Shown one piece after another: positions 1 through 64,000 of a stretch of DNA of 64,000 bases. The position numbers and the translations under genes were made by a program. The notes beneath the pieces are model-generated. The model was not told the DNA's origin. It saw only the letters and a program-made list of their open reading frames with translations, and did not search any database. Each line of letters begins with the position of its first letter. Within the stretch, counting starts at the first letter, position 1. This DNA is from Armatimonadota bacterium (lineage in GTDB: Bacteria > Armatimonadota > Fimbriimonadia > Fimbriimonadales > Fimbriimonadaceae): the NCBI GenBank assembly GCA_018268315.1, contig JAFDWU010000001.1, positions 473,280 to 537,279 of the forward strand, in the 5' to 3' direction.

Positions 1-818
1 TCACGCGCTCCTTCATCACGTCGTCAATCTTCTCGTCCTCTGCCGGATATTTCTTCTGAACGTACCACTTAGCCCAACCTTCGGTAATTCGAACCCAGTC
101 GGTCGACTTTAGCTCGGCGGTGGACTTCACGATGTCTTTGATCTGGATCGGCAACTCGTCAATCACTCGCTGCGGGAAGACGCCCTGCAAACTGCGCGCA
201 TTGTCCGCCACCGAATATCGGGCGGCAACCGCGCCAAAATCGGTGCCTGCGGCAAGGTCCTGATCAACCTTCTTCTTGTCATCTTCGGTCGGAACCACAA
301 CCCACTTCAAATCCGCCATTTCTGGCTTTCGGAACTGCTCCGGATTGTCCTTGATGTACTTATCGACTTCGTCCGGGGTTACGTTGATGCCCTTTGTGAT
401 GATGTGGTCGCGAGCGATTTCAACCATCAGGCTCTTGCGAATCTGATCGATGGTCAAGCCTTGCGATGTCAGCATCTTGAGAAATTGCGGGTTGATCTTG
501 GTGCGGAAATCAATTTCCTTTTGGATGTCGCCATCGTTGGGCGATACGCCCTCATCGCGGGCAATCTGCATGATCAGCTTCTGATTTACAAGATCAGCAA
601 TCGCCTGCAAGCCGATGGAGCCGCTAACTTCGGCGTCTCGCACCTGCCCATCCGGCATCTTCACACGGACGGTCGGCTTCATTTCCAAATACTTCTGGAA
701 TTCTTCCTTCGAGATGTCCTCGTTATTGACGGTGGCCATTGATCCGCCGCCTGAACAGCCAGCCAAAAGCACGGGTCCAAGGACCAAGAGTAAGAGTTGA
801 TAGCTTCGAAATCGCATA
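1..818 (-). CDS. Peptidylprolyl isomerase/foldase lipoprotein (SurA/PrsA-like), 3' part cut by window edge
   Basis: The first 272 codons are present; the C-terminus lies outside the window. The N-terminus is a lipoprotein signal: a short basic start, a leucine-rich core and the lipobox LLAGC near residue 21. A SurA_N-like helical domain follows (VNNEDISKEEF near residue 30, then ALIADLVNQKLI-like helices). The segment around residues 185-240 resembles the start of a rotamase/parvulin domain (DFGAVAARYS, similar to the DFaelAkeyS pattern). Proteins of this class fold or chaperone exported proteins in the periplasm. The gene starts 2 bases after a small gene behind the WhiG-like sigma factor, so they are probably cotranscribed. 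The catalytic domain is incomplete here, so isomerase activity is inferred from family. Confidence 0.8.
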
Positions 819-819
819 T

Positions 820-1119
820 TTAAAATCCAGTTTGAGCCAAGTGTGCCGGACGCAATACTACCCGGAGGCATCCTTGCCGAGATATGTTAACAACAAGTGA
901 GGCAAGAATCGTGCCGACTCTGAGCGAGGTCAAGGCATTAATGTCGAGGATATTCCCGTCTTCCCCCGGTAAATGAACGGGAGCCGACTCTTCTTCTGGA
1001 TCTTCCTGTTTAGGCTCCTGCTCGCGCCGCTTTCGCTGCTGATCAAGACCCTTATGCACTGCGAGAGGGTTCTCGCCTGACGGCGGGAGCAGACGGCGTA
1101 TAGCGTCTGGCCCATCCAC
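820..1119 (-). CDS. Small charged hypothetical protein downstream of sigma factor
   Basis: This 99-codon frame with a GTG start begins 9 bases after the sigma-factor stop and ends 2 bases before the foldase start, which is operon-like packing. Residues 25-60 are strongly charged (QRKRREQEPKQEDPEEES) and followed by GEDGNILDI. Short proteins of similar composition often lie behind the sigma-28 gene in flagellar clusters; that comparison is from memory. The hydrophobic C-terminal third is less protein-like and could be accidental. A shorter ATG frame in another phase overlaps it. I cannot name a family and the gene call itself is uncertain. Confidence 0.42.
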   Translation of the reverse strand: MDGPDAIRRLLPPSGENPLAVHKGLDQQRKRREQEPKQEDPEEESAPVHLPGEDGNILDINALTSLRVGTILASLVVNISRQGCLRVVLRPAHLAQTGF

Positions 1120-1127
1120 TGCGTGTT

Positions 1128-1922
1128 TTAACGCGTGGGTACCGCGCCCTCCTGCTTCAGGAAATTGCGAAGCCGGTTCATCGCTTGCGTGTGAAGCTGA
1201 TAAACCCGCGATTCGCTGACGCCCAACACCTTGCCGATTTCTTTGAAGGTAAGGCCCTCGAAGTAATACAGCGCGATAACGAGTCGCTCGCGTTCGGGAA
1301 GCTTGTCAACGCCGGTTGCAAGAATTCTTCGAATCTCTTTGCCTTCAACCTCGCCGCCGGGATTGGCGTTTTCATCAACGATCAGCTCGATAAAGTGAAT
1401 GTGGTCTTCGCTGGAGCCGCCGCCACCAAGAATGTCATCAAGGCTGTAAACATTGGTTCGGCCCATACGGACAAGCAGTTCGCATACTTCGACCACTGAG
1501 ATGCCCATTTCTTCAGCGATCTCAGATTCGGAAGCAGATCGGCCCAGGCGCGTCTCAAGACCCAATACGGTCCGATCCAAAGCTTTCAGCTTTTCGCGAA
1601 TGGAGCGGGGCACCCAGTCCTCATCTCGCAGCATTTCAAGAATTGCGCCGCGAATGAGAGCGATTGCGTAGGTTTCAAATTTAACGTCGCGAGTCGGATC
1701 GAACTGATCGACCGCCTTGATGAGGCCAATAACGCCGCTGCCAATGAGGTCCTCACGGTCAAGGCCACCCGGAAGGCTTGTCACCAAACGGCCCGCGGTG
1801 ATCTTCACCAGATAGCTGTAGTGGTTGATGATTTCGCTTCGAGCCTTGGGACTCTTAAAGACCTTGAAATCGGCCCACGTTTTCTGTAATTGATCAGCGG
1901 TCAAAGACATGCCTATACTCAC
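1128..1922 (-). CDS. RNA polymerase sigma factor, FliA/WhiG (sigma-28) family
   Basis: A protein of 264 residues with the group 3 sigma-factor layout and no region 1. Region 2 carries DLIGSGVIGLIKAVDQFDP and FETYAIALIRGAILEMLRD. Region 3 has WVPRSIREK and a helix around ETRLGRSASESEIAEEMG. Region 4 has LPERERLVIALYYFEGLTFK and the helix-turn-helix IGKVLGVSESRVYQLH. Family members direct RNA polymerase to flagellar or motility genes (FliA) or to developmental genes (WhiG). The start is GTG at 1922, 10 bases after the preceding small gene; an ATG four codons later is possible. No anti-sigma FlgM gene is visible nearby. Confidence 0.93.
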   Translation of the reverse strand: MSIGMSLTADQLQKTWADFKVFKSPKARSEIINHYSYLVKITAGRLVTSLPGGLDREDLIGSGVIGLIKAVDQFDPTRDVKFETYAIALIRGAILEMLRDEDWVPRSIREKLKALDRTVLGLETRLGRSASESEIAEEMGISVVEVCELLVRMGRTNVYSLDDILGGGGSSEDHIHFIELIVDENANPGGEVEGKEIRRILATGVDKLPERERLVIALYYFEGLTFKEIGKVLGVSESRVYQLHTQAMNRLRNFLKQEGAVPTR

Positions 1923-1932
1923 TCAAACTCGA

Positions 1933-2142
1933 TCAGGCGGCAGCTTTTGAAGCATCTTTGCCCGCCTTCTTGTCAGCTTCCGGAAGCCGACCCATAAACA
2001 AGACGTAGAACATGGTGCATCCGAACCTTCCGATTATCATTGCGATTAGGGCGCGCTCAAGGCAGGCAATGGGCTCTACATGGCCCAAAATCCCTGCTGC
2101 AAGGGCAATAAGCGCTGCTAAACTTCCGACGAACTTTGGCAC
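1933..2142 (-). CDS. Small two-helix membrane protein, hypothetical
   Basis: A protein of 69 residues. Two hydrophobic stretches (residues about 5-20 and 31-50) are followed by a lysine/alanine-rich cytoplasmic-type tail (EADKKAGKDASKAAA). It lies 10 bases upstream of the sigma-factor gene on the same strand, which suggests cotranscription. I do not recognise a family. Its position next to a motility-type sigma factor hints at an envelope or motility role, but nothing in the sequence proves it. About 115 bases upstream are gene-free and should hold the promoter of this group. Confidence 0.55.
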   Translation of the reverse strand: MPKFVGSLAALIALAAGILGHVEPIACLERALIAMIIGRFGCTMFYVLFMGRLPEADKKAGKDASKAAA

Positions 2143-2258
2143 CTGATTCTTTCTTCCGTTCGGCCGCAGTGCAGCGACCCACTACTAATACTGGCAATCA
2201 GAGCCAAGAACTTAAGCCTTGTTGTTAGGTTTTCAACCCGGCATTCTCACCAAGTCCT

Positions 2259-3020
2259 TTAGATTTGGATTCTCTGGCCGTCGTAGCAGAGCCGAACGTT
2301 AGGCGGCATATTCGCTTCCGTCACGTCGTGATCGTAATCGTGGCTAAGATGGGTGAAGTAAGTCATCTTCGCGCCAATCTTTTCCGCTTCCTGCAAGGCA
2401 CGCTCGTAGTGGAAATGGTTTGGATGCGGCCGTAGCCTTACCGCGTCAAGGATCAGGGTATCGAGGCCCTCCAAGAGCGGATACACGTCTTCCGGGATTT
2501 CGCTGACGTCCGTGATGTAAGCAAAGTTGTTCACCCGCAACCCAAGCACCGGCGTCTTTCCGTGCCAAACCTGGAAAATGCGAAATTCCAGCCCACCAAC
2601 AGATAGGTTCTCCTCTACTGTAAATAAGTCGAATCGCGGCACATCGACTCCGGGCGGAAACTCCCTGAACGCGTAGTTGAAAACCCGGCGGATGTCCTCC
2701 TGATACTGCGGCGTAGTGTAGACCGGCATCGCCGTTCCCGTCAGAAGGCAGATTGACCGCAAGTCATCCATCCCCATGATGTGGTCGGCGTGGGTGTGGG
2801 TGATGAGCGTCGCCTCCACTCGCTTGATATTCGCGCATGTAAGCTGCAGTCTTAATTCGGGTGGGCAATCTACAAGCAGGTTGCCGGTGGGGCCAAGCAC
2901 TGCGATCGCCGCACGAGAGCGATGGTTCTTCGGGTTTGCGAGGAACTCAGGGCGGTAATCCATCCCGACCATCGGGACTCCGTTGCTGGTGCCCGAGCCA
3001 AGAACAACAACCTCCGCCAC
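2259..3020 (-). CDS. MBL-fold metal-dependent hydrolase (PhnP/YycJ-like)
   Basis: A protein of 253 residues. It opens with VVVLGSGTSNGVPMVG, the first strand typical of the PhnP and lipoyl-ligase-linked branch of metallo-beta-lactamase-fold phosphodiesterases. The metal motif HxHxDH appears as THTHADHIMG near residue 95. Later ligands are DVSEIP with its aspartate, and histidines in NHFHYERAL and THLSHDYDHD. The family hydrolyses phosphodiesters or cyclic phosphates; the substrate here is unknown. The GTG start lies 4 bases after the stop of the DnaA-N-like gene, so the two form an operon. Confidence 0.85.
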   Translation of the reverse strand: MAEVVVLGSGTSNGVPMVGMDYRPEFLANPKNHRSRAAIAVLGPTGNLLVDCPPELRLQLTCANIKRVEATLITHTHADHIMGMDDLRSICLLTGTAMPVYTTPQYQEDIRRVFNYAFREFPPGVDVPRFDLFTVEENLSVGGLEFRIFQVWHGKTPVLGLRVNNFAYITDVSEIPEDVYPLLEGLDTLILDAVRLRPHPNHFHYERALQEAEKIGAKMTYFTHLSHDYDHDVTEANMPPNVRLCYDGQRIQI

Positions 3021-3023
3021 AGT

Positions 3024-3632
3024 TTACAGTTCGCCTGCTCTCTGCAATACGATCGTGGCGACCAGGGTCGTCGGCAAATCTGTGTACTGCCCAATGCGCT
3101 CTAGGCAGCGAGCGAAATTTCGCTCCTGAAGATCGTCCCAGTTGGGCTGCCCTTTGCGAGCTTCCGCGATCAATTCAACTGCTTCCTCAAAGAACCGAGC
3201 TCTGTTCTGGGGCAAAGACTTGTTCTGAATGGCCGCATATCGGCGGCTGAGCTGCTCGTAAACCGATTCCCAGTTGGTGCGGGCCTCTAGTTCGGCGCGC
3301 ATTTTGACCATCGCCTGCTCTTGGAGCTTTTGCGCCGCTTCGTCACGGCGCTTCACCATCTCCCAGTCGTGCTCGGAATCGCCCTCGATTACTCGCGCGA
3401 CCGTCGGCTTGCCGGCAACCCTTGTCAGGTGCTGATCCATCGCCCGCTTGGTAGCCGAAACGCGGAGGTGACCCACAAGAGCGTTCTGGCCATGGGGAAG
3501 GCCTAGAACCACCACGTCGTTTTCTAGCACCAGCGGTTTTGCCGTGTTGAGCGCGGTCCAGACACCAACGCCCGCAACTTCCTTTCGGATTTCGGGTAGC
3601 GCCTGCGCCCAAAGCTGAATAACTTCGCTCAT
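3024..3632 (-). CDS. Free-standing DnaA domain-I-like protein
   Basis: A protein of 202 residues. Residues 1-85 (VIQLWAQALPEIRKEVAG, then KPLVLENDVVVLGLPHGQ) match by eye the layout of DnaA domain I: helix, helix, strand with LxLxxxxLxLxxP, then helices. DnaA domain I self-associates and contacts DnaB helicase and regulators such as DiaA. The remainder is helical and charged (residues 95-150), then a second helical block ending in TTLVATIVLQRAGEL. There is no AAA+ ATPase or DNA-binding domain IV, so this is not DnaA. It is cotranscribed with the downstream MBL hydrolase. The domain assignment comes from sequence pattern only. Confidence 0.6.
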   Translation of the reverse strand: MSEVIQLWAQALPEIRKEVAGVGVWTALNTAKPLVLENDVVVLGLPHGQNALVGHLRVSATKRAMDQHLTRVAGKPTVARVIEGDSEHDWEMVKRRDEAAQKLQEQAMVKMRAELEARTNWESVYEQLSRRYAAIQNKSLPQNRARFFEEAVELIAEARKGQPNWDDLQERNFARCLERIGQYTDLPTTLVATIVLQRAGEL

Positions 3633-3660
3633 TCGCTTACATTATGAGGCACCAACGCGC

Positions 3661-4200
3661 CTAATGCTTGGGGTTGAACGGGGGAACCACTCCAATGTAG
3701 GGCGTAAAGCGGCCCAGCCACCGGCCCTGAAACTGCGCTTCCCCCACCATCCCTTCTCCGCAACTGAAGAACACGTCCGGCACACACTCGAACTCCATCG
3801 GCCCCCTATACGGCGCGGCAAGCTTCACGTAATAGCGGACACTTTGCCCGACGGCTACGTCGTCTTCACTCGCGTGTTGATGCTCGCTGTTAAGCACATA
3901 CCGCGCGATGATCTTGCAGTGGGTTACCGTGCGCCGAAAGCCAAAGAACCGCGTGATGTGGATGGCAAACCCGAGCGCTATGCCCGCGACGATCATTCCA
4001 AATCCTACGAGAAACCCAAGCGCGGACAGCCCCATCTGTGCAAGGGCGCCGTTGCTTTTCGTTCCGTGGGTAGGTATGGAGAGAATGGTTACCCAGCCGA
4101 AGGTGAGACCAAGCAGGTAGGAGAATCCGATGAGGACGATTCCTCCCAAAACGAGGAATGCGATTAGCCCCGCTCTTCTTTGCTCTTGTCTCTGATCCAC
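3661..4200 (-). CDS. Two-helix membrane protein with C-terminal beta domain, hypothetical
   Basis: A protein of 179 residues with a short basic N-terminus and two strong membrane helices (residues about 11-38 and 56-84). An approximately 95-residue soluble C-terminal part follows, with alternating polar and hydrophobic strands (CKIIARYVLNSEHQ, SVRYYVKLAAPYRG). The layout recalls DUF3592-type proteins, in which a membrane pair carries a small beta domain, but I cannot confirm this. It lies 28 bases upstream of the DnaA-I-like gene on the same strand. The promoter would lie in the short divergent gap before the HMG-CoA lyase gene. Confidence 0.65.
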   Translation of the reverse strand: MDQRQEQRRAGLIAFLVLGGIVLIGFSYLLGLTFGWVTILSIPTHGTKSNGALAQMGLSALGFLVGFGMIVAGIALGFAIHITRFFGFRRTVTHCKIIARYVLNSEHQHASEDDVAVGQSVRYYVKLAAPYRGPMEFECVPDVFFSCGEGMVGEAQFQGRWLGRFTPYIGVVPPFNPKH

Positions 4201-4291
4201 CCGTATGGCCTCGCTTCTATCATCTTAACGCGGTGAGGAGCGCAAAACGTTGCGGGCGCACGGCGGGCAACGTAGAATAGCTGCTGGACTT

Positions 4292-5188
4292 ATGATGCGC
4301 ATTATCGAAGTTGGCCCGCGCGATGGCCTCCAAAATGAAAGTGTTCCCGTACCGACGGAGGTTAAATCGCGATTCGTCTCGGCTCTCTTCCAAGCTGGCC
4401 TGAAAGAAATTGAAGTTACGAGCTTTGTAAGCCCGAAGTGGGTTCCCCAACTTGGAGATGCCGCGGAACTCCTTGCCATGCTTGAGCCAGGACCGATAAC
4501 GAGCGTCCTTGTGCCTAACCAGAAGGGCTTGGAGCGAGCGCTGGAATGCGGAGTTAAGCGAATCGCCCTCTTTACTGCCGCAAGCGACGCATTCACCCAG
4601 AGGAACATCAACATGACGGTGCGCCAATCACTTGATGTGTTCAAAGGGCTTGCCGAAAGCTTTCGCGCCGCCCAACCGGATGGCTGGATTCGGGGCTACG
4701 TGAGCACCGCCTGGGAATGCCCCTACGCCGGACGAATCGCCATGACCCAAACCGTGAGCGTCGCCACAGAACTCATTGCGATGGGTGTGAATGAGGTGAG
4801 CATTGGAGATACCATCGGTGTCGCCGCTCCCACTGAGGTCAAAGCTTTAACGAAGCTGCTGCTGGCTGAAATCCCAGCCGAAAAGCTGGCCATGCACTTC
4901 CACGATACGCGCGGGACCGCAATCGCGAACGTTGCAGCTTCTTACGAGCTAGGCATCCGAGCCTTTGATTCCTCCGCCTCCGGGCTGGGCGGGTGCCCCT
5001 ACGCAAAAGGCGCAGGCGGAAATCTCGCCACCGAAGACTTGATCTACTTCCTTGAGCGCGAGGGCATTGCCACCGGTGTTAACCAGTTGAAGCTGGCGCA
5101 GGCAAGCCTTGAGGTGCTTTCGACTCTGGGGAAGGTCCCGACGGCAAAGGCGCAGATTGCTGCGCTGGCCGCCGCATCAGAGCAATAA
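4292..5188 (+). CDS. mvaB: Hydroxymethylglutaryl-CoA lyase
   Basis: A protein of 298 residues, the usual bacterial length. It cleaves 3-hydroxy-3-methylglutaryl-CoA to acetyl-CoA and acetoacetate, the last step of leucine degradation. The TIM-barrel start IIEVGPRDGLQNE carries the conserved arginine and metal-binding aspartate. HFHDTRG supplies the histidine metal ligands. The family signature with catalytic cysteine is GLGGCPYAKGAGGN. The start is the tandem ATGATG at 4292; the longer upstream frame lacks family similarity. No other leucine-degradation gene is in the window. Its last 110 bases overlap the convergent presenilin-like gene. Confidence 0.95.
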   Translation: MMRIIEVGPRDGLQNESVPVPTEVKSRFVSALFQAGLKEIEVTSFVSPKWVPQLGDAAELLAMLEPGPITSVLVPNQKGLERALECGVKRIALFTAASDAFTQRNINMTVRQSLDVFKGLAESFRAAQPDGWIRGYVSTAWECPYAGRIAMTQTVSVATELIAMGVNEVSIGDTIGVAAPTEVKALTKLLLAEIPAEKLAMHFHDTRGTAIANVAASYELGIRAFDSSASGLGGCPYAKGAGGNLATEDLIYFLEREGIATGVNQLKLAQASLEVLSTLGKVPTAKAQIAALAAASEQ

Positions 5189-6032
5189 AAACGCCCAGGA
5201 GGAGCAGCGTGAGCACAAGCGTCGCCAGCTTTTCGTCACGCTTTAGGCTGATCGCCCCCCAGTTGACGATAAGAATGCTGCCCGCAATCGGCACCATCGC
5301 CGGAAGCGCTCCAAGCGGAACCCCAAACACTCTGACGCCGCCAAGCACAAGCACCACGAGCAGGTAAAGCACGGTCAGCGGCCCCATCACCTTGAGCGTC
5401 TTTCGCGGATTCAAGCCGAACTTGAACAGCGCCACGAAGAACATCGACATGAAGAGATAATCCGCCGCGCCAACCAACGCCTGCGGACTCACCGAGACCC
5501 GTGGTGGTCGTCCCGGTGCTTCCTCCTTTTTCACCGAAGGGACGTGCACCGATACCTTTTCGAGCAACTTCCGGTCGGTCTGCGCAATCTTGCCCACGTG
5601 CCCAGTCGGCGTCAGCACGAAGATCATGTCGACGAACACAAGCGTGATCGCCACGGGAACGAGGATCGCTTTCTCCCGGAACAGAAAGGTCAGCAACACG
5701 CCAAGCCCAAGGCAAGCCGAAAGTAACCCTATCTGCCCCGCCGACTCCAGCGCCACAAGCCCAACACCACCGAGTTTTGAAGCGTAGACCACCGCCAGGG
5801 CCTGGACACCGGTACCAACCACCAACATGGCAAGCGCCACGAGAGGACGCCAAGGGTGAGCGGCTCCTATGAAGATTGCCGCTATGGTGGCGATCATGAA
5901 GACGATGCCGATGCCAAGGTTCACAAGGGCCAGCGTCGGCCCAATCGGCATTGAAACGAACGCAAGACAGGCCGTTAAGCCGAAGACCAACCCGGCAATC
6001 AGAAAGAAACCGGGCAGCCCACGCCACTTCAC
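5079..6032 (-). CDS. Multi-pass membrane protein, probable presenilin/SPP-like intramembrane aspartyl protease
   Basis: A protein of 317 residues with about nine hydrophobic segments. Three short motifs fall in the order and spacing of A22 (presenilin/signal peptide peptidase) proteases: an aspartate in one helix (LVFVDMIFVL, D135), a charged loop of about 45 residues, a second helix opening with VGAADYLFMS (D191), and GALPAMVP (242-248) near the end. Canonical versions are YD, GxGD and PAL. Here the first tyrosine is valine and the GxGD is GAAD, so activity is uncertain. The GTG start at 6032 lies 7 bases after the glycosyltransferase stop. The Pro/Ser-rich tail is encoded antisense to the 3' end of mvaB. 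Confidence 0.55.
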   Translation of the reverse strand: MKWRGLPGFFLIAGLVFGLTACLAFVSMPIGPTLALVNLGIGIVFMIATIAAIFIGAAHPWRPLVALAMLVVGTGVQALAVVYASKLGGVGLVALESAGQIGLLSACLGLGVLLTFLFREKAILVPVAITLVFVDMIFVLTPTGHVGKIAQTDRKLLEKVSVHVPSVKKEEAPGRPPRVSVSPQALVGAADYLFMSMFFVALFKFGLNPRKTLKVMGPLTVLYLLVVLVLGGVRVFGVPLGALPAMVPIAGSILIVNWGAISLKRDEKLATLVLTLLLLGVFIALMRRPAQQSAPLPSGPSPESKAPQGLPAPASTG

Positions 6033-6039
6033 GAGCAGG

Positions 6040-7212
6040 TTAAACAAGGCTCGCGACCGACCTCTTGTTACCGAGAACCCTCTCGTACACCTCAAGGACT
6101 CTATCCGCCATAGCGCTGGTGGTGTACTGCCGGGAAGATTCCGCCGCTCCGAGCGAGAGCTGCTGATACAGTTCCTCATCGCGCAGCACCTGGAGCACCT
6201 GCCCCGCGAAAACGGCATCGTCGTCAGGAACGATAACTCCGTTTAGACCCTCAACAACCGTTTGGCTGGCGCCTCCGCCACTCACCACCACAGCCGGCAA
6301 GCCATAGGTCATTGCCTCCGTCACCACAAGTCCTTGCGTCTCCGTCACGGAAGAGAAGACGAAGAGATCGGAGGCAGCGTAGTACTGATCCACCTCCGCC
6401 CGTTCAACAAAACCTACAAACTTAACACGATCTCCAATGCCAAGCGCTCTGACTTGGCGAGTAGCTTCCGCCCGAAACGCGCCATCTCCTACCAGCCAAA
6501 GTTCCGCGTTCGGCATCTCCGCGAACACCCTTGCCGCCATCTTGAAGAGAGTTTGCAGGTTCTTCTCCGCCGCCAGACGGCCAACATAAAGCATCACGCG
6601 GGTTTCGGGGCGCAGTCCCACTGCTTGCCGCGCCTCAGCGCGGGTGTACCGCCCGCCTCCGGGAACACCGGTGGGAATCACATTGATGGGTGTATCTACC
6701 GAGTGCCGCCTTAGCCACCGAGCCGCCGCTTCGCTTGGAGTAATGACCTCGTTCACCCGGTTGTAATAGAAGTTCGTGTGTTTGGCAATCCGAAACCGCA
6801 AGTAGCGCCGAGGCAGCAGCGGTATGTGGTGCGCATAGCGGTCGTAAAGCGTGTGATAGGTCGAAACGATCGGCAGATCATGCGATTCCGCCCATCGCAA
6901 GCCGACGAAGCCAAGAACCCAGGGCGTATGAGTGTGAATGAGGTCATATTCCTCCTCTCTAAACACACCCAGCATTCGATAGTAGGGCGGATAGGCAACT
7001 GGATACCCTTTCGCCCACGGGAATTCAAGCGCGCGAAAGCGGTGGCAATTCGGGTCGGGATCAGAAAACCCCGGATAACGGGCGGTAAAGAGATGGACCG
7101 AGTGGCCAGCAGCCCTTAACTCGCTGACAAGGGCATCGACGCTTACGCTAACCCCGTTCAAGATGGGGAGCGAGCTATCGCTGATCATTGCGATCCGCAA
7201 CGGCCCGCGCAT
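6040..7212 (-). CDS. GT4-family glycosyltransferase (diacylglycerol/phosphatidylinositol sugar transferase-like)
   Basis: A protein of 390 residues with the GT-B fold. The N-terminal domain starts LRIAMISDSSLPILNGVSVS with the glycine-rich acceptor loop. The C-terminal donor domain has MLYVGRLAAEKNLQTLFKM and the E-x7-E motif in TETQGLVVTEAM. This pattern is typical of glycosyltransferases that add glucose or mannose to membrane lipids such as diacylglycerol, using a nucleotide sugar. The ATG at 7212 is chosen because it follows the MerR-like gene stop by 4 bases; upstream codons are not family-like. The cotranscribed downstream partner is the presenilin-like protein. Substrate is inferred only from family. 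Confidence 0.9.
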   Translation of the reverse strand: MRGPLRIAMISDSSLPILNGVSVSVDALVSELRAAGHSVHLFTARYPGFSDPDPNCHRFRALEFPWAKGYPVAYPPYYRMLGVFREEEYDLIHTHTPWVLGFVGLRWAESHDLPIVSTYHTLYDRYAHHIPLLPRRYLRFRIAKHTNFYYNRVNEVITPSEAAARWLRRHSVDTPINVIPTGVPGGGRYTRAEARQAVGLRPETRVMLYVGRLAAEKNLQTLFKMAARVFAEMPNAELWLVGDGAFRAEATRQVRALGIGDRVKFVGFVERAEVDQYYAASDLFVFSSVTETQGLVVTEAMTYGLPAVVVSGGGASQTVVEGLNGVIVPDDDAVFAGQVLQVLRDEELYQQLSLGAAESSRQYTTSAMADRVLEVYERVLGNKRSVASLV

Positions 7213-7216
7213 TGGC

Positions 7217-7858
7217 TTACTCTTCGGGGAACCTGCCGTGCTCTTGAACAAACTTAACGATGTCGCTGAGCCGGAATCGACGCTGTCCGCCCTCCGTTCG
7301 ATGGTGCTGCAGCCATCCGCGGTTCGTATAGCGGCGAACCGTGGCAGGGACCACGCCCAGCAAGCGGCTGGTTTCTTCAAGCGTTAGCTGAGGATCAAGC
7401 AAGCGGCGAATCAAGTCCTGGCGGGACTCGCGGAATTCGCCTCGGTAGTAATTTGCGGTTGCGGCGTCGTCAAAGAAGCCGACGAGGAATTCGATGTTCT
7501 TGGGAAGGCTTTCCCACACTTCCTGCAGATCGGGATCAATCGTGTGCTCCGGCTGGGCCTCTTTGCGGGCGCGTCGTGGGCGCGGCGCGCTCATCGAAGT
7601 CTTGCGGAATCGCTTCTTCGATTCCGTTGCATCGGCATCTAAGCCGAGAGGCGCCTTTTCCTTTTCTTTATGAATGTAATTGGAAAGCTTTGGGAGCTCA
7701 ACTTCTAGATCCTTGGAATCCAGGTGCTCCAAACGGCCAGCACCGTTCGGGTTTGTGTCGAGAAAGGCACTCTCGATATAAGCCAATGGATCAAAGTTCT
7801 CGGTCTTCAAAAAAATGCTACTCCCTGCAAAATCGGAACCTTCAGTAGTTCCTACCAA
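7217..7858 (-). CDS. MerR/excisionase-type helix-turn-helix DNA-binding protein
   Basis: A protein of 213 residues. The C-terminal 60 residues form a MerR-like winged helix: LTLEETSRLLGVVPATVRRY, then the wing GWLQHHRTEGGQRRFRLSDI. The first 120 residues are polar and probably disordered, with a basic patch (PRPRRARKEAQ). A helical middle follows (VWESLPKNIEFLVGFFDD). It lacks the long C-terminal coiled coil of true MerR dimers. It is the first gene of an operon with a glycosyltransferase and a membrane protein, which it may regulate (inference). The TTG start at 7858 is uncertain because no clear ribosome site precedes it. Confidence 0.78.
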   Translation of the reverse strand: MVGTTEGSDFAGSSIFLKTENFDPLAYIESAFLDTNPNGAGRLEHLDSKDLEVELPKLSNYIHKEKEKAPLGLDADATESKKRFRKTSMSAPRPRRARKEAQPEHTIDPDLQEVWESLPKNIEFLVGFFDDAATANYYRGEFRESRQDLIRRLLDPQLTLEETSRLLGVVPATVRRYTNRGWLQHHRTEGGQRRFRLSDIVKFVQEHGRFPEE

Positions 7859-7897
7859 CCTAAGAATGATGACGCAAAACTGCTTCGGAAAGCGAGG

Positions 7898-8914
7898 TCA
7901 AAGGATAAGCATTGAGTCTCCGAAACTCAGAAACCTGTAATCTTTTGTCAAAGCCTCCTTGTAGGCATTCATAACAGGTTCAACGCCAGCCATCGCGGCT
8001 AACATTATTAGCATAGTGGTCCTAGGCATGTGGAAATTGGTAAACATTCCGTCCACGATCTTAAACTCAAATCCCGGTTGAATGAACAGGGTCGAGACAC
8101 GTTCACCGGTGGCAAGATGCCGCTTCCCGATGGCAAAAGTCTCTAAAGTGCGCACGCTGGTTGTACCTACGGCGATAATTCTTCCTTTGCAATTTGCGAC
8201 CGCTTGGGCGGTATCGGCTCCCACCTGGCAAGTCTCTCCATGCATCACGTGATCACTCAGATTCGTGGCTTCAACCGGCTTGAAAGTATCGACCCCCACG
8301 TTCAGCGTCACGAAAGACATATTCACGCCTTTTGCCTTGATTGCCGCCATCAGCTCGGGTGTGAAATGCAAGCCCGCAGTCGGCGCGGCTGCGCTGCCCC
8401 CGTGCACCGAATAGGTGGTCTGATATCGCTCCGGGTCGGCAAGCTTTTCGTGGATGTAAGGCGGCAGGGGAACCCTTCCAACTCGCTCCAATAGATCGCT
8501 TACCTTGCTGGCGGCCGCGCTTAATCGAATCTTCCGCATCGCCTTGCCGGGTGGATCAAGCACTTCCCCGTTCAACCCCTCTTCAAATTCCAAGGACTCG
8601 CCCTGGCGGATTCGGCCTCCCGGACGCAGAAGGCACTCGAATTCGTCGGCGGCATACGGACGCAAGAGCAGAGCTTCCACCTGCGCGCCCGTCTTGCGGC
8701 GTCCAAACAGGCGCTTGGCGGTTACCCTCGTGTTGTTCGCCACCAGCAGATCACCGGGCTCAAGCAGATCGAGGCAGTCGCGAAAAGTAAGGTGCCGCAC
8801 CTGGCCGGTCTTCCGGTTCAAATACAGCAGCTTTGAGGCATCGCGCGGCTCCAGCGGCCGCTGCGCGATCCGCTCGGGAGGCAAGACGTAATCAAACGGC
8901 GCTAGCTCGTCCAA
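7898..8914 (-). CDS. queA: S-adenosylmethionine:tRNA ribosyltransferase-isomerase
   Basis: A protein of 338 residues, full length for QueA. It transfers the ribosyl part of SAM to 7-aminomethyl-7-deazaguanine in the anticodon of tRNAs, making epoxyqueuosine in queuosine synthesis. Family motifs are FDYVLPPERIAQRPLEPRDA at the N-terminus, PGDLLVANNTRVTAKRLFGR, PTAGLHFTPEL, and the C-terminal NFHMPRTTMLIML with FLSFGDSMLI. Its start overlaps the end of the upstream HAD phosphatase gene by 13 bases, so translation is probably coupled. No other queuosine gene is in the window. Confidence 0.97.
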   Translation of the reverse strand: MDELAPFDYVLPPERIAQRPLEPRDASKLLYLNRKTGQVRHLTFRDCLDLLEPGDLLVANNTRVTAKRLFGRRKTGAQVEALLLRPYAADEFECLLRPGGRIRQGESLEFEEGLNGEVLDPPGKAMRKIRLSAAASKVSDLLERVGRVPLPPYIHEKLADPERYQTTYSVHGGSAAAPTAGLHFTPELMAAIKAKGVNMSFVTLNVGVDTFKPVEATNLSDHVMHGETCQVGADTAQAVANCKGRIIAVGTTSVRTLETFAIGKRHLATGERVSTLFIQPGFEFKIVDGMFTNFHMPRTTMLIMLAAMAGVEPVMNAYKEALTKDYRFLSFGDSMLIL

Positions 8915-9609
8915 CCCAGCACCTTCGGGATATCGCTCAGGCTTGAAATATAGATGCCGGTCGACGACTGCGAGCGGTCGATCAGCAGCGCGCCAATCCC
9001 GAAGCCGCGCGCACCTTGGAAGTCATCAATAGGGCTGTCTCCAACGTGAACAATCTCGGATTTCTTTGCCCCAATCCGTTTCAGGGCAATCTCAAACAAG
9101 GCGGGATCAGGCTTTTCCGGTCCTTCCTCCAGAGAGGCGATCACGACATCGAAATACTCAGTGAGTCCAAGCCCGGCAACGATGCGATGCAACGAGTAAT
9201 CCCAATTAGAGAGGATGCCCATTCGCACCCCGAGCCGCTTCAGTTCCTGCAAGGTCGGGATTACGTCGGGAAAGACATCAAAGTATTCGCGTGTGTCGTA
9301 CAACCTCTGCCGCGCTTCTTCCATAAAGCGCCCCACATCCATCGGCCACCGGCAATGGCTCATCCAATCGGAGGTCAAGTCATCCCAAAAACTATCCCCA
9401 GCCTTAGGGTCGCGGGTCAGGTTTATCTCCCGGTAAAGGCTCCATCGAGACCGAAGCATTGACTGGTATACGTCCCCTTCTGCCTCCGAAGCCGGAAGCC
9501 CCACCGCTTGCGCGCACTCAACTGCAAATCGCGCGGGCGCCCACCGAACGTCAATCAACGTGTGAGCAGCATCAAACAGGATATAGGGCGGACGAACGGG
9601 CAAGTTCAA
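8902..9609 (-). CDS. HAD-superfamily hydrolase
   Basis: A protein of 235 residues with the haloacid dehalogenase core. Motif I is YILFDAAHTLIDV, in which the usual second aspartate of DxD is alanine, as in several dehalogenase/REG-2-like branches. Motif II is MGILSNWD, and motifs III/IV are KPDPALFEIALKRIG and VHVGDSPIDDFQGARGFG. A helical cap lies at residues 20-110. Likely a small-molecule phosphatase; substrate unknown. The start is TTG at 9609, just outside the divergent secreted-protein gene. It overlaps queA by 13 bases at its 3' end, so the pair is an operon. Confidence 0.88.
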   Translation of the reverse strand: MNLPVRPPYILFDAAHTLIDVRWAPARFAVECAQAVGLPASEAEGDVYQSMLRSRWSLYREINLTRDPKAGDSFWDDLTSDWMSHCRWPMDVGRFMEEARQRLYDTREYFDVFPDVIPTLQELKRLGVRMGILSNWDYSLHRIVAGLGLTEYFDVVIASLEEGPEKPDPALFEIALKRIGAKKSEIVHVGDSPIDDFQGARGFGIGALLIDRSQSSTGIYISSLSDIPKVLGWTS

Positions 9610-9687
9610 GCTGCCACCATTATGGTTCGGATGCTTTCTGGGCCTTTCGACACACTATTCAAAACGCCTAAAGCGTACACTCCGTAT

Positions 9688-10410
9688 ATGCGACTTTTGA
9701 CCGCTGTGCTTTTGGCATGCGCCGTTTTTGCGCACGCATTCAGCCAGCACAATGCGGACGCCCCGAAAGCCGAGACCCCCTACACAATTTCCCACAAGCC
9801 CATCGTTGGCGACATGAAGAAATACAAGATTCGCGGCGAACTGACGATCGCAAATCTGAATCTGCTCATCACGGCGACAATCGTCCGCAAAGTCATCGAG
9901 GTGAAAGACAACGGCGAGAATGTAGTCGAAGAATCGCAAGAGGACACCGTCATCAAAATCGGTGATCAGGAGGTGCCGCCCCAACATGAGGCTTCCCTCG
10001 TAGTTCATTACGGAAAATTTGGAGAGGTTCTAGACCTTAAGAAAGAAGGCGCCGTACTGCCCGCAGAAGCTCGCCTCGAAGTTATTTCAAACATCTACTT
10101 TCCAAAGAAAGCGGTGATCGTGGGCGAAAGCTGGAGCGTCGACATCCCTGCGAACGAAAAGATGCAGACGGTGGCCCTAAGGGCAACTTTCAAACTTTCC
10201 GGCGTTGAAACCGTCTCTGGGCATCAAGTCTTCAAGATCGACTACGAATCTCACGAAACCGAAGGGCAGCAGCCCGCGAAGGTTGAAGGAACCTGTTGGC
10301 TAGATACCCAAACTGGGTGTACGGTTCAAGATGAAGCCACGTGGACGGACATGCCCTCAGCAGGAGCGAATACCATGAGTGGCAAAGTCGCCCTTCACCT
10401 TCAAGAATAG
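9688..10410 (+). CDS. Secreted protein of the tandem paralogue family, copy 1
   Basis: A protein of 240 residues. The ATG at 9688 gives a signal peptide (LLTAVLLACAVFAHAFS) and is preferred over longer upstream frames. The mature part is beta-rich. It shares a pattern with the next two genes: a KYKIRGELTIANLN-type first strand, VIEVKDNGENVVEESQ, and a C-terminal ACTIVE-like strand set with TCWLDTQTGCTVQDEATWT. It is clearly more divergent than copies 2 and 3. No enzyme motif is visible. The resemblance to DUF6263-type secreted proteins is only by general style. First gene of a plus-strand run of three, divergent from the HAD gene. Confidence 0.8.
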   Translation: MRLLTAVLLACAVFAHAFSQHNADAPKAETPYTISHKPIVGDMKKYKIRGELTIANLNLLITATIVRKVIEVKDNGENVVEESQEDTVIKIGDQEVPPQHEASLVVHYGKFGEVLDLKKEGAVLPAEARLEVISNIYFPKKAVIVGESWSVDIPANEKMQTVALRATFKLSGVETVSGHQVFKIDYESHETEGQQPAKVEGTCWLDTQTGCTVQDEATWTDMPSAGANTMSGKVALHLQE

Positions 10411-10451
10411 ATTTCCCGTATAGATCGAAATTTCAATTAATAAGGAAGCAC

Positions 10452-11144
10452 ATGAACAGAAGAACTCTCGTAGCACTCGTACTTAGTCTTGCCATTGTGG
10501 GCGTCGCGAACGCCGACTACACCTTCAAGCCGAATATCAAGGTGAAGGATGATTTTCACTATAAGCTGAAAGGAACCTTGCAGATTGCCGGCCAGGAAGC
10601 CACGCTTGATGGGACTCTCGATCGCAAGATCGTAGAGGTTAAAGAGAACGGCGATTACACGGTTGAGGAAACCCAATCCAACACCAAGGTTCAATTCGGC
10701 GGCCAGGAAATGAACCTGCCGGACAACACGAGCACAACCAGCTACACCGCAGCCGGCGATATCGTTGAAATCAAGTCGGACAAGGTTGATCCGCTTGAGT
10801 ATCGTTTCGCTAACATGAGCCTCTTCCACCTTCCGGATGCGGCCGTTGCCGAAGGCGGAACCTGGACCTACGAAGCAAAGTCCAACGACAAGACCGGCGC
10901 GGTTGGGTTCAAGGCGACTTACAAGGTCGTTGGCGAAGAGAAGATCGGGAATCGAACAACCGTCAAGATTTCCATGAGCATTAAGGAAAGCGAAGGCTCC
11001 GAGCCGGCTTCCAGCGAATGCCTCCTTTGGCTCGACACAACCGACATGATGCCGGTGAAGACCGAAAACAATTTGACCAACGCCCCAATTCCTGGCGCAC
11101 CGGGACCTGTATCCGGAAAGATAGGAACCACGCGGGAAGGCTAA
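10452..11144 (+). CDS. Secreted protein of the tandem paralogue family, copy 2
   Basis: A protein of 230 residues. A strong ribosome site (TAAGGAAG at 10441) precedes the ATG at 10452. The signal peptide is RRTLVALVLSLAIVGVANA. The mature protein (YTFKPNIKVKDDFHYKLKG, then FGGQEMNLPD, then GTWTYEAKSNDKTGAVGFKA) is closely similar to copy 3 along its whole length. It is probably a periplasmic or surface beta protein of unknown role. No cysteines or catalytic motif stand out. An 8-bp perfect stem follows the stop codon. Confidence 0.85.
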   Translation: MNRRTLVALVLSLAIVGVANADYTFKPNIKVKDDFHYKLKGTLQIAGQEATLDGTLDRKIVEVKENGDYTVEETQSNTKVQFGGQEMNLPDNTSTTSYTAAGDIVEIKSDKVDPLEYRFANMSLFHLPDAAVAEGGTWTYEAKSNDKTGAVGFKATYKVVGEEKIGNRTTVKISMSIKESEGSEPASSECLLWLDTTDMMPVKTENNLTNAPIPGAPGPVSGKIGTTREG

Positions 11145-11146
11145 CT

Positions 11147-11165
11147 ATCTTGGTCATACCAAGAT
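11147..11165 (+). terminator. Short perfect hairpin after paralogue copy 2
   Basis: ATCTTGGT, a 3-base loop and ACCAAGAT form an 8-bp perfect stem 2 bases after the copy 2 stop codon. No run of T follows, so it may be an RNA processing or stability element, or an operator for copy 3, rather than a true terminator. Confidence 0.4.
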
Positions 11166-11210
11166 GGCTCAGTCTGGTATAGGTTAAACAACAATTAGCA
11201 GATAAGCAAC

Positions 11211-11903
11211 ATGAATACTAAAACCCTTTTAGCCCTCGTCCTAACTGCTGCCCTTGTGGGGACAGCAAACGCCGATTACACCTTTAAGCGAAGCTTCAAA
11301 GTAAAGGACACTTTCAAGTTTCAGCTAAAGGGAGACCTCCAGGTAGCTGGCCAAAGCACCACGTTCACTGCGGACGTGGAGCAGAAGATCGTTGAAGTGA
11401 AAGACAACGGCGATTACACCGAGGAATCCACCCAAACCAACTTCAAACTGAACTTTGGTGGCCAGGAAATGCCGGTGCCGGACAGCACTTCGACCACCAG
11501 TTTCACCGCGTCGGGCGACATCATCGAGATCAAGGCCGACAAGGTCGATCCGAGTTCCTACCGCCTTGCGAACCTTGATTCGTTCCACCTGCCGGAGAAA
11601 CCGGTTGCCGATGGCGCGACCTGGACTTACGAAGCCAAATCCAACGATAAGACAGGCGCGGTAGCCTACAAGGCTACGTACAAGGTCTCCGGTGAGGAGA
11701 AAATTGGAACCCATCAGACGGTAAAGATCATCGTGAGCATTAAGGAAAGCGAGGGTACGGACCCTGCTGCCAGCGAAGGCACAATCTGGATTGATACCAC
11801 TGATCAGATGCCGGTGAAGGCGGAAGCCAACTGGACCAATGCCCCGATCCCCGGCGCTCCCGGCCCGATCAACGGCAAGGTCACTCAGACTCGACAAGAC
11901 TAA
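11211..11903 (+). CDS. Secreted protein of the tandem paralogue family, copy 3
   Basis: A protein of 230 residues, the same length as copy 2, with roughly two-thirds identity by eye. The signal peptide is KTLLALVLTAALVGTANA. Shared blocks are YTFKRSFKVKDTFKFQLKG, IVEVKDNGDYTEESTQTNF, FGGQEMPVPDSTSTTSF, DIIEIKADKVDPSSYRLANL and NAPIPGAPGP near the C-terminus. The tandem arrangement and similarity indicate a recent duplication. Function is unknown. The gene ends at a strong 13-bp hairpin shared with the convergent dsbD-like gene. Confidence 0.85.
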   Translation: MNTKTLLALVLTAALVGTANADYTFKRSFKVKDTFKFQLKGDLQVAGQSTTFTADVEQKIVEVKDNGDYTEESTQTNFKLNFGGQEMPVPDSTSTTSFTASGDIIEIKADKVDPSSYRLANLDSFHLPEKPVADGATWTYEAKSNDKTGAVAYKATYKVSGEEKIGTHQTVKIIVSIKESEGTDPAASEGTIWIDTTDQMPVKAEANWTNAPIPGAPGPINGKVTQTRQD

Positions 11904-11919
11904 TAAGGTCTTCAATAAC

Positions 11920-11955
11920 AATCGCCCCGCCATTCACATGAGTGGCGGGGCGATT
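11920..11955. terminator. Bidirectional hairpin terminator between convergent genes
   Basis: A 13-bp perfect inverted repeat (AATCGCCCCGCCA at 11920-11932 and its complement at 11943-11955) has a 10-base loop. It lies between the ends of two convergent genes. The GC-rich stem flanked by T/A-rich bases fits an intrinsic terminator serving both strands. Confidence 0.75.
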
Positions 11956-11976
11956 CCATTTACGGCCCTTGCTGGA

Positions 11977-13347
11977 TTAACTCGTCGGCGACTTGGCCTT
12001 CTTTAGGAAGTTTATGAATTCGCTGGACTGGCGGGTCGCGCCCTCGAACTTATCGATCACCTTGCCTTCGGGGGAAAGCAGAACGTAGGTTGGCAGCGCC
12101 TGATTCTTCGCCAACGTGCCCTGCAGCTTTTGGTTGGCTTGATCGTCGGGGTTCGGTCGGTCCGTCCAGAGCTGGACCTTTACAAAGCCTTTGAACTCGT
12201 CGGTCACGTCCTGACGGGAAAACATGTTCTTCTCCATCCAGCGACAGTTCACGCAGTTAACGCCCGTAAAATCGATGAACACCGGCCGGTGCGATTCCTT
12301 CGCCTTTGCAAGCGCATCCTGATAATTCATAGCCAGGATGGGGCCATCGTTGCCGATGGTCTTGACCACCTTTTCGCGACCCGGGTACGGATCAGGAGGC
12401 ATGTAAGCGTTCAGCTCTCCGAGATCGCCTTTGAAACCCATCGCAAGATAGCCAGTCAGCGCCATCGTTAGGACTGCAAAGCTTCGCCGCACCCAGCCAA
12501 TGGTCATCACCGACTTCGGCAAGCCAATAAGGTACAGCGCCATCGCGCCAAAGATGATTACCCAGGACGCCAAGAACACTGGTCGGGTTATCAGCCCCGC
12601 ATTAAAGCCGAGGTCCGCGTTGGAAAAGAACTTCATCGCCGCGGCAAGCTCAATAAATGCAAGCACCGGTTTAACCGCCGAGAGCCAGTTGCCCGACTTC
12701 GGCATGTTCGACATGGTTTGCGGAAACAGAGCCAGCAGGTAGAACGGAAGGGCGAATGCTAACCCGTACGCCGCCATCCCCACCGCGGGATAAAAGAAGG
12801 CTCCTTTTGCCGCCGCGGCAAGCAAGGACGCGGCTATTGGCGCAGTGCACGTGAAGCTTGTCAGGGCGAATGTCGCCCCCATGAAGAACGGACCCACGAG
12901 CCCACTCTTGCGCGAAGAGCGAGACATGTTGTTCACCAGGCCGCTCGGCAACGCAATCTCGAACAGACCAAAGAGATTCAGCGCTAAAACCACGAAGATC
13001 AAGCCGATGACTAGGTTCACCCATGGGTTAGCGGCAAAGTTTGAGATTCCGGTCGCGCCGAACAGAACCGAAGCGGCAATCCCAAATATTGCGAAGTTGC
13101 TGATTATCCCAAGCGCATAAGCCAATGCCTTCGGCCACGTGGGGCTCTGCTGCTTGCTGAAATAGCTGACGGTAACGGGAATCATCGGAAACACGCACGG
13201 TGTGAGCAGGCTAACGAGCCCGCCGACGAAAGCGGTGTAGAGGTACGGCAACAGCCCGCTCTCACTCTTGGCGGTTGGCGCGCTTGCAAGAGCGCTGGCC
13301 GAGCAGGCCATCAATATCCCGGTCAAGAGCCGGCGATCTCGAAACAT
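11977..13347 (-). CDS. dsbD: DsbD-type thiol:disulfide interchange protein (membrane and thioredoxin domains)
   Basis: A protein of 456 residues. After a signal-like N-terminus come about eight membrane helices of the DsbD beta/CcdA type, with paired cysteines in LTPCVFPMIPV and SFTCTAPIAAS. The C-terminal thioredoxin-like domain has VNCVNCRWME, the CxxC that passes electrons onward. DsbD carries reducing power from cytoplasmic thioredoxin to the periplasm. The N-terminal alpha domain usually fused to DsbD is missing here but is encoded by the gene 3 bases upstream, so the system is split. The two genes form an operon. Confidence 0.92.
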   Translation of the reverse strand: MFRDRRLLTGILMACSASALASAPTAKSESGLLPYLYTAFVGGLVSLLTPCVFPMIPVTVSYFSKQQSPTWPKALAYALGIISNFAIFGIAASVLFGATGISNFAANPWVNLVIGLIFVVLALNLFGLFEIALPSGLVNNMSRSSRKSGLVGPFFMGATFALTSFTCTAPIAASLLAAAAKGAFFYPAVGMAAYGLAFALPFYLLALFPQTMSNMPKSGNWLSAVKPVLAFIELAAAMKFFSNADLGFNAGLITRPVFLASWVIIFGAMALYLIGLPKSVMTIGWVRRSFAVLTMALTGYLAMGFKGDLGELNAYMPPDPYPGREKVVKTIGNDGPILAMNYQDALAKAKESHRPVFIDFTGVNCVNCRWMEKNMFSRQDVTDEFKGFVKVQLWTDRPNPDDQANQKLQGTLAKNQALPTYVLLSPEGKVIDKFEGATRQSSEFINFLKKAKSPTS

Positions 13348-13350
13348 AGC

Positions 13351-13788
13351 TTAATGAACGTCAACAGCGACAGACAGCGTGTCAGTCTTTGGCGGCAAGC
13401 AAGTGCGGTCATTGCATGCCTGAGTGGTGACCTTCAACTTCAGCGTCTGCTTTCCTTTCGACGTCTTGGGAAGCGTGACCGTAACCGGGATCGTCACCTC
13501 GTTCACGTAAACGTTCACCGGGCCGTCTAGGGAGTTAAATTTGGAGGTTGCTGGGTAATTCACCTTCGAGGCAACACCTTTACCACCGGCCACTTCTATT
13601 GCGGTTGGAATACCCGCCTTCTCCGTATGACCGTAGATGTGGTAGCCCGACGGAATCTTAATCATCACCTTCACGGTGAAGGGCTTGCCAACTTTGGCGC
13701 TTGAAGGGCCGGTTGCTTTTGTCGCAACTGATTGACCAAGTGAGAGCGCTGCACACGCCAGAACCATGCTCGTCAAGAAGATTTTCAT
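13351..13788 (-). CDS. Stand-alone DsbD N-terminal (alpha) domain protein
   Basis: A protein of 145 residues. The ATG at 13788 gives the signal peptide KIFLTSMVLACAALSLGQS. The mature immunoglobulin-like domain has FTVKVMIKIPSGYHIYG and ends with QACNDRTCLPPKTDTLSVAV. The cysteine pair in CNDRTCLPP matches the active site of DsbD alpha (consensus C..x..C.PP). It should shuttle electrons from the membrane protein encoded 3 bases downstream to periplasmic partners. In most bacteria this domain is fused to DsbD; separation into two coupled genes is the notable point. Confidence 0.85.
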   Translation of the reverse strand: MKIFLTSMVLACAALSLGQSVATKATGPSSAKVGKPFTVKVMIKIPSGYHIYGHTEKAGIPTAIEVAGGKGVASKVNYPATSKFNSLDGPVNVYVNEVTIPVTVTLPKTSKGKQTLKLKVTTQACNDRTCLPPKTDTLSVAVDVH

Positions 13789-13879
13789 AAGTTGCCTTGC
13801 TTCTTTAGTATAACCTTGCCACAAGCTGTAAGTTCCCGAAAGCCCCACGCGTTGCCGCTTGGGTCTAAAATGAAATTCA

Positions 13880-14245
13880 ATGAAGATCGTCTGGATCGCG
13901 GTGGCTGGTGTGCTGGGCACCCTTAGCCGCTACGGCCTTGGGTTGCTTCTCAATAAGCCCGATTTCCCGCTTGGAACCCTTGTCATCAACGTCCTAGGCT
14001 GCCTGCTGATTGGCGTTGTTTTCAGCTTGTTTTCGAACCGGATCATCTCCGACGACCTACGCGCGATCCTGGCTACGGGGTTCCTTGGCGCGTTTACAAC
14101 CTACTCCGCCTTCATCATGGAGTCTTTCGCCCTCACCACCACCAAGGATTGGGCGAGATTGGGGGCTTATTTCTTCGGCAACCTTGTCTTCGGTTTTCTC
14201 GCCTTCCTCATCGGAAAGACCGTCGGAGCCCGCTATGCCATCTGA
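13880..14245 (+). CDS. crcB: Fluoride-specific ion channel CrcB/Fluc
   Basis: A protein of 121 residues with four membrane helices. CrcB/Fluc exports fluoride as an antiparallel dimer. Signature parts are GVLGTLSRYGLG, GTLVINVLGCLLIGV and GFLGAFTTYSAF, which contain the pore asparagine and the phenylalanine/threonine box. No fluoride riboswitch is recognisable in the 90 bases upstream. Its last 11 bases overlap the start of the GNAT-creatininase fusion gene (ATGCCATCTGA), which indicates coupled translation. A single copy means a homodimer unless another lies elsewhere. Confidence 0.95.
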   Translation: MKIVWIAVAGVLGTLSRYGLGLLLNKPDFPLGTLVINVLGCLLIGVVFSLFSNRIISDDLRAILATGFLGAFTTYSAFIMESFALTTTKDWARLGAYFFGNLVFGFLAFLIGKTVGARYAI

Positions 14246-15446
14246 AAACCTGTTCGCGCAAGTGCAGCACGGCTCTAGTCTTTATGAGCGCTGCATCGAC
14301 CTTCGGCGGCGAGTCTTGCTGGTACCGCTTGGGCTTGATTTCACCGACGAGCAAATCCAGCAGGAGTCGGCTGATCTTCACTTTGCGTTGGTGCGGGATC
14401 AAATCCCAGTTGCCGCCTGTGTGGCAACGAAGATCAACGATTTCACGGCTCAGATCCGCCAAGTGGCAGTGGAACCGGCCGAGCACGGCAAGGGACTGGG
14501 AGCCCAGTTAATGCGCCAAACCGCAGCGTTCCTCTACGCCGAGGGATACCGGGAGGCCATCGTCCATGCCCGCGCCAATGTCGTGCCCTTCTATCTCAAG
14601 CTTGGCTATTACCCTTACGATTCTGAATTCATCGAGGTGGGGATTCCCCACCGCAAGATGCGGCTGCAACTCCCCGGCCACCCGGGACGGCCCGACCCGA
14701 CTTACTACGCAGAGTCCTTCCCCGCCGACTTCGGCTCATCGCTAGCAGTCCTTCCGGTTGGCGCGCTCGAGTGGCACGGCTCCCACCTTCCCATGGGAAC
14801 GGACAACTTCCTGGTGGAGTCATTCGCCTACGAACTGGCCCGCCGCCTAAACGGCAAGCTTCTGCCTACCCTCTGGACCCCAATTACGCCGCTCCCCCAC
14901 CAACTCGGCATTGGAATTCGCACAGATAGCTTCCGCATGCTGGTTGAGGACGTCCTCGCGGCGCTAGTCAAGAATGGGTTCAGCCGCATTGCCCTCATAA
15001 CGGGCCACTACGCTCAGGGACACCTCTGGGAGCTGTACGATATTGCGGACGCCGCCATGGCCGCCAACAGTGACCTTCTGGCGGTGGCTGGCAGCCCACT
15101 CGAGCCTCTAGCCATGCCCGACCTGCTTGATCATGCGGGATCGTGGGAAACCGCTCAACTTATGTTCGGCAAAGGCCCAGGCTTTGTTCGCAACGGAACG
15201 TTGCCGCCAGTGCTTGAGCCAAAGCGAGATGCCGTACTCGGAGATGATCCGCGTCACGCGGACATCGTAAAGACGGCGGAGTACCTGGAGCTTGCCCAGG
15301 CCCGTTGGGCGGAGTTGCTTAGCGGCAATCAGGAAGCGGCAAGGGCATTTCACGCGGGAGAGCGGGCGGAGCTGCAAGGCTACCGAGACCGCTTCTACAA
15401 AGAGTCATGGCAGCAGGCCATTGAGTCTTGGTGGGCAACGAAGTAG
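14235..15446 (+). CDS. Fusion of GNAT acetyltransferase and creatininase-family amidohydrolase
   Basis: A protein of 403 residues. Residues 1-145 are a GNAT N-acetyltransferase: QIRQVAVEPAEHGKGLGAQL is motif A with its acetyl-CoA loop, then FYLKLGYYPYD. Residues 165-400 are a creatininase-fold metalloenzyme. GALEWHGSHLPMGTDNFLVE carries the E, H and D metal ligands, ITGHYAQGH is the second metal site, and HAGSWETAQLMF is the third family motif. The creatininase family opens cyclic or linear amides (creatinine, mycofactocin precursor, formamidopyrimidine). The fused pair suggests acetylation and hydrolysis on one pathway; the substrate is unknown. Start overlaps crcB by 11 bases. Confidence 0.85.
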   Translation: MPSENLFAQVQHGSSLYERCIDLRRRVLLVPLGLDFTDEQIQQESADLHFALVRDQIPVAACVATKINDFTAQIRQVAVEPAEHGKGLGAQLMRQTAAFLYAEGYREAIVHARANVVPFYLKLGYYPYDSEFIEVGIPHRKMRLQLPGHPGRPDPTYYAESFPADFGSSLAVLPVGALEWHGSHLPMGTDNFLVESFAYELARRLNGKLLPTLWTPITPLPHQLGIGIRTDSFRMLVEDVLAALVKNGFSRIALITGHYAQGHLWELYDIADAAMAANSDLLAVAGSPLEPLAMPDLLDHAGSWETAQLMFGKGPGFVRNGTLPPVLEPKRDAVLGDDPRHADIVKTAEYLELAQARWAELLSGNQEAARAFHAGERAELQGYRDRFYKESWQQAIESWWATK

Positions 15447-17249
15447 CTACCAAGAACTTTCAACGTATTTCGGGCTCGGGCAAGATGGGGGCAGGGGTTT
15501 GGCGACCGTTGAGTGGCTAATCCGTGCCGAGCAGGGGCCTGGCCCCTTCGCCCGATACCGAATCGTAAACGCACCGAAGTTCTCAGAGACTTCAAGTCCA
15601 TCCAGGTTATCCGCTCCCTCAATCGTTAGCGGAGTAGCTGAGAAGAGCGAAAAAGTAGCCGGTTCCTTGCCCGCCGCCGTCCAGCAAAGCATAGCGGACC
15701 CCTCGCTCGGTCGCACCTCCACGTTTTGATCGCCAACGATCCTTAACTCGCTAAGCAGGGCCGAGGCAAACGGATCAGCCTCTTGCGGGCCGTGCAGCGC
15801 GTAAAGAGTCTGGCGGATGCCGTACAGGGTCTCTAGCAACGGAACGGACTCGTGGCTCGAGTCGATACGCTTCCAATAGGTGTTCAGACCCCTCTCGCTT
15901 GCCAGCCCTGCCTGCAAAATGGCCCCAGAAAGCCTGCGCTCCGGCTCTGGGCACATTGCTGCCGCTATGCTCGCCAAAGCCGCCGCTCGGCGGCCAATAT
16001 CGCGTTTCTGGACCCAAAGCTGCCAACTTCGCCAATCCGTGCGCATCGCTACCGTTGCCAGCAACGAATTCTCGTCGGAAGAAGCCTTCCGGGTCGTGGT
16101 TAGGGACTGCATAAGCAAGGCGTGACTGGCGGCCAAATCCAAACCTTGTCCTTCCGAATCGTAAGGCAGGCGCTGGCCCGAAACCGGCTCCGTCACAAAC
16201 GTCGTCTGGTCTAAGAAACCGCCCAGCGCGGACTCTCCCAATTTGACGGTTGCCGGATCGCGCGTTCCCATCAGGTTTTCCAGTGCAAGTTCCACCACGG
16301 AGGGCACGTCAATCGGCGAAACCGTGCTCAGCGGAAACGTATCTGGCTTGCCGAAGGCAAGAAACCTCCCAAGCGGCACGCGCCTGGCGGGAAAATAGAC
16401 AACCAAGTCCGGCTCGGACGTCACCGCGAGGGGGCCGTCGTCGTCATAAGCGTCCAACCGCTCGATCCTAGACTCCAGTTCAAGCGGGTATCCGCCAAGA
16501 GGCGCAAGGATGACCGGGGTTGGCACCAGCGCGCCCGGACGATCATAGTGCCATGTCACCCTCAAACCAAGGGGGGAATCGTCAATCTGAACCGATTGTA
16601 GGCTGGGCGTGGCTCCCGTCCAGCGCTTCATATGGGCGGCTGCCTTTTCAACCAAATCTCCAAGCGCGCTGACAGACCGGGTATCGATCTCTTTGGTTCC
16701 GCATGGCAAACCAATCCGAACCCAGCCGGAGAACGCGTCCGTATTGCGAAGCGTCCAATCACCGGGCTTGCCGTCAACAATCATGGAAGGCGCTTTCCCT
16801 TCAAACGCAAGCAATATGGCCGGCTGCTTTTGAGTGAAGGAGAGCAAGAGCCATTGCTCAGCGGGCGTGGGAACATCGTTGCGAACGGAACCTTCCCGCC
16901 AGCTTAAGTAGGGGCTGGAGGTTGAAGAAAGGCTGAGGTTAATGCCTTCGGGGAAATACATTCGAAAGCCGGGGACGTTCAGATCGACTTCGAGCTTGGA
17001 CGGCTCGCCCTTGTGACGGTCGAACGTCATCATCGCCTTCGTATCGGTTACGGCTGCGTACTTTGGCGCAGTAAGGGCGGCCTCAAATCGGAGCCAGTCA
17101 GCAAGCCCACTTTTCGCTCGAAAGCCTTGCGCGCTGAACTCAAAACCGGGAATTTCAGGCAGGTCGTGAAAGCCGAAACGGCCGATGGATTGACCGCCCA
17201 GCAATGCCGTGAGGCAAAGGCCGAGCCAAAGACTAATAGTCCGAACCAA
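15447..17249 (-). CDS. Large secreted hypothetical protein, last gene of the envelope operon
   Basis: A protein of 600 residues with a signal peptide (SLWLGLCLTALLGGQS) from a TTG start at 17249, preceded by GGGGAT at a good distance. The start overlaps the upstream gene by 17 bases. The middle (residues 150-330) looks like beta sheet with repeated aspartate-rich turns. The region 400-510 is helical and alanine-rich (RRAAALASIAAAMCPEPERR). No enzyme motif or membrane helix is evident. The C-terminus is short and polar, without a sorting signal. It converges on the creatininase gene with no gap. Function is unknown; it is probably a periplasmic or surface partner of the barrel protein. Confidence 0.7.
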   Translation of the reverse strand: MVRTISLWLGLCLTALLGGQSIGRFGFHDLPEIPGFEFSAQGFRAKSGLADWLRFEAALTAPKYAAVTDTKAMMTFDRHKGEPSKLEVDLNVPGFRMYFPEGINLSLSSTSSPYLSWREGSVRNDVPTPAEQWLLLSFTQKQPAILLAFEGKAPSMIVDGKPGDWTLRNTDAFSGWVRIGLPCGTKEIDTRSVSALGDLVEKAAAHMKRWTGATPSLQSVQIDDSPLGLRVTWHYDRPGALVPTPVILAPLGGYPLELESRIERLDAYDDDGPLAVTSEPDLVVYFPARRVPLGRFLAFGKPDTFPLSTVSPIDVPSVVELALENLMGTRDPATVKLGESALGGFLDQTTFVTEPVSGQRLPYDSEGQGLDLAASHALLMQSLTTTRKASSDENSLLATVAMRTDWRSWQLWVQKRDIGRRAAALASIAAAMCPEPERRLSGAILQAGLASERGLNTYWKRIDSSHESVPLLETLYGIRQTLYALHGPQEADPFASALLSELRIVGDQNVEVRPSEGSAMLCWTAAGKEPATFSLFSATPLTIEGADNLDGLEVSENFGAFTIRYRAKGPGPCSARISHSTVAKPLPPSCPSPKYVESSW

Positions 17250-19230
17250 GTAGCGTTATCCCCAAACGTCCAGTTGCGCGAGACCACACAATCCCCAATT
17301 CCCGTGGTCCCAACTGGTATCCCAGGATAGCACTGTAATCGTTGTAGCCGCCACCGATGTATTGGCTATAAGTCTGCCCGTAAGCAAACCTCCACAAGCT
17401 ATTGAAGCGGTAACGGAAGTCGAACGTGGCGCTGAGGCGCTGGATGTCAAGGCCCTTGGTCACCAAGCCAGAGAAGCCTGTCCGGCCCGCATAGTAGCTG
17501 CCCTGCATGGTTAGCTGATGCCTGCCGGTCACTGCCGTCCCCAGGCCATCATCAAGATAGTTGTAACCCATCTGAACGCTAAGCTCTTGATTCACTCTAC
17601 GGGCCATGCTAAGGTTTGCGGTTGTTGCCAAGCCACTGAGCGCACCCCTGCCAAATAGCTTGCTTACGCTCGCGCTGGAATTGAACGTGGTCACTGAATC
17701 CATCTTCCAAGGGTTGGCCTGCAAGCGCATTCGAGTGCCAAAAGTGTCCTGGGAGGAGGTGTCGGCATCCGAGGCTAGGTGAGTATGATTCGCCGTTAGC
17801 CCGAAGAAGATGTTGACCTTCTTGCTCAGTTTGATCGGGTCTTTCTCGATTACCGCGGCAACGGTTTGGTTGCTGACGTTGGAACCTCGGAAGGTCGTGC
17901 TCTGAGTGGCATTAAGGCTTAGCTGAGCGCCAGTAAGCTGCTGGCCGTAGTTCAGCGAGCCATATGCGCTTCGAAGCGACGGGAAATCGAGCTGAGCATT
18001 GAGATTGGATTTCGAACTCAAGGCGTACGACTGGCGCAAACTCACGCTTGTGTCGGAACGGTTCATACCCGTGATCGACAGCCCGCCCTCGGCGCGATCT
18101 CCGTGCGACCAGTTCATCTCGTAATCGATGTTGATCGCGTTGATGGAGCCAACCTGACGGCCGTAGGAATCTCCCATTCGAAGCCTTACAAGGCTGCTTT
18201 CTTCGGGCTTCAGGCTGAGGAAGTAGGGATAGTTGATGGCAAGGTGGTTGTCGTTGATATTGACAATCTGATCGGCAAATAGCTGCGAGGGTGGCCGGTT
18301 CAGGCTCAGCTGATACAGCGGCAACGCGAGAATTCGTGAGTCACCCGCGTAGATTTGCGCTCGCTGGAACTGAATTTCCTTGCCCGGCAACAGCACCGCC
18401 CGCTTGGCTACCACCGTTGCAGGCGCATCGGAAATATCGGCAAGCTTAAAAGTGTCGTCCGAATAGGTGGCGCGCGACTCACGAATCTTCCTGCCATCCC
18501 ACTCGGAGAGCGCCGTCACCTTCTGCTTTTGCGTCTCAAACGCCACCCATCGGTCCAGATAGGGCCGTAGACCGGTGATTTCCGTGACCTCCAGAGTCGT
18601 GACGCCAACCGCCTTTTTGCTCCTGAGGTCAAAGAACAGATCGGTGTAAACATGGCTCTGGCCGTTATTTGAAACCTTAGCGTTGTGGGCGCGAGCCTCC
18701 ATGAGGGGGACATTCACCTGGATGGTGTCGGCATCGATCTTCCAGCCCATATAGCGAAGATGAGCGTCGCCAGGTGTTCCTTGCGCCTCCATGACGCGCG
18801 TATTCATCGCCATCTTGAGCGGCTTGGCGCCGATGAGTTCAAGGAAAGTGCGAGTGCTGGGCAATAGGTCGCGGCTGCTCACCATTTCAACCGAGATAAC
18901 TTCGGTGGCGTTCACGGAGATTGCGGTTGCAGTTATCTTGGCGGTATCCGGCTCGCTACCCGCTACCAGAACCGCCCTCGCGATACCATCGCGAGTCGGT
19001 ACGACCCTTTCGCGAAACGAGCCAAGGGTGGTTTCGAACAGCACCTGGGTGCCATCGGGAACGGCTTTGCCGGAGCTGTCGCGAAGCTCAGCGGTCACCG
19101 TCACCGTGCTCCGTGCATCAGCCACGGTAGCGATCGGATAGGCGCTAAGTTTGAGGAACGCGTTCTCTGCCCACGCTGCGGCGCCGATTAGGCTGAGGAA
19201 CAAAAAGATTACTGCTCTTAACCGCGCCAT
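17233..19230 (-). CDS. Ig-like (Big_1/invasin-type) domain plus predicted outer-membrane barrel protein
   Basis: A protein of 665 residues. The ATG at 19230 gives the signal peptide RLRAVIFLFLSLIGAAAWA. Residues 25-115 form an invasin-like Ig domain (STVTVTAELRDSSGKAVPDG, then VLFETTLGSF). Residues 120-320 are a soluble beta region reminiscent of an OstA/LptA-like domain (AMNTRVMEAQGTPGD, RESRATYSDDTFKLAD). From about 330 to the end, alternating strands with aromatic ends and frequent tight turns (INYPYFLSLKPEESSLVRLR onward) look like a transmembrane beta-barrel. The whole recalls LptD-like or intimin-like outer-membrane proteins but matches neither fully. Third gene of a four-gene operon. 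Confidence 0.68.
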   Translation of the reverse strand: MARLRAVIFLFLSLIGAAAWAENAFLKLSAYPIATVADARSTVTVTAELRDSSGKAVPDGTQVLFETTLGSFRERVVPTRDGIARAVLVAGSEPDTAKITATAISVNATEVISVEMVSSRDLLPSTRTFLELIGAKPLKMAMNTRVMEAQGTPGDAHLRYMGWKIDADTIQVNVPLMEARAHNAKVSNNGQSHVYTDLFFDLRSKKAVGVTTLEVTEITGLRPYLDRWVAFETQKQKVTALSEWDGRKIRESRATYSDDTFKLADISDAPATVVAKRAVLLPGKEIQFQRAQIYAGDSRILALPLYQLSLNRPPSQLFADQIVNINDNHLAINYPYFLSLKPEESSLVRLRMGDSYGRQVGSINAINIDYEMNWSHGDRAEGGLSITGMNRSDTSVSLRQSYALSSKSNLNAQLDFPSLRSAYGSLNYGQQLTGAQLSLNATQSTTFRGSNVSNQTVAAVIEKDPIKLSKKVNIFFGLTANHTHLASDADTSSQDTFGTRMRLQANPWKMDSVTTFNSSASVSKLFGRGALSGLATTANLSMARRVNQELSVQMGYNYLDDGLGTAVTGRHQLTMQGSYYAGRTGFSGLVTKGLDIQRLSATFDFRYRFNSLWRFAYGQTYSQYIGGGYNDYSAILGYQLGPRELGIVWSRATGRLGITLLGSDY

Positions 19231-19283
19231 AGTTGGCCATCTTGGTTGCGGGCCGCCCGGTGTCCAGGCGACCCGCAATATCT

Positions 19284-22253
19284 TTATCGAACGACGTTAA
19301 TAGGAACGATCTTTCGCACTCGATCGCCACTGGAAGTTTCCGCAACGATCTCGATACGGTAGACACCCGGAGCAACTGCTCGATTCGCGTTGTCGCGCAG
19401 GTTCCAAGTGATGCTGTTCTCACCGACCTTATCTGCTCGACCACGAGTTACCGCAAACACTTCCGTTCCGGCTCCGCCAAGGATTCTCACCGAGGTCGTT
19501 GCTGAGCTAGAAAGCGTGTAGGTAATCGTGAACGCCGCGTTCGGATCACGCGACGGTCTCGAGACCACCACGTTGCCGATCACTGCATGAGAAGCGGTGC
19601 CGCTGTCGCTCTGAATCTTGAACGTGCGAACCGAATCGCCATTTGCAGTGAACGAGTAGCCGCTGACCGTTCGCATATCGCGAGAGATTCCGGCGGCGGT
19701 GTCCACGAAGCGCAACTGGACGTTGTTCGGAACTGAACGCAAGTCTGGCCAATTGATGGTGTACGTTCCCGCCTTCGTTGCATGGGCGGTTACGATCCAC
19801 TCTTGGCGAGCCGAACCGGATGCCATCGACTCAGCGAGCTGAACAACCTTGCCGGAAGATTGCGACTGGTGCAGCCCAAGCGCTACCTGCTGGGTCGGTC
19901 CCATCGGCGGCTTCGGCGTGTTCAAGTAAGGCAAATCGGCTGCCTGCGCAATCATGCCGAAGTAGTTCTTGTCGTCTACATTTGCCGGGCCGCGCGCGAT
20001 CAGCTGTACGCGCCAATCGGATGGGCCAGCCTTAAAGTTATCAATTGTGCGATGGGCTACGCTGCCCCCACTAGCGCGACCTGTTGTGTCAGGAGCGCCC
20101 TCAAAATTGAGGCCTGGATATTGTAGCGTGAGCGAGTCGGGCGTCTTCACAAAGATCCAGTAGGCCCTCGATGGAGTCATCGTTGCAGTGACACCGCCAA
20201 TGTAAGCGTATGCCTGAGCGTTTTCATCCCAATAGGCTAGCGACGGTCCAATGAATCCAAAGTTGACCATCTCCTGGTAAGTCAGCGACTGCTGCGAGGC
20301 TGAATTTGAGGCGCCAACAAGATCTCCGAGTGGTACCGGATAGTTGGATGGGCAGCTGATCAGATTCCAGCCTGGGAATAGCTGACGTTGCAGGTCGATG
20401 GTGGGAGCGAAGATATCTTGGTACGTCGTCGCCGAAGGATTCACGTTAACGACTTGCGAATTCGGAACTACCACCCATGCCCCGCCTCCTCTCTGAGCGA
20501 AATTGGTCGGCACATAGCTTCCACGCTGAGCATCCCAATCATAGGCTTGGAACAAGGACGGATCCAAGTTGAGAATACTCGCCCAAGACGAGTCAGTAAC
20601 GCTCCACGGATTTGAGATCAGGTTTGCCCCAGAGGCAAACTGGAAGACCTTTCCAGGCGTCGCGAGAATCGAGCCAGACAGAGTTTTTGGAACGCTTCCG
20701 GCCGGTGTGCTGATAATGGAGTAAGACAATGGGCCGTTCTGCAGATTGTCGTAATTGAGGGTCCAGGTAGCGTGCGCCACTTCCGTCGGATGGATAACCG
20801 GAATGACCGTCGAGGCCTGCCAGTAATCGTCTGTGGAGCCATTGATCGTCAGAGTAACCTTGGTCGCTCCTTGATTCGGCGCAAACGTAAGTCCTTGGCT
20901 TGCCTTGAATCGAAGCGTGACAAGCACGTTGTTCAAGTTCAGCAACTTGTTCGTTGTGCTGTAGCCCCGCGTATTGTCAATGTACGCAGAAATCTGGATC
21001 GGATTGGGCGAATACCCGGCCGCGTTGTTGTCCGCAACGATCGCCTTAGGCGCGTGCGCAACGAATGCATAGGGAGCGCTGTAATCGGCAAGGGCGCCGG
21101 CTTCCCGGTAGTACTGTAGGATCGCGCCGTATTGGCTCGCTGCTATCGTCACCGGATGATATTTCTGGATGTAGGACGTATTCGAGCCGCACTCAATATC
21201 CGATGTATAGCCATTGTTGGAAGGCGAGAAAATATTGGCTGGGAAGTTAGCCCCCTGCTTTGGCGCTCCAATGACTGTCTCGGCTGATCCGATAATGATC
21301 TCATCGACGAGTGTGGACGTAGATCGTACTTTCCCGGCCAAATTGGATCCATTGGCGTCGGCCACTGCTAAGTCAAATTTCGATTGGTCAAGCGGACCAT
21401 TTTCGATCCTCAACCCATACGGATGGATCATTGAGAAGTTGAAATCTACATAAGCCGGAAAGTTTCCGCCGTCGTACGCGCGTGTAAAGCGGCGCATAAG
21501 CCGAATCGGCTTAAAACCTGGGGCTATAACATAGTTGCCGTTTGACGCTATGCGGCTTCCTGGCGTAAAATCGCCACCTAACCCATAGGCAACCTCAGGG
21601 TCCACATAATCTGTGACAATAGTATTACCGCCGATCCCCGATACCAAACCTTGAGCTTGCATCGCGGTCCAGCGGGCGCTCCAAATCGCGACGGTATGAC
21701 TAGTGATGTCTGTATTCTGGAAAACCCACTGCATGCGAGCAGCATCGCCAATCACGTCCAGTTGGAGGAACATATTGAAGGGTCCGACCGAACTCTGGAA
21801 GTAGGCGTAGCGATTTGACGTACCCACATACTGTAGATTCGCAGCAGGGATGGCCGTAGGGCCCCCGCCATCAATAACGATCGCATCATAAACAGCTGGG
21901 GTGCCAGCATCGAGGCCACCCAAATTCAAATCCATGTTTGAATCGAAGCCTGTCGGAGACTGACCGGTCGTCCCGACCTGCAACCCAAGAACCTGATTAT
22001 TTACCAGAGCTACGGCTCCTTGATAGAAGCAAGGGCTATTGGGTCCAGCTACCAGGTCTCCGCCTCCGTACGTGACGGTGCCTCCCCATCCATACGCGGC
22101 CACGATCAACTCTGTGCCCAAAACGTAGGAGCTGTAAGGATTTGAGCGCGGATTGGCGTTAGTAGGTGAATAGCACCCTGTCCAATCACCGAACGCTGGC
22201 ATGGCGGCGCCAAGCAAACCCAACGCAAATACGTTCCTAACAAATGTTTTCAT
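19284..22253 (-). CDS. Large secreted protein with C-terminal FlgD-Ig-like domain
   Basis: A protein of 989 residues. The signal peptide is KTFVRNVFALGLLGAAMPAFG, from the ATG at 22253. The body is beta-rich with long Ser/Thr/Asn stretches. Residues 540-720 contain repeated blocks with tryptophan and NLI (ASGANLISNPWSVTD, PGWNLISCPSNYPV), a pattern seen in carbohydrate-binding or surface beta repeats. The last 90 residues form a FlgD-type Ig domain (ITYTLSSSATTSVRILGGAG, APGVYRIEIVAETSSGDRV), as found on secreted proteins with C-terminal targeting. Probably a surface or extracellular structural protein. Second gene of the envelope operon. Confidence 0.75.
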   Translation of the reverse strand: MKTFVRNVFALGLLGAAMPAFGDWTGCYSPTNANPRSNPYSSYVLGTELIVAAYGWGGTVTYGGGDLVAGPNSPCFYQGAVALVNNQVLGLQVGTTGQSPTGFDSNMDLNLGGLDAGTPAVYDAIVIDGGGPTAIPAANLQYVGTSNRYAYFQSSVGPFNMFLQLDVIGDAARMQWVFQNTDITSHTVAIWSARWTAMQAQGLVSGIGGNTIVTDYVDPEVAYGLGGDFTPGSRIASNGNYVIAPGFKPIRLMRRFTRAYDGGNFPAYVDFNFSMIHPYGLRIENGPLDQSKFDLAVADANGSNLAGKVRSTSTLVDEIIIGSAETVIGAPKQGANFPANIFSPSNNGYTSDIECGSNTSYIQKYHPVTIAASQYGAILQYYREAGALADYSAPYAFVAHAPKAIVADNNAAGYSPNPIQISAYIDNTRGYSTTNKLLNLNNVLVTLRFKASQGLTFAPNQGATKVTLTINGSTDDYWQASTVIPVIHPTEVAHATWTLNYDNLQNGPLSYSIISTPAGSVPKTLSGSILATPGKVFQFASGANLISNPWSVTDSSWASILNLDPSLFQAYDWDAQRGSYVPTNFAQRGGGAWVVVPNSQVVNVNPSATTYQDIFAPTIDLQRQLFPGWNLISCPSNYPVPLGDLVGASNSASQQSLTYQEMVNFGFIGPSLAYWDENAQAYAYIGGVTATMTPSRAYWIFVKTPDSLTLQYPGLNFEGAPDTTGRASGGSVAHRTIDNFKAGPSDWRVQLIARGPANVDDKNYFGMIAQAADLPYLNTPKPPMGPTQQVALGLHQSQSSGKVVQLAESMASGSARQEWIVTAHATKAGTYTINWPDLRSVPNNVQLRFVDTAAGISRDMRTVSGYSFTANGDSVRTFKIQSDSGTASHAVIGNVVVSRPSRDPNAAFTITYTLSSSATTSVRILGGAGTEVFAVTRGRADKVGENSITWNLRDNANRAVAPGVYRIEIVAETSSGDRVRKIVPINVVR

Positions 22254-22316
22254 CGTAACTATCACTCTTGAACCTAGTGCCCAGCTGTTAGACGCGCAGC
22301 TGGGCCACTCAGTGCA

Positions 22317-24167
22317 CTACCTAACCAAAGTTCTCGAAACACAGAAGATATATCGCTGACCGCTCGCGTCCGGCGCAGGTCCGGGGCTGTCCGCCTTGTT
22401 TCTGGCGCCGATGCGCCAGTAAACGGTCTTTGCGGTCCGAATGTAAGAGGGAACCGCTGACGAACTGAGATCAAGCGGCCCGATTAGAAGCAGCCCGAAA
22501 CTCGCCGACTCAAGCGGCGCCGTCGTAAACGTACTGCCCTTAGGGAACGTGGAGTCGGTGCTAAGTTGCAACACATATTGCACTCGGATCGGGAATGCCG
22601 GAGTTGCAACCGAGTTAAAGGTAAACGATAGGGGCCCTGTAATCGAAGTACCGTCCAGCGGAGATATCAAGCTCGTCTGGTCAAGCGGAGTAGCGATCCC
22701 CGATACGGCTTGCTTACTTACGAAATAGCAGAAGGTGCCCGTGGGAGAGTTGGTGAACGGCGGGAACAAATCGTAGTCTCGAACCCTGTAAATGAGTTGC
22801 ATGCCGTATTGCATCGGCTGACCATTCACAAGGCTGCCCGCTCCAACCGTTGTACCGACCGTGCTCGGGATAGCCGTGCACTGACCTTCATAGTGATCAA
22901 GGAGGTTCGTTGGGTCGTAATACTGGTCGGTATATCCCGCCGAAGAGTCTATGAAGACACGATCTCCAAGTGCTGGGCTCCCAATATAACCGGTGGCGCC
23001 GGTTAGACGCTTCATATTGATATTGGTGCCATTACCCTTCAAGCTAATGAGCGAGTCGAGATTGGCAGTCAAACGCACTCCGGAAATACCTGCCGTATCA
23101 GGGGTGAAACCAGTGAAGTAACCCGCCTCGGCGATGGCATTACTGACCAAGTCGTTGTTGCTGCCTCGGTTGCCACCGAACAGCAGAGCTGCAAGGCCGA
23201 CAACAAGCAAGAGCTTGAAGAAGTCGTCATTGCCTTTCTTGGTCTTAGGCTGATACCGAATCGGCTCGATGCTGGACGTGTCCTTGAACGTGCCGTCGAT
23301 GGTGGGCGGAGTAAAGACAGCCGTAACCCGGTCGCCAGGGGCAATACCCTTGAACTGGCGTGTGATATTGATCGTCGACTCGTCGGGATCGGTCTCACCC
23401 ACAATGCCAACGCCAACCTGCTCTCGGCCACGGGAAATCAACAGTTCCTGGCCTGCCACAAATCCGGATCGGCTTCCAGCATTAATCAGAGCGTTGTTAC
23501 CAACGGTATTAAGGATCGTTGCCGCCGGCAGCGAGCGCTGGAGAATTTCCATCGTCGCGGTAGCGGCGCCCGTCTGAAGCGCCTCTGCGAGCACGGCTTC
23601 ATCCTTGGTTTCGTTGGCAATGTGATCCGTCGAGCGAGCCTGAAGAGCCGTACCGTTCTCGGCAACACCGGAGTAACCGTTGTAGACAACAACGCGCAGG
23701 ATCACATCAGCATGCTTTACGTTGCCGACGGTCATGACGCGATAGTTCAGAAGTTCGCCGGACAGGATCTTGTCAACCTTTAGTTCCTGGGCAACCTTCA
23801 GAATGTTGATGAGGCCGGTTACCGGTGTGGGAATCTGAAGAGTATCAACAGTTGACTTAACAACATCGGAATCCACTACGCGGAACGTCTTGCTGGCTGG
23901 GCGGTTTGCATTAGCCTTCGCAAGCTCATTTCCAAGAGCGCGAGACGCTGTTAACCCAGCAGACACCATGTTCTGCTGCGCATCTGGAATCATCATGTTG
24001 CGACCGCTACGGTCCGCAAATTCCAACACTGCCCAACGCTCTTGGTCTCTAAATTGACCTGTCATCACGTTGACCACCGATCCCAATGTGATCGATGGCA
24101 TTACGAGGGCAGCACAGACTGTGTACGCTGTGATCTTCCCTGCTACTGAACCAATAAACCGCCTCAC
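22317..24167 (-). CDS. CsgG/FlgT-like envelope protein with transmembrane segment and Ig-like C-terminus
   Basis: A protein of 616 residues. The GTG start at 24167 follows AGGAGG at 11 bases; a signal-like helix lies at residues 10-30. Residues 40-220 follow the CsgG/FlgT fold plan: RWAVLEFADRSG, a helix LTASRALGNELAKAN, VVDSDVV, ILKVAQELKVDKILSGEL. Residues 225-290 resemble the FlgT C-terminal beta module (INAGSRSGFVAGQELLISRG, GIAPGDRVTAVF). A membrane helix FFKLLLVVGLAALLFGG sits near residue 315. A fibronectin-like domain with SPLDGTSITGPLSFTF follows. CsgG forms outer-membrane export pores. First gene of the operon. Confidence 0.68.
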   Translation of the reverse strand: MRRFIGSVAGKITAYTVCAALVMPSITLGSVVNVMTGQFRDQERWAVLEFADRSGRNMMIPDAQQNMVSAGLTASRALGNELAKANANRPASKTFRVVDSDVVKSTVDTLQIPTPVTGLINILKVAQELKVDKILSGELLNYRVMTVGNVKHADVILRVVVYNGYSGVAENGTALQARSTDHIANETKDEAVLAEALQTGAATATMEILQRSLPAATILNTVGNNALINAGSRSGFVAGQELLISRGREQVGVGIVGETDPDESTINITRQFKGIAPGDRVTAVFTPPTIDGTFKDTSSIEPIRYQPKTKKGNDDFFKLLLVVGLAALLFGGNRGSNNDLVSNAIAEAGYFTGFTPDTAGISGVRLTANLDSLISLKGNGTNINMKRLTGATGYIGSPALGDRVFIDSSAGYTDQYYDPTNLLDHYEGQCTAIPSTVGTTVGAGSLVNGQPMQYGMQLIYRVRDYDLFPPFTNSPTGTFCYFVSKQAVSGIATPLDQTSLISPLDGTSITGPLSFTFNSVATPAFPIRVQYVLQLSTDSTFPKGSTFTTAPLESASFGLLLIGPLDLSSSAVPSYIRTAKTVYWRIGARNKADSPGPAPDASGQRYIFCVSRTLVR

Positions 24168-24265
24168 TCTTCTACGAGCCTCCTATTCCGTTCCTTTACC
24201 TGGATTAGCCTTTAGGCCACCCTCACCAGGTTCCATGCATCTTACAGCACGTTCGCGCAAGTATA
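24168..24265 (-). promoter_or_regulatory. Promoter and structured leader of the envelope operon
   Basis: On the minus strand a -10-like TATACT (24260-24265 on the plus strand as AGTATA) is followed by a leader of about 90 bases. The leader holds a nested hairpin: ACCTGG at 24198-24203 pairs with CCAGGT at 24226-24231, with GCC/GGC inside around a 4-base loop. A strong AGGAGG site comes next, before the GTG start. No -35 box matches well. The hairpin does not match a riboswitch class I know. Confidence 0.4.
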
Positions 24266-24278
24266 GCACGATGTACGC

Positions 24279-24827
24279 TCAGTGCACGAGCGCAGGGAAG
24301 CTCAAACGCAATTCTTCCCGCACAACTGACTTGACGGTGTCTTCTGGGCAATCGGTTCGGATCACCCGATCAGCAAATGGAACTTTTGCGCGAGTAGGCA
24401 GTTGGCTTGCAATAAGGTGTCGGGCCGCCTGCGCATCACCTTCCCGATCAACCAGGCGTCGCATCTGCTCATCAGGCCCGCACGTCACAACCCACACCTT
24501 GGAGAATTGACCCTGAAGGCACGACTCTATAAGGAGCGGCACCTCAAGAACCTGGGCGTTGCTGCGCTGAAGCGCGCGTAATATCTCTGGATGCATACGG
24601 CGATTTAGCTTTCGCCGAAAGTCGTGATCCATCCCCACCCGTATAAGAACTTCCCGTCTCTCTGGCAAGTGGCCGAACTCTGAGGTCAGGAACTCCTTAA
24701 CAATAGGAGAAACGAAAACGTCCTTGGCTAGCACGTCTGCGCTCTCGCAACTAAGGCCGAGCGCCTGACAGTAACCAAGGACGGTTGATTTTCCTTCTGC
24801 TATTCCACCGGTAATAGCGATGCGCAA
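24279..24827 (-). CDS. coaE: Dephospho-CoA kinase
   Basis: A protein of 182 residues. It phosphorylates dephospho-CoA at the ribose 3' hydroxyl, the last step of coenzyme A synthesis. The P-loop is ITGGIAEGKST, where the usual GSGKS is AEGKS. The CoA-lid region is RMHPEILRAL, and EVPLLIES matches the conserved VPLLfE box. The TTG start at 24827 is supported by GGGGAGA 8 bases upstream and by the family N-terminus; no ATG is in frame. It is slightly shorter than typical (about 200). It lies 29 bases behind rpsA on the same strand. Confidence 0.93.
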   Translation of the reverse strand: MRIAITGGIAEGKSTVLGYCQALGLSCESADVLAKDVFVSPIVKEFLTSEFGHLPERREVLIRVGMDHDFRRKLNRRMHPEILRALQRSNAQVLEVPLLIESCLQGQFSKVWVVTCGPDEQMRRLVDREGDAQAARHLIASQLPTRAKVPFADRVIRTDCPEDTVKSVVREELRLSFPALVH

Positions 24828-24856
24828 ACCTGATGTCTCCCCAGGATGCCGCGATC

Positions 24857-26404
24857 CTATTCGGTCTCGTCGTCACCCTTCTTTTCTTCGACTTCTTCGT
24901 CCTCATCGCGTCCAAAGAAGCCTTTCAACATTCCTAGACGTTCACCGATGGTCGCTCCGGAGCCACTAAAGCTGCCTCTTCGCAGTGCAGACTCATCGAA
25001 GTCCGAATCGTCGCGCCCACGGCGAGGGCCGCTCTTGCCGCCGCTCTTCTTCTTGGCGCCGGGGCCGCCGCGTCCACGATCTGGGCCGCTGCGCAGGGAA
25101 TCTTCTTCGTAATCCGACGGAACAGCATCGCCTGCTGCGGGAGCAGGAACAGAACCGGCCGCGCGCATACTCAGCACCATTCGGCGCTCGTCTCCGCGAA
25201 GGTCGATGACCTGAACCTCAATTTCCTGGCCCTCGGTAACCACGTCTTCCGGCCGGCGAACCCGTCGGTAAGACATTTCACTGAGCGGCATGAACGCTTC
25301 CGCGCCCTCCGGCAGCTTGATGAAGACGCCACTCTGGACCATTCGGCCAATCGTGACCATCATCTTCTGACCAATCTTGTAGTTCTGAGCAATCAGGGTC
25401 CAAGGATCTGGCAGCACCTGACGGTGGCCAAGGCTAATCTTGCCCGCGCCTTCGTCAAGGCGAAGAACCATCACTTGAATCTTCTGCCCTTCCTTCAGCA
25501 TTTCGCGCGGATGAGCAATGCGCATCCAGCTCATTTCCGAAATGTGAAGCAGACCGTCAACGCCGCCGAGATCGACGAACGCGCCGTAATCAGTCAGGCG
25601 TCGGACCGTGCCGTCAAGCACGTCGCCCGGCTTAACCGACTTGAAAATCTCTTCCTTAACGTTCGCTCTGCGCTCTTCCTCCGCCTCGCGGTTAGAAAGC
25701 ACGACCTTCTTGCGGTCGCGATCGATCTCGATTACCTTAAGCGCCATCGGCTGCCCAAGATACTTCTCGAGATTGCGCTGCTTGCCGTTACCCACATGGG
25801 TTGCCGGAACAAAGCCGCGAACGCCAACATCGGCAACGAGGCCACCCTTGACCCGGTCAACGATCTGCGCGTTGATCATGGTCTTATCGTGGAAGGCGTG
25901 CTCGATACGATCCCAAACTTCTTCGAAATCCGCTCGCTTCTTGGAAACGATCGGGTTGCCTTCTTGGCCCTCTGGGCGAAGAACGACGACCTGGATCTTG
26001 TCGCCAACCTTGAAGTGGTCCTTAGCCGACGTGATATTGTCGTTTGTAAGCTCATTAAAGGGAACGATGCCTTCAGACTTCGTTCCTACATCAACGAACA
26101 GCCGATCATTCTCGACTTGGATGATGGTCGCTTCGACGCGATCTCCCTTCGATAGCTTCTTGAAGGTTCCGCCATCATCATCGCCTCCTTCCATGGCCGA
26201 TAACGCTGCTTCAAACAGCGCCATATCATCGGGATCTGGTTCGGCCCGGGTCTCGGCAGCCTCTCGCTTCGCCGGTTTCTTGGCAGCGGCGGGGGCTTCA
26301 ACAGTCGAAGCAACCGGTTTATCGGTTGCGGTTTGGTCGGGCGTCGCAGTTTCGGTGCTCGAATCAGCTGCCGTCTGCGGCGTCAAATGCTCGTCAATGG
26401 TCAT
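24857..26404 (-). CDS. rpsA: 30S ribosomal protein S1 (S1 RNA-binding repeats)
   Basis: A protein of 515 residues. Four S1 domains follow one another: residues about 83-150 (SKGDRVEATIIQVENDRLF), 170-235 (VKGGLVADVGVRGFVPATHV), 255-323 (YGAFVDLGGVDGLLHISEMS) and 340-408 (SGVFIKLPEGAEAFMPLSEM). The N-terminal 80 residues are acidic, Ala/Thr-rich and disordered. The C-terminus is a charged Gly/Arg/Asp tail. S1 helps mRNA bind the small ribosomal subunit. The four-repeat form is common outside Proteobacteria. It is divergent from the ppx gene, with a short shared promoter region; coaE follows. Confidence 0.93.
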   Translation of the reverse strand: MTIDEHLTPQTAADSSTETATPDQTATDKPVASTVEAPAAAKKPAKREAAETRAEPDPDDMALFEAALSAMEGGDDDGGTFKKLSKGDRVEATIIQVENDRLFVDVGTKSEGIVPFNELTNDNITSAKDHFKVGDKIQVVVLRPEGQEGNPIVSKKRADFEEVWDRIEHAFHDKTMINAQIVDRVKGGLVADVGVRGFVPATHVGNGKQRNLEKYLGQPMALKVIEIDRDRKKVVLSNREAEEERRANVKEEIFKSVKPGDVLDGTVRRLTDYGAFVDLGGVDGLLHISEMSWMRIAHPREMLKEGQKIQVMVLRLDEGAGKISLGHRQVLPDPWTLIAQNYKIGQKMMVTIGRMVQSGVFIKLPEGAEAFMPLSEMSYRRVRRPEDVVTEGQEIEVQVIDLRGDERRMVLSMRAAGSVPAPAAGDAVPSDYEEDSLRSGPDRGRGGPGAKKKSGGKSGPRRGRDDSDFDESALRRGSFSGSGATIGERLGMLKGFFGRDEDEEVEEKKGDDETE

Positions 26405-26516
26405 ACTTTGCTTGAATAGCTCCTGAATTCAGTTCTCCTTAGAGTACCCCGAAACGCCTGCGATGCGTTCCCTGGCTAGCTTAGGCTTAACTTGGATAGG
26501 ACGTAAACTTACCCCA

Positions 26517-27449
26517 ATGCGAAAAGCCGTTATCGATGTCGGATCAAATTCAGTGCTTCTCTTAATAGAGGAACTTGATAGCGGCAATTGGAAGACTGTG
26601 CGCGAAGCCACCGCTGTAACTTCGCTGGGCGAAGGTGTAAAGCAAACCGGCAAACTCGGCGAACCCGGAATTGCGAATACTTTGGCGGCTCTTCAAGATT
26701 TTTTTAAAATTGCCAACGATTGCGGTTGTTCGCAAATTCGAGCCGCCGCAACAATGGCGGCGAGAATGGCAACCAACACCAGCGAATTTCTGGAGCGAGC
26801 AACGGCGCAAGGAACTCCTTGTGAAGTTCTTCCCGGGGAAGAAGAAGCCCAGCTGGGTTTCGAAGCCGCCGCCCTTGATCCATCTTTTGGGATGCATCCT
26901 CGCCTGTCGATCATCGACGTGGGCGGCCAAAGCACGGAACTCGTTACCGCCGAGCGCAAACCTGATGGCTGGGAGATGCTGTTTCGCCGAAGCTTCCCCA
27001 TCGGCACCCTGGCCCTCCTCAGCGGAACCCTGAGCGACGAAACCCCGCAAGCGCCCGCCATTCTGCGAGCCGTTGCCGAGATCGACGACATCATTGGCAT
27101 GGATTACCTTCCCCACCAAGCGGGATACCCCATTGTCCTCGGCGCAACCGGCACCAACCTCGTCTCTATTCGCGAGCACTTGATGCAGTGGGAGCCGCTA
27201 AAGGTCCACGGCGCATGGCTGGATTACGAAGAAATCAGCAAAGCAAGCCACTGGCTGTTTGGGCTTTCTTTCGAACTCCGGTCGGAAGTCGTGGGAATGG
27301 AGCCCGGCCGCGAGCGCACCCTGCCGATCGGCGCGCTCATCCTAGAGCGCTTCCTTCAGAAGATTCACGTCCTCGGCTGCGCGGTCTCCGTCCGTGGTTG
27401 GCGGCACGCGATGCTGGAAAAGGCGGACGACCCAATACCGGCGAAGTAG
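26517..27449 (+). CDS. Ppx/GppA-family exopolyphosphatase/pppGpp phosphatase
   Basis: A protein of 310 residues with the actin-like ATPase fold. KAVIDVGSNSVLLLIEEL is the phosphate-1 motif. Later motifs are CSQIRAAATMAARMATNT, CEVLPGEEEAQLGFEAA, SIIDVGGQSTELV and the C-terminal RERTLPIGALILERFL. The family degrades inorganic polyphosphate or the alarmone pppGpp. At this length it has the two N-terminal domains only and lacks the HD-like C-terminal domain of E. coli Ppx. The ATG at 26517 fits the family start. The gene comEA begins 14 bases downstream, so they may be cotranscribed. Confidence 0.9.
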   Translation: MRKAVIDVGSNSVLLLIEELDSGNWKTVREATAVTSLGEGVKQTGKLGEPGIANTLAALQDFFKIANDCGCSQIRAAATMAARMATNTSEFLERATAQGTPCEVLPGEEEAQLGFEAAALDPSFGMHPRLSIIDVGGQSTELVTAERKPDGWEMLFRRSFPIGTLALLSGTLSDETPQAPAILRAVAEIDDIIGMDYLPHQAGYPIVLGATGTNLVSIREHLMQWEPLKVHGAWLDYEEISKASHWLFGLSFELRSEVVGMEPGRERTLPIGALILERFLQKIHVLGCAVSVRGWRHAMLEKADDPIPAK

Positions 27450-27462
27450 TAATATTGCCCTC

Positions 27463-28104
27463 ATGGGCCTTTCGGGAGTCCAGAGGGAGCGATGGGGGTA
27501 CGTCGGCGCGGCAAGCGTAATCCTTGCCGGGCTTGGATACTATGGCGCCCATAGCTTGCGCCCCGCGGCAGCGCCTCCGCTACAAGTCCACTTCGGCAAC
27601 TCCACTGCGCCAGTTTCGGCTAATGCACGAATCGTGTGCCACGTAACCGGAGCGGTAAAGAAGCCTGGAGTCTATGAGCTTGCATCCGGCGCGCGCGTGC
27701 AAGACGCTGTCGCCGCCGCTGGCGGCGCTTTGCCCAACGCCGACATCGAAGCAGTGAACCTTGCCGCGTTTGCGGCCGACGGCCAACAGATTCTCGTTCC
27801 AAAGAAGGAGGACGCCGTTACTTCTCCCGCCAGTGTTAGTCGTTCACCCGGCAAAGCCAACAGCCACAAGTCTCGCGGCCACGGTCATCGGAAAGAGCCA
27901 CCGCCCCTGCATTCAATTTCTTTAAACCACGCTGGAGCGGATGAACTCACCCGCATTCCCGGGATCGGACCCGCCACCGCCGAAAAGATCATCCAGTACC
28001 GCGCCGGGATCGGCGGATTCAAATACATTGATGAGCTGCGCAATGTGAAAGGAATGGGCGCGAAGAAGCTGGAGTCGATCCGCCAGTACTTCAAGCTTCC
28101 CTAA
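27463..28104 (+). CDS. comEA: ComEA-type competence protein (SLBB and helix-hairpin-helix)
   Basis: A protein of 213 residues. An N-terminal anchor helix (VGAASVILAGLGYYGA) leads to a SLBB domain (ARIVCHVTGAVKKPGVYELA, AFAADGQQILVPKKE). A basic linker rich in His, Lys and Arg follows, then a C-terminal pair of helix-hairpin-helix motifs (ADELTRIPGIGPATAEKIIQ, FKYIDELRNVKGMGAKKLES). ComEA binds double-stranded DNA outside the inner membrane during transformation. The rest of the uptake machinery (comEC, type IV pilus) is not in the window. The start at 27463 lies 14 bases after the ppx stop. Confidence 0.92.
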   Translation: MGLSGVQRERWGYVGAASVILAGLGYYGAHSLRPAAAPPLQVHFGNSTAPVSANARIVCHVTGAVKKPGVYELASGARVQDAVAAAGGALPNADIEAVNLAAFAADGQQILVPKKEDAVTSPASVSRSPGKANSHKSRGHGHRKEPPPLHSISLNHAGADELTRIPGIGPATAEKIIQYRAGIGGFKYIDELRNVKGMGAKKLESIRQYFKLP

Positions 28105-28189
28105 ACCGTCGGCGGTTCTTCTGACAATTGCGCTGCAATAAGAACGCAGTCGGGTAGAAATACTGACAGTTGAATTATCAGGAGACCCC

Positions 28190-29314
28190 ATGACTAAGTC
28201 CATTCCTTTCGCGCTTGCGCTTGCCTTCGTTCCCGCCTTTGGTTCTGTCCAGGAAGACAAATCGTATCTCGGCATCTTCGTCGAGACCCATGTGATGCAG
28301 ATCGCCGGCGTAAAGCCCGAGCCGATGCCCCAGATGCCTCCCGGATTCAAGCTGCCCGCCAGCGTTATGGCGATGATGCCGGGCAAGGCGCACCGCATTC
28401 TCAACGTCCGTCTCTGGTCGCCTTCGATTGCGCCGAGCAGCGCCACCGCCTCGATCGCCCCACCGGAAGGCCTCAAGCTTGGCAGCACGTTGAACCTTCA
28501 GCTCTACCGCCCAACGCCAGCCCCAACCGGCGGCGCCACCGGCGGACGCGGCGGCAAAGGTGAGCGGAAGGACCTGACGGTCAAGATTTATTGGGGCTCA
28601 TCAGAGACCGTGCAGGAAGGTCAACCCAAGATCTTCTCCACCGCGAACATGACCCCCGAACAAGGCCGAGCAATCGGTGTGCGAATGCAATCCATGAACC
28701 CCATGGGGATGCGCGGAAGGGGCGCGCATGGAGACTACTTCTATAAGGATGGCTGGACCACCGCCTATTGGCCGACCGACAAGGAGCCCGGCGAGATCGC
28801 CGATGACGCTGCTCTCCCAGGCACATACAGCCTCTCCACGAACTACACCGGCAACGTCTCCATCGACGCTCCATCCAATGTGGACTTCCTTGCCCCAATC
28901 GAAATGACCGCGCCTGACCTAGGAACCAAGCCAAATCTCGCTGATTCGCTGCCTTTCCAGTGGTCGGTAATCCCGAACGCGCTTGGCCTTTATGCCTCCG
29001 CCTTTGGCTTCGAAGAGAAGACCAACACGCTCATCATCTGGACCTCCTCCGAGGTGTACGCCGATGAACTTCTGAACACAAACGACTTCCTTCAGATGGC
29101 GGAGGTCCGCGATATGGTTCGCAGGAAGCTCTTTATGAACGGCGCATCGAGCGCGGTCACCATCCCGGCCGGCATCTTCAAAGAAGCTGATTTCGCCATG
29201 TTCAACATGGTGGGATACGGCCCGGGAACGGCGAAGGACGACACTCAGCCAGTTCCGCGAATCCAGACGAAGACCTCGCTGATGCTCATGCTCGGCGGCA
29301 AGAAAGCCCGCTAA
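28190..29314 (+). CDS. Secreted hypothetical protein
   Basis: A protein of 374 residues. The start follows CAGGAGA at a good distance. The signal peptide is TKSIPFALALAFVPAFGSV. The mature part has a Gly/Arg-rich linker near residue 120 (GGATGGRGGKGERKD), methionine-rich patches (MRMQSMNPMGMRGRG region) and beta strands. No enzyme motif or membrane helix is visible. I do not recognise a family. It stands alone, with a hairpin terminator behind it, and is read toward the next minus-strand secreted protein. Confidence 0.75.
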   Translation: MTKSIPFALALAFVPAFGSVQEDKSYLGIFVETHVMQIAGVKPEPMPQMPPGFKLPASVMAMMPGKAHRILNVRLWSPSIAPSSATASIAPPEGLKLGSTLNLQLYRPTPAPTGGATGGRGGKGERKDLTVKIYWGSSETVQEGQPKIFSTANMTPEQGRAIGVRMQSMNPMGMRGRGAHGDYFYKDGWTTAYWPTDKEPGEIADDAALPGTYSLSTNYTGNVSIDAPSNVDFLAPIEMTAPDLGTKPNLADSLPFQWSVIPNALGLYASAFGFEEKTNTLIIWTSSEVYADELLNTNDFLQMAEVRDMVRRKLFMNGASSAVTIPAGIFKEADFAMFNMVGYGPGTAKDDTQPVPRIQTKTSLMLMLGGKKAR

Positions 29315-29330
29315 GCTTCTCTTAGCGTCG

Positions 29331-29355
29331 AACCTCCGCCGAATGGCGGAGGGTT
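29331..29355. terminator. Bidirectional hairpin terminator
   Basis: AACCTCCGCC, a 4-base loop GAAT and GGCGGAGGGTT form a stem of about ten pairs with one bulge. It lies between two convergent genes and is followed by a pyrimidine-rich stretch (GGCTTCTTT). Confidence 0.65.
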
Positions 29356-29362
29356 GGCTTCT

Positions 29363-30202
29363 TTATCCTCGCCTTCCTTCGGTTTCGGTCGTTTCGGTTT
29401 GCGCCGGCACGTGAATGCTCGGCTTAGCGGCGTCAATCACCGTCCGCTTGGCCAAGAACGTTAAAGGCATGCCGGTGGCCATATCTACCGTCCATTTGCC
29501 AGATTGTTCCTCGGTGAGCAGCAGCGCCTCGCGCCTACCAGCGATATAGTTATTGAAGCTCCCCGTTATCCAGGCCTTGGCACGAAACGAGATGGTGGCG
29601 GTCTTTTGCACCAGATCAACTGAATCCAAGCGATAGTTACAGACCGTGTCCATGCCCTTCACCCAATACAACTGGCCTGCTTCAAAACCTTCGTTTCCCA
29701 CATGGATCGGCGCCTGCCAGGTTGAACCAATGCCCACCGACGTCACAGGATAGCTGAGTTCCAAGAACCCGACCTCGTACAATCCGCATGCCTTGGCTGC
29801 CATCATTCCGGCCCAACCAGCGTCATTTGAACCCGCAAATCGCCAAGACCTGCCAACTCCTCCTGTTGTAAATGGGCGGCTGAGGCGCAGATTTTTCACC
29901 TTGCCCGCAATCTTGGGGAGCCATTTGCTATCTGCCGCAATAGCCGCGTGTCCCTTAAATTGCGTGACGGTCAGGACCAGTCGGCCCACATCCTTTCCAC
30001 TCGCAAATACTCGAATGCCTATTTCGTGGGTCTGATCGCCATTTCCCGAACCCTGGGGGCTCGTACGCCATATGCGGTGAATTCGGAAATCGAACTGCTT
30101 AGGAGGCTGGAAGCGAAGACGGTAGGGAGCCGTGAGGGGTGGGGTACCCGTCACGCGGACTTCATCAGCTTGCAAAGAGACCGCAAGGAGAAATGCCGCC
30201 AT
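29363..30202 (-). CDS. Secreted beta-rich hypothetical protein
   Basis: A protein of 279 residues. A short signal peptide (AAFLLAVSLQA) precedes a beta-rich mature region (YRLRFQPPKQFDFRIHRIWR, then VGRLVLTVTQFKG). The C-terminal part has WTVDMATGMPLTFLAKRTV, a pattern like the treatment motif near the end of the tandem paralogues at 9688-11903 and of the protein at 56152-57576. This hints at one widespread secreted fold, but the likeness is weak. No catalytic residues are apparent. It sits just behind the racemase-like gene's 3' end and is read in the same direction, 29 bases away. Confidence 0.7.
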   Translation of the reverse strand: MAAFLLAVSLQADEVRVTGTPPLTAPYRLRFQPPKQFDFRIHRIWRTSPQGSGNGDQTHEIGIRVFASGKDVGRLVLTVTQFKGHAAIAADSKWLPKIAGKVKNLRLSRPFTTGGVGRSWRFAGSNDAGWAGMMAAKACGLYEVGFLELSYPVTSVGIGSTWQAPIHVGNEGFEAGQLYWVKGMDTVCNYRLDSVDLVQKTATISFRAKAWITGSFNNYIAGRREALLLTEEQSGKWTVDMATGMPLTFLAKRTVIDAAKPSIHVPAQTETTETEGRRG

Positions 30203-30231
30203 AAAGTAATGCTACACCCAAAACCCGGTTG

Positions 30232-30969
30232 CTAACGCTCTGGCCCAACTGAAAGCCAGCCTGCCGTGACCGTCAGCGGATGCTTGTCCAGCGCCTGGCG
30301 AACCGCGTACTTCGCCAGCAGCCTCGTCGAGTCCAGAATCGGAAGCGGGGAGTTCTCTGCCGTTACGATCAAGGGGATCTCCGTGCAGCCTAGAATCACG
30401 CACTCCGCGCCACGCGCTTTTAGGTCGCGTATCGCCTGAAGGAAGTACTCCGTGGTCGCAGGGCTGAACACACCCTGGCAAAGCTCATCGAAGATCGCCG
30501 AGTTGATGCGATCGCGCACCGGCTCATCGGGAATCAGTCGGTTGAGGCCCCGCTTCTCAAGCGCGTTGGCGTAAACCGAGCCCGTCATCGTCCACTTCGT
30601 GCCAAGCAGCCCGACATTCTTCCAACCCGATGCGGCTATTTCGTGGCAAACGACTTCCGCGATATGAAGACCCGGGATCGGGAGCTTATTGGCAATCTGC
30701 TCCAGCACCAGGTGGGCAGTGTTGTCGGGGCAGATGTAGAAGTCCGCGCCCGCATCGGCGACCCGCACCACACCTTCCGCTAAGTGCTTGCCGACCGTCT
30801 CGTAGTCGCCGCTCTCCCAAGCGGGCATGCTCAGCCCCATTGGCAGGATGCTCATCGCGATGGTCGGATGCATGTGTGGGCCAAGCGCCTCCGCCCCTTC
30901 CCGGCACGCGGTGATGAAGCAAAGCGCGCCGCCTTCGGCGCTATGCGCCGCAATCCCGATGGTTTTCAT
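30232..30969 (-). CDS. Aspartate/glutamate racemase-family protein
   Basis: A protein of 245 residues with the two-domain racemase fold. The start is TIGIAAHSAEGGALCFITAC. The first catalytic region reads FYICPDNTAHLV, where the usual CxNTxH cysteine position is proline and a cysteine sits one residue earlier. The second catalytic region is intact: CVILGCTEIPLIV. Members interconvert L- and D-aspartate or glutamate without cofactor, or act as maleate isomerase or hydantoin racemase relatives. With the first cysteine shifted, the reaction is uncertain. It lies upstream of a secreted hypothetical protein on the same strand. Confidence 0.85.
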   Translation of the reverse strand: MKTIGIAAHSAEGGALCFITACREGAEALGPHMHPTIAMSILPMGLSMPAWESGDYETVGKHLAEGVVRVADAGADFYICPDNTAHLVLEQIANKLPIPGLHIAEVVCHEIAASGWKNVGLLGTKWTMTGSVYANALEKRGLNRLIPDEPVRDRINSAIFDELCQGVFSPATTEYFLQAIRDLKARGAECVILGCTEIPLIVTAENSPLPILDSTRLLAKYAVRQALDKHPLTVTAGWLSVGPER

Positions 30970-31070
30970 GGTCTTTCGGAATTACACCCAAAGGGATCGG
31001 AGAGTTGAGCCTGTCATGTGAGGCGAAAGCGCAACTGCACCCTATGACCACTCACTGCAGGTCAAAACGT

Positions 31071-31091
31071 AACTGGCGGAGAGGGTGGGAT
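31071..31091. repeat. Direct repeat of the tRNA-Ser 3' end (outer copy)
   Basis: These 21 bases are identical to 31186-31206, which covers the CCA end, acceptor 3' strand and part of the T arm of tRNA-Ser. The copies are 115 bases apart in the same orientation. A repeat of a tRNA 3' end is the usual mark left by a tRNA-targeting integrase, so this may be an attachment-site remnant; 94 bases without a gene lie between the copies. Confidence 0.6.
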
Positions 31092-31187
31092 GGCTCCTAC
31101 GGAGATCCGCTTCTCACCGATATCACGGTTCGCCCATACGAACCTTTCGGGTTCTCATCAACCCTCACGTCGGTTTCGTAATCGAAA

Positions 31188-31276
<89 letters not shown>

Positions 31277-31319
31277 GCCGGATAGTATGGCCCATCGAAC
31301 CTGAAACCCGCAACCGACG

Positions 31320-32132
31320 CTAGCCAATCAGCGCGCTCACCGCATCCAGCAGCGGCGCAGGCCGCACCAGCACCGCCCGAACGTCCCCGTACCCCGCCGC
31401 AAGCAGCTTCGCGGCCAGTTCCTGGCCGTTCGGCGCGGAAAAGCAGAACCCGTCCTCAACCACCTCGATCTGAACCCCGAACGGCTCCAGCAGCGAGCGG
31501 TAGCTTTCCCCACGCGCGGTTTCCACTGTTACCCGCTCCTTCCCCACCTGCTTGCGAAGCTCGGCCACCGACCCGAAGAACGCCTTCTCGCCATCCTTCA
31601 GAATCAGCACCTTATCGAATGCCTCGATCAGCCCGGCGTCGCCGGTCGCCGCCACCATCGCCGAACCAGCGCCCGCTTCCCGCCACAGCGAAAACAGCCC
31701 CTCGCGCGCCCACGAATCCAGCTCATCGAAGGTCCGACCCACTAGATACACGCTTTGCGGTGAGAGAAACATCGGAACCAGGCTGGCCGCCGCCTGCAAA
31801 CCACCACTCAAGGCGTCCAACCGAGACTGACGGAAGGGCCACAAGCCAAGAAGACTCGTAACATGGGCAAACCGCTCAGACTCGGACCGCTTGGCAAGTG
31901 TGCTGAGCTTCGCCCGACCAAGGCGCGAAAACACCTGCGGCTCCGCTAGCGGCGAAGCCGCCCAAATTCGCCCGGAATCTCCGCCGCGCCCGCCGAGCGC
32001 GCGCATCAAGGATCGCTTGCCGGAACCCGCTTTGCCCACAACCACCAGCGATTCGCCGGATAGAAGCGAAAAGCTGAACGGCCGAGCGTCTGGGCGAAGC
32101 ACCAGATTCTCGACAATGATGAGCGGGTCCAT
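31320..32132 (-). CDS. Degenerate ABC-transporter-type ATPase domain protein
   Basis: A protein of 270 residues. It keeps the ABC ATPase plan but has decayed motifs. Walker A is VGKAGSGKRSLM, with arginine where Ser/Thr should follow the lysine. The signature is DALSGGLQAAA. Walker B (SVYLVGRTFDELD) lacks the usual hydrophobic-D-E pair. The switch histidine region reads VAATGDAGLIEAFDKVLILK. A C-terminal extension of about 70 residues follows, similar in layout to those of ABC export ATPases. ATP hydrolysis is doubtful; it could be a regulatory partner or one half of a heterodimer. Last gene of a tight operon, 9 bases after the peptidase. Confidence 0.75.
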   Translation of the reverse strand: MDPLIIVENLVLRPDARPFSFSLLSGESLVVVGKAGSGKRSLMRALGGRGGDSGRIWAASPLAEPQVFSRLGRAKLSTLAKRSESERFAHVTSLLGLWPFRQSRLDALSGGLQAAASLVPMFLSPQSVYLVGRTFDELDSWAREGLFSLWREAGAGSAMVAATGDAGLIEAFDKVLILKDGEKAFFGSVAELRKQVGKERVTVETARGESYRSLLEPFGVQIEVVEDGFCFSAPNGQELAAKLLAAGYGDVRAVLVRPAPLLDAVSALIG

Positions 32133-32141
32133 ACAGCCCCT

Positions 32142-33209
32142 TTAGAACTCGAGAAGCTCTTTCGTGCTGGTGTCGAAGATCTCAACGCCGGTGGAGGTCA
32201 CCACCACGTCGTTCTCAATTCGAACGCCGCCGTAGCCTTCGATGTAAACGCCCGGTTCAACCGTCCAAACCTGGCCCTCTTCAAGCACAATCTCGCTGGA
32301 AGGTCCGAGCGCGCCGCCATCGTGCACTGCAATGCCAAGACCGTGGCCCAAGGAATGCCCGAAATACTTCGCAAGGCCCTTCTCATCCAAAATCTCTCGG
32401 CACCTGGCATCTACATCGCGCCCCTTCACGCCCGGCTTCATCATTTCAATCGAAGCTAGCTGCGACTTCAGCACCTGGTTGTAAATCTCTTTGTGGCGAT
32501 CAGTCGCCTTGCCGATGACCACCGTTCGCGTGATGTCGCTCTTATAACCCTGGTAGTCCGCGCCGAAGTCCATCGTCAGGAAATCGCCATCCACCAGCAC
32601 TCGGTCGGTCGATTTGCCGTGGGGGCGCGCGCTGTTCGGCCCGCTCACCACAATCGCGTCAAAGGCAAGCGGCGCATGCTGACGCCGAATAAAGAACTCC
32701 AGCTCCAGCAACAGGTCGTACTCGGTAACGCCCGCGCGAATGACCTTGCGCATGTGCTCGTAGGTCGCATCGGCAATCTTGCACGCCTTGCGAAGCTTGT
32801 CCTGCTCTTCGGCTGTCTTGATCTGCCGCACCGGGCCGACGATGCCCGCCAGCGGCCGAAACTTGACATTGGGAACTGCCGCCTCCCAACCCTGCAGAGT
32901 GGAAACAGTCACCGTCTCGCTCTCAAATCCAACTTCGGTGACGCCGTTCTCAGCCATCACCTGGCCAAGAAACTTTGCGCCCGTCATCGGCGCGGCAAAG
33001 GTGTGCACGTCGTACCCCTTCACCTGCTCTCTTGCCTGAATCGCATAGCGGCTGTCGGTAATGAAGATCGCTTTATCGACGCCGATCACCGCGTAGCCAA
33101 ACGAGCCGGTAAAACCGGTCGCCCATCCAACATTCGTGGGATCGCTCAACAGAACAGTGGGAAAACCTTCTTTGGCAATGCGAGCCTGTAACCTCTGTAA
33201 ATTAGACAT
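32142..33209 (-). CDS. Xaa-Pro aminopeptidase/dipeptidase (M24 family)
   Basis: A protein of 355 residues. The N-terminal creatinase-like domain (residues 1-125) precedes the pita-bread catalytic domain. Metal ligands are visible: LTMDFGADYQGYKSD (two aspartates), HSLGHGLGIAVHD (histidine), WTVEPGVYIEGYGG (glutamate) and GVRIENDVVV (glutamate). The enzyme releases N-terminal residues next to proline, using two metal ions. The ATG at 33209 overlaps the aroQ stop as TGATG, a coupled junction. This aroQ-pepP-type order is also common in Firmicutes. Confidence 0.94.
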   Translation of the reverse strand: MSNLQRLQARIAKEGFPTVLLSDPTNVGWATGFTGSFGYAVIGVDKAIFITDSRYAIQAREQVKGYDVHTFAAPMTGAKFLGQVMAENGVTEVGFESETVTVSTLQGWEAAVPNVKFRPLAGIVGPVRQIKTAEEQDKLRKACKIADATYEHMRKVIRAGVTEYDLLLELEFFIRRQHAPLAFDAIVVSGPNSARPHGKSTDRVLVDGDFLTMDFGADYQGYKSDITRTVVIGKATDRHKEIYNQVLKSQLASIEMMKPGVKGRDVDARCREILDEKGLAKYFGHSLGHGLGIAVHDGGALGPSSEIVLEEGQVWTVEPGVYIEGYGGVRIENDVVVTSTGVEIFDTSTKELLEF

Positions 33210-33667
33210 CAAACAACCTCTCTTTCTAGATTCAAAAGCGCGTCGATTGCCATGAGGTAACCGAACCCGCCAAAACCAACAACTTGCCCGATCGTGACCG
33301 GGGCGATGACCGATTCCCTTCGGAATGCTTCCCTGGAATGCACATTCGAAAGGTGAACTTCAACAACCGGAATTCGCACGCTTGCCAGCGCATCGCGTAA
33401 CGCGTACGAGTAGTGCCCGAGCGCGCCCGGGTTAATCACAATCGCATCCGCCCACCGACGGGCTTCTTGAATCTGGTCGATCAGTTGCCCCTCGATGTTG
33501 CTCTGCAGAATTCGCACGTTCACGCCCTTCTTCTGGGCGTGCTGCTGAATCTCGGCGTCGATCTCTTCAAGCGGCTTCTTTCCGTACACGTCCGGCTCTC
33601 GGAAGCCGGTCATGTTCAGGTTCGGACCGTTCAAAACTAAGATTTGGAATGGATTAGTCTCACTCAT
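33209..33667 (-). CDS. aroQ: 3-dehydroquinate dehydratase, type II
   Basis: A protein of 152 residues, the normal length. It dehydrates 3-dehydroquinate to 3-dehydroshikimate in the shikimate pathway. LVLNGPNLNMTGFREPDVYG is the N-terminal signature, with the flexible lid and catalytic tyrosine. IVINPGALGHYSYALRDAL binds substrate. VEVHLSNVHSREAFRRESV carries the catalytic histidine. The start overlaps the Trm112 stop by four bases (ATGA). The other aromatic-acid genes are not in the window. Confidence 0.97.
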   Translation of the reverse strand: MSETNPFQILVLNGPNLNMTGFREPDVYGKKPLEEIDAEIQQHAQKKGVNVRILQSNIEGQLIDQIQEARRWADAIVINPGALGHYSYALRDALASVRIPVVEVHLSNVHSREAFRRESVIAPVTIGQVVGFGGFGYLMAIDALLNLEREVV

Positions 33668-33849
33668 TTCGTATCTGTGGGCGCATCGGGCGCAATCCCA
33701 TCCTCCGGTAGCAGGTCGGGAATGCCGTCAACAATTCGGTAGCGGTAGCCGCACTCTGTACATTTCAGCATCTCATCTGATTCCTGCGCGAGCGGCGGTC
33801 GCGATTCGCAACGCGGGCAAGCAAGAATTTCCAGCAGCTTGGGATTCAT
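33664..33849 (-). CDS. Trm112-family small zinc-ribbon protein
   Basis: A protein of 61 residues. LLEILACPRCESRPPLAQ and LKCTECGYRYRIVDGIPDLL match the Trm112/YcaR family, with four cysteines in two CxxC knuckles. Trm112 proteins activate methyltransferases; bacterial forms are usually of unknown role. It overlaps both neighbours by four bases (ATGA at each side), so it belongs to the same transcript as the glycosyltransferase, aroQ and the peptidase. Confidence 0.9.
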   Translation of the reverse strand: MNPKLLEILACPRCESRPPLAQESDEMLKCTECGYRYRIVDGIPDLLPEDGIAPDAPTDTK

Positions 33850-34928
33850 TTTCCTGCCACCTGCCGGTACACGTTAAGCGTCGTCTCGGCGGTCTTTCGC
33901 CAAGAAAACTCTGCCTCTCGCCGGAATCCGCACTCCCGCATCTGGGCCATCTTACTCGAATTCGATAGCAGTTCCTGGATTGCCTGAGTCCAGGGACCCG
34001 GCTTGTCGGGAGGCAACACAATTGCCGCATCGCCCGCCACTTCGGGCAACGCTCCACCCGAGCTCGTGATCACGGGGCATCCGCATCGAAACGCCTCCAG
34101 AAGCGGCAAACCAAAGCCTTCATGCCAGCTTGGGCATAAGTAAGCCGAGGCCGTTGAGTAAAGCGCGCAAAGCTGCTCGTTCGTCACGTAACCCAGCGCT
34201 CTGATCCGACCGCCACCTTCTGTTCCATCCCATCCGGCCTTGCCCGTCAGGGCAAGCGGAACGCCGCGATCCATGCCAAGCACTGCGTCGACCGCCAGCT
34301 TCATGTTCTTTCGAGGCCAGCGGGTGCTAACGGTCAGTAAGAATTCCCCTTCAAGCCCAAAGTCGTTCTTCACTGTCCGCCGGGCTTCTTCCTCTTCAAC
34401 CCGCTTGATCCAGGTCGCGGCGGCAAGCGGCGTCGCTGTTACCCTGCCCTTCGCCGCCGGAATTAACCGCTCGATCTCGCCCTTCGAAGTTTCAGAGACA
34501 GTGATCACGGCCGCCGCCCTTCGTGCTGCCGCCGGAACCGTGCGGCTCAGCAGAAAGCGATCGCGCGGTTTAAACCACTCCGGCCCGATCAGAAAGCTCA
34601 CATCGTGAATCGTCGTAATTCCGCGCCGACCAGCAAGCGGGCTCAAGCTGTACTGCGTGTGGATAACATCCGCGCCCTCACGGCGGGCGAACAGCGGGAA
34701 CGAAACATAGCTCCACCACCGGCTGTTGCTTCCTGGCAGGCGCCTCCAGACAAAACGCTCGTCATTCGGCAAATCGCTCGGCTTGGGTTGGTTGGAGATA
34801 AGGAGCAAGCGAAACGAATCCGACAATTGAGACAGCCCGAATACCAAACCCGCCCAGTAGGTGCTGTCGCCGGTTGCGCTCGCGCCAATCAAGCGGGCGT
34901 CAATTGCTATGGTCAAGGTATCCGGCAT
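33846..34928 (-). CDS. Glycosyltransferase family 4 (GT1/GT4-type)
   Basis: A protein of 360 residues with the GT-B fold. IAIDARLIGASATGDSTYWA is the N-terminal start. The linker and second domain begin LLTVSTRWPRKNMKLAVDAV. The donor-binding region SWHEGFGLPLLEAFRCGCPV contains the E-x7-E motif, followed by SSGGALPEVAGDAAIVLPP. These features are typical of mannosyl- or rhamnosyltransferases working on surface polysaccharides. First gene of the operon with Trm112, aroQ, the M24 peptidase and the degenerate ABC ATPase. Sugar and acceptor are unknown. Confidence 0.92.
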   Translation of the reverse strand: MPDTLTIAIDARLIGASATGDSTYWAGLVFGLSQLSDSFRLLLISNQPKPSDLPNDERFVWRRLPGSNSRWWSYVSFPLFARREGADVIHTQYSLSPLAGRRGITTIHDVSFLIGPEWFKPRDRFLLSRTVPAAARRAAAVITVSETSKGEIERLIPAAKGRVTATPLAAATWIKRVEEEEARRTVKNDFGLEGEFLLTVSTRWPRKNMKLAVDAVLGMDRGVPLALTGKAGWDGTEGGGRIRALGYVTNEQLCALYSTASAYLCPSWHEGFGLPLLEAFRCGCPVITSSGGALPEVAGDAAIVLPPDKPGPWTQAIQELLSNSSKMAQMRECGFRREAEFSWRKTAETTLNVYRQVAGK

Positions 34929-35018
34929 GCTTCGGCCTCAGGGCAAGGTTAAGATACCGCCTCGTTCGGCTGCGGGAATCATTTGAACAGGGTAACCGTT
35001 GCAATGGGAGGCTTAATC

Positions 35019-35046
35019 TTACGATTAGTTGCGCAAATGCTAGAAT
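35019..35046 (+). promoter_or_regulatory. Possible promoter of the small anchored protein gene
   Basis: TTACGA (35019-35024) and TAGAAT (35041-35046) are separated by 16 bases, upstream of the gene at 35070. The -10 box lies inside a 10-bp palindrome TAGAATTCTA. The match to consensus is weak. Confidence 0.25.
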
Positions 35047-35069
35047 TCTAAGTACGTCGAGTTGACCCG

Positions 35070-35480
35070 ATGAAGAAAAAGACACCACCCGTGTTCACGA
35101 TCGCAGGAATCGCCATCCTTCTGACCCTCGTTTTGGCGATGAACGCCCCGAAGAACGATTTGATTAGAGGCAACGATACTGTAACAGGACATACCACCAA
35201 GGTTTCATCCAACGATATCGACAGCGCAATGCACCAAACTCAAAACAGTGGCGAGTTGCATCAAGCGGTCCCGCTAAAGGCCGACGACTCGTCAGCCCAG
35301 CACCCGGTGCTTCGGAAGAATCTCGCATTCGAACCGGGCCAGTCCGTTTTGCAGGCCCCGCCGAGCAACATCCACCCGATCGGTGAACGAGCGATCCAAG
35401 ATGCGGAGCCGGTTCGAGGTTGGTACACGAAGGAATCGGGTATCGCACAGAGAAATCAGCAGACGACTCCTGGCCGTTAG
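35070..35480 (+). CDS. Hypothetical protein with N-terminal membrane anchor
   Basis: A protein of 136 residues. A lysine-rich start and one hydrophobic helix (FTIAGIAILLTLVLAM) anchor it. The remaining 110 residues are polar, Gln/Asn/Ser-rich and probably disordered, with no recognisable motif. The gene is isolated: 141 bases separate it from the divergent glycosyltransferase, and its end overlaps the convergent ABC ATPase gene by 4 bases. I cannot assign a function. It may be a periplasm-facing tether or an accidental frame, but the initiation context is reasonable. Confidence 0.5.
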   Translation: MKKKTPPVFTIAGIAILLTLVLAMNAPKNDLIRGNDTVTGHTTKVSSNDIDSAMHQTQNSGELHQAVPLKADDSSAQHPVLRKNLAFEPGQSVLQAPPSNIHPIGERAIQDAEPVRGWYTKESGIAQRNQQTTPGR

Positions 35481-36250
35481 GTCCGCACCGAGATCCTCAG
35501 CTTGCCATTAGAATCCGTCCACCTTTCAAAGTTGGCGCTGTAGGCGTCTTCGATTCTCGTTGAGGCCATCAGTTCGCCCGCGCTTTCAGCGAAAATTCCC
35601 TCATCTCTTCCCAATAAAAGGCACTTTGAAGGTATGGCGGAAACCAGGTCAAGGTTGTGGGTCGCCAAAATCACCCCTTTGCCCTCAGAAAGCGCTGCCG
35701 ATATCAGCTTGATCAGGTTGGCTTGAGCGCCAAAGTCTTGATCCGAAAAAGGCTCGTCGAGCAGCAAAATCTGGGTCTGCTGCGCCAAAGCGCGGGCAAA
35801 TAGCACCCGTTGCTTTTCACCCCCACTTAGCTGGGTTATCGGCCTATCGGCAAAGCCAAGCATTCCACAGCTTTCCAAAGCCGCTTCCGATGCCTGCCGC
35901 CAACCCGCTTTGCCCACCACGCTGCCGCGCGCGCCCATCTGCACGATTTCTAGCGCGGAGAAATTGAAGACGTGGTTCTCTTCTTGTGGAAGCCAGGCGA
36001 TCAGCCGCGCGCGCTCCTGGTAGCCCAGAGAAGCTAAATCATGTCCCTCGACCAAAACCTTGCCGTCTAGCGCCGGCATTAACCCGGCAAGAGTTCGTAT
36101 CAGCGTGCTTTTGCCAGACCCGTTTGGGCCAATAATCTGCAGGCACTCTCCTGCCAATAGTCGGAACGATAACGGGTTCGAAAACAATGGGCCCCGATGG
36201 CCAAACCGCAGTTCCTCAACCTGCAACAAGGGGGTTTCAGTCGATGACAA
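35477..36250 (-). CDS. ABC transporter ATP-binding protein (FecE/BtuD-like)
   Basis: A protein of 257 residues. Walker A is IIGPNGSGKSTLIRTLAGL, signature QLSGGEKQRVLFARALAQQ, Walker B ILLLDEPFSDQD and switch VILATHNLDL. The Q-loop region AWLPQEENHVFNFSALEIV resembles ATPases of iron-siderophore, haem and cobalamin importers. No permease or binding protein of that class is adjacent. The TTG start at 36250 overlaps the upstream exporter gene's stop by 14 bases and has GAGG about 8 bases upstream. Substrate unknown. Confidence 0.88.
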   Translation of the reverse strand: MSSTETPLLQVEELRFGHRGPLFSNPLSFRLLAGECLQIIGPNGSGKSTLIRTLAGLMPALDGKVLVEGHDLASLGYQERARLIAWLPQEENHVFNFSALEIVQMGARGSVVGKAGWRQASEAALESCGMLGFADRPITQLSGGEKQRVLFARALAQQTQILLLDEPFSDQDFGAQANLIKLISAALSEGKGVILATHNLDLVSAIPSKCLLLGRDEGIFAESAGELMASTRIEDAYSANFERWTDSNGKLRISVRT

Positions 36251-37988
36251 CTTCCATTCCTCGCTGGCCGAACGCCTTCACCATCGCGGAGTAGACGCCG
36301 TTCTTGCGCAGCAACTCGTCGTGGCTCCCGCACTCCTCAACCTTGCCTCTGCTCAAAACGGCAATGCGACTGGCCCGGGCCGCCGTAGTGAGGCGGTGGG
36401 CGATGAACAGCGTCGTGCGCTCCTGCATCACTTCGTCGAGCGCCGACTGCACCTGCTGCTCCGACATCGCGTCGAGCGCGCTTGTCGCCTCGTCAAGCAG
36501 CAAAATCATGGGCTTACGCACCAGGGCGCGAGCAATGCTGATGCGCTGCATCTCGCCTCCGCTTAGGCGCGTTCCGCGCTCACCCAGCACGGTTTCAAAC
36601 CGCTCTGGCATCGGGTTCACAAATACATCCGCATGGGCCTGCTTCGCCGCGCTTGCAATCTCGTCGTCGGTCGCGTCGGGATCGCCAAGGCGAATGTTCT
36701 CGCTGATTGTGCCCGCAAAAAGGAAGCCCTGCTGCGGCACCACGCCAATCTGACCACGAAGCCATGCCGGATCGAGGGTGTTGATGTTCACATCGTCCAC
36801 CAGAATCTCGCCCTTGGTTACTTCGTAGAACCTCAAAAGCAGATCGGCGATCGTGCTCTTGCCGCTGCCGCTCGGGCCAACCAAAGCAAGACTCTCGCCC
36901 GGCTCGATCACAAAGCTAACGCCCTGCAAAGCCTCGGTGCCATCGGGATAGGTGAACCACACATCCCGAAACTCGATTCGGCCCTTCGGATGCGCGATGG
37001 TCTTTACACTGCTGGTGGTGGCGGCGGGAATTTCGATCTCTAATATCTCTTCGTAAATGCGATCCGTCGCTGCTTGAACCTGAGCCAACGTCTGCCGAAA
37101 TGAACCCAAATTCCTCTGACCCTGGTTGATCCCATCGAGTGCAAAAAGCGCCGCCGATAGCCGCGCAACATCCATGTGGTCGGCGATATGAAACGCGCCG
37201 AGCAGGAACACCACAAGGGCCAAGCTCACCGCGCCCAGTAGCTCAACTGAGGGCCGCAAAGAGGCGGCGCGCCGCGCCGCTTCCAGTTGGCTCTTTAGCG
37301 TGCGCGAGGTAAGCCCCCCAACTCGCTGAATCATCGTCTGCTCCGCGCCAAACGCCTTCACCACGCGCGTGCCTTGCAGCGATTCTTGAATCGTCGCGTT
37401 CAGATCGGCTAAGTCGCGCTGCACCGTCTCCTGGGCAGCCCGCATCTTTCGCGCATTCGTCTTGCTCACCACCATGAACACCGGAAACAACGCAAGCACC
37501 ACCAGGACAAGCTGGGGCAAGTAATACATAACGGTGACGGTGCCGATGGCGATCTTCACCGGGCCGTCAATGGAATCCTTCAAGACCTGCACCGCGGCCT
37601 GATACACCCCTACATCGTTCGTCAGCACGCTCTGAATCGCGCCTGCCCGCTTCTCGTTGAAGTAGCTGAGCGGCAACTGCTGGAGCTTCGTAAACAGCTT
37701 GAGCCTCAGCGCTGCCGTAAGTTCCGCCGCCGCCCTGGTCAGCAGGAACGCTTGCTGGCGAGTGAAGTAATACTTAGCCGCGAAGACCGCCACGATGCCA
37801 AAGCTGAGATAGGTCAGCCTCTCTGAGTGGTGATTCTCGATTGCCGCGATGACCTCGCGGATAAACACCGCGATGAATCCACCAAGCGCCGACGCCACTG
37901 CCGTGCAGGCAAGACCGGCGTAGATGATCCGCTTCTGCGCATCAAGCTCCAGCCGAATGCGCGGGTCAATCGACTTGAGACCGAACAA
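36237..37988 (-). CDS. ABC exporter, fused permease and ATPase (MsbA-like)
   Basis: A protein of 583 residues, the usual length for half-transporters acting as homodimers. Six membrane helices occupy residues 20-300. The ATPase has Walker A LVGPSGSGKSTIADLLLRF, signature RLSGGEMQRISIARALVRKP, Walker B ILLLDEATSALDA and the H-loop LFIAHRLTTA. Such proteins flip lipids or export hydrophobic compounds across the inner membrane; lipid A flipping by MsbA is the best-known role. The TTG start lies directly after the asnS stop, with GGAG 8 bases before it, so the genes are cotranscribed. Substrate is not determined. Confidence 0.92.
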   Translation of the reverse strand: MFGLKSIDPRIRLELDAQKRIIYAGLACTAVASALGGFIAVFIREVIAAIENHHSERLTYLSFGIVAVFAAKYYFTRQQAFLLTRAAAELTAALRLKLFTKLQQLPLSYFNEKRAGAIQSVLTNDVGVYQAAVQVLKDSIDGPVKIAIGTVTVMYYLPQLVLVVLALFPVFMVVSKTNARKMRAAQETVQRDLADLNATIQESLQGTRVVKAFGAEQTMIQRVGGLTSRTLKSQLEAARRAASLRPSVELLGAVSLALVVFLLGAFHIADHMDVARLSAALFALDGINQGQRNLGSFRQTLAQVQAATDRIYEEILEIEIPAATTSSVKTIAHPKGRIEFRDVWFTYPDGTEALQGVSFVIEPGESLALVGPSGSGKSTIADLLLRFYEVTKGEILVDDVNINTLDPAWLRGQIGVVPQQGFLFAGTISENIRLGDPDATDDEIASAAKQAHADVFVNPMPERFETVLGERGTRLSGGEMQRISIARALVRKPMILLLDEATSALDAMSEQQVQSALDEVMQERTTLFIAHRLTTAARASRIAVLSRGKVEECGSHDELLRKNGVYSAMVKAFGQRGMEVVID

Positions 37989-39392
37989 TTAGAACTCCGC
38001 CGAACCCGGCGTGCGATGATACGGAATCACGTCGCGAATGTTCTTCATGCCGGTAATGTACATCAGCAGCCGCTCGAACCCTAGGCCAAAGCCTGCATGA
38101 GGAACGCTGCCGTACCTTCGCAGGTCGAGATACCACCAGTACGCCTCAATCGGAAGCCCAAGTTCCTTAATGCGAGCTTCCAGCACATCAAGCCGCTCTT
38201 CGCGCTGCGATCCGCCAATGATCTCGCCAATTCGCGGCGCCAGCACGTCCATCGCCCGAACCGTCTTGCCATCCTCGTTCTGCCGCATATAGAACGCCTT
38301 GATTTCTTTCGGGTAGTCGGTCAGGATCACCGGTCGCCCGACCTTCTTCTCCGTCAGCCATCGCTCGTGCTCGCTCTGAAGGTCCGTTCCCCAGCCAACT
38401 GGGAACTCAAACGATTCCCCGCTTGCTTCCAGCATCTTCACCGCTTCGGTGTAGGTCAACCGCTCAAATGGGCTGTTCACAACATGGTTCAGGGTTTCAA
38501 AAAGAGTCGGCTCAATGCGCTGGTTGAAGAACTCGAAATCCTTGGGGCATCGCTCCATCACCGTCGCGATGACTTCCTTCAGGAACTCCTCCGCTAGGTT
38601 CATGTTCCCTTCAAGCGAGCAGAATGCCATCTCAGGCTCCACCATCCAGAATTCGGCAAGATGCCTTGCCGAATTGCTATTCTCGGCGCGGAACGTTGGG
38701 CCGAAGGTGTAAACGTTGGTTAAGCCCAACGCAAGCGTTTCCGCTTCAAGCTGGCCGCTAACCGTTAGGTAGGACGGCTTGCCAAAGAAATCTTCGGCGG
38801 GGTCTGTCTTGTCCAGCTTGTAACGCAGTCCGTCCTTCGTCTCCTCGTGCCCAACCAGGGTCGTGACTTGGAACATCGCGCCCGCGCCCTCGGCGTCGCT
38901 TGCCGTGATGATGGGAGTGTTGATGTAGTTGAAGCCGCGCTTTTGAAAGAACTGATGGATGGCATCGGCCGCCGCGTTACGGACGCGGAACACCGCGCCG
39001 AATGTATTGCCCCGGCCTCGGAGGTGCCCTATTTCGCGCAGGAACTCCATCGTCGCGCCCTTCTTCTGCAGCGGATATTCGGCCGGGTCGGCCGGTCCGT
39101 AAACCTCCGCGCCAGAGGCCAGCAGCTCAATCGGCTGGTTCTCGCCTGGCGACTGCACGATCTCGCCATCAAAGCGCACACTCGCGCCGGTGGTCAGAGT
39201 TTTCAGCACAGCTTCAGATAGCAAGCCCTCAGGGATAACGACCTGCAAATCCTGGAACGTCGAGCCATCGCTTAGCTGCACGAAGTGCACCGTCTTGCTG
39301 TCGCGGCGGGTCTTAATCCAGCCGTACGCGGAAGTCTTGCTTCCGGGGGCCAGATTGAACAGGTCTCGCAAATATGTGCGCCGATAATCCAT
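37989..39392 (-). CDS. asnS: Asparagine-tRNA ligase
   Basis: A protein of 467 residues. It charges tRNA-Asn with asparagine. An N-terminal OB-fold ([20 protein letters not shown]) binds the anticodon. The class II catalytic domain follows with motif 2 ([20 protein letters not shown], which has the asparaginyl-specific FRAENS) and motif 3 ([15 protein letters not shown]). Full length for the family. It lies 13 bases downstream of selB on the same strand. Presence of AsnS means direct charging of tRNA-Asn is available. Confidence 0.97.
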
Positions 39393-39405
39393 GGAAGGCG
39401 GCAGT

Positions 39406-41253
39406 TTACCGGTTCGGTTCCGTCACCCTGAGATCATCCCTTCGATGAGTGACCTTGATTGAGTCGAGATACTCCAGAAGCGGAATGGCGTACTTGCGGC
39501 TGGTTTGAAGGTGCTCCTTGAATTGCGCCGCCGAAAACGGCCCTTTGCCGCCAAGTTCTTGGGCCGCCGAAATGATGGCTGCCATCTGACGCTTGGTGTA
39601 ATAGATTTCGGGAGTAACGCGTACGGTCTGCCCGGCAACCTCGCCCAACTTAAGAATCTCCTCGACCGCCTGCGACGGTATGCGAAGCTTCTCCGCAATC
39701 TCCCGCACTCCCGGCACGTTCACCTTCTCCACTTCAAGAGCTTCGAGCACCCGCGCTAACAACTGGGACTGGCGGTCCGCAAGCTGCACCGTGAACCCGG
39801 TTAGCCTGACCCCGCCTTCCGCAACGACTACTTTGCCCATCAGGGCAGCCCGGGCAAACAGGCGATCCAAAACCTTTCCCCGCCACGGAATACCCACCTT
39901 TTCGGCAACCGTTTCGGGGCGCTGCCAAGGGGTCTTGGGTTCTTTTGCATGCAGTTCCTGCAAGGCGATAAGCGCCTGCTTAAGCGTTTCTAAGGCTGAG
40001 GCGGTGGTCACCCACGTTCCCGCAAAGCTGACCGCCTTCTTCTCCTTCAGCAGGGTCTCAAAGACCCCGCCAAGCTGCTGCGCGGATTGCCCCATCTCTC
40101 TGCAAATCGCTTCCGAGGTCATGCCAAATGGCTTCGAGGCAATCAGCATTAGAATCTGCTCATCTACCGTTTGTCCGGCCGGTGTGACCGGCTGGCCCTT
40201 GCGCCTTGCCCTCGCAACCGGGTTTGTAACGAGACCGCCTGCAATCAGTTCGAGCGTACTTAGCGCTCGAATAATCACCGCCTGGCCCTCGACGATGGCT
40301 ATCGGCTTGTCCAGCCTTATCTGGACTAACTCTGGCTCAACCTCAGAAAGAAACATCTTCCCGGATTCCTCCGCCGTGCCAACCGCAACTCGCACCACCA
40401 TGCCGTGCTTTGCTTCGCCAACAAACCTAACACGCGCATCAAACACCCGAGATTCAAAAACGACATTCTGAGCGCCTACAATCTGCCCTCTTTCCAGTTG
40501 TTCAGCCTCAACTCCTGCTAAATTAAGCCCGAGTCGACAGCACGCTGCAGCTGAATCCAGTGTTTCACCGTGCGACTGGAGCGCCCTCACCCTTACGCGA
40601 ACGCTGCCCGGCATCAAGATCGCCTCCGCGCCCGGCGCAACTTCGCCTCGGCAAAGCGTCCCCGTCACCACCGTCCCATGCCCCTTCGCCACAAACACGC
40701 GATCAATAGGCAAATACCAAGTGCCAGACTTGCCGGGCTCAAAGCTCTGCAGCGCCGAATCCAGCGAGGACCGAAGCTCATCAAAGCCGCTACCTGTTGC
40801 TGTCGAAGTCTCAATCAACGGACATCCCGCGAACCGAGTTGATGACAGCAATTCCGTCACCGCAAACCGTGCGGCTTCAATCTGAGCCTCATCGGCCCGA
40901 TCCGAGCGGGTGAGCGCGACCACAATGCCGTGAACGGGCAACAGGTCGAGAATCTGGGCATGCTCGATAGTCTGAGGCTTCACCCCCTCGTCGGCGGCTA
41001 CACAAAGAATCGCGAGCTCAACCCCCAGCGCGCCTGCCAACATGTTGCTCAGGAACCGCTCATGGCCAGGCACATCCACAATCGAGACTCGTCCCACCTG
41101 AGGAAGGTCGAGATAGGCAAAGCCAAGGTCGATCGTCATGCCCCGCTCCTTTTCTTCCGGCAAGCGGTCGGCGTCGATCCCGGTTAGAGCCCGAATGAGC
41201 GAGGTCTTGCCGTGGTCCACATGACCCGCGGTGCCAATGATGCGCGGCCTCAT
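39406..41253 (-). CDS. selB: Selenocysteine-specific elongation factor SelB
   Basis: A protein of 615 residues. An EF-Tu-like GTPase domain begins at [20 protein letters not shown], with [15 protein letters not shown] and switch region [16 protein letters not shown], all typical of SelB. The C-terminal half has winged-helix domains (residues 380-610) that bind the SECIS RNA element. SelB delivers selenocysteyl-tRNA to in-frame UGA codons. The ATG at 41253 overlaps the stop of the Ntn hydrolase gene as ATGA. No selA, selD, tRNA-Sec or obvious selenoprotein gene is in the window. Confidence 0.95.
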
Positions 41254-42134
41254 CTGGCGATCGGCTCGAACCGGTGCAAAGTCGGTTCCCCATCCCGCCA
41301 AACCCATAGCGGAAACACATCGTTCGTGCAGGCGGCGCCAAACGAGCCATCTTTGCCCAGCGCCAGCACCACGCACATCATGTCCAGCGAGGCGGGCTGC
41401 CGCCGCACGATCTGCCTCATCGTCTCTTCGCACGCCTCTTGAGGCGTCAGGCCCCGGCGCATGCCCTCAACCGCCCGGAATGAGGCCATTCCTTTCCAAA
41501 GCTCCTCGCCGTACCCGGTCGCGCCAGCCGCGCCAACCTCGTCATCCGCATAAATCCCCGCCCCAATGATCGGCGAATCGCCAACCCGTCCGGGCTTCTT
41601 CCAGGCAAGGCCACTCGTTGCGCTGCCCGCTACAAAGTGCCCATCCTGCAACCCGAGCATCGTCACCGTATCGCCATGGTGCTCTTCCACCGCGTGCACA
41701 TATCGCTTCTCGGCCTCTTCCGGCCGCGACCGCCATTCGTTGTAGCGGCGGATATTCTCCGCCGTCATCAAGTTCTGAGGCTGAAAGCCCTGCTCGATCG
41801 CAAAACGCCGAGCCTGCTCGCCCGCCAGCATCACATGCTTGGTCTTCTGCATCACCTTGCGAGCAATCTTGATGGCAGGGCAAATCCCGCGCACCGCGCA
41901 AACCGCGCCCGCTCGTAAGTCGCGGCCATCCATGATCGCTGCGTCCAACTCAACCTCGCCGTCGCTATTCGGCAGCGATCCCAGCCCGATTGCGACCAGC
42001 GAAGGGTCCAATTCCGCCGCCGAGAGGCCCTCTTCAATCACGGTCATCAGGTCGTGCCCCGCCTTGTAACGGGCTATCGCCTCGCGAATTGCGACCTCGC
42101 CGGGAGCTTCCCAGGTTGAAAGAAGGGTTGTCAT
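41250..42134 (-). CDS. Isoaspartyl peptidase/glycosylasparaginase-type Ntn hydrolase
   Basis: A protein of 294 residues. HHGDTVTMLGLQDGHFVAGS contains the GDT site where the precursor cleaves itself, leaving threonine as nucleophile. SGLAWKKPGRVGDSPIIGAG and the following GAGIYADDE are the glycosylasparaginase signature. The first half gives the alpha chain (residues 1 to about 151). The family removes asparagine-linked glycan remnants or cleaves isoaspartyl peptides; in bacteria the second role is likelier. No signal peptide is visible, although relatives are often exported. Cotranscribed with selB by a four-base overlap. Confidence 0.9.
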   Translation of the reverse strand: MTTLLSTWEAPGEVAIREAIARYKAGHDLMTVIEEGLSAAELDPSLVAIGLGSLPNSDGEVELDAAIMDGRDLRAGAVCAVRGICPAIKIARKVMQKTKHVMLAGEQARRFAIEQGFQPQNLMTAENIRRYNEWRSRPEEAEKRYVHAVEEHHGDTVTMLGLQDGHFVAGSATSGLAWKKPGRVGDSPIIGAGIYADDEVGAAGATGYGEELWKGMASFRAVEGMRRGLTPQEACEETMRQIVRRQPASLDMMCVVLALGKDGSFGAACTNDVFPLWVWRDGEPTLHRFEPIAR

Positions 42135-42220
42135 GCCAACCCGAAGATACCGCTTGCTCTTAATCTTTAGCTTGCTTTCGTCCAGTCGGAACGTTCTTGC
42201 CGTCTATGATTTAGTATCGA

Positions 42221-43522
42221 ATGGCAGAAACATCTGGAATCTATGCCCTCATCAGCGTTCTGCTAATCCTGCTTAACGGCTTCTTCGTAGCATCTGAGTA
42301 CGCCCTCATCTCTGCCCGGCGAACCCGGCTTGAGGCGCTTTCGCGCAGAGGCTCCAAAAGCGCGCCCGGCCTTTTGCGCGCGCTTGAGAACATCACGCCG
42401 TTGGTCGCTGCGGCTCAGGTTGCCATCACCATGCTTGGAATCGGTATTGGTTCTATCACCGAGCCCTACGTGACTCATTTGCTCGTCGGCATCCTCGGGC
42501 AAACCCCTGCCCACAGCCTTAGCTATCTGCTTGCCTTCGTGATCGTCACCTTCTTGGTCGTGGTAGTCGGCGAACTTGTGCCCAAATATGTGGTGCTCCG
42601 CCACGCGGATCGGTCCGCCCTCATTACGTACCGTGGCCTTGTCGCCACCAGCACAATATTCCGCCCGATCACGTGGTTGGCGCAAGCCACCGCGGGCGCC
42701 CTGCTTAAACCGTTCGGCATCAACATCAAGGAAGAGGAAGGGGATGTCCTTTCGAAGGAAGAGGTCCTTGGCATGCTGCAGTCCGGAAGCGCGCAGGGAC
42801 TTGAGAAAGATCACGCCGAGCTAGTTACCCGGGCGCTTCGCATCGATCAGCTTGATGCTGGCGACATCATGATCCACCGACTCGATGTGAAGTGGTTAGA
42901 CGCTACGTGGGACCGCTCGAAGGTCATCGAGAAGATCAAGCAGATCCCGTTCACGCGACTGCCCCTTTGCCGAGGCGACATCGACGATGTGGTTGGCATC
43001 GTGTATCTGCACGACATCGTGAAGCACTGGGACGACCCTGATTTCTCGCTTGAAAAGATCGCTCGGTCTGCCGTGATGGTGCCGGAAAACCTGCCCATTG
43101 GCAAGATCGTCGCGCAGATGCGCGACAACAAAACCCAAATGCTAATCGTGCTGGATGAATACGGCGGAATGAGTGGGCTCCTAACCCTGGAAGATGTCGT
43201 CGAAGAAGTATTTGGCGAGCTGCAAGACTCTGTAGAAAGCGAACGCCCTGCCATTGAGGTCATCGCGAGCGGGCGCGTTTCCGTACGAGCGGACCTCCGC
43301 TATGACGAACTGCTTGCGGGCCTCAAAATCGAGACCCAGGATCCCGAGGTCAATACCGAATCCTTGGCCCAGATCATCGTCGAATCTCTCGGCAGAACTC
43401 CGCGTCCTGGCGACTCAGTTGACCTTCCCATCGGCAACGCCCGCGTTGAAAATGTCACCCGACGGCGCATCACTCGCATCGCTATTACCCTCAACCCGCC
43501 TGAGAGCCCAGAGGAAGAATAG
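42221..43522 (+). CDS. Hemolysin-like membrane protein with DUF21, CBS pair and CorC domain
   Basis: A protein of 433 residues. The N-terminal DUF21/CNNM membrane domain (four helices, residues 5-165) begins IYALISVLLILLNGFFVASE. The cytoplasmic part has a CBS pair: DIMIHRLDVKWLDATWDRSK and IVLDEYGGMSGLLTLEDVVE. The C-terminal CorC/HlyC domain follows (PRPGDSVDLPIGNARVENVT). Related proteins (YtfL, MpfA, CNNM) take part in magnesium or sodium-linked transport. The haemolysin name is historical only. The gene is plus strand, divergent from the Ntn hydrolase gene. Confidence 0.93.
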   Translation: MAETSGIYALISVLLILLNGFFVASEYALISARRTRLEALSRRGSKSAPGLLRALENITPLVAAAQVAITMLGIGIGSITEPYVTHLLVGILGQTPAHSLSYLLAFVIVTFLVVVVGELVPKYVVLRHADRSALITYRGLVATSTIFRPITWLAQATAGALLKPFGINIKEEEGDVLSKEEVLGMLQSGSAQGLEKDHAELVTRALRIDQLDAGDIMIHRLDVKWLDATWDRSKVIEKIKQIPFTRLPLCRGDIDDVVGIVYLHDIVKHWDDPDFSLEKIARSAVMVPENLPIGKIVAQMRDNKTQMLIVLDEYGGMSGLLTLEDVVEEVFGELQDSVESERPAIEVIASGRVSVRADLRYDELLAGLKIETQDPEVNTESLAQIIVESLGRTPRPGDSVDLPIGNARVENVTRRRITRIAITLNPPESPEEE

Positions 43523-43545
43523 CCAGCCAAGGTAAAGTCGGCGGA

Positions 43546-44151
43546 ATGCGTCCTTTGGCTCTCCTTATAGTGCTCGCACCCTCTCTTGGGTTCGCGGATC
43601 ACTTGATTACGATCCCCGTCGGCTATAAGGTGCCGGATGGCCTGCTGCGCATAGAAGGATTCGCCGACGTGCGAGACCACACTCGCTGGTTCGGACGCTT
43701 TGACGCCCCCGTCAACGACTCGTTCGACATTACGATTCGCGGCGGCGAGGACGGAACAAGCCGGTACACAACCTTCGATTTCTCCTACAACTTCTTTGCG
43801 CCATTCATCGACTTCGGCCCCGGCATCAGCATTGGCGTGCAGGATGCCCTTGACCGCACGCCCGAGCGGAACCGTTTCTACACCGCCATCACCTACCGTT
43901 TTGGGGCTGACACAAAGGTGAATCCGCGTGATCCGGGAGAGGTCACGGTTGGATTCTTCGCGGGACACCGACCGAGCCCGCTGCTAGGCGTTACCATTCC
44001 GGTTTCCAGCCAGCTTCACCTTATCGGGGATTACAACGGCTACATCAGGAGCGCGGGATTTGAGATTCGTCCGTCGCGGGAGCTTGGACTGCGGCTTTAT
44101 TGGCAGGAGACTCACACTCTGGCGACTCTGACGCTTCAAAAGCGCTTTTAA
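43546..44151 (+). CDS. Small secreted barrel-like protein
   Basis: A protein of 201 residues. The signal peptide is RPLALLIVLAPSLGFA. The mature part shows alternating strands with aromatic ends (TFDFSYNFFAPFIDFG, RFYTAITYRFGADTK, HLIGDYNGYIRSAGFEIR) and ends in phenylalanine (TLQKRF), as outer-membrane barrels do. It resembles YjbH-type or small OmpW-sized barrels. It lies 23 bases after the CBS gene and may share its transcript. Its last 107 bases overlap the convergent plsC gene. Confidence 0.75.
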   Translation: MRPLALLIVLAPSLGFADHLITIPVGYKVPDGLLRIEGFADVRDHTRWFGRFDAPVNDSFDITIRGGEDGTSRYTTFDFSYNFFAPFIDFGPGISIGVQDALDRTPERNRFYTAITYRFGADTKVNPRDPGEVTVGFFAGHRPSPLLGVTIPVSSQLHLIGDYNGYIRSAGFEIRPSRELGLRLYWQETHTLATLTLQKRF

Positions 44152-44791
44152 GCATCAGGCCATCCTGAGCGCAAAGCGCCCTGATCCTGCGCTCCAACTC
44201 ATGGGCGAAGTTGGTGGTCTTCTCCTTTTCGCTTTCGCCCGGAATATCGTTCAAGGTGAACGGTTCCCCCAGGCGCACGGTTATTCGATGCCATTTCGGA
44301 AACTTGGCCCCTTTTGGCATCACCACCTGCGAGCCATTCACGCCAATCGGGACCACTTGAGCGTTGCCACGCTTGGCTAGTAAGCAGATGCCTCGGTTAA
44401 TCGGCCCCATCGTCACCCCGTCGCCGCGCGTGCCCTCGGGAAACATGAGTAGCAGCCCGCCGCTCTCCAATATCCGAATCGCCATCTGGAAAGCCTCTTT
44501 GTCCCCGGTTCCCCGCCGAACGGGAAACACACCCCAGCTTTTCAACAGGAAGCCCAGAACGGGAACCTTGAAAAGCTCCTCCTTTGCCATCGGCTGGAAG
44601 TTTCTTGGCAGCATGCAGCCGATCGCGGGAGGATCGAGGTTGCTCATGTGGTTTGGCGCGAGGATTACCGGCCCTTTCATCGGCAGGTTTTCTTTGCCGT
44701 AAATCCGCACACCGCCTACGCAGGCAAAAAGCGACCTTACGAGAAACTGGCAAATCCTAAACCAGGGGTACATCTTGTCGCGCACCTGCAT
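44045..44791 (-). CDS. plsC: 1-acyl-sn-glycerol-3-phosphate acyltransferase (PlsC family)
   Basis: A protein of 248 residues. An N-terminal membrane-associated helix precedes the acyltransferase motifs: HX4D as PNHMSNLDPPAIG, FPVRRGTGDKEA, LLMFPEGTRGDG (the glycerophosphate-binding FPEGTR) and VPIGVNGSQVV. The enzyme adds the second acyl chain in phosphatidic acid synthesis. The last 35 residues are Ser/Glu/Pro-rich and encoded antisense to the barrel-like gene; the family core ends before that, so this tail is probably non-essential. It stands 39 bases downstream of the GT-C gene on the same strand. Confidence 0.92.
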   Translation of the reverse strand: MQVRDKMYPWFRICQFLVRSLFACVGGVRIYGKENLPMKGPVILAPNHMSNLDPPAIGCMLPRNFQPMAKEELFKVPVLGFLLKSWGVFPVRRGTGDKEAFQMAIRILESGGLLLMFPEGTRGDGVTMGPINRGICLLAKRGNAQVVPIGVNGSQVVMPKGAKFPKWHRITVRLGEPFTLNDIPGESEKEKTTNFAHELERRIRALCAQDGLMLKSAFEASESPECESPANKAAVQAPATDESQIPRS

Positions 44792-44830
44792 GAGGGCCAG
44801 TGAACCTTATGCAGACCCGGTCCGTAAACC

Positions 44831-46810
44831 CTAGTCGTCGGGAACGTTCCTCAGATCGACCTCTTTCAGCGGTATCCCTTTCGCCATCAGTTCCCTCGCG
44901 ATCTCATAGCGCTCGTTTCGAATAGCAAGACCGTAAAGACCGCCGAAGAAGAAGCGGTAATTATTGGGCATTCTGCGCTCAGCCCTCACCATGTTCATCA
45001 GGTTTCCAGTCCCGAGCGTTAAGAACACCGTTGGCCGTATCTGATTCACCGAATACCGATAATCGGTCTTGCCGAAATACTTCATCCAAGCCCTACCGTG
45101 GCGACTGATGTGCAGATCGGTGAGCCCCAGAAAATCATGCGAATAGTGGTCGATCATCAAGTAGCTGGGCAGTCCAAGCCTCTCCGGTGAAATCGTGTCG
45201 GACGGAATCAGTGCATCCCGTAGGTAGGTTGCCAAGCGGCAATCCGACTGCCACTCATCCATCGACTTCGTTGAGTTGCCAATGTGGAAACTCGGGGACG
45301 TTCGCAGGAATTCTTCCCTCGGTTCCCGCCCGCCGTTCCCCAGCGTGATCGGCATAACAAGTAACCCGTTCACCCCCGAGGCTAACGCCACCGCGGGAGC
45401 GACCGGGCGAGCTAGCCGTGACCACACCTGCAATCCATAGCACCCGAAAACCGCCAACATCGGCAGATAAGGCAAAAGGAACCTTGGCTCGGGCACCCAA
45501 TCTCCGCCACCGATCAGCACCGTAACGCATTGCCAAGCCATGAGTCCAATCGCAAGCTTCGATTCAATGCGATTGCGCGTAATCCATATTCCCACCGCCG
45601 CCAGAAGAATCGGAAAGATGTGCATTTGCACGAAGGACTTGAGATAGAGGGTCCCCGTGGCAATCTGAATATCGTAGATGATCTTGCTCCACTCAATCGG
45701 CGATTTGGCGGTGACGGAGTTTGGGACGAGGGCATGATAATAGGCAAGCCGAAACGCCTCGAGCGAGATGGCAAGGACTAAGCCAGGCGCTAGGCATATC
45801 AGCGACTGCTTGAACTTCGTCCCGCTGAATAAAAGAACGAGCCAGTAGATGGGGACGAAGGCGAGCGCCTCTGGACGGACTGCCGCCAGCAATCCAAGAC
45901 AAAGACTCGTCCATCGAGCGCGGCCCGCGGCCGCAGAAACGATCGTTAACACCAGCAGCAGAGCTTGCAAGCCAGATTCGAGTCCGCCGCCGACGCATCG
46001 CCATAGTGTGGGACTCAGCATGAAGGCAAGCAGGACAAGGCTCACCTGCCAAACCGGGGCCCCCGTGCGGCGGCATCCAAACCGGAACGCGACTGCAAAC
46101 GCTATCGCGCCGCATAGAATGCCAACCCAAACGCCGAAGACCTCTATCGGCGCCCCGCTCAGAATCCCAAACGCCGAAACCAGCACCCACAGGAGATTCG
46201 AGTAGCCCTCCACTCGCTCGCCGGCGTTGAACGTCAGCCCCTTGCCGTGAACCAAGTTCCAGGCGTAGCGATACGAGATATAGGCGTCGTCGATTACCCA
46301 CAAATTGACGAAGCTGAGATACAGCACCATGAGCGCAGCAAGCGCGCACCCTGCTATGAGCAGGTGGGGTGGTTGGGACTCGCCCCCCGCCGGAAGCCGG
46401 TAGCCTAGAACGCGAACAACCGGGCGGGAATACGGCTCAAGCAGCCGGTCTATCGATTCCCAGTAGAACAGAGTAAAGAAGGCGGCCAGACCAAGCCCGA
46501 GGTAGGCGGCAACGTCTCCCAGGCGCAAAACGAGCATCGCCACCCCCACGTCGAACCCAACCGAGTTGCTAAGAGATAGCCAGGCGATCGTCACTGCCGC
46601 CCCCAGCAGCATAGAAACCACCCAGGACAGGAGCGTTCGGGGGCGCGCCAGCGCGGCGATTCCCAAAGCTAACGAAAGAAGAAAGGGGGCCGGCGGATAC
46701 GGTTGCAGAAAAAGCTGCGGCAGCAACCAAGCGGCACAGACCTTTGCCGCCAAGCGAACATTTGGCTGCGATGAAATCTGGATTAGCCGTTGCCTGAGTG
46801 CCGGGCCCAT
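44831..46810 (-). CDS. Multi-pass GT-C-type glycosyltransferase membrane protein
   Basis: A protein of 659 residues with about twelve membrane helices. After the third helix group comes the first lumenal loop with [20 protein letters not shown] and [18 protein letters not shown]. This DDAYI and GERVEGYSN signature marks a large family of membrane glycosyltransferases of the GT-C superfamily, which use lipid-linked sugars; the DD pair is the proposed catalytic acid site. The C-terminal 150 residues are soluble ([15 protein letters not shown]). The substrate is unknown. It is upstream of plsC on the same strand. Confidence 0.82.
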
Positions 46811-46841
46811 GGGTTTATGACTCTAGCCCAGGCGACGCGCT

Positions 46842-47387
46842 TTAATCCCGAGGAGATACGGAAAGGGTGAGCGAGATCCGCTTGGCCCCTTCGCTCTTCT
46901 GGTTCCTGGTCTCCGCAAACATATTCCCAATTTCTTTGACCAACTCCCAGAGCCGAGCGCTCTGCTCCTTAGTAAATTCACCCTCGAATCGGCTGAACAT
47001 CATCGTGCTCAGGACTTCTACCGAGTTGCGGCTGGCCGCTTTCTCGTAGTCATCCCAAGATCGCTTCCACAGCTTTCGCGCCGCCTCGTGGGTCGCCTTC
47101 ATCAACTCGTCCTGGTTTGGAACTCGGTAATCGACAAAGAAACGGTGAGCGGCGGCTTCGTATAGAACACCATTCTTTCCTCTCGGGCCTATGACGTTCA
47201 GCAGACCAAGACCTGCCATACGCTTCAAGTGATAGGTAACCCCTGGCGCAGAAGTTCCGAGCATTGCTGCAATTTCGCTCGCGGATTTCGGCCCGTCTGA
47301 ACGCAGGCGATTGATGATCTCGTTACCAATCGGTGATCCAATCGCCCGAATCTGTTCCGGGTCGGTGATTATAATTTCTTCTTTCAT
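46842..47387 (-). CDS. ArsR-type winged-helix transcriptional regulator
   Basis: A protein of 181 residues. The N-terminal winged helix (ITDPEQIRAIGSPIGNEIIN, then SASEIAAMLGTSAPGVTYHL) has the layout of ArsR/HTH_20 regulators. The C-terminal 100 residues are helical with no metal-binding cysteines (YEAAAHRFFVDYRVPN), so the ligand is probably not a metal. It is divergent from the DUF3291 gene. A perfect inverted repeat in the 83-base shared gap overlaps its ribosome-site region, which suggests that it represses itself and its neighbour. Confidence 0.85.
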   Translation of the reverse strand: MKEEIIITDPEQIRAIGSPIGNEIINRLRSDGPKSASEIAAMLGTSAPGVTYHLKRMAGLGLLNVIGPRGKNGVLYEAAAHRFFVDYRVPNQDELMKATHEAARKLWKRSWDDYEKAASRNSVEVLSTMMFSRFEGEFTKEQSARLWELVKEIGNMFAETRNQKSEGAKRISLTLSVSPRD

Positions 47388-47388
47388 C

Positions 47389-47417
47389 TTTTCAAATTGT
47401 TTGCGAATCTTTGAAAA
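47389..47417. promoter_or_regulatory. Candidate operator in the ArsR/DUF3291 divergent gap
   Basis: TTTTCAAA (47389-47396) and its exact complement TTTGAAAA (47410-47417) are separated by 13 bases, giving half-sites about two helical turns apart. The left half lies just before the regulator's ATG; the right half sits inside the promoter region of the DUF3291 gene. A dimeric regulator could cover both. Confidence 0.55.
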
Positions 47418-47430
47418 CGTGCTGTATTAT
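47401..47430 (+). promoter_or_regulatory. Likely promoter of the DUF3291 gene
   Basis: TTGCGA (47401-47406) and TATTAT (47425-47430) are 18 bases apart, with the start codon 40 bases beyond. The right operator half overlaps the spacer, so a bound regulator would block polymerase. Confidence 0.5.
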
Positions 47431-47470
47431 TACTGTTCGCGTGACTATTTTAACGCGCAGAAGGACTTTT

Positions 47471-47923
47471 ATGAGTAAATACCATCTTGCCGAGTTCAAT
47501 GTTGCCCTTCTGCAAGCCCCGATCGACGACCCGATGATGGCGGATTTTGTCGTTCTACTCGCTCCCGTCAACGCTTTGGCTGATGCCGCACCCGGCTTTG
47601 TTTGGCGTTTGCAGGGGCCAAAAGGCGATTCGACAACGTTCCGCATGTATGGAGACGAGCCGGTGTTGGTGAATATGTCGGTCTGGGAAGATATTCAGCC
47701 GCTAATGGATTACGTTTACCGAGCCTCGCACCTTGATGTGATGCGCCAAAAGGCGACTTGGTTTGAAAAGACGGAGGGGGCGTCGTACGCGCTATGGTGG
47801 ATTCCCGCTGGCGAAATCCCAACCCCCGAAGAGGGCAAAGCTAGGCTGGAATATTTAAAAGCCAACGGCCCCAGCCAGTATGCGTTCACCTTCCCGAAGC
47901 CGTTCCCCGCTCCGGTTGAATAG
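47471..47923 (+). CDS. DUF3291-domain protein
   Basis: A protein of 150 residues with the small ferredoxin-like (dimeric alpha/beta barrel) fold of DUF3291. YHLAEFNVALLQAPIDDP is the N-terminal signature. APGFVWRLQGPKGDST and VNMSVWEDIQPLMDYVY follow, then WWIPAGEIPTPEEGKARLEY. The family is uncharacterised; related ABM-fold proteins are monooxygenases or carry haem-degrading activity, but no catalytic residue is evident. The start at 47471 is preferred over an upstream frame because of the family N-terminus. The divergent ArsR-type gene probably controls it. Confidence 0.88.
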   Translation: MSKYHLAEFNVALLQAPIDDPMMADFVVLLAPVNALADAAPGFVWRLQGPKGDSTTFRMYGDEPVLVNMSVWEDIQPLMDYVYRASHLDVMRQKATWFEKTEGASYALWWIPAGEIPTPEEGKARLEYLKANGPSQYAFTFPKPFPAPVE

Positions 47924-47940
47924 CTCATTGGGTTGGAGTG

Positions 47941-48096
47941 CAACCACAGAGGGCACAGAACCACTGCAATAATGATTTAGCTGTCGTTTTGGATTTTGCT
48001 TCTAGCACACCCAGGGCTAACGCCCCGGACGCCCGTCAGGCGCCTGCCTGTTCCAAGTCTTCCTTCCGTGTCTTCTGTGTCCTCAGTGGTTCAAAA
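47941..48096. repeat. Inverted pair of ACCAC/CACAG-type repeat units
   Basis: A unit near 47941-47966 (ACCACAGAGGGCACAGA) and a reverse-complement relative near 48062-48092 share ACCAC-N3-GG-N-CACAGA, about 100 bases apart. The space between holds a GC-rich hairpin (GGGCTAACGCCC). Similar ACCAC-GAGG-CACAG units recur in several bacterial genomes. A third degenerate unit (ACCACGGAG) lies at 48151 near the ribosome site of the next gene. Confidence 0.5.
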
Positions 48097-48172
48097 CATT
48101 CCCAAGGCACCATGCTGATAGAATCGCACTTGTGTCCAGTAGACCACCAACCACGGAGAAGCAGCCTAAGTA

Positions 48173-49021
48173 GTGCAAACGATACTCTGGACCTTGCTGG
48201 CCCTGGTCTCCTTCGCCGCCAACTCGATGCTCTGCCGAGCGGCTTTGGATTCCCACACCATCGACGCCGCCTCCTTCACCATGATCCGGCTACTCTCCGG
48301 CGCGGTGATGCTCGCCCTCCTGGTGGCAATTCCACAGCGCAAAGCCCCTTGGTCCGTCGATGGCAATCTCATTTCCGCCCTCGCGCTGTTCGTGTACGCC
48401 ATTGCCTTCTCGTTCGCCTACCTCAGCCTTGGCGCGGGAACCGGCGCGCTCATCCTTTTCACCTTTGTTCAAATCACGATGCTTGCCATTGGCATCATCA
48501 AGGGTGAACACCCCAAGCCGCTTGAGATTGTTGGCATGCTGGTTGCGCTTGGCGGGGTGGTCTACCTAGTCCTGCCGGGGCTGAAGGCCCCGCCGCTGCT
48601 TAGCGCCGCGCTGATGGCCTGCGCGGGTGCCGCTTGGGGTCTGTACTCGTTTAGGGGAAGGTCCGCGCCAAACGCGATCGCCGCCACCGCCGGAAACATG
48701 GCGATTGCCGCGCCGTTCGGGCTTCTGGTTTGGTTGACGACCGGAGCGCACACGGACTGGGCGCCTCGCGGAGCGCTGCTTGCGGCCATATCCGGTGCGA
48801 TCACCTCCGGGCTAGGTTATGTTTGCTGGTACAAGGCGCTGCCTGGCCTTTCCTCCACCCGCGCCGCGGTGGTCCAGCTGTCGGTGCCTGCGCTAACCGC
48901 CGTCGGCGCTGTCCTGATTCTGAACGAGGAGTTCACTCCCCGCCGCGTCGCTGCCACGGTTCTCACGCTTGGCGGAGTGGCGATCACGATCGCCGCCCAT
49001 CAAATGAAAAGGGACGGGTGA
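48173..49021 (+). CDS. EamA/DMT-superfamily transporter
   Basis: A protein of 282 residues with ten predicted membrane helices in two EamA halves. The first half begins TILWTLLALVSFAANSMLCR; the second contains AACAGAAWGLYSFRGR-like sequence and ends LGGVAITIAAHQ. Members export amino acids, nucleotides or other metabolites; the substrate cannot be deduced. The GTG start at 48173 follows CGGAGAAG about 12 bases upstream. The stop codon lies inside a palindromic terminator. No regulator is adjacent. Confidence 0.88.
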   Translation: MQTILWTLLALVSFAANSMLCRAALDSHTIDAASFTMIRLLSGAVMLALLVAIPQRKAPWSVDGNLISALALFVYAIAFSFAYLSLGAGTGALILFTFVQITMLAIGIIKGEHPKPLEIVGMLVALGGVVYLVLPGLKAPPLLSAALMACAGAAWGLYSFRGRSAPNAIAATAGNMAIAAPFGLLVWLTTGAHTDWAPRGALLAAISGAITSGLGYVCWYKALPGLSSTRAAVVQLSVPALTAVGAVLILNEEFTPRRVAATVLTLGGVAITIAAHQMKRDG

Positions 49022-49034
49022 ATTCACCCGCCCC
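49011..49034. terminator. Palindromic terminator overlapping the transporter stop
   Basis: GGGTGAATTCACCC within a 16-bp perfect palindrome (49015-49030), extended by GGG/CCC with one mismatch, forms a strong stem over the transporter's stop codon. It lies between convergent genes and may act on both strands; no T-run follows. Confidence 0.55.
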
Positions 49035-49062
49035 AACCTTAAACTAGTAGGCCGTGTCGACC

Positions 49063-49704
49063 TTACTTCTTGCGCTTGCGAAGAAGTGCGGCAACGCCAA
49101 GCGACAGAGCAGCCATCGAGGCAGGCTCTGGAACCGCATCCGCGTCCAACTTCACGTTATCAATGATTCCGGCATGGAGCTGGACCGACGTGAAGACCAG
49201 CGAGTAGACGCCGGTGGTCGGCGCAACGAACGACTTTGTGATGTGGATGAAGTCCGAGAACGGATCGGTTGCCGAGAAGATCGGTCCTCCAAAAACGCTC
49301 GTGCCGTTCGTGACGTCAAAGTTCAACTGGCCGCCGGGAACGCCGAACTGGGTGCCAAAGTCAGCCTGATCAAACGACAATGTGTAGCTGCTGCCACCCA
49401 CAAGCGAAACATCCTGATGGATGCTGCCAAGGCCGACGCCGGTTGCCAGGTAGGCAAACTGAACGCCGTCAGTTGCGTTGTGCCAGGCGACACCGCTGTC
49501 TGCGTTTCCATTGCTGATAATGAAAGGCAAACCGAAGTCGGCGATCCATCCCGAACCCATGATTTGGCCATTGCCAAATCCCATCTTTCCGCCCGGATTC
49601 AGCGCCGGATCTTCAAAACTTCCATTGACCAGCGAAGCAGAAGCGCTCGCTGCTACCGCAAGCAGCGCGCCCGCAAAAAAATAACTCCTAAAAATAATAG
49701 ACAT
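49063..49704 (-). CDS. PEP-CTERM sorting-domain secreted protein
   Basis: A protein of 213 residues. The signal peptide is FFAGALLAVAASASA, from the ATG at 49704 with GGAGAG before it. The mature beta-rich part (LVNGSFEDPALNPGG, then FDQADFGTQFGVPGGQLNF) resembles DUF642-type carbohydrate-binding-like domains. The C-terminus is a textbook PEP-CTERM signal: VPEPASMAALSLGVAALL followed by RKRKK. Such proteins are processed by an exosortase and linked to exopolysaccharide. The exosortase is not in this window. The upstream region has a TATACT -10-like box about 30 bases before the start. Confidence 0.92.
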   Translation of the reverse strand: MSIIFRSYFFAGALLAVAASASASLVNGSFEDPALNPGGKMGFGNGQIMGSGWIADFGLPFIISNGNADSGVAWHNATDGVQFAYLATGVGLGSIHQDVSLVGGSSYTLSFDQADFGTQFGVPGGQLNFDVTNGTSVFGGPIFSATDPFSDFIHITKSFVAPTTGVYSLVFTSVQLHAGIIDNVKLDADAVPEPASMAALSLGVAALLRKRKK

Positions 49705-49905
49705 ACACTCTCCAAAAGGCTAGTATACGCCGCATTGGGCAGTGCTTCGTACACTATTTTGCGAATCTGGAGAGCGGCCCAGTTTTATGTCATGGGGGTG
49801 CGGCCTTCGCTTGAGAGACTTCCGCTCAAACGTCACATTGCGGCAGTGAAAACGAGCGCCGAATAAGCTGGAAGCGCACGTTGGACTTGAAAACGCCAAC
49901 ACCGG

Positions 49906-50880
49906 CTAGTTAGGCTTGAGCACCCAAAGACTCGGCTTTCCGCCGACATTCTTCAGTGCCACATAGACGAGGTGGGTGGTTTGATCGACCGAGACAGTGT
50001 GAGCGTTTGCTGCCCGGAACTTACCCATGGGTCTTAAACCTTGTTTCCCAGCCGCGAAGACATCCACCGCCCCGCCTTCACAACCCACGTAGAGCCGCTG
50101 TAGCCCCTCGTCAAAAGCAAGTACATCCGGGCCCTCGGTCACGTCGAAAGACTGCAATACCTTCATGCTTCGAAGGTCAGCTACAAGGAGCTTGTTGTTA
50201 CCTTCACAGGAAATATAGGCAATGCGCTTTGGCGCGTCGATGTAAAAGCCATGCGGATGGTCGCTTCCAGCAAGAGGATAACGGCCGACGATCTTCTGGG
50301 TGCCCGGATCGATCGAAACCATTTCGTTTTTGGTCTGCACCGCGACCCAAATAAGTTTCCCAACGGGATCATAGTGCGTGTTGCCCGCCTCACCTCCCAG
50401 CGGGATAGATCCGAGGCTTCGGTTCGTCCGAGCGTCGATAACGAGATCCTTGCCGCCGGATTCGTCGGACACAAACAGCTTCCGCAGCCCTGGGACGTAG
50501 GCAATGCCGTCTGGGAAGTCAGCTCCTGGAACTCGGGTGAGCACATTGTTCGTCTTGAGGTCAGCGACAACAACTTCGTGAGTACCCGCCGCCGAGCCGT
50601 AAAACTTGCCCTCGGCCGGGACGGCGAGTACGCCGGTGACCGTCTTGTAGCCTGGCAGATTAGCGACTACCCGCTGCGTCTTGGTATCGACGATAATCAG
50701 CTTGCCAGCGCCCATGTGAGACAGGTACAGAAGGCCGCTCTGCTGATCCATGCTCTGATAGTCCAGCCGCGTCGGGCTGTCCGGCAACGGTATCTCTGCG
50801 ATCTTTTTAAGGGGCTGTTGGGCAAGTGCGGAACACCCACTAAGTGCGACGAAAGCGGTAAGCGAAAGAAGTGCCTTCAT
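49906..50880 (-). CDS. YncE-like seven-bladed beta-propeller lipoprotein
   Basis: A protein of 324 residues. The N-terminus is a lipoprotein signal with lipobox LSGC (residue 16). The mature part is a YVTN/YncE-type propeller: repeated blades such as GKLIIVDTKTQRVVANLPGY, HEVVVADLKTNNVLTRVPGA, KDLVIDARTNRSLGSIPLGG and NKLLVADLRSMKVLQSFDVT. Such proteins bind peptides, DNA or cell-wall ligands, or act as scaffolds; no catalytic motif is seen. It stands alone, with tRNA-Thr and tRNA-Tyr upstream on the same strand. About 200 gene-free bases separate it from the PEP-CTERM gene. Confidence 0.9.
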   Translation of the reverse strand: MKALLSLTAFVALSGCSALAQQPLKKIAEIPLPDSPTRLDYQSMDQQSGLLYLSHMGAGKLIIVDTKTQRVVANLPGYKTVTGVLAVPAEGKFYGSAAGTHEVVVADLKTNNVLTRVPGADFPDGIAYVPGLRKLFVSDESGGKDLVIDARTNRSLGSIPLGGEAGNTHYDPVGKLIWVAVQTKNEMVSIDPGTQKIVGRYPLAGSDHPHGFYIDAPKRIAYISCEGNNKLLVADLRSMKVLQSFDVTEGPDVLAFDEGLQRLYVGCEGGAVDVFAAGKQGLRPMGKFRAANAHTVSVDQTTHLVYVALKNVGGKPSLWVLKPN

Positions 50881-50964
50881 AGCGGTACGCCACCGCCATC
50901 ATAGCCCTAAAGGGCGCCCTTTATGCATCGGGGTACCCATGTGTCCGGAATGGACAGCTAAAGC

Positions 50965-51039
50965 TGGAGCCCTCGACGAGAATTGAACCCGTGACCTCTT
51001 CTTTACCAAAGAAGTGCTCTGCCGCTGAGCTACGAGGGC
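50965..51039 (-). tRNA. tRNA-Thr (anticodon GGT)
   Basis: 75 bases with CCA encoded. Acceptor GCCCTCG pairs with CGAGGGC. The anticodon stem CTTCT/AGAAG holds loop TTGGTAA, giving anticodon GGT (reads ACC and ACU). GGTTCAATTCT forms the T arm. It is 9 bases behind tRNA-Tyr, so both are probably cut from one transcript. Confidence 0.95.
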
Positions 51040-51048
51040 CTGATTTTC

Positions 51049-51133
51049 TGGTGGGGAGTGCAGGATTCGAACCTGCGAAGGCATCGCCGACAGATTTACA
51101 GTCTGTTCCCATTGGCCACTCGGGCAACTCCCC
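51049..51133 (-). tRNA. tRNA-Tyr (anticodon GTA)
   Basis: 85 bases with CCA encoded. Acceptor GGGGAGT pairs with ACTCCCC. The anticodon stem ACAGA/TCTGT holds loop CTGTAAA, giving GTA. A long variable arm and GGTTCGAATCC in the T arm are typical of bacterial tRNA-Tyr. Confidence 0.95.
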
Positions 51134-51218
51134 ACAAACTGCGCGTTGAATAATACCTGACGTACCTGCCACGCGCACCCACTTTTCTATTCGGCATGCG
51201 CGTGGCTTAAACCCAGTC

Positions 51219-52127
51219 CTAGAACAAACCTTCCAGCGAGAGGTACCGCTCGCCGGTGTCGTAGCAGAAGGTCAGCACCGTCGCCCCGTTCGGAATATCC
51301 GGCAGCTTCTCGCTTACCGCCGCAAGCGAAGCGCCACTGGAAACACCCACGAATAGCGCCTCTTCCTTAGCGGCGCGAATCGCAAACTCAAACGCCTGCT
51401 CTTCGGTCACCTGGATGACGCCATCCAAGGTGTCTACATGGAGGTTAGAGGGAATGAACCCGGCGCCGATGCCCTGAATTCGGTGCGGGCTCGGATCGCC
51501 GCCGCTGATAACCGGAGACTTCGTCGGTTCTACCGCGAAAGTCTTCATCGCCGGGAACTTGGCCTTCAGCACTTCGCTCACACCCGTGATATGCCCGCCG
51601 GTGCCAACGCCGGTGATGAGAAAGTCGACGCCGCCAGGAAAGTCGGCAAGAATCTCTTGCGCGGTGGTCTCCTTGTGGACATCGATATTGGCCGGGTTAT
51701 CGAACTGCTGCGGCATCCAAGAGTTCGGAGTCGCGGCAATCAGCTCCTTGGCCCGCTCGATCGCGCCCTTCATTCCCTTCTCGCGAGGGGTCAGGTCGAA
51801 GGTCGCGCCGTAAGCCGACATCAGCTTTCTGCGCTCAACGGACATCGATTCCGGCATGACCAGAATCAGCTTGTAACCCTTAATCGCCGCCACCATCGCC
51901 AGCCCGATGCCGGTGTTGCCGCTCGTCGGCTCGATGATCACGCTGCCCGGCTTCAATATCCCGTGCCGCTCCGCATGCTCCACCATCGAAAGCGCGATGC
52001 GATCCTTAATGCTTCCGCCGGGGTTCGAGCGCTCCATCTTCACCCAAACGTCGTGGTTGGGGAACATGCGCCCGAGGCGAAGGTGGGGCGTGTTGCCAAT
52101 GGTGTCAAGAATGGTATGTGCTTTCAA
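51219..52127 (-). CDS. cysK: Cysteine synthase A (O-acetylserine sulfhydrylase)
   Basis: A protein of 302 residues. It makes cysteine from O-acetylserine and sulfide, using pyridoxal phosphate. [20 protein letters not shown] holds the PLP lysine, [16 protein letters not shown] the substrate loop, and [19 protein letters not shown] the phosphate loop. The C-terminal [16 protein letters not shown] is conserved. The TTG start at 52127 is supported by AGGAG six bases before it. It follows cysE by 9 bases, so the pair forms the two-step cysteine operon. Confidence 0.96.
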
Positions 52128-52136
52128 GTTGATCTC

Positions 52137-52979
52137 CTAAATCTCATATTCAAGGGGGGTGTCTACGGTGACTCCCGGTTTACGAAGAACGTCGGCGCGG
52201 GTAATCACCGAGTTTGGCGGCACGCTTCGCGTAAGCCAAACGTTGCCGCCGATAACGCTGTCATCCCCGATCACGGTGTCTCCGCCGAGGATGATCGCGT
52301 TGGCATAAATGGTCACGCGGTTCCCCACCGTTGGGTGCCGCTTAACTCCCTGCTGGCTCTTAGCCACTTGCATCGCGCCCAGGGTCACGCCCTGGAACAT
52401 CGTCACGTCGTCCCCAATGATCGCGGTTTGACCGATCACGACGCCGGTGCCGTGATCGATCGAGAATCGCTTGCCGATCTTGGCGTCGGGGTGGATGTCA
52501 ATGCCAGTCTCACGGTGGGCAAACTCGGTCATGATGCGCGGCAGGAATCTGATCTCTTGCTGAGCAAGTTCGTGCGCCAGCCGATAGGTGGCGATGGCGA
52601 AGATGCCGGGATACGCCAGGAGCACTTCGTCAAGCCCCTCACTTGCGGGGTCGCGGTTGGAGATCGCTTGCGCGTCCTCCAAAATGTCTTGCCGCAGACG
52701 GGGCAGCGCCATCAGGAACTTGTCCGTACAGGCTACGCACTTCGCGTCAGGGTTGTTGAGAGTTGTTAGCAGGTGACTCAGCGAACGGCGAAGCTCATCA
52801 TAGTCGTGCTCCAGTCCTACCGATTCTCCAAAAGCGAACTGCGGGAACAGGAATGCCAGCAGCCTCCGAACAAGGCGATCGCCTTCGGCGCGCAGATGCT
52901 TTGGCAGGGTGCAACTCTCGCGGGCAACCTGAAGTTCGCTTAGAAACTGCTCATCCAGACCGCGGGCTTCTTGCTGCAT
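52137..52979 (-). CDS. cysE: Serine O-acetyltransferase
   Basis: A protein of 280 residues. It acetylates serine to O-acetylserine, the first committed step of cysteine synthesis. A helical N-terminal half (residues 1-170) is followed by the left-handed beta-helix with the sequence HRETGIDIHPDAKIGKRFSI and DHGTGVVIGQTAIIGDDVTM, typical of CysE. The tail runs to LRKPGVTVDTPLEYEI. The TATTTATAG stretch 9 bases upstream of the ATG could be a -10 box, which would make the transcript almost leaderless. CysK follows. Confidence 0.93.
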   Translation of the reverse strand: MQQEARGLDEQFLSELQVARESCTLPKHLRAEGDRLVRRLLAFLFPQFAFGESVGLEHDYDELRRSLSHLLTTLNNPDAKCVACTDKFLMALPRLRQDILEDAQAISNRDPASEGLDEVLLAYPGIFAIATYRLAHELAQQEIRFLPRIMTEFAHRETGIDIHPDAKIGKRFSIDHGTGVVIGQTAIIGDDVTMFQGVTLGAMQVAKSQQGVKRHPTVGNRVTIYANAIILGGDTVIGDDSVIGGNVWLTRSVPPNSVITRADVLRKPGVTVDTPLEYEI

Positions 52980-53049
52980 GACTATAAATAACGCCTCGTT
53001 GCGCCAGATTGTGGCCCGGCGGCGATGGTTGATTACTTTACCAGCGGCC

Positions 53050-55335
53050 CTATCCCGCGCCGCCCAGCTTATCCAGCATGATGAGGGTCTGCGGCTTGCT
53101 AATCATTTCGTTATTCGCCTCGCACCTTGCGCTTAAGAGGCAGGCCGGGCAGCCGTTCTCACAGCGGCAGGAAGAAACCAACTCGTGTGCCCCCCGCACC
53201 CAGCTTAGCGCCGAATCGAACAGCCTTTCCGCCAGCCCGACGCCGCCAGGGGCACGGTCGAATATGAACACGGCGGGCGAAAGCCGGTCGTGGAAGATCG
53301 AATACCAAGCGCTGCCAAGGTCGGCGCGATCACAACCCGCAAGGAGCGGCGCAAGCGCCATCAGCGCGTGCTCTACGCCATGCACACCCGCAATCTCCTC
53401 CGGCTTCAGTTCCGTAAGCCCTCCCTTATCCTCAAAGCCAAACCTGACGGCAAGTGTTTCATACGATTCGCTGGGCAGGTCGAGGTCTTCCATGCCCAAA
53501 ACCGAATCGCCATCCAGCGACTTTCGCCGGAAGCCGGTCACGAGGTCGGTGACCTTCACGCTGCAAAGCTCCGCATATCCGCTCGCTATCTGCAAGCGCT
53601 GGACCACGTATTGCGGGTCCAGCACCGACTGCACGATCGGCTGCGTATAGTAGTTCGCCTCCATTGCGACGAGGGTCGCGATCCCCGCTTCCAAATTCAA
53701 TTCCTTGCTGAGATAGGTCTGGCCGCGGTGCAGATAGATCGCTCCTTCGTGGGCGCCTTGCATGGCTCGCCAACGCTCCATCGAGCCCAGTTCCTGGCCG
53801 TTCACCAGCAGCGTGATGGATTGCCCGCTACTGCCGCGTAAATTAATCTTGCCCGCAGGGGCTTCGTGGGAGGGGTAGTAGAATCGCCCCGCCCTGAACT
53901 CCAATTCCCCCGCTCGATCCATGCCTTCCGCCGTCTCGATGGCGGAGTCCCCAAACGCTGCCAGCTCCGAGGGTCCAATCGGCCGCTCATAGGCCGCACA
54001 GAGCAAGTGAGACGGCAGAATGTGCTTGTTCTCCGGGTTGATCGCCACGTTCTCAACCTTGGAGTCCAGTACCCGCGCCGGTTCTCGTATCAGATACTGC
54101 TCTAAAGGGTCGTCGTGGGCCACGTAGATCGCAAGGCTGTCCTTCGCGCCTCGCCCCGCGCGTCCGACCTGCTGCCAAAAACTGGAGATCGTGCCCGGAT
54201 AGCCATTCAGGATCACCGCGTCGAGGTCGCCGAGGTCGATGCCTAGCTCCATCGCGTTGGTAGCGGAAAGGCCCCTTAGGTCGCCTTTGAATAGGCGCTT
54301 CTCAATGTCCCGCCGTTCCTTTGGCGTGTAACCGGCCCGGTAGCTCTCAAATTGCTGCGGATTAAGCCCAGGACGGCCCTCGCACCCTTCCCTAATGTAG
54401 CGCAGGACCAGCTCCGCCGAGACCCGCGCGCGGTTAAACGCAAGGCTTCGCAGGCCTAGCTCGCCCAGCATCAGCACGATTTCGGCGGTCGTCTTGTTGG
54501 CGCTGAAGCGGTCACCCTCATCGTAAGCCCCGATAAGCGGCGGATTCCAGAAGACGAGGCTCTTGCGCCCATCCGGCGCGCCGTCTCCATCAATCACCAC
54601 GGGCTTGCGCCCCACCAACTGCCGGAACAACGCCTCGGGATTCCCAATCGTCGCCGAGCATCCGATCACGGTGGGACTCGAATGCCGAAACTCGCACAGC
54701 CTCAGTAATCGCCGGATAACGTTCGCCACATGCGAGCCGAAGATGCCCCGGTAAGTGTGCATCTCGTCGATGACGATAAACCGAAGCGAGCGCAGGAAGG
54801 GCCCCCAATTCTCGTGGCCGGGCAGGATGCCCAAATGCAGCATGTCCGGATTCGTAAGGATGACCTGCGCCGAATTCCGAATCGCGCTGCGTTGGCTGCG
54901 CGGCGTGTCGCCGTCATAGGTAGCTGCCCGTATGCCCACCGGGCCCAACAAAGCCTGTAGCTTGCCAAGCTGGTCCTGCGCGAGGGCCTTTGTTGGGAAT
55001 AGGTACAGCGCCCGTGCCACCGGCTCGGAAAGCAGGCTCTCCATCACCGGCAGGTTGTAGCACAGTGTCTTGCCAGAGTTCGTGCCGGTAACCACGAACA
55101 CATCTTTGCCCTGCACGGCTTGATCGAACACCTGCGCCTGATGCGAGTAGAGCTGCTTCACGCCAATGTTCGCGAGCAAGCCCTCTAACTTCGAGCTTAG
55201 CGGTTGCGAGGGCTCGCCATAAACCGCAGATTTGGGTGGCAGCACCTCGATGTGCTGAATTTGGGCTGCGAGCGCCTCATCCAGCCGCATGGCCTCCGCA
55301 AAAGTTAGCCCCGCAAGCGGATTACTGGTCTCCAA
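53050..55335 (-). CDS. DEAH-box helicase with DUF1998 (MrfA/YprA-like)
   Basis: A protein of 761 residues. The helicase core has Walker A VTGTNSGKTLCYNLP, DEAH-type motif II FIVIDEMHTYRG, SCSATIGNPE (motif III) and motif VI QQVGRAGRGAKDSLAI. The C-terminal DUF1998 part holds a four-cysteine cluster in SSCRCENGCPACLLSARCE. MrfA unwinds DNA to repair mitomycin lesions in Bacillus with the nuclease MrfB, which is not adjacent here. The TTG start overlaps the end of tatC by 14 bases. Function by family is strong; partner is unknown. Confidence 0.92.
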   Translation of the reverse strand: METSNPLAGLTFAEAMRLDEALAAQIQHIEVLPPKSAVYGEPSQPLSSKLEGLLANIGVKQLYSHQAQVFDQAVQGKDVFVVTGTNSGKTLCYNLPVMESLLSEPVARALYLFPTKALAQDQLGKLQALLGPVGIRAATYDGDTPRSQRSAIRNSAQVILTNPDMLHLGILPGHENWGPFLRSLRFIVIDEMHTYRGIFGSHVANVIRRLLRLCEFRHSSPTVIGCSATIGNPEALFRQLVGRKPVVIDGDGAPDGRKSLVFWNPPLIGAYDEGDRFSANKTTAEIVLMLGELGLRSLAFNRARVSAELVLRYIREGCEGRPGLNPQQFESYRAGYTPKERRDIEKRLFKGDLRGLSATNAMELGIDLGDLDAVILNGYPGTISSFWQQVGRAGRGAKDSLAIYVAHDDPLEQYLIREPARVLDSKVENVAINPENKHILPSHLLCAAYERPIGPSELAAFGDSAIETAEGMDRAGELEFRAGRFYYPSHEAPAGKINLRGSSGQSITLLVNGQELGSMERWRAMQGAHEGAIYLHRGQTYLSKELNLEAGIATLVAMEANYYTQPIVQSVLDPQYVVQRLQIASGYAELCSVKVTDLVTGFRRKSLDGDSVLGMEDLDLPSESYETLAVRFGFEDKGGLTELKPEEIAGVHGVEHALMALAPLLAGCDRADLGSAWYSIFHDRLSPAVFIFDRAPGGVGLAERLFDSALSWVRGAHELVSSCRCENGCPACLLSARCEANNEMISKPQTLIMLDKLGGAG

Positions 55336-56149
55336 GTTCGTCCACGTCAGGCGGCTGCTTCAGGCTGAGCTTCTTGTCCCGCTTGATACTCCAATTAAGC
55401 ACCTGCACACTCGCCGCGAAGAGAACGCTTAGCGGAATCGCCATCATCAGCATGCTGCCCACATCGTTGCTCGGGGTAATAATCATGGACATGGTGAAGA
55501 TTCCCACCGTGCACTGTCGCCAATTCTTCATTAGCGTTTCTGGAGTGACCAGGCCGAGTTTGCCGATGATGAACACCACGAGCGGAAGCTGGAAGCCAAA
55601 CCCAAACGCCAGCATCATCTTCAGCGTGAAGAACACCATCATCCCCGGCTCTTGATGGAGTTCGGTATGCGGGAAGTTGTCCATGTAGCTGGCAAACCAG
55701 CGCACGACATTGGGCAAGATGAGCAGGCTGAAGGTCGCACCGACAATGAAAAGCGCCGCCGCCCAAGGCGCTGCGCGCGCAAACGGTTTGCGCTCCTTTG
55801 GCTTCAGGCCTGGCTTTACAAATCCCCAGGCTTGCAGCGTCGCAAACGGCGCCGTCAAGATGGCGCCTATCATGAAGCTGAGCCGAAGTTGGAGCATGAA
55901 GGGGTCAAGCGCATTTCGGAACACTTCGAGGTAGACAAACTGATGGCCCGAAGCCTTCAGGTTCGCCTTGATCGCCCCCTGAAGCGTGTCGTACAGAAAG
56001 GGCTCGAGATACCAACCCGCGAGCCAAGCGGCCGCTAAAAAGATGACGACCCGAATAATTCGGGTCCTCAACTCATCTAGATGATCGCCAAGCGACTGGC
56101 GAAACTCATCCGGATCGTCCGGTATTCTCCGCCGCTTGGGCTGTGCCAT
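55322..56149 (-). CDS. tatC: Sec-independent protein translocase TatC
   Basis: A protein of 275 residues with six membrane helices. The N-terminal signature FRQSLGDHLDELRTRIIRVV and the later KPGLKPKERKPFARAAPWAA with ALFIVGATFSLLILPNVVRW are typical. TatC binds twin-arginine signal peptides and, with TatA, moves folded proteins across the inner membrane. No tatA is adjacent. The gene lies 2 bases behind the upstream secreted-protein gene and its stop overlaps the helicase start, so the three form one operon. The C-terminus is a charged tail of about 30 residues. Confidence 0.95.
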   Translation of the reverse strand: MAQPKRRRIPDDPDEFRQSLGDHLDELRTRIIRVVIFLAAAWLAGWYLEPFLYDTLQGAIKANLKASGHQFVYLEVFRNALDPFMLQLRLSFMIGAILTAPFATLQAWGFVKPGLKPKERKPFARAAPWAAALFIVGATFSLLILPNVVRWFASYMDNFPHTELHQEPGMMVFFTLKMMLAFGFGFQLPLVVFIIGKLGLVTPETLMKNWRQCTVGIFTMSMIITPSNDVGSMLMMAIPLSVLFAASVQVLNWSIKRDKKLSLKQPPDVDELGDQ

Positions 56150-56151
56150 CG

Positions 56152-57576
56152 TTAGCGTTCGAGAGTCATTTCAAGCGTCAGCGTAACTTTGCGCGCCTGT
56201 CCTGCCGGAATTGCGGCTCCGGTTCGCTGCTCACCACGATTCTGTCCGCCGGTCGGTGGTCGAGTACCGCTGCCGCTTGAATTTCCCCTCGGATTCCGAC
56301 GAACTCGGCCCGGACCCTCATCGTCCGCATCATCCTGCAAGACGGTGTCACCGCCACCATCATCGCCAGTTCCTGGGCGCTTGAATCCGCGATTTCCTCT
56401 GCCGCCGCCGTTACCCGTTCCCCTATTGCCACCTCGATTATTGCCCGCATTGCCCTGGTTGCCAGCACCTGCCGGCGCTCCGGTTTCGGTTATTTCAATC
56501 GTTCGCTTCCATCGGAAAATCTGGCGCATATCAAGGGCAAACCAAATATCTTCCGACATCTGCTGGTGAGCAGTGGTGGAGCCTTCGGCGATGCTGTTGC
56601 GGAGCACTGCGCAAGGATGGCCCTGCTCCCACTCCAGCCTCACAAACTCGCCTCTAGCCGAAACCGGCTTAACGAGCGATTTCAACTCAGTAGCGATATT
56701 GAGATCGACATTGGGAACTTGGAAGTTCGACGGCCAGTTGCTGCCGGGATGAACCGGATTCTGAGGCAACGTTGGCAACGGAATGTTCAAATACAAATTA
56801 GTCGTTGAGACCCCTCCAACGCCATCAAACGGCGTTGCAATCGGGATCGCTCCAAATACTTCACGGCCATCTTCCCTTAAGCGAGCATAGCTTGGAGCGA
56901 TATCATCATCCGTGAAACGGCGTGGGAAACTCTGGCCTTCAAGCACTGCGTAGAAGAAGTCCCGACCTCGAGGGCTAACCGCCTGCTGGCGAATAAGTCC
57001 ATCTCCTCCTGGGAATACATTGTCTACCGCGTACATTACTCGCAGCTTTTCGTCGTACTGCTCAAGAATTGAGCCGTGAGCGCCCGCTTTCGCGCCGACG
57101 GGAACATCGGAAACTTCGACGTGCTCCACGATATCGTAGACCGCAGCCGTACCCTTGTTAAAGCGGTAACGAAGCTGGAGTCCGCTTGGCGGGATCGAAA
57201 TACTTGAATGGTTGGCTACCGTTACCTGAACCGAGGAACGATCAATGATCCGCGGCTGATCCTTGAAGTCAACGTAGAGAGCGAGCTCAATCTTCGTCGG
57301 TCCGTCTGGAATCTGCAACTTCTTCGTGTCCAGATTGTAGGTGTAGAAGCGGCCCTTCGCGTCGTAGTTACGCGGCATAGTGGCCTCAATGAATTTGCCA
57401 TTCACGAAGACGCCAAAATAGCCGCCCGAAGGCACGCTGTACTTGGGAACGTCAATGCGAACCGTCTCACGAACCTTCGATCCGTCAGCGGGCCGAACGA
57501 TCGTAAACGGCGCATTCTGGGCCATTAGCTGAACCCATGAGGCAATAGCGAGGACTGTACAAAACGCTCTTTTCAT
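56152..57576 (-). CDS. Secreted protein with beta domains and Gly/Asn-rich disordered region
   Basis: A protein of 474 residues. The ATG at 57576 has GAAGGGA 9 bases upstream and gives the signal peptide RAFCTVLAIASWVQLMA; a longer frame upstream is less likely. Residues 25-115 are an Ig-like domain (FTIVRPADGSKVRETVRIDV). Residues 120-330 are beta-rich (LRYRFNKGTAAVYDIVEHVE), in the style of the other secreted proteins in this window. Residues 355-460 are low complexity (GNQGNAGNNRGGNRGTGNGG and related), then a final strand TLTLEMTLER. First gene of the tatC-helicase operon, but no twin-arginine signal is seen. Confidence 0.78.
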   Translation of the reverse strand: MKRAFCTVLAIASWVQLMAQNAPFTIVRPADGSKVRETVRIDVPKYSVPSGGYFGVFVNGKFIEATMPRNYDAKGRFYTYNLDTKKLQIPDGPTKIELALYVDFKDQPRIIDRSSVQVTVANHSSISIPPSGLQLRYRFNKGTAAVYDIVEHVEVSDVPVGAKAGAHGSILEQYDEKLRVMYAVDNVFPGGDGLIRQQAVSPRGRDFFYAVLEGQSFPRRFTDDDIAPSYARLREDGREVFGAIPIATPFDGVGGVSTTNLYLNIPLPTLPQNPVHPGSNWPSNFQVPNVDLNIATELKSLVKPVSARGEFVRLEWEQGHPCAVLRNSIAEGSTTAHQQMSEDIWFALDMRQIFRWKRTIEITETGAPAGAGNQGNAGNNRGGNRGTGNGGGRGNRGFKRPGTGDDGGGDTVLQDDADDEGPGRVRRNPRGNSSGSGTRPPTGGQNRGEQRTGAAIPAGQARKVTLTLEMTLER

Positions 57577-57686
57577 TGATGCGGAATCCCTTCTAGTCAT
57601 TATGACGCGGCGGACACTGCCAATGGTACAGCCCGCAGCCTTATGCAGAGACGTAAACAAATGTTTATCCGTTCTCAATATAATAG

Positions 57687-59924
57687 ATGTCCCCCATGAC
57701 CGCGGCCCTTGATTTGCATTCTTTGAACCCACACCAGCGTGAAGCCGTTGAGTGGCCGGGTGGGCCGCTGCTCATCTTTGCGGGAGCGGGCTCAGGGAAG
57801 ACGCGTGTCATCACCTACCGCATCGCACGCCTCATTGCCGAAGGCGTCCCAGCGCATCGAATTCTTGCCGTCACCTTCACTAACAAGGCTGCCAGAGAGA
57901 TGCGGGAACGAATTGAAAGCCTATCCGGCGATTCCGCCAAGAACCTGTGGATGGGAACATTCCACTCGATCTGCGCGAAAATTCTGCGCATTGACGGCAA
58001 AGCGATTGGCATCGACCCCAGCTTCGTCATCTACGATGACGGCGACCAGGTTTCGCTCGTTAAGGAGATTCTGAAAGGGCTTTCGGTTGACGATAAAGCC
58101 GTCCAACCAAGGGCAATCCTCTCGGAAATTTCCGCCGCCAAGGAGCGTCTCGTCACTCCCGCCAAATACGCCGCCAGCGCAACAGGTTATGTCGAGCGCA
58201 TCGCCTCCGAGGTCTATCCGCTTTACGAGAAGCTCCTGCGCAAAGCGAACGCGGTCGACTTTGACGACATCATCCTCTTCGTCGTCCGCTTGTTAGAGGA
58301 GCGCCAAGATGTGCTCGACAAGTACGCGGAGAAATTCCTCCACGTGCTGGTGGATGAGTATCAGGACGTCAACTACAGCCAGTATCGTCTGGTGCAGCTT
58401 CTCGCCTCCAAGCACCGCAACATCGCGGTTGTTGGCGACGACGACCAGTCAATTTATGCCTGGCGCGGCGCGGATGTTTCGCTTATCCTTCGCTTCGGCT
58501 CGGATTACCCCGACGCCAAGATCGTAAAGCTTGAGCAGAACTACCGCTCCACGCAGAACATCCTCACCGCCGCCCACGCCATCATTTCGCGCAATTCTTC
58601 CCGCGCCAAAAAAGAGCTTTGGACCGAGAACGGCCCTGGCGTCCCCATCACGCTTAGCCAAGCCGGCACCGAGCACGATGAGGCGGCAATGGTGGTCGAG
58701 GCGATCATGCGCGACGTGCGCACGGGTCGCCGCAAATACGAAGACTTTGCCATTCTTTACCGAACCAATGCGCAGAGCCGCGTCCTGGAAGAAGCACTAC
58801 TGACCAACCGCGTGCCGCACAAGCTCATTGGTGGCCAGCGGTTCTACGATCGCAAAGAAATCAAGGATCTGATCGCGTATCTGCGGATCACGCTGAACCC
58901 TAACGACGATATCTCCTTCCGCCGAGTCATCAACACCCCCGCAAGGGGTCTGGGTTCGACCACCATTGAGAAGATCGAGAAATACGCCGCTGAACGCAGC
59001 TTCAGCTTGCTTCAGGCCGCGCAAAGCCAAGAACTTCAAGCGAGCCTGCAAAAGAATGCTGCCAATGCCTTGCGATCATTTGCGTTCGCGATCCAGCTGG
59101 GGGCGGATAAGGCCGAGCTTGGCCCGGTCACGCCCGTGATAAAGACTCTGCTTACTGAATCCGGCTACCACCACGCTCTGCGCGAGGAAGGCAGCGAGGA
59201 ATCGCTTGGCCGCCTAGAAAACCTTCAAGAACTTGTGAACGTAGCCGCCGAATACGATGCGTCCACCGAGGAGCCATCGCTGGCGGGATTCCTCGAAAGC
59301 GTTGCCCTCGTCGCCGACGTCGACAACCTAACCGAAGGTGGCCGCGCGGTAACCCTAATGACCCTTCACTCTGCCAAAGGCCTCGAATTCCCTGTCGTCT
59401 TCCTGGTCGGAATGGAGGAAGGCATCTTTCCCCATTCGCGTTCGCTTCGCACCGACGCGGAGATTGAAGAAGAAAGGCGGCTTGCCTACGTGGGCATTAC
59501 TCGCGCTCGCGAAGAGCTGCATTTAACCTATGCGCATCGCCGCGCCATCTACGGCCAGCCAAATTTCAGCGTCCGCTCGCGGTTCCTTGAAGACTTGCCA
59601 AACCACCTCCTCGACACGTTAAACATGAACGGATATGTGCCGCAGCGAGAAAACCGAGGGGTATATCAGGAGCGCACCGGCAATTACCGAGTCGTCGATA
59701 CCCCGCGCCCCACGGCGCCAGGCAGCAGCCCTTCCGGCCTAAGAGGCCCAACTTGGAAGTCGCCATTCGAAACCGGGCAGCGCGTGAAGCATGCCAAATT
59801 TGGTATCGGAGTGGTCATTGCCTGCAATCCGATCAAGGATGACACCGAAGTCACGGTGGCCTTCCCAGGCGCGGTAGGCGTGAAGAAATTGGTTCAAAAA
59901 CTGGCTAAGCTTGAGCTTGTTTAA
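57687..59924 (+). CDS. pcrA: ATP-dependent DNA helicase PcrA/UvrD (superfamily 1)
   Basis: A protein of 745 residues, full length. Motifs in order: Q-motif LNPHQREAVEWPGG, Walker A FAGAGSGKTRVITYRIARL, motif II HVLVDEYQDVNYSQYRL, motif III GDDDQSIYAWRGADVSL, motif IV LEQNYRSTQNIL, motif V TLMTLHSAKGLEFPVVFLV and motif VI AYVGITRAREELHLTYA. UvrD/PcrA removes repair intermediates and recombinase filaments and unwinds DNA in mismatch and excision repair. The C-terminal SH3-like tail GQRVKHAKFGIGVVIA contacts RNA polymerase in PcrA. It is divergent from the secreted-protein gene. Confidence 0.95.
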   Translation: MSPMTAALDLHSLNPHQREAVEWPGGPLLIFAGAGSGKTRVITYRIARLIAEGVPAHRILAVTFTNKAAREMRERIESLSGDSAKNLWMGTFHSICAKILRIDGKAIGIDPSFVIYDDGDQVSLVKEILKGLSVDDKAVQPRAILSEISAAKERLVTPAKYAASATGYVERIASEVYPLYEKLLRKANAVDFDDIILFVVRLLEERQDVLDKYAEKFLHVLVDEYQDVNYSQYRLVQLLASKHRNIAVVGDDDQSIYAWRGADVSLILRFGSDYPDAKIVKLEQNYRSTQNILTAAHAIISRNSSRAKKELWTENGPGVPITLSQAGTEHDEAAMVVEAIMRDVRTGRRKYEDFAILYRTNAQSRVLEEALLTNRVPHKLIGGQRFYDRKEIKDLIAYLRITLNPNDDISFRRVINTPARGLGSTTIEKIEKYAAERSFSLLQAAQSQELQASLQKNAANALRSFAFAIQLGADKAELGPVTPVIKTLLTESGYHHALREEGSEESLGRLENLQELVNVAAEYDASTEEPSLAGFLESVALVADVDNLTEGGRAVTLMTLHSAKGLEFPVVFLVGMEEGIFPHSRSLRTDAEIEEERRLAYVGITRAREELHLTYAHRRAIYGQPNFSVRSRFLEDLPNHLLDTLNMNGYVPQRENRGVYQERTGNYRVVDTPRPTAPGSSPSGLRGPTWKSPFETGQRVKHAKFGIGVVIACNPIKDDTEVTVAFPGAVGVKKLVQKLAKLELV

Positions 59925-59983
59925 GCTTCCCCGGCAATTCAACCGGTCCCGAAATCAAGCGAACATACCGAAATCTATCTTGG

Positions 59984-61363
59984 ATGGATCAAAGGCTAAG
60001 GATTAGCAATCGCGGCGACTTGCGCGTGGTAGGTCGTGTAGACCCCAGGCTCATTGTCGGCAGCAAGGTCTTGCAAGTAGGGCAAGCGGAGCTTGAGCAG
60101 CTCATCGATACCGAGCTTCAGGAAAACCCCGCCCTCGAACGCCTTGAGCAGGACGATCCTCTTGGTGAGCAAGACATTCTTGAATCGCTCGCCCCCGGCG
60201 AGTACCGACGTGACCGCGAGGATTCCGAGAACTGGCGCAGCAGCACCGCCCGTGATGAAGCGATCACGGACTGGGCAGACCTCGCCGCCGGTGAGCCGTC
60301 CTTGCAGGACCATCTTCGCGCCCAACTATTTACCGTGCTGCCAAAGGACCAGTGGCTCATCGCTGAATATCTCGTGGAAAGCATCGACGACCGCGGGTTC
60401 TTAAGCACCCCGATTGAGGAAGTTGCGCTGGCGGTCGGATGCTCGCTGGAAGAAGCCGAGTCGGTTCTGAAGGAGTTGCAGCGATGCGATCCGGTTGGCG
60501 TCGGCGCTGCCGATGTTAAGCAATGCCTGCTGCTGCAGCTAAGCGATCCGCAAACTTTTGAGCAGCGTCTTGCGCGCATCATCCTGCGCCGATATATGGA
60601 GGATTTCACCGCCCGGCGCATCCAAAAGCTTTGCCGCCACTTCAAGGCGGTTCCAGAAGTCATCGAGGCGGCGTTTGCCGAGATTCTCGCTCTCAGCCCA
60701 TTTCCGGCTGAAGATTTCTCGACTTCGCCAACCTATCAGCGCCAGTCTAAGGCGATTCCTGTTTATCCCGACATCAAGATTTCCCGAACTGAGCAGGGCT
60801 ACGAAATCGAGGTGAAGGGCGCGGAGCCAACCGAATTCAAGATCGACCGTACCTATCAGCAGAAGTTCGAAGAAGCCGCCCGCGGCAAGATGGACAAGGA
60901 TGAGCGCAGGCACGTGGTCACTTACGTCAATCGCGCCAGCACCTTCATCGATAGCCTGAACCAGCGCAAGCAGACAATGCAGCTTATTGGGCGATATCTG
61001 GTCGAGAAGCAGGGCAGCTTTATCAGCACCGGTCAATATCAGTATCTTGCGCCGCTCACGCGGGTGATGATGGCGAACGACCTTGGCGTCCATGAAAGCA
61101 CGATCAGCCGCGCAACCGATGGCAAGTTCGTTCAGCTTGCTACGAACGAGGTTGTGAGCTTCGATGTGTTCTTCAAGCCCGCGCTACGGGTTCAGAAGAT
61201 GATCGAAGATATCTTGCAGACCGAAAACCCCGCAAACCCGCTTTCCGACGAGCGCATCGCGCAGATGCTTGCTGAGCAGGGCGTGAAGATCGCCCGGCGA
61301 ACGGTGAACAAGTATCGCGATAAGTATCGGATGCTGAACTCCCGACGACGACGCAGCGCGTAA
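59984..61363 (+). CDS. rpoN: RNA polymerase sigma-54 factor
   Basis: A protein of 459 residues with all three sigma-54 regions. Region I is short and atypical at the start (GDLRVVGRVDPRLIVGSKVL), but VLQVGQAELEQLIDTELQEN matches the glutamine-rich activator-contact segment. Region II is acidic. Region III has the core-binding domain, the helix-turn-helix and the RpoN box ARRTVNKYRDKYRML (consensus ARRTVAKYRE). Sigma-54 needs an AAA+ activator to open promoters with -24/-12 boxes. No activator gene is in the window. It is 59 bases behind pcrA, possibly in the same transcript. Confidence 0.93.
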   Translation: MDQRLRISNRGDLRVVGRVDPRLIVGSKVLQVGQAELEQLIDTELQENPALERLEQDDPLGEQDILESLAPGEYRRDREDSENWRSSTARDEAITDWADLAAGEPSLQDHLRAQLFTVLPKDQWLIAEYLVESIDDRGFLSTPIEEVALAVGCSLEEAESVLKELQRCDPVGVGAADVKQCLLLQLSDPQTFEQRLARIILRRYMEDFTARRIQKLCRHFKAVPEVIEAAFAEILALSPFPAEDFSTSPTYQRQSKAIPVYPDIKISRTEQGYEIEVKGAEPTEFKIDRTYQQKFEEAARGKMDKDERRHVVTYVNRASTFIDSLNQRKQTMQLIGRYLVEKQGSFISTGQYQYLAPLTRVMMANDLGVHESTISRATDGKFVQLATNEVVSFDVFFKPALRVQKMIEDILQTENPANPLSDERIAQMLAEQGVKIARRTVNKYRDKYRMLNSRRRRSA

Positions 61364-61370
61364 CCGGTCT

Positions 61371-62228
61371 TCAGATAACTAAGTCGAGGGGCAGGTCCGC
61401 AATGTCCTTCAAGCGCTTCCCGGTTACAAGATTGTTGACCAGATCAATCCCACTTGCATCATTGCACTCAACAAGGGCTTCTTGCAGTTCTGGCAAAGCG
61501 AAATGGTAAACGCAGTCCAAGTCACCGGTTCCAAGAGCAAGGGATGCTATTCGAGATGGCATTGGTTCCCCGGTTACCGCTACGACGTGGGGCAGATGAC
61601 CTTTACGGTTCCGGACAAGATTGAGTGCTTCGGACTTGGCATTCTGTGCGCGATCACTTCGAAGAGTCCATTTGCACGAAATTGAAGCGTGTAGGCTCGG
61701 CAGGGCGTTGTTCACCTTCCGAAGGGGCGTTAGCCGCGCCGTATCCAGATCGACGATCTCATCCTTTGCACTAATCGAGTCGTCGCTTTCGGGGTTTCGG
61801 AAGATAATAACGTCCGGCGCAATCACGTAATCAGCGCCTAAGGCAACCGCAAGCTCGGGGTTTTGGCTAGCTAGCAGCGCAAGCTGGGTGAGGTGGCCGT
61901 ATTGCTCAAAACCTGCTATCCCAAGCTTCGCACGAGTCCCCATCTTCCGAATCTCCCAATCACCGGGCCTGAGGTGTCCCAAGCTTAGGAAGGTGGACTT
62001 TAAGTACGTTTCGACAATCGTCTCAAACTTTGAACCTGAAGTTTGCCCCGCAAGCCTGTCCCTCCCGGTCTCCGACTTCAGCTTTGCTGCAATGCTTGCC
62101 GCCAGCTTCACACTCATCGTCGAGCTGCTGTCGGCATTCGAGGCCACCCCCCGAGCATCGACTGATAGCAGCTCAGCAAGAATATCCGTATGAAATGCCT
62201 TTCTGCGAAGAGAAATGAGTGAAGTCAC
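61371..62228 (-). CDS. Type II restriction endonuclease, NgoMIV family (GCCGGC)
   Basis: A protein of 285 residues; NgoMIV itself is about the same length. Long blocks match NgoMIV by memory: ARGVASNADSSSTMSVKLAA, LAGQTSGSKFETIVETYLKS, HLRPGDWEIRKMGTRAKLGI, ALGADYVIAPDVIIFRN, LHASISCKWTLRSDRAQNAK and ALGTGDLDCVYHFALPELQE. The catalytic set is the aspartate in APDVIIF and the SCK lysine, with tetramer-type cutting of G^CCGGC expected. The GTG at 62228 overlaps the methyltransferase stop as GTGA; the alternative TTG at 62252 adds only non-family residues. A complete, apparently intact gene. Confidence 0.95.
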   Translation of the reverse strand: MTSLISLRRKAFHTDILAELLSVDARGVASNADSSSTMSVKLAASIAAKLKSETGRDRLAGQTSGSKFETIVETYLKSTFLSLGHLRPGDWEIRKMGTRAKLGIAGFEQYGHLTQLALLASQNPELAVALGADYVIAPDVIIFRNPESDDSISAKDEIVDLDTARLTPLRKVNNALPSLHASISCKWTLRSDRAQNAKSEALNLVRNRKGHLPHVVAVTGEPMPSRIASLALGTGDLDCVYHFALPELQEALVECNDASGIDLVNNLVTGKRLKDIADLPLDLVI

Positions 62229-63181
62229 AGCGCTACCAAGGTTCTTGAGCAAGCTTCGATCGCATTCATAATCTGCACGCCAACCGCCTCCGCGACCGGT
62301 GGTGGAAACGCATTCCCAACCTGGCGATATGCATTAGTCTTCGAGCCTAAGAATTGCCAACTGTCGTCGAATCCCTGAATACGAGCGGCCATTCGAACGG
62401 TCAACCGCGGCATTCCCTCAAAGTTGGCGGCTGGAGCTTCAGTGACGATGCCGTGGCCGTCCACCCCGAGTGCGGCCCAAGCCCGTTTTGCCCTGGTTGG
62501 ACCCAAATCTGGGCCACCATGCTTCTTGCTTCCACCAACGAGAGTTGGGGCGATGCCATTAGCTTTTTCAGCCCACTCATTGGCTCCCTCCCACCCATTC
62601 TCGCTCATTAAGTCAATTAGTGCCTGACCTACCGTTGGTGGACGCCGAATTCCGGGCGTCGGCCATACGAAATGCTGAGCGTAGGGTTCTTTAAGAGCAA
62701 CAAATACTACTCTTGGCCGTAGCTGAGGAACACCAAAGTCGCTCGCTTGCAAGAGCCTCCAATCGATCTTGTAGCCCATCTTGCTGAGTTCCTCTGATAC
62801 GAAGGTTCTGTAGTCTTCGAAGACCGCGTCTAGAATTCCACGCACGTTTTCGATCATCACCGCCAGCGGCCTAATTTCATCGACGAGCCGAATGGCTGCG
62901 GGAAAGAGGTTTCTCTCGTCCGCATTACCCAACTGCTTTCCAGCGCGACTGAATGGCGGGCACGGCAAGCCTCCGGCCAGCAGTTCCACGCCTCGAAAAT
63001 ATCTGCCGTCAAATTCGTTCAAATCCTCCCGAAATACATTCCACTCAGGGCGGTTATGTCGCAGAGTCGCGCATCCGTTGGAATCAAGCTCAACAAGCGC
63101 TCTGTGGTTAAAACCGGCAGCCTCTAGTCCAAGGGCCTGTCCACCTGCTCCCGCGCACATCTCGAGCGAATCCACGATCAT
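62225..63181 (-). CDS. DNA cytosine-5 methyltransferase, partner of the NgoMIV-type enzyme
   Basis: A protein of 318 residues. 5-methylcytosine methyltransferase motifs are all present: motif I DSLEMCAGAGGQALGLEAAG, motif IV with catalytic cysteine GGLPCPPFSRAGKQL, motif VI VMIENVRGILDA, motif VIII QLRPRVVFVAL, and motif X RQVGNAFPPPVAEAVG. The target recognition region (residues 190-270) contains TPGIRRPPTVGQALIDLM. It protects GCCGGC sites from the restriction enzyme whose gene starts at its stop codon. About 200 gene-free bases lie upstream, before the TetR gene. Confidence 0.95.
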   Translation of the reverse strand: MIVDSLEMCAGAGGQALGLEAAGFNHRALVELDSNGCATLRHNRPEWNVFREDLNEFDGRYFRGVELLAGGLPCPPFSRAGKQLGNADERNLFPAAIRLVDEIRPLAVMIENVRGILDAVFEDYRTFVSEELSKMGYKIDWRLLQASDFGVPQLRPRVVFVALKEPYAQHFVWPTPGIRRPPTVGQALIDLMSENGWEGANEWAEKANGIAPTLVGGSKKHGGPDLGPTRAKRAWAALGVDGHGIVTEAPAANFEGMPRLTVRMAARIQGFDDSWQFLGSKTNAYRQVGNAFPPPVAEAVGVQIMNAIEACSRTLVAL

Positions 63182-63362
63182 TTATAGACGAATTTTCGCC
63201 CGCAAAATCGCCTTCATGCGCGGTTTGCTATGACATTTGGTATTTCGTACTAAAGTCTTAAGCAATGAAGGCACGCTCCAACCCGACGCAACCCTCGTTG
63301 GCGTCATGACTGAAAGTCAGATAGGTCGTTATTCCTAACCGCCTGAACCATGGTGTATTATG

Positions 63363-63384
63363 AATATGAATTCTTATTCATATT
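63363..63384. promoter_or_regulatory. Perfect palindrome directly before the TetR start, probable operator
   Basis: AATATGAAT (63363-63371), a 4-base spacer TCTT and ATTCATATT (63376-63384) form a perfect inverted repeat that ends on the base before the ATG at 63385. This is the size and place expected for a TetR autoregulatory site. It also leaves no room for a normal ribosome site. Confidence 0.65.
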
Positions 63385-64000
63385 ATGAGCCAAGCTCTCT
63401 ACGTCCAAAGCCGAAGCAAGCTAACTCGCGACAAGCTACTCGCCGCTCTTGCCCGCCTTCTTGAGTCTCACGACCTCGACTCGATCAGCATCAAAGACAT
63501 CACTGCTGAGGCGGGTTGCTCGGTCGGGGCCTTCTATACCCACTTCCAAGATAAGCAGCAGATGCTCGGCGAGCTTTACCAGGCTTACGTCACCGAGCGG
63601 GGCGGGCTCACCGGTTCGTTCCTGCGGCCCGATCAGTGGAGCGGCCTCTCCTTAGCCGGAGTCGTCGCAAAGTTGGTATCCCTCACCCTTGCGGAGTACG
63701 ACCAGCGCGGCGGGCTATTCCGCGCGTTCCGCGCTTACCGAGAACAACTCTCCGCCCAGGATGAGCGGGACCACATGTCTCTTCTCTATCAAGGGGTTCA
63801 GGAAATCCTCGCACCTCGCCTCACCCACCTCGAAAACCCTACCCAAGCAGCCGATTTCGCATTCTTTGCCATCACATCGGTCGGACAAGCGGCGCTTGTC
63901 GACCGCGGCCGCCATGCCGACTACCTTCAACTTGACCGCCAGACCGTCCAGGCACAGCTCGTCAAGATGATCGTCGCCTACCTAGGAGAACCCACCGAAT
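63385..64000 (+). CDS. TetR-family transcriptional regulator, cut at the window end
   Basis: The first 205 residues are present. The N-terminal helix-turn-helix reads RDKLLAALARLLESHDLDSI then IKDITAEAGCSVGAFYTHFQ and DKQQMLGELYQAY, a clear TetR DNA-binding domain. The ligand-binding part is helical, with nothing to name the ligand. The ATG at 63385 is chosen from domain alignment, although it directly follows a palindrome and no ribosome site is visible, so the messenger may be leaderless. Divergent from the restriction-modification genes. The genes it controls may lie beyond the window. Confidence 0.88.
   Translation, partial: MSQALYVQSRSKLTRDKLLAALARLLESHDLDSISIKDITAEAGCSVGAFYTHFQDKQQMLGELYQAYVTERGGLTGSFLRPDQWSGLSLAGVVAKLVSLTLAEYDQRGGLFRAFRAYREQLSAQDERDHMSLLYQGVQEILAPRLTHLENPTQAADFAFFAITSVGQAALVDRGRHADYLQLDRQTVQAQLVKMIVAYLGEPTE

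Follow-up and report, generated by a model that had tools for sequence, protein, structure and literature searches.

The locus presented here raises the question of whether a bacterium can encode a protease of the presenilin type, a class that is described from eukaryotes and archaea in the literature consulted (PMC2947513, PMC9263693, PMC7768045, PMC4343526, PMC9360617). The window, which is the whole stretch of 64,000 nucleotides analyzed from contig JAFDWU010000001.1 of an Armatimonadota bacterium (assembly GCA_018268315.1), carries at 5,079–6,032 on the minus strand an ORF that the initial annotation, made from the letters alone, regarded as a presenilin-like intramembrane aspartyl protease with altered motifs. 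Our search of the literature, which was thin on subscription journals, found no published report of a presenilin-like family in Armatimonadota. One publication mentions a “bacterial presenilin homologue” that is not named there. We take it to be, probably, archaeal PSH. With a probability of about 0.8, we conclude that the product of the gene is a bacterial intramembrane aspartyl protease with the presenilin/SPP fold, belonging to a phylum-wide family that went undetected in the searched family libraries.

According to the ORF listing and its translation, the gene starts with GTG at 6,032, ends with a stop at 5,079–5,081 and encodes a 317 aa protein; other in-frame starts are possible upstream of this GTG. 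All features of the gene lie on the minus strand. The first catalytic-type aspartate, D135, is found in VFVDM (codon at 5,628–5,630) and the second, D191, in VGAADY, exactly 56 residues further on (G188-A-A-D191 at 5,460–5,471). GALPAMVP follows near the end of the protein (L243-P-A-M-V-P248, with P244-A-M246 at 5,295–5,303). The AlphaFold2 model was built on 36 sequences with a mean pLDDT of 89.7 and a pTM of 0.85, and it contains nine long helices (6–23, 34–57, 63–84, 89–115, 121–140, 189–204, 209–230, 246–256 and 265–286), as many as the hydrophobic segments read at first from the translation. The aspartates fall, as also anticipated, one in each of two helices (D135 in 121–140, D191 in 189–204). 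The loop between the aspartate helices is predicted to hold two short helices (145–152 and 154–160) and, according to DSSP, a beta hairpin just ahead of the second aspartate helix, with strands at 162–170 and 178–187 (residues 162–187, 5,472–5,549). Concerning the GxGD motif, both glycines had been thought to be changed; the second is indeed replaced, while the first, G188, is retained. Thus the window protein reads GAAD in place of a literal GxGD and VD in place of YD, and the PAL position is occupied by PAM.

Structural comparison of this model was performed with two tools. Foldseek returned human PSEN1 as its first row (probability 0.96, E-value = 0.047), and no row reached an E-value of 0.001 or less. 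Compared by VIA with 997 chains, the model had only presenilin or SPPL2a in its first 16 rows, with Z from 13.7 to 9.4; the best row was PSEN1 chain 6idf_B (Z = 13.7, 189 residues, 2.8 Å) and SPPL2a appeared at Z = 11.9 and 11.5. Row 17 was 8jkv, titled “membrane proteins”, at Z = 6.8, with HGSNAT entries after it. Archaeal PSH chains were absent from the listed VIA rows, which is uninformative either way. Helical models may, by the tool's own warning, reach such Z values without kinship, and it is therefore the gap of 2.6 Z and the uniformity of the first 16 rows that carry the fold argument. The same inflation of structural scores by helical bundles would be expected if the protein were an unrelated polytopic membrane protein, similar to presenilin by convergence or chance; the occupation of the first 16 rows by one superfamily and the presence of three motif sites in the correct order and register argue against such a coincidence.

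The predicted register supports the motif assignments. The VIA alignment covers residues 34–261 on PSEN1 73–450, so that P244 falls on P433 if the alignment is ungapped, and P244-A-M246 would be the equivalent of presenilin-1 433–435 (register 261 on 450 and 262 on 451). A model of residues 117–263 alone (pLDDT 86.1, pTM 0.68) was used for register only, as by itself it does not stand apart from class C GPCRs (Z = 6.7 against 6.3; Foldseek E-value 1.1 or worse). Its residues 1–146 were placed on 239–451 in five PSEN1 rows and 1–147 on 239–452 in two, seven among the 50 rows listed, and this register (117 on 239) puts D135 on PSEN1 D257, again if ungapped. The presenilin-like assignment is largely supported, with a predicted fold match to PSEN1 and SPPL2a and with D135 and P244 on D257 and P433, respectively.

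The ORF is real and not a product of chance, because homologues were detected in 41/41 near genomes (that of the window and those of 40 relatives) and, with a 30-row profile, in 267 of the 291 genomes searched in the phylum Armatimonadota, representing 151 of 156 genera and mostly with one match each. The record titles of the relatives name Armatimonadota, for instance Fimbriimonadales, Fimbriimonadaceae and Chthonomonadia. A wider scan of contigs with a single peptide pattern gave 87 pattern matches and 39 relatives, labeled as Armatimonadota, its classes or MAGs except for two labeled Actinomycetota (L115 and L116). The counterparts of these two (L076 and L070) come from genomes placed in the window's phylum, and L115 and L116 are probably mislabeled MAGs. 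A search of plasmids with the window protein gave no match. No family match was found in two 1.5 Mb genomes (G147 and G148) or in any of the three genomes sampled from one family (G205–G207), both sets being rated 97% complete; either loss or strong divergence would account for these absences.

Conservation within the family is observed directly. In 48 rows taken across the phylum, the invariant columns were two glycines, one proline, both aspartates, one asparagine and one glutamate. Motifs were counted in 99 distinct members drawn from the fetched loci. The initial annotation would have been weakened if the closest homologues lacked both aspartates; when checked, both of them were kept in 99/99 members, as was the leading glycine of the second motif. 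This motif reads GxGD in 38 members and GxAD in 61 (GPAD 58, GPGD 15, GVGD 13, GLGD 7, GFGD 2, GFAD 2, GMGD 1 and GAAD 1). An exact PAL is present at the third site in at least 64/99 members, the remainder having mainly PGL, PLL, PAM or PAI, and the proline is missing in only 3/99. The aspartate, GxGD or GxAD, and PAL thus follow one another across the family in the order known from presenilins (YD, GxGD, PAL), though a tyrosine precedes the first aspartate in just 3/99 members. Unaltered GxGD and PAL occur in many relatives, and the altered motifs of the window protein are therefore lineage changes within a real family.

These counts also bear on whether the family cuts peptide bonds at all. 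A presenilin-fold pseudoprotease could use the fold and the aspartates for the passage of ions or lipids, or as a chaperone or scaffold of membrane proteins, and this would suit the prevalence of GxAD and the scarcity of YD, as well as the slowing of archaeal PSH by a G-to-A change at the same position that is described in the literature. We consider it quite unlikely, as both aspartates persist in all 99 members despite variable flanks, with 38 members retaining GxGD and at least 64 having an exact PAL, and as the glycine/alanine switch adjoining the second aspartate involved at least four changes in a quick tree (with 37 open branches) in which neither aspartate was ever lost.

Sequence comparison with known families gave links that have to be read with caution. 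The window protein had no Pfam or NCBIfam match except one chance match (E-value = 2.6), and no member exceeded any shown Pfam or NCBIfam cut-off. When 30 members were scanned singly, PF01080 (Presenilin) appeared in two, at best with an E-value of 0.21; in 48 members it appeared once among the matches listed (E-value = 0.038). Unrelated families outscore it in single members (PF13886 with E-value = 0.0029 and TIGR02206 with E-value = 0.0054, among the matches listed). The single-member matches to PF01080 therefore prove nothing, given that the scores of unrelated families equal or exceed theirs. A blind scan of all 291 genomes with the PF01080 profile gave 24 places at an E-value of 0.1 or better, none over the cut-off, and the profile also matched 4/14 control genomes weakly. 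Of the 20 places that were fetched, eight are the family gene, from five genera; they are not independent, as one genus contributes three of them and another genus two. About 0.01 of the 24 places would be expected to be the family gene by chance, on our estimate of one family gene per approximately 3,000 genes. Six of the eight matches begin at the GLGD stretch, three of these extending to P(A)LL, and the other two span the first aspartate.

Profile searches against the PDB sequences were mostly negative for A22 proteases: profiles A1 and A2 found no A22 chain, a 27-row profile of the first-aspartate segment found no presenilin or other A22 match, and single-sequence searches with two relatives (L080 and L067) found no A22 match. 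The exception was a ten-member profile (A5) of the GLGD/GPGD/GFGD type, whose only PDB matches were a presenilin-1 construct (E-value = 0.0018) and presenilin-2 (E-value = 0.026); the alignments include GLGDFIF and the PAL site. The ten rows had been picked for a match to the Presenilin HMM or for a GLGD-like reading, their own or that of near relatives, so these E-values are flattering and serve for the register only; the presenilin-1 match is a C-terminal construct, and the full-length PSEN1 chain is absent from the list. A 59-aa segment of one relative (L160) likewise matched only presenilin-1 chains, with its aspartate on the aspartate of “YDLVAVLCPKGPLR”. This relative had been picked for its prior match to the Presenilin HMM, and its E-values are flattering and good for register only; in the best chain the matching domain by itself has an i-Evalue of 3.2, and all six matches are versions of one protein. 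The lack of any A22 match with the full profiles, and the equally good scores of unrelated Pfam families in single members, are what an unrelated membrane protein would lead us to expect; the enrichment of the family gene in the blind Presenilin-HMM scan, added to the structural and motif evidence above, makes that explanation very improbable. The family is very probably related to presenilin and SPP.

The comparison with PF06550 that the initial annotation proposed came out negative: none of the 291 genomes held a place over the cut-off, and none of the five weak places is the family gene. An archaeal-type PSH in the genomes of the phylum was rejected on this result. Because the literal GxGD, the YD, the helix plan of A22 and the cut-offs of the libraries are not matched, the family was not filed under PF01080, PF06550 or A22, and we prefer to regard it as a new family with the presenilin/SPP fold. 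It is likely a third, bacterial branch of that fold, carried in nearly every sampled genus, with a changed helix plan and with a catalytic glycine, at the PSEN1 G384 site, that has switched between glycine and alanine at least four times as the aspartates stayed fixed.

The helix plan deserves a closer description. In presenilin the first aspartate lies in helix 6. The family is about 300 aa long and has no counterpart of the large loop of presenilin. As in A22 proteases, the two invariant aspartates of the model lie in adjacent membrane helices, and the catalytic core has the predicted presenilin/SPP fold (Z = 13.7 with PSEN1 and 11.9 with SPPL2a). They occupy helices 5 and 6, however, and not helices 6 and 7 as in the A22 plan; the first aspartate helix is preceded by four long helices, and the PAL-side helix is followed by an additional one. 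Descriptions of presenilin count nine helices and place GxGD in the seventh and PAL in the ninth (PMC2947513 among the sources). Compared with presenilin-1 and presenilin-2 (PF01080), the family is alike in the predicted fold of the core and in having the aspartate, GLGDFIF and PAL in register, a register that comes partly from relatives; it differs in having four helices instead of five before the first aspartate and an additional C-terminal helix, in a membrane orientation that is probably opposite, and in the lack of any match above the PF01080 cut-off. With SPP and SPPL2a (A22B) it shares the model match and the inferred orientation of the loop, but no match was detected at the sequence level, GxAD replaces GxGD in 61/99 members and the helix plan is another one. 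Archaeal PSH/MCMJR1 resembles the family as a small prokaryotic enzyme and differs in belonging to PF06550; it also lacks an exact PAL, having PPL according to one source (PMC2947513). Type IV prepilin peptidases (A24), the bacterial GxGD proteases, likewise have two aspartates and a GxGD motif, and according to the same source their aspartates lie in soluble regions, several helices apart (PMC2947513). Identity with a prepilin peptidase was rejected, no A24 family being found in the scan of 30 members, nor in the best 25 of the 37 matches in the scan of 48.

In contrast to its relatives, the window's own copy is strongly diverged. GAAD is unique to it among the 99 members, its end branch, at 1.72 where the median is 0.57, ranks fourth in length among 98 (in the quick tree with 37 open branches), and its mean identity to the loci of 16 relatives, two of which carry the same gene, is 34.6%, against 37.6–48.3% for the relatives' own means. 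It alters 7 of the 35 columns that are conserved at 85% or more, ranking second among 30 rows and showing the most alterations within its own family. Five neighboring genes of the same genome, on the other hand, show ordinary divergence. All this could mean that the family is an active protease and that the copy in the window is degenerating and no longer works, and the fast divergence with the changed columns would also fit relaxation. We hold such a decay to be rather unlikely, as the frame is open with both aspartates and G188 in place, the model is confident, and the gene is the sole family match in a genome that is rated 100% complete. Glycine-to-alanine changes known from related enzymes (G219A in archaeal PSH, G384A in presenilin and a like change in SPPL2b) are described in the literature as giving slower enzymes. 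The unique GAAD and the long branch probably go along with a slower activity or altered substrates, if the protein is active as we infer, and from the sequence a slowed or retuned activity appears likelier than loss because the copy keeps both aspartates. The natural alanine at the site equivalent to G384A, which impairs presenilin-1, may help to reveal the compensating changes with which such enzymes stay active.

Regarding mechanism, both aspartates are essential in known members and PAL is involved in substrate binding, as stated in two sources (PMC7768045 and PMC2947513). The analogy suggests D135 and D191 as the catalytic pair: placed on neighboring helices, they would activate a water molecule and cut the substrate helix within the membrane. 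Like PAL in gamma-secretase, the PAM turn that precedes the following helix would keep the unfolded strand of the substrate in place, and the hairpin at 162–187 would probably do the same. Lysine and arginine amount to approximately 0.20 per residue on one side of the membrane (the N-terminus, 55–65, 113–125, 203–213 and 257–268) and to 0.08 on the other, as computed from the rows of profile A1; this bias argues for a location of the loop at 141–187, between the aspartate helices, outside the cytoplasm, in the orientation of SPP rather than that of presenilin. SPP and SPPL cleave type II proteins and presenilins type I, according to the literature (among PMC7768045 and PMC2947513), and if the loop orientation is SPP-like as inferred, the substrates are likely to be N-in (type II) helices, for example those of anchors or cleaved signal peptides.

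Genomic context was surveyed in 80 loci representing 67 distinct family genes, the remaining 13 being the same gene twice, with Pfam names of neighbors taken from one member each. In the window, the next ORF upstream, at 6,040–7,380 on the same strand and after a gap of 7 nt, is that of a GT4-family glycosyltransferase (PF13439 and PF00534), whose true start is probably internal to the ORF; a HTH_17/MerR-type regulator (Pfam) follows at 7,217–7,858 on the minus strand, and an HMGL-like gene (PF00682) converges at 4,250–5,188 on the plus strand. The 3′ end of the latter overlaps the proline-rich C-terminus of the presenilin-like gene by 110 bp of convergent coding sequence (5,079–5,188). A link of the gene to the glycosyltransferase and the MerR-type regulator had been proposed; these neighbors are real, but the glycosyltransferase stands immediately upstream in the same orientation in only 18/80 loci and the regulator upstream in only 16/80, near the window's kin. 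QueA (15/80), HAD (13/80) and the convergent HMGL gene (approximately 15/80) are also found near the window's kin. Outside them, leucyl-tRNA synthetase lies directly downstream in 14/80 loci, while 19/80 have a divergent ANTAR response regulator at most 500 bp upstream and 16/80 a GAF histidine kinase. In other classes the family gene stands directly before leucyl-tRNA synthetase and is at times divergent from the ANTAR regulator with its GAF histidine kinase (L062, L067, L070, L071, L073, L076, L078, L082, L084 and L085). A dedicated adjacent partner or substrate is unsupported, as the neighbors vary by lineage, and this variation favors a general role. Changing and mostly housekeeping neighbors would suggest a general clearance of the membrane with no single dedicated partner.

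Other membrane proteases were also surveyed. S49 (SppA) exceeded its cut-off in none of 21 near genomes, the window's own included, with weak matches in two of them, while M50 proteases are present in 21/21. Across the phylum S49 was over the cut-off in 110/291 genomes, and at least 86 of these 110 also carry the presenilin-like family, because only 24 of the 291 genomes are without it. A role of the family as a substitute for SppA is therefore rejected phylum-wide and is conceivable only for the window's lineage, where the family would be a candidate for the clearance of signal peptides beside the M50 proteases.

Presenilin is the core of an enzyme tied to Alzheimer's disease, and the family shares its predicted shape and both catalytic-type aspartates. 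If the present reading is true, a phylum-wide bacterial family would widen the range of presenilin-type proteases, inform the question of how gamma-secretase and SPP arose and offer small homologues for structural work. Archaeal roots of SPP and presenilin are reportedly the subject of a study by Raut et al. in 2021.

Two further regions of the window can be mentioned. At 3,024–4,200 on the minus strand there are two ORFs of 202 and 179 aa without a Pfam match at an E-value of 0.001. Finally, 9,508–11,903 holds three related ORFs in tandem (300, 267 and 230 aa), the first of them without a Pfam match, which look secreted and all fall in one similarity cluster.
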